A DNA stretch of 6,680 nucleotides, from assembly GCA_017547265.1 (NCBI GenBank), contig JAFYQC010000230.1:1-6680 (forward strand), in the 5' to 3' direction. Source of the stretch: Kiritimatiellia bacterium (lineage in GTDB: Bacteria; Verrucomicrobiota; Kiritimatiellia; RFP12; UBA1067). Position 1 is the first letter of the stretch; every line of letters begins with the position of its first letter. A program made the position numbers and the translations under genes. The notes beneath the pieces were generated by a model, which was given only the letters and a program-made list of their open reading frames with translations, had not been told where the DNA came from and did not search any database. Of the stretch, positions 1-6,680 are shown in pieces.

Positions 1-3000
1 CCGAAGAGCACGCTCCTGCACCTGCGGCCGAAGAGCCCGCAGCAGAGGAACCTGCGGCCGAAGAGCCTGCTCCTGCACCTGCGGCTGAAGAGCCCGCACC
101 TGCGGCCGAAGAGCCTGCTCCTGCACCTGCGGCCGAAGAGCCCGCACCTGCAGCCGAAACTCCTGCTGAGCCCGAGAAGAAGGTTGATGATGCGCTCGGC
201 CTCCTTGATGAGCTTTCCGCTGAAGAGTCTGACAAGACCGAGACTCCTGCACCTGCAGCCGAAGAGCCTGCGGCCGAGACTTCTTCCCCTGTAGCGGCTA
301 AGGCCGCTGCCGCCAATAGGAAGGACGGCAAACTCATCGACGAGATTGTGACGACTGAGAAACTGCGCCGCGAGGCGATGGATGTCCAGGCCATGCGCGA
401 AATCCGCGAGGCAAAGGAAGCCATGGCGGCCGGTGAGTATGTCGAAGCTGTTCGCCACTACGGCATCGCAGTCAAGCTCCTTAATGACAGCCCCACGGCG
501 ATGCGCTACAAGAGCGAGTGCACCGAGGGCATTGCCGAAGGTCTTTACAGGGCCGCCATCGAGGAAGAGCGCACCGGTCGTCGTGCACGTGCGATCAAGT
601 ATATGGAGAAGGCCGTCGATCTCCGTCACCCGAAGGCACGCCGCCAGCTCGAGGCTTGGCTCAATGCCGAGGATCCCGACGCCCACAAGACGGACGTCTC
701 CGAGATTCAGCACCGCCGCAACGAGACCGACTACAAGGCCCGTCGCGAGACCGAGCGCCGTCACTTGAAGCGCGCCCGCCAGCTTCTCGCGCAGCGCGAG
801 CTTGACCGCGCCCTTGACGAATGCGAACTCGTTCTCGTAAAGGACCCCTACAACCAGGAGGCGATACGACTCAGGGACTCCATCGTCCGCAAGAGCGACG
901 TCATCCTCAAGCAGGAGCGTGATGTGGCGCGCGAGAAGTGGATGGCCGACGTCGACAAGGCGTGGCGTCCGCCCTATGCCATCAACGCCACCGGCCGCGA
1001 AGAGGAAAAGGGCACCACGATCAAGACGAAGCCCGACTCCAACGGCGAGCGCACGGTTGAGCAGACGATCATCCAGCGAATGAAGGAAATGCGCCTCCCC
1101 GCGATTTCGTTCAAGCCGCCGGCAACGATCATCGACGCCGTCGAGTACTTCCGCGGCGCGTCCAAGGACTTCGACCGTCCTGAGATCCCGCTTGAGCAGC
1201 GCGGCTTCAACTTCGTCCTCAGTACGCCCGAGGCTGTCCGCATGAAGACGGCTGCGGCGTCGAGCGAGGACGCCGATGACTTCTCCGATACTGGTTCGGA
1301 AGACGCTGCTGAGGGTGGTGGCCCGCTTGGCGTGCCTGTCATCCCGATGATCACGGCGAGCGACATCACGTTCTACGAGGCCTTGAAGCTTGTCTGCGAG
1401 TCCGTCGATTACAAGTTCTCCGTGCAGGGGCCGATCGTCAAGGTCATGCACAAGGACATGTCTACTGAAGAACTCATCACGCGTTCGTTCCCGGTTCTCT
1501 CGTCCTTCACCGAGAAGATGGGCAGCGCCAAGGAGGACATCACTACGATGCGCGCCAGCGGCAGCGGCTTCGGCGGCAGCTCGCGCAAGAACGACGAAGG
1601 CGAGGAAAACGAAGAGCGTGACTGGAAGGAGTTCTTCTCGCTCCTCGGCGTGAAGTGGCCCGAGGGCAGCTCGATCTTCTACGTGAAGACGGTCGGCCGC
1701 CTCTTCGTCAAGAACACGCAGGACAACCTCGCGGAGTTCGAGAACGTCCTCGCCCAGCTCAACCAGCAGGTCACGCTCGTCGAAATCGAGACGAGGTTCA
1801 TCGAGGTCTGCCAGGACGACCTGAACTCGCTCGGTTTCGAGTGGATTCTCAACAGCGACTATACGCTTGGCCTCAACAGGCATCTCGCCAGGGCCCTAGG
1901 CATACGCGACGGTGCGTATAGCTCCGAAGTTGGTACCCGTTGGCCTGCGGAAAGCGCGAAGCCACGTTATTGGGGGTCCACTACAACGACTGGCTCTGGT
2001 AGCGGCGGCGGAAGTGCAGGCAGTGAGCCAAGCGGTGGCAATCCCACGACAAATGCCGGCGGCGGCACTTCTGGCTCGGGATCTACGACTGTGACTACCA
2101 CGTCTCTTATTCCTCCTGCCGTTAGCGGCGGTACCGGTGCGACTTCCTGGAAGCACTGGAGCTCGGGGAAGAGGAACCCCTGGCAGAACCGCAGCAGCCG
2201 CAATGTTGGCATAGATGGTTTTGGCGACGAGTATTCGACCGGCCAGCGCTATCTCTCGACGCTTAACAACCACATCTCCGGCGAATCCAAGTCGACGAAC
2301 GACCAGTTCATGAGGTTGAATGCATTCCTCGGCTCGGCAGACCTCTCGATGATTCTCCACATGCTTTCGCAGCGGAGCGACACCGATCTCCTCTCTGCGC
2401 CGAAGGTGCTGACGCGTCCTGGCGAAGAGGCCGTCATGAAGGTCGTCACGGAGTACATCTACCCGACCGACTACGACGTGCAGCTCCAGTCGAGCTCGTC
2501 GGGAAGCGGTGGTAGCTATGGTGGCGGTTCGCAGTCTGCGATTCTCGCCGTCGTCGAGCCCCAGAGCTTCACGATGCGTGAAGTCGGCGTCATCCTCCAG
2601 GTCACTCCGTCTCTGACTGACGACGGCAACGTTGTTGACCTCGAGCTCAACACTCAGGTCGTCGACGAGCCGACTTGGAAGAACTACGGCATGAAGATTC
2701 CGTTCACGGGCAATTCCTCGCAGATGCAGAACTTCATGGGCATTGGCGACATCCTGACGGGTCTTTCCGAGGTGCTCACGACGCTCGGCACTGGCATCAG
2801 CGATGCTATGAAGGCCGACTTCGCGAATACTGCGGTCAACTCGGCAACCAAGGCTCTCGACAATCTCACGGCGACTGGCAACGACAACATGACCTACTAC
2901 GATGCCCCGATGGAGCAGCCGTTCTTCCATGTCCGCTCCGTCGACTCGAAGGTTTCCGTCTATCCTGGCGCGACGATCGTCATGGGCGGTCTCATCACCG

Positions 3001-3230
3001 AGGCCCGCAAGGCGATGGACGACAAGATTCCGTTCCTCGGCGACATCCCGTTCATTGGCCGCCTCTTCCGCAGCCATTCCGAGCAGACGTCAAAGCGCAA
3101 CCTCCTCATCTTCGTCACGACCCGTATCGTCGACGGACGCGGGCGCGAGATGCACAAGGACGGCCTCGAGCTCAACGAGCAGCCGGGTGGCGACGAAGTG
3201 AAGGCCGCGCCTGAACCGGCGGCAAACTAA
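1..3230 (+). CDS. Secretin-family outer-membrane channel protein with N-terminal TPR-like region (5' end outside window)
   Basis: Secretins form the multimeric outer-membrane pore of type II secretion or type IV pilus systems. The frame is open from the first full codon at 3 to TAA at 3228-3230, giving 1,075 residues. Counting from that codon: residues 1-115 are Pro/Ala/Glu-rich; about 120-320 hold TPR-like helical pairs (AKEAMAAGEYVEAVRHYGIA, ARQLLAQRELDRALDECELV); about 355-490 resemble a secretin N-domain, with TFYEALKLVCESVDYKFSV; VEIETRFIEV near 588 opens the secretin core. The C-terminus is classic: LLSAPKVLT, REVGVILQVTPSL, IVMGGLI, then KIPFLGDIPFIGRLFRS and LLIFVTTRIV. A Gly/Ser/Thr-rich insert (about 1978-2150) and a roughly 75-residue insert (about 2695-2925) interrupt the core. 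A GTG at 348 is in frame, but it has no Shine-Dalgarno sequence and uninterrupted coding precedes it, so the true start and any signal peptide lie upstream. Whether it serves secretion or pili cannot be told here. Confidence 0.88.
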   Translation, partial: EEHAPAPAAEEPAAEEPAAEEPAPAPAAEEPAPAAEEPAPAPAAEEPAPAAETPAEPEKKVDDALGLLDELSAEESDKTETPAPAAEEPAAETSSPVAAKAAAANRKDGKLIDEIVTTEKLRREAMDVQAMREIREAKEAMAAGEYVEAVRHYGIAVKLLNDSPTAMRYKSECTEGIAEGLYRAAIEEERTGRRARAIKYMEKAVDLRHPKARRQLEAWLNAEDPDAHKTDVSEIQHRRNETDYKARRETERRHLKRARQLLAQRELDRALDECELVLVKDPYNQEAIRLRDSIVRKSDVILKQERDVAREKWMADVDKAWRPPYAINATGREEEKGTTIKTKPDSNGERTVEQTIIQRMKEMRLPAISFKPPATIIDAVEYFRGASKDFDRPEIPLEQRGFNFVLSTPEAVRMKTAAASSEDADDFSDTGSEDAAEGGGPLGVPVIPMITASDITFYEALKLVCESVDYKFSVQGPIVKVMHKDMSTEELITRSFPVLSSFTEKMGSAKEDITTMRASGSGFGGSSRKNDEGEENEERDWKEFFSLLGVKWPEGSSIFYVKTVGRLFVKNTQDNLAEFENVLAQLNQQVTLVEIETRFIEVCQDDLNSLGFEWILNSDYTLGLNRHLARALGIRDGAYSSEVGTRWPAESAKPRYWGSTTTTGSGSGGGSAGSEPSGGNPTTNAGGGTSGSGSTTVTTTSLIPPAVSGGTGATSWKHWSSGKRNPWQNRSSRNVGIDGFGDEYSTGQRYLSTLNNHISGESKSTNDQFMRLNAFLGSADLSMILHMLSQRSDTDLLSAPKVLTRPGEEAVMKVVTEYIYPTDYDVQLQSSSSGSGGSYGGGSQSAILAVVEPQSFTMREVGVILQVTPSLTDDGNVVDLELNTQVVDEPTWKNYGMKIPFTGNSSQMQNFMGIGDILTGLSEVLTTLGTGISDAMKADFANTAVNSATKALDNLTATGNDNMTYYDAPMEQPFFHVRSVDSKVSVYPGATIVMGGLITEARKAMDDKIPFLGDIPFIGRLFRSHSEQTSKRNLLIFVTTRIVDGRGREMHKDGLELNEQPGGDEVKAAPEPAAN
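3..155 (+). repeat. Pro/Ala/Glu-encoding tandem repeat in the secretin N-terminal region
   Basis: Two 48-bp units at 60-107 and 108-155 each encode EEPAPAPAAEEPAPAA. They differ at only two bases, both silent changes in Ala codons. A partial, more diverged unit lies at 3-41. The period is a multiple of three, so changes in copy number keep the frame. The encoded segment is acidic, proline-rich and probably disordered; a flexible periplasmic linker or wall-spanning spacer is a reasonable inference. The array may continue upstream of the window. A related but diverged Pro/Ala/Glu stretch recurs at about 243-273. Confidence 0.85.
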
Positions 3231-3237
3231 AAGGACA

Positions 3238-3804
3238 ATGAAAGTCGCACTAACGGGAGGGATTGCCTGTGGCAAATCCCTCCTTTCCAACTTTTTGAGA
3301 GAGCTCGGCGTTGAAACCATCGACGCCGACGATGTCGTTCACGAACTTATTCCAGACCCAGCCGAGCGCCGGCGCATTGCTGCCGAGGTGTTTGCCGACC
3401 CTGAGAAGCGCCGCGCCCTCGAGGCGAAGATACACCCGTTGGTGAAGGAGAGGATCGACAGGTGGTTTGAGGGGTTAGGGGTCAGGGGTCAGGAGTCAGG
3501 TGTCAGGAGTCGGGCGAGAGTAAAAATTGCCATTATCCCACTTTTATTCGAGGCACACTGGGAGAAAAATTTTGATATAATATGCTGCGTCGTCTCCTCT
3601 CGGGAGAAGCAAATCGAACGGATGATGACGACACGGGGGATGACGCTTGCGGAAGCCGAGGCACGACTCGCAGCGCAGATGCCGGTTGAGGAAAAGGCCA
3701 GGCGTTCGCAGTATGTCATCCATAACGACGGCACAGCCGAGGATCTTCGAGCAGAGGCACAAAAGCTCGTCGACACTCTCTGCGCCTCTGCGTCTCTGCG
3801 TTAA
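3238..3804 (+). CDS. coaE: Dephospho-CoA kinase
   Basis: CoaE phosphorylates the 3'-hydroxyl of dephospho-CoA with ATP, the last step of coenzyme A synthesis, in the cytoplasm. The 188-residue product has the P-loop GGIACGKS (7-14), the IDAD motif (28-31), FADPEKRRALEAKIHP (52-67), PLLFE (101-105) and the C-terminal ARLAAQMPVEEKARRSQYVI with IHNDGT (161-166), all typical of the family. ATG 3238 follows the secretin stop by 7 bp, and an AAGGA at 3231-3235 sits close upstream, suggesting an operon or translational coupling. Three oddities are visible. Residues 79-92 are encoded by a 42-bp heptamer array. The last eight residues (LCASASLR) are encoded by an octamer array. About 22 residues usually found between the DAD motif and the FADP segment are absent, compared with E. 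coli CoaE from memory. Catalytic motifs are intact, so function is likely. Confidence 0.93.
   Translation: MKVALTGGIACGKSLLSNFLRELGVETIDADDVVHELIPDPAERRRIAAEVFADPEKRRALEAKIHPLVKERIDRWFEGLGVRGQESGVRSRARVKIAIIPLLFEAHWEKNFDIICCVVSSREKQIERMMTTRGMTLAEAEARLAAQMPVEEKARRSQYVIHNDGTAEDLRAEAQKLVDTLCASASLR
3472..3513 (+). repeat. Heptamer array inserted in frame in coaE
   Basis: Six consecutive 7-bp units: GGGTTAG, GGGTCAG, GGGTCAG, GAGTCAG, GTGTCAG, GAGTCGG. Total length is 42 bp, exactly 14 codons (79-92 of coaE), beginning on a codon boundary and encoding GLGVRGQESGVRSR. The array lies between the helix ending DRWFE and the strand ARVKIAIIPLLFE, a place where other CoaE proteins have a short turn. 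The reverse complement (CTGACCC, CTGACTC) is the unit of the array between coaE and rho. Confidence 0.9.
3778..3801 (+). repeat. Octamer array forming the 3' end of coaE
   Basis: Three consecutive 8-bp units, CTCTGCGC, CTCTGCGT and CTCTGCGT, occupy exactly the last eight sense codons of coaE (LCASASLR). The TAA stop begins at the next base. Similar CTCTGCGYCTCTGCG strings are, as I recall, dispersed in several unrelated bacterial genomes, so this is likely a mobile or expanding simple repeat that overwrote the original coaE terminus rather than conserved coding sequence. Confidence 0.75.
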
Positions 3805-3812
3805 AATCAATT

Positions 3813-3950
3813 CTCCAACTCTAAACTCTAAACTCTGACTCCTGACTCCTAATCTCCAACTCCAACTCCTGACTACTGACCCCTGACTACTGACCCCTAA
3901 CCCCTGATCCCTGACCCCTAAACTCCAACTCCAACTCTGAACTCCAACTC
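3813..3950 (+). repeat. Degenerate heptamer array filling the coaE-rho spacer
   Basis: Almost the whole spacer is built from 6-7-bp units. The cleanest run is 3869-3917: CTGACTA, CTGACCC, CTGACTA, CTGACCC, CTAACCC, CTGATCC, CTGACCC. Two CTGACTC units lie at 3835-3848. The flanks (3813-3834 and 3918-3950) are more diverged CTAAACT, CCAACTC and CAACTC units. The strand is strongly C-rich and G-poor. No intrinsic terminator, clear -35/-10 pair or Shine-Dalgarno sequence is visible in it; it ends four bases before the rho ATG. It resembles the short tandemly repeated sequences of cyanobacteria in style, without claimed homology. Confidence 0.88.
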
Positions 3951-3954
3951 ATTT

Positions 3955-5514
3955 ATGTCAGAAGAACTCGATGTGTTTGCGAGCGCCGTCACCAAGAGCG
4001 CCGCGCCGAAACCCCAGCAACCCCAGCCGCAGCAGCAGGGCGGCGGCAACAACAATGGCCAGAAAAAGCGGTTCCACAACCGCGGCGGCAAGAACTTCAA
4101 CCGTGGCGGCGGCAAGCCGAACAATTCGCCGATCCGCGGCGCGAACGGCGAGGAGAGCGTAAACCCGCTTCTCAACGCCCCGCTTCCGACCGAGCAGCGC
4201 ACGCAGGAGGCCGATGTCCCCGCAAATCCTAACCGCAACCCCGATCTCCCCGAGTATCGCCTTGCCGATATCCAGACATGGCCTGCGCCAACGATAGTCG
4301 AACGCATGATGCCTGGTGCAGATCCCGAGGAACTCGGCACCTACCGCAAGCACGAACTCATCTTCGCCGCAATCAGGATGTACCTCGCGAACGGCGGCGC
4401 GGTTCTTGCCTCCGGCTGCCTTGAGATCGTCCGCGAAGGACACGGCTTCTTGAGGTCCGCGAAGAACAACTTCCTCGCGTACCCTGAGGACGTTTTCGTC
4501 ACGCAGCAGCAGATCCGCCGCCATGCGCTCAGGACGGGCGACATAGTGGAAGGCCCGATCCGTGATCCGCGCGATCGCGACCGCTTCTTCTGCCTCGGCA
4601 ACGTCGCGACGGTCAACGGCAAGGAACCGTCTGTCGCCGCGCGCGTAATTCACTTCGAGAACCTGACCGCGACATTCCCGACGCGGCGCATCATCCTCGA
4701 GACCGATCCCAAGGAGTTCTCGACGCGCGTCGTCGACCTCTTCACGCCGATTGGCTTCGGCCAGCGCGGTCTCATCATTGCGCCGCCGCGCGTCGGCAAG
4801 ACCGTTCTCCTCCAGAAGATGGCGAACGCGATTTCCAAGAACTATCCAGAGGCGATGCTCATCATCCTTCTCATCGACGAGCGTCCCGAGGAAGTTACCG
4901 ACATGCAGCGCAACACGAAGGCAATGGTGCTTTCGTCGACGTTCGACGAAGAGCCCCAGCACCACGTGAGCGTCACCGAGATGGTTCTCGAAATGTCGAA
5001 GCGCCAGGTCGAAAACGGACGCGACGTGATTATTCTCATGGACTCGCTGACGCGCATGGCGCGTGCCTACAACACGGTGCAGCCGCACTCCGGCAAGATT
5101 CTCACCGGCGGCGTTGACGCGCTTGCGATGCATAGGCCGAAGAGGTTCTTCGGCGCGGCGCGCAACATCGAAGGCGGCGGTTCGCTCACGATCATCGCGA
5201 CAGGTCTCGTCGACACGGGCTCCAGGATGGACGAGGTCATCTTCGAGGAGTTCAAGGGTACGGGCAACATGGAAATCGTCCTCGACCGCGGCCTTGCAGA
5301 CAAGCGAATCTACCCGGCGATCGACATCGACAAGTCCGGAACGCGCAAGGAAGACCTGCTGCTCGACCCGATGGAGCTCGAGAAGACGTGGGGTATGCGC
5401 CGCATCCTTTCCGACGCCGGTCCCGAGAGCGCGATGAAGTCTGTTTTGAACTCGCTGAAGAAGACGCAGTCCAATCCCGAGTTCCTTCTCGCGCTGGACC
5501 TCAAGAACCTTTAG
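3955..5514 (+). CDS. rho: Transcription termination factor Rho with Q/N/G-rich disordered leader
   Basis: Rho is a hexameric RNA-dependent ATPase that moves along nascent RNA and ends transcription. The product is 519 residues against 419 in E. coli. Residues 1 to about 95 are low-complexity, with a Gln/Asn/Gly run and two RGG triplets (43-45, 50-52); residues 14-65 hold ten Lys/Arg and no acidic residue. A Rho_N-like helical domain follows (about 97-148), then the RNA-binding cold-shock-like domain ([14 protein letters not shown] through [11 protein letters not shown]) and the ATPase domain. Visible ATPase motifs are P-loop APPRVGKT (276-283), [12 protein letters not shown] with the catalytic Glu309, Walker [14 protein letters not shown] (Asp363), [22 protein letters not shown], and Arg451 in [10 protein letters not shown] as the probable arginine finger. 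ATG 3955 is chosen because the frame is closely bounded upstream and the leader starts there; there is no Shine-Dalgarno sequence. The core is complete and should be active. Confidence 0.97.
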
Positions 5515-5523
5515 AAGCAACGG

Positions 5524-5606
5524 TGGTAGGGGCGTCTCTCACCCCTCTAGCGACCGCTGACGCGGCTCGCTTCGCTCGGGGGATACGAGACGCCTGCGGA
5601 CTACCA
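5524..5606 (+). repeat. Palindromic element copy A (TGGTAGGGGCG family) between rho and uvrA
   Basis: This 83-bp element fills most of the 101-bp rho-uvrA spacer. Its outer ends are inverted: TGGTAG (5524-5529) with CTACCA (5601-5606), and GGCGTCTC (5531-5538) with GAGACGCC (5587-5594). Positions 5524-5600 match 6079-6155 of copy B inside uvrA at 75 of 77 bases. Copy A lacks 18 bp found near the right end of copy B. There is no T-run after the palindrome, so it does not look like a standard intrinsic terminator. No transposase or target-site duplication is visible. Confidence 0.88.
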
Positions 5607-5610
5607 GAAT

Positions 5611-5616
5611 AGGTGA
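5611..5616 (+). promoter_or_regulatory. Possible Shine-Dalgarno sequence bearing on the uvrA start
   Basis: AGGTGA lies just after palindromic copy A. It abuts or overlaps the ATG at 5616, too close to serve it, but is five bases from the in-frame GTG at 5622. If it is the ribosome binding site, UvrA starts at GTG 5622 as MAGNIEIINAKVHNL, two residues shorter. rho has no such site at all, so leaderless or SD-independent initiation at ATG 5616 also remains possible. Confidence 0.4.
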
Positions 5617-6680
5617 TGGCAGTGGCTGGCAACATCGAGATCATCAACGCAAAGGTCCACAACCTGCGGGGAATCGACGTCACGATTCCCCGCAACTCTC
5701 TCACGGTTGTCACGGGGCTTTCGGGTTCGGGCAAGTCGTCGCTTGCGTTTGACACGCTATATGCAGAAGGCCAGCGTCGCTACGTCGAATCGCTTTCCGC
5801 GTATGCGCGGCAGTTCCTCGACAGGATGCAGAAGCCCGACGTCGAGAAGATTGAAGGGCTTTCGCCTGCTATTTCCATCGAGCAGCGCACGACGAGCGGC
5901 AATCCGCGTTCGATCGTCGCGACCGTCACCGAGATACACGACTACCTGCGAATCCTCTACGGATCGATTGCGGTAGCGCATTGCCCGCATTGCGGCAAGC
6001 CGGTCGTGAAGCAGTCGGCCGAGCAGATCGTGGAGGCGATTATTAGGGGACATGAGGCAGGGGCGACCCGGTCATCATTGGTAGGGGCGACTCTCACCCC
6101 TCTAGCGACCGCTGACGCGGCTCGCTTCGCTCGGGGGATACGAGACGCCCGCGGACGCGTCGGAGACGCGTCCCTACCAGACGCCAACGCTGGAAGGAAG
6201 ATTATAATTTATGCGCCGCTTGTGAAGGGCAAGAAGGGGCGGCACGAAGAGCCGCTTGCGGCAGTGAAGCGCAACGGCTTTGCGCGCGTCAGGATCGACG
6301 GCACGATATATCCCGTCGACGAGCTTCCCGCGCTCGACAAGAAAAAGGCGCACACCATTGACGTCGTGGTTGACCGTCTCGTGATTCCAGCAGCGCCCGA
6401 CGCTGCGTTCAAGACACGTCTCACCGACTCTGTCGAACTTGCCCTCAAGACCGGCAAGGGAATTCTTATGGTAGGGGCGTCTCTCCGAGACGCCAGCGGA
6501 CGCGTCGGAGACGCGCCCCTACCAGACGCCAGCGGACGCGTCGGAGACGCGCCCCTACCAGAGGTAACCTATTCAGACCTCAACGCGTGTCCCGATTGCG
6601 GCATTTCGTTTGACGAGCTGAAGGCGCGGTCGTTTTCGTTCAACTCGCCGTTCGGCGCGTGCCCGACGTGCGCGGGGCTC
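5616..6680 (+). CDS. uvrA: UvrABC excision nuclease subunit A, N-terminal part (3' end outside window)
   Basis: UvrA is the ATPase that finds bulky DNA lesions and loads UvrB in nucleotide excision repair. The frame stays open for 355 codons to the window edge. The match is unmistakable: IEIINAKVHNL, Walker A GLSGSGKS (34-41), AFDTLYAEGQRRYVESLSAY, IEGLSPAISIEQRTTS, NPRSIVATVTEIHDYLRILY, a CPHC pair (123-126), then APLVKGKKG, KKKAHTIDVVVDRL, and the first half of the zinc module CPDC (325-328) and CPTC (349-352), spaced by 20 residues. Two palindromic repeats are read in frame, residues 155-188 and 285-315, both in the UvrB-binding region. Allowing for the start offset, the first zinc cysteine lies about 69 residues later than E. 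coli Cys253; the repeats supply about 65 of these. ATG 5616 is the annotated start; GTG 5622 has better Shine-Dalgarno spacing. No stop or frameshift is seen, so the gene is probably functional. Confidence 0.95.
   Translation, partial: MAVAGNIEIINAKVHNLRGIDVTIPRNSLTVVTGLSGSGKSSLAFDTLYAEGQRRYVESLSAYARQFLDRMQKPDVEKIEGLSPAISIEQRTTSGNPRSIVATVTEIHDYLRILYGSIAVAHCPHCGKPVVKQSAEQIVEAIIRGHEAGATRSSLVGATLTPLATADAARFARGIRDARGRVGDASLPDANAGRKIIIYAPLVKGKKGRHEEPLAAVKRNGFARVRIDGTIYPVDELPALDKKKAHTIDVVVDRLVIPAAPDAAFKTRLTDSVELALKTGKGILMVGASLRDASGRVGDAPLPDASGRVGDAPLPEVTYSDLNACPDCGISFDELKARSFSFNSPFGACPTCAGL
6079..6179 (+). repeat. Palindromic element copy B, in frame within uvrA
   Basis: A 101-bp element with inverted ends: TGGTAGGGGCG (6079-6089) and CGTCCCTACCA (6169-6179), matching at 10 of 11 positions when one is reversed. 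The left 77 bp match copy A at 75 positions; the right 36 bp (6144-6179) match the copy C unit at 34 of 36. It is read as UvrA residues 155-188, from LVGATLTPLA to GRVGDASLP. It sits between QIVEAIIRG and KIIIYAPLVKG, which are nearly adjacent in other UvrA proteins. The other two forward frames are closed by TAG or TGA within the element. Confidence 0.92.
6469..6560 (+). repeat. Palindromic element copy C with 36-bp tandem duplication, in frame within uvrA
   Basis: Positions 6469-6524 form a near-perfect hairpin: TGGTAGGGGCGTCTCTCCGA (6469-6488) pairs with 6505-6524 at 18 of 20 positions around a 16-base loop. The right-hand 36 bp (6489-6524) is repeated without any difference at 6525-6560. 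Each copy is twelve codons encoding DASGRVGDAPLP. The whole is read as UvrA residues 285-315, between TGKGIL and EVTYSDLNACPDC. Copy C lacks the left-central part shared by copies A and B, so it is a short form of the family. Confidence 0.92.

Follow-up and report, generated by a model that had tools for sequence, protein, structure and literature searches.

Palindromic repeat DNA, probably tolerated as a predicted protein loop, in the uvrA gene of a relative of rumen Kiritimatiellae

Genes, host, and repeat copies of the window

The window, that is, the whole stretch of 6,680 nucleotides that was analysed, contained a secretin-like gene, coaE, rho, and the start of uvrA; no Rfam family was found in it at the gathering score. 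In a search with the secretin (30 loci), the top two matches were the cattle-rumen genomes RUG673 (87%) and RUG12088 (86%), and several of the next-ranked loci belonged to ruminant Kiritimatiellae. Judged from these similarities, the host is a relative of rumen Kiritimatiellae, and its phylum differs from that of Rickettsia, as the original prediction had supposed. The genomes of loci L001 to L007, termed G001 to G007, served as stand-ins for the genome of the window in repeat searches and are called the relatives below. Three repeat copies (A, B, and C) were located in or beside uvrA, and KPE is the name given here to the 45-nt palindrome inside the first REP hairpin:

5524..5601, forward strand: copy A, in the rho-uvrA spacer; GTAG REP with nested KPE, 97% match to copy B over 78 nt, hairpin z -3.2
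5541..5585, forward strand: KPE of copy A, 45 nt
5613..6680, forward strand: uvrA, N-terminal part; ORF open to the window end, with homologues and alignment; start uncertain (GTG at 5613 or later)
6079..6179, forward strand: copy B, in frame in uvrA; REP with nested KPE, then a second REP in opposite orientation
6096..6140, forward strand: KPE of copy B, 45 nt, translated as TPLATADAARFARGI
6469..6560, forward strand: copy C, in frame in uvrA; GTAG REP without KPE and two opposite-orientation units, recognised from direct and inverted repeats and the fold

Copies A and B had been described as near-identical (75 of 77 positions) and about 500 bp apart. The near-identity holds, with two differences between 5524-5601 and 6079-6156, and the distance is 555 bp. 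Further repeat copies were also expected and do exist, but the 101-bp unit does not represent one sequence family: it is a composite of a GTAG-tagged REP pair, the first hairpin of which encloses an independent 45-nt palindrome, the KPE. Copy C, a third REP copy beyond those of the original prediction, starts with TGGTAGGGGCGTCTCTCCGAGACGCC, which comprises GTAG, an 8-bp stem, and a 3-nt loop, as in GTAG REPs; in its layout, GTAG-G-GGCGTCTC-TCC-GAGACGCC, GTAG adjoins a stem within the 6-13 bp of such REPs, with a short loop. In copies A and B, the REP is split between TCTC and CGAG by 45 nt (ACCCC...GGGGGATA). Copy A without its KPE is exactly the first 26 nt of copy C, and the REP of copy B has one base changed relative to that of copy C. 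A stretch to the left of the copy B insert reads like a degenerate REP. As single-stranded DNA, 6078-6180 folded with -32.7 kcal/mol, whereas its 200 shuffled versions averaged -22.0 (sd 2.5; z -4.28) and none of them was equally good. Copy A (78 nt) had no match among plasmids and phages.

The insert in UvrA

No stop interrupts the uvrA frame between 5613 and the end of the window, a span that includes copies B and C. The solved domain 3fpn aligns to residues 129-230 of the short UvrA of locus L017, and copy B is inserted at L017 position 139, which confirms the predicted in-frame palindromic insert in the UvrB-binding domain. Relative to this short protein the insert adds 47 residues, instead of the 34 first given. 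The site is empty, with a short loop, in the UvrA of L007, L013, L017, L023, and L026 and in the protein P0001, and in alignments the insert segment was not conserved in UvrA of distant lineages; both had been anticipated. The same composite insert occupies the same place in the metagenome protein P0044 (94% identity, 58% of the query), the sequence of which departs from the UvrA frame shortly after the insert. The AlphaFold model of UvrA was poor (mean pLDDT 65), and its low confidence at the insert says little because conserved residues 24-101 also scored below 50.

The outer REP in related genomes

A search for further copies, named beforehand as a check, found them dispersed in related genomes. 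The REP head pattern occurred in 5 to 35 copies in each of the seven relatives (0 to 2 for the reversed control), and copies were paired across the two strands at a spacing of about 40 nt, as GTAG REPs often are. Y1 transposase genes were present in all seven relatives (24 rows, 21 above the cut-off; loci L121-L144). Neither these GTAG REPs nor KPE ends were found beside them in these 24 loci, which covered about 1.5 kb on each side and were in some cases cut by contig ends; letters resembling the REP head with one mismatch were present at Y1 loci and, by reading, form no hairpin. No RAYT gene flanked by these REPs was found among the seven relatives. According to the report on GTAG REPs (PMC3733652), genomes with such REPs can lack REPtrons.

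The KPE family and its nesting

A strict gapped KPE pattern was found in 22 of the 114 genomes of the family of G002 (reversed control, 0) and, in a phylum sample, in 4 of 288 genomes (G002, G052, G059, and G072), all of the same family; these counts are lower bounds because the pattern allowed no mismatch and missed two subfamilies. The KPE hairpin arms covary (CCGC/GCGG, CATTGC/GCAATG, and TTTGC/GCAAA). Among 82 distinct copies, which remained from 83 after a 62-nt nested copy was excluded, the core measured 45 nt in 51, 48 nt in 26, 44 nt in three, and 33 nt, with a degenerate left end, in two. The left neighbour was C in 78 of the 82 and the right neighbour YG in 57. Heptamer arrays held 28 of these copies, REPs 10, and other sequence 44. 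At L117 (2469-2562), a KPE was nested in a KPE of a different subfamily, with matching changes at both ends. The flanks rejoin without target-site duplication both when copy A is compared with copy C and in eight copies at the exact site GTTCCC^CGTTCCC; the target-site duplication characteristic of MITEs was found at none of the KPE insertions examined.

KPE inside genes

In six of the seven relatives, 61 KPE places were listed, and 60 remained after exclusion of G002:C32, which held the REP part only; one of the 60 (L096) was too diverged for the copy-listing pattern. These places were classed by hand from Pfam scans, positions, and, for the first KPE of the G006 uvrA, an alignment. By this classing, 28 of the 60, spread over 23 gene families, were enclosed by a Pfam match or flanked by two of them in a single open frame, and in 11 the KPE lay to one side of the Pfam match of an open frame. 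The remaining 21 had neither; five of their ORFs were scanned without a match, and 16, mostly with short spanning frames, were not scanned. Named by Pfam content, the 23 families are uvrA, amidohydrolase, Mur ligase, era, proS, maf, lacZ, carB, lysS, metG, peptidase U32, mnmG, SIS-CBS isomerase, protein kinase, coaE, UvrD-like helicase, glycosyltransferase, MFS, Fe-S protein, tlyA, FGGY kinase, ABC-F, and lnt. Alignments to solved structures break at the KPE in LysRS (26 residues against 2 in the structure), ProRS (37 against 14), and MnmG (121 against 16).

The same KPE DNA was translated as TPLATADAARFARGI, HPSSDRLRGSLRSGD, SPERSEPRKRSLEGW, and IPRAKRAAQEVARGV, and related subfamilies as YPPSEASRRRRCPSRGG and PPRIEPPSALASLGGY. 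In all, KPE was read in all six frames with no conserved peptide; therefore, a shared peptide function is unlikely, and an interpretation of the insert as a protein domain was ruled out. Open frames through KPE are in themselves unremarkable by a rough calculation, since about four of the six frames are expected to be open at 65% G+C. A GH123 frame (L105, 1227-2663), which belongs to the 11 with the KPE to one side of the Pfam match, covers only positions 1-111 of the 324 of its family and stops soon after the KPE, and this gene was possibly broken there. Some insertions may thus be harmful, given the truncated GH123 and the loss of frame after the insert in P0044.

UvrA loops as a shared site of insertion

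A UvrA-like match (E of 1e-100 or better) was present in 108 of the 114 family genomes, some matches being fragments or a distant paralogue. In a length survey of 80 sequences, with five duplicate pairs included and several sequences incomplete, internal length varied at five loops, at L017 positions 139, 205, 230, 429, and 584, where inserts longer than 10 residues numbered 12, 7, 21, 26, and 28, respectively. Loops 139 and 205 lie within the UvrB interaction domain (3fpn). In loop 139, the inserts included a REP with KPE in the window, a KPE in G006, a heptamer array in G111, and a repeat of the GTTGGAG type in G005. Many related bacteria had none. Among the 94 insert rows, 43 matched DNA elsewhere in the fetched loci, which had partly been chosen for KPE or REP, and 51 did not; ten rows came from five duplicate pairs, judged by eye, and after deduplication 37 of 84 matched. 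G002 and G001 were considered as a clean pair of KPE-empty and KPE-filled sites at loop 429 and were rejected, because G002 has other bases in the middle of the insert.

Across the 22 KPE genomes, UvrA carried 27 inserts in 20 proteins (820 residues), more than mutS (7 in 15; 138 residues), secA (4 in 20; 96), uvrB (1 in 20; 16), or alaS (4 in 17; 63), and gyrA came close when its C-terminal tail, with 9 of its 15 inserts, was counted (14 proteins, 305 residues); this excess is descriptive because the counts ignore phylogeny and the control inserts are not shown to be repeats. A tandem in-frame repeat, VTRQDAASPCVGGALG, was seen in the MutS of G061 (L259).

Origin of the insert

The insert in uvrA is probably selfish repeat DNA that is tolerated as a predicted protein loop. 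A GTAG-tagged REP pair would have inserted into one of the loops of the UvrB-binding domain, and an independent KPE of 45-48 nt would before that have entered the tip of the first REP hairpin, with no detectable target duplication. Because the composite occurs in both the rho-uvrA spacer and uvrA, one of copies A and B was probably derived from the other. The REPs were most likely mobilised as single-stranded hairpins by an HUH transposase of the TnpA_REP type; such enzymes cleave single-stranded REP hairpins with the assistance of GTAG (PMC8266576). The mobilising enzyme can only be inferred here, because the Y1 loci carried neither these REPs nor KPE ends. A comparable single-strand route may serve KPE, with hairpins and repeat arrays as targets, and the insertion of KPE without visible duplication fits such a route without proving it. 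For a copy inside a gene to persist, its net length would have to preserve the reading frame, the frame in use would have to be free of stops, and the insertion site would have to be a loop; the inserted peptide would have no constant role, the loops being presumably neutral. It is an even call whether, in this one bacterial family, several miniature repeats without relation to one another, a 45-48-nt palindrome that nests in itself among them, add new loops to housekeeping proteins in whichever frame, and distinct repeat families have settled independently in the same few loops of UvrA.

The hairpins might also have spread with no transposase, if replication led to template switching or slippage, or to gene conversion, between palindromes and repeat arrays. 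This is rather unlikely, although the failure to find a REP- or KPE-flanked transposase in the seven relatives agrees with it, as does the location of 38 of the 82 KPE copies in repeat arrays or REPs and of one KPE within another. The sharp KPE ends (left C in 78, right YG in 57) and the 44 copies in other sequence argue in the opposite direction. Selection for the inserts, as loops that tune UvrA and other enzymes or as RNA hairpins that tune messages, is improbable: the repeated reuse of the UvrA loops and the earlier mention of repair genes as REP targets in PMC3733652 could be read in its favour, but the same DNA is used in six frames, one and the same loop can hold unrelated sequences, and many related bacteria lack any. 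Hardly any weight falls on an assembly error, in which the repeat was misassembled into uvrA, or on a dead uvrA. The genomes are metagenome assemblies and P0044 runs off frame after the insert; yet P0044, from a different contig, has the same insert, all rows of the UvrA-like matches of the family are free of internal stops, and other housekeeping enzymes with inserts keep open frames.

Relation to known repeats

On sequence grounds, the outer part of the insert fits known GTAG REPs, with which it shares the GTAG end, a short GC-rich stem, a small loop, opposite-orientation pairs, many copies, and in-frame copies in the uvrA of a verrucomicrobium (PMC3733652). That account, from 2013, describes double in-frame GTAG REP insertions in both uvrA genes of the verrucomicrobium Opitutus terrae, and GTAG REPs in the uvrA of Thioalkalivibrio as well. 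The present case differs in the unrelated palindrome in the REP loop, in the Kiritimatiellae host, and in that no REP-flanked RAYT was found. REPIN/BIME elements likewise consist of two REPs in opposite orientation, whereas here an extra palindrome is nested and the position is inside genes.

The proposed parallel with Rickettsia palindromic elements (RPEs) stands for in-frame insertion in many unrelated genes, and some RPE families share loci among different elements (PMC3767692, PMC10969869); shared hotspots are discussed in the former. It fails for length and peptide: according to these reports RPEs measure 100-150 bp and a conserved peptide is reported, whereas KPE has 45-48 nt and is read in six frames. 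KPE is further set apart from RPEs by the phylum of its host. In the one open-access library searched, no description was found of the KPE family, of its nesting in REPs or in itself and its use in all frames, or of unrelated repeats sharing UvrA loops; as far as searched, the KPE family, its nesting, and the shared UvrA loops are new. Read-through palindromes within genes have precedents in Rickettsia and in some genomes rich in REPs, and here they occur in many housekeeping enzymes of one clade. Filled and empty sites in close relatives make the neutrality of the inserts testable, and the clade is useful for asking why uvrA and repair genes are repeatedly hit and how one hairpin enters another.

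Other repeats

Short tandem heptamer repeats occur in cyanobacteria, and the 7-nt arrays found here, such as GTTCCCC, which are dispersed and also lie within genes, resemble them as they are generally described. A GGGGTCA-type heptamer repeat lies in frame within coaE (3470-3515), and its reverse complement occupies the coaE-rho spacer (3813-3950). The 3' end of coaE (3778-3804) is made of a CTCTGCGCCTCTGCGTCTCTGCG-type repeat, which resembles letters found in one UvrA loop of L005. The secretin frame has, as its N-terminal part (20-298), a direct repeat array rich in Pro, Ala, and Glu.
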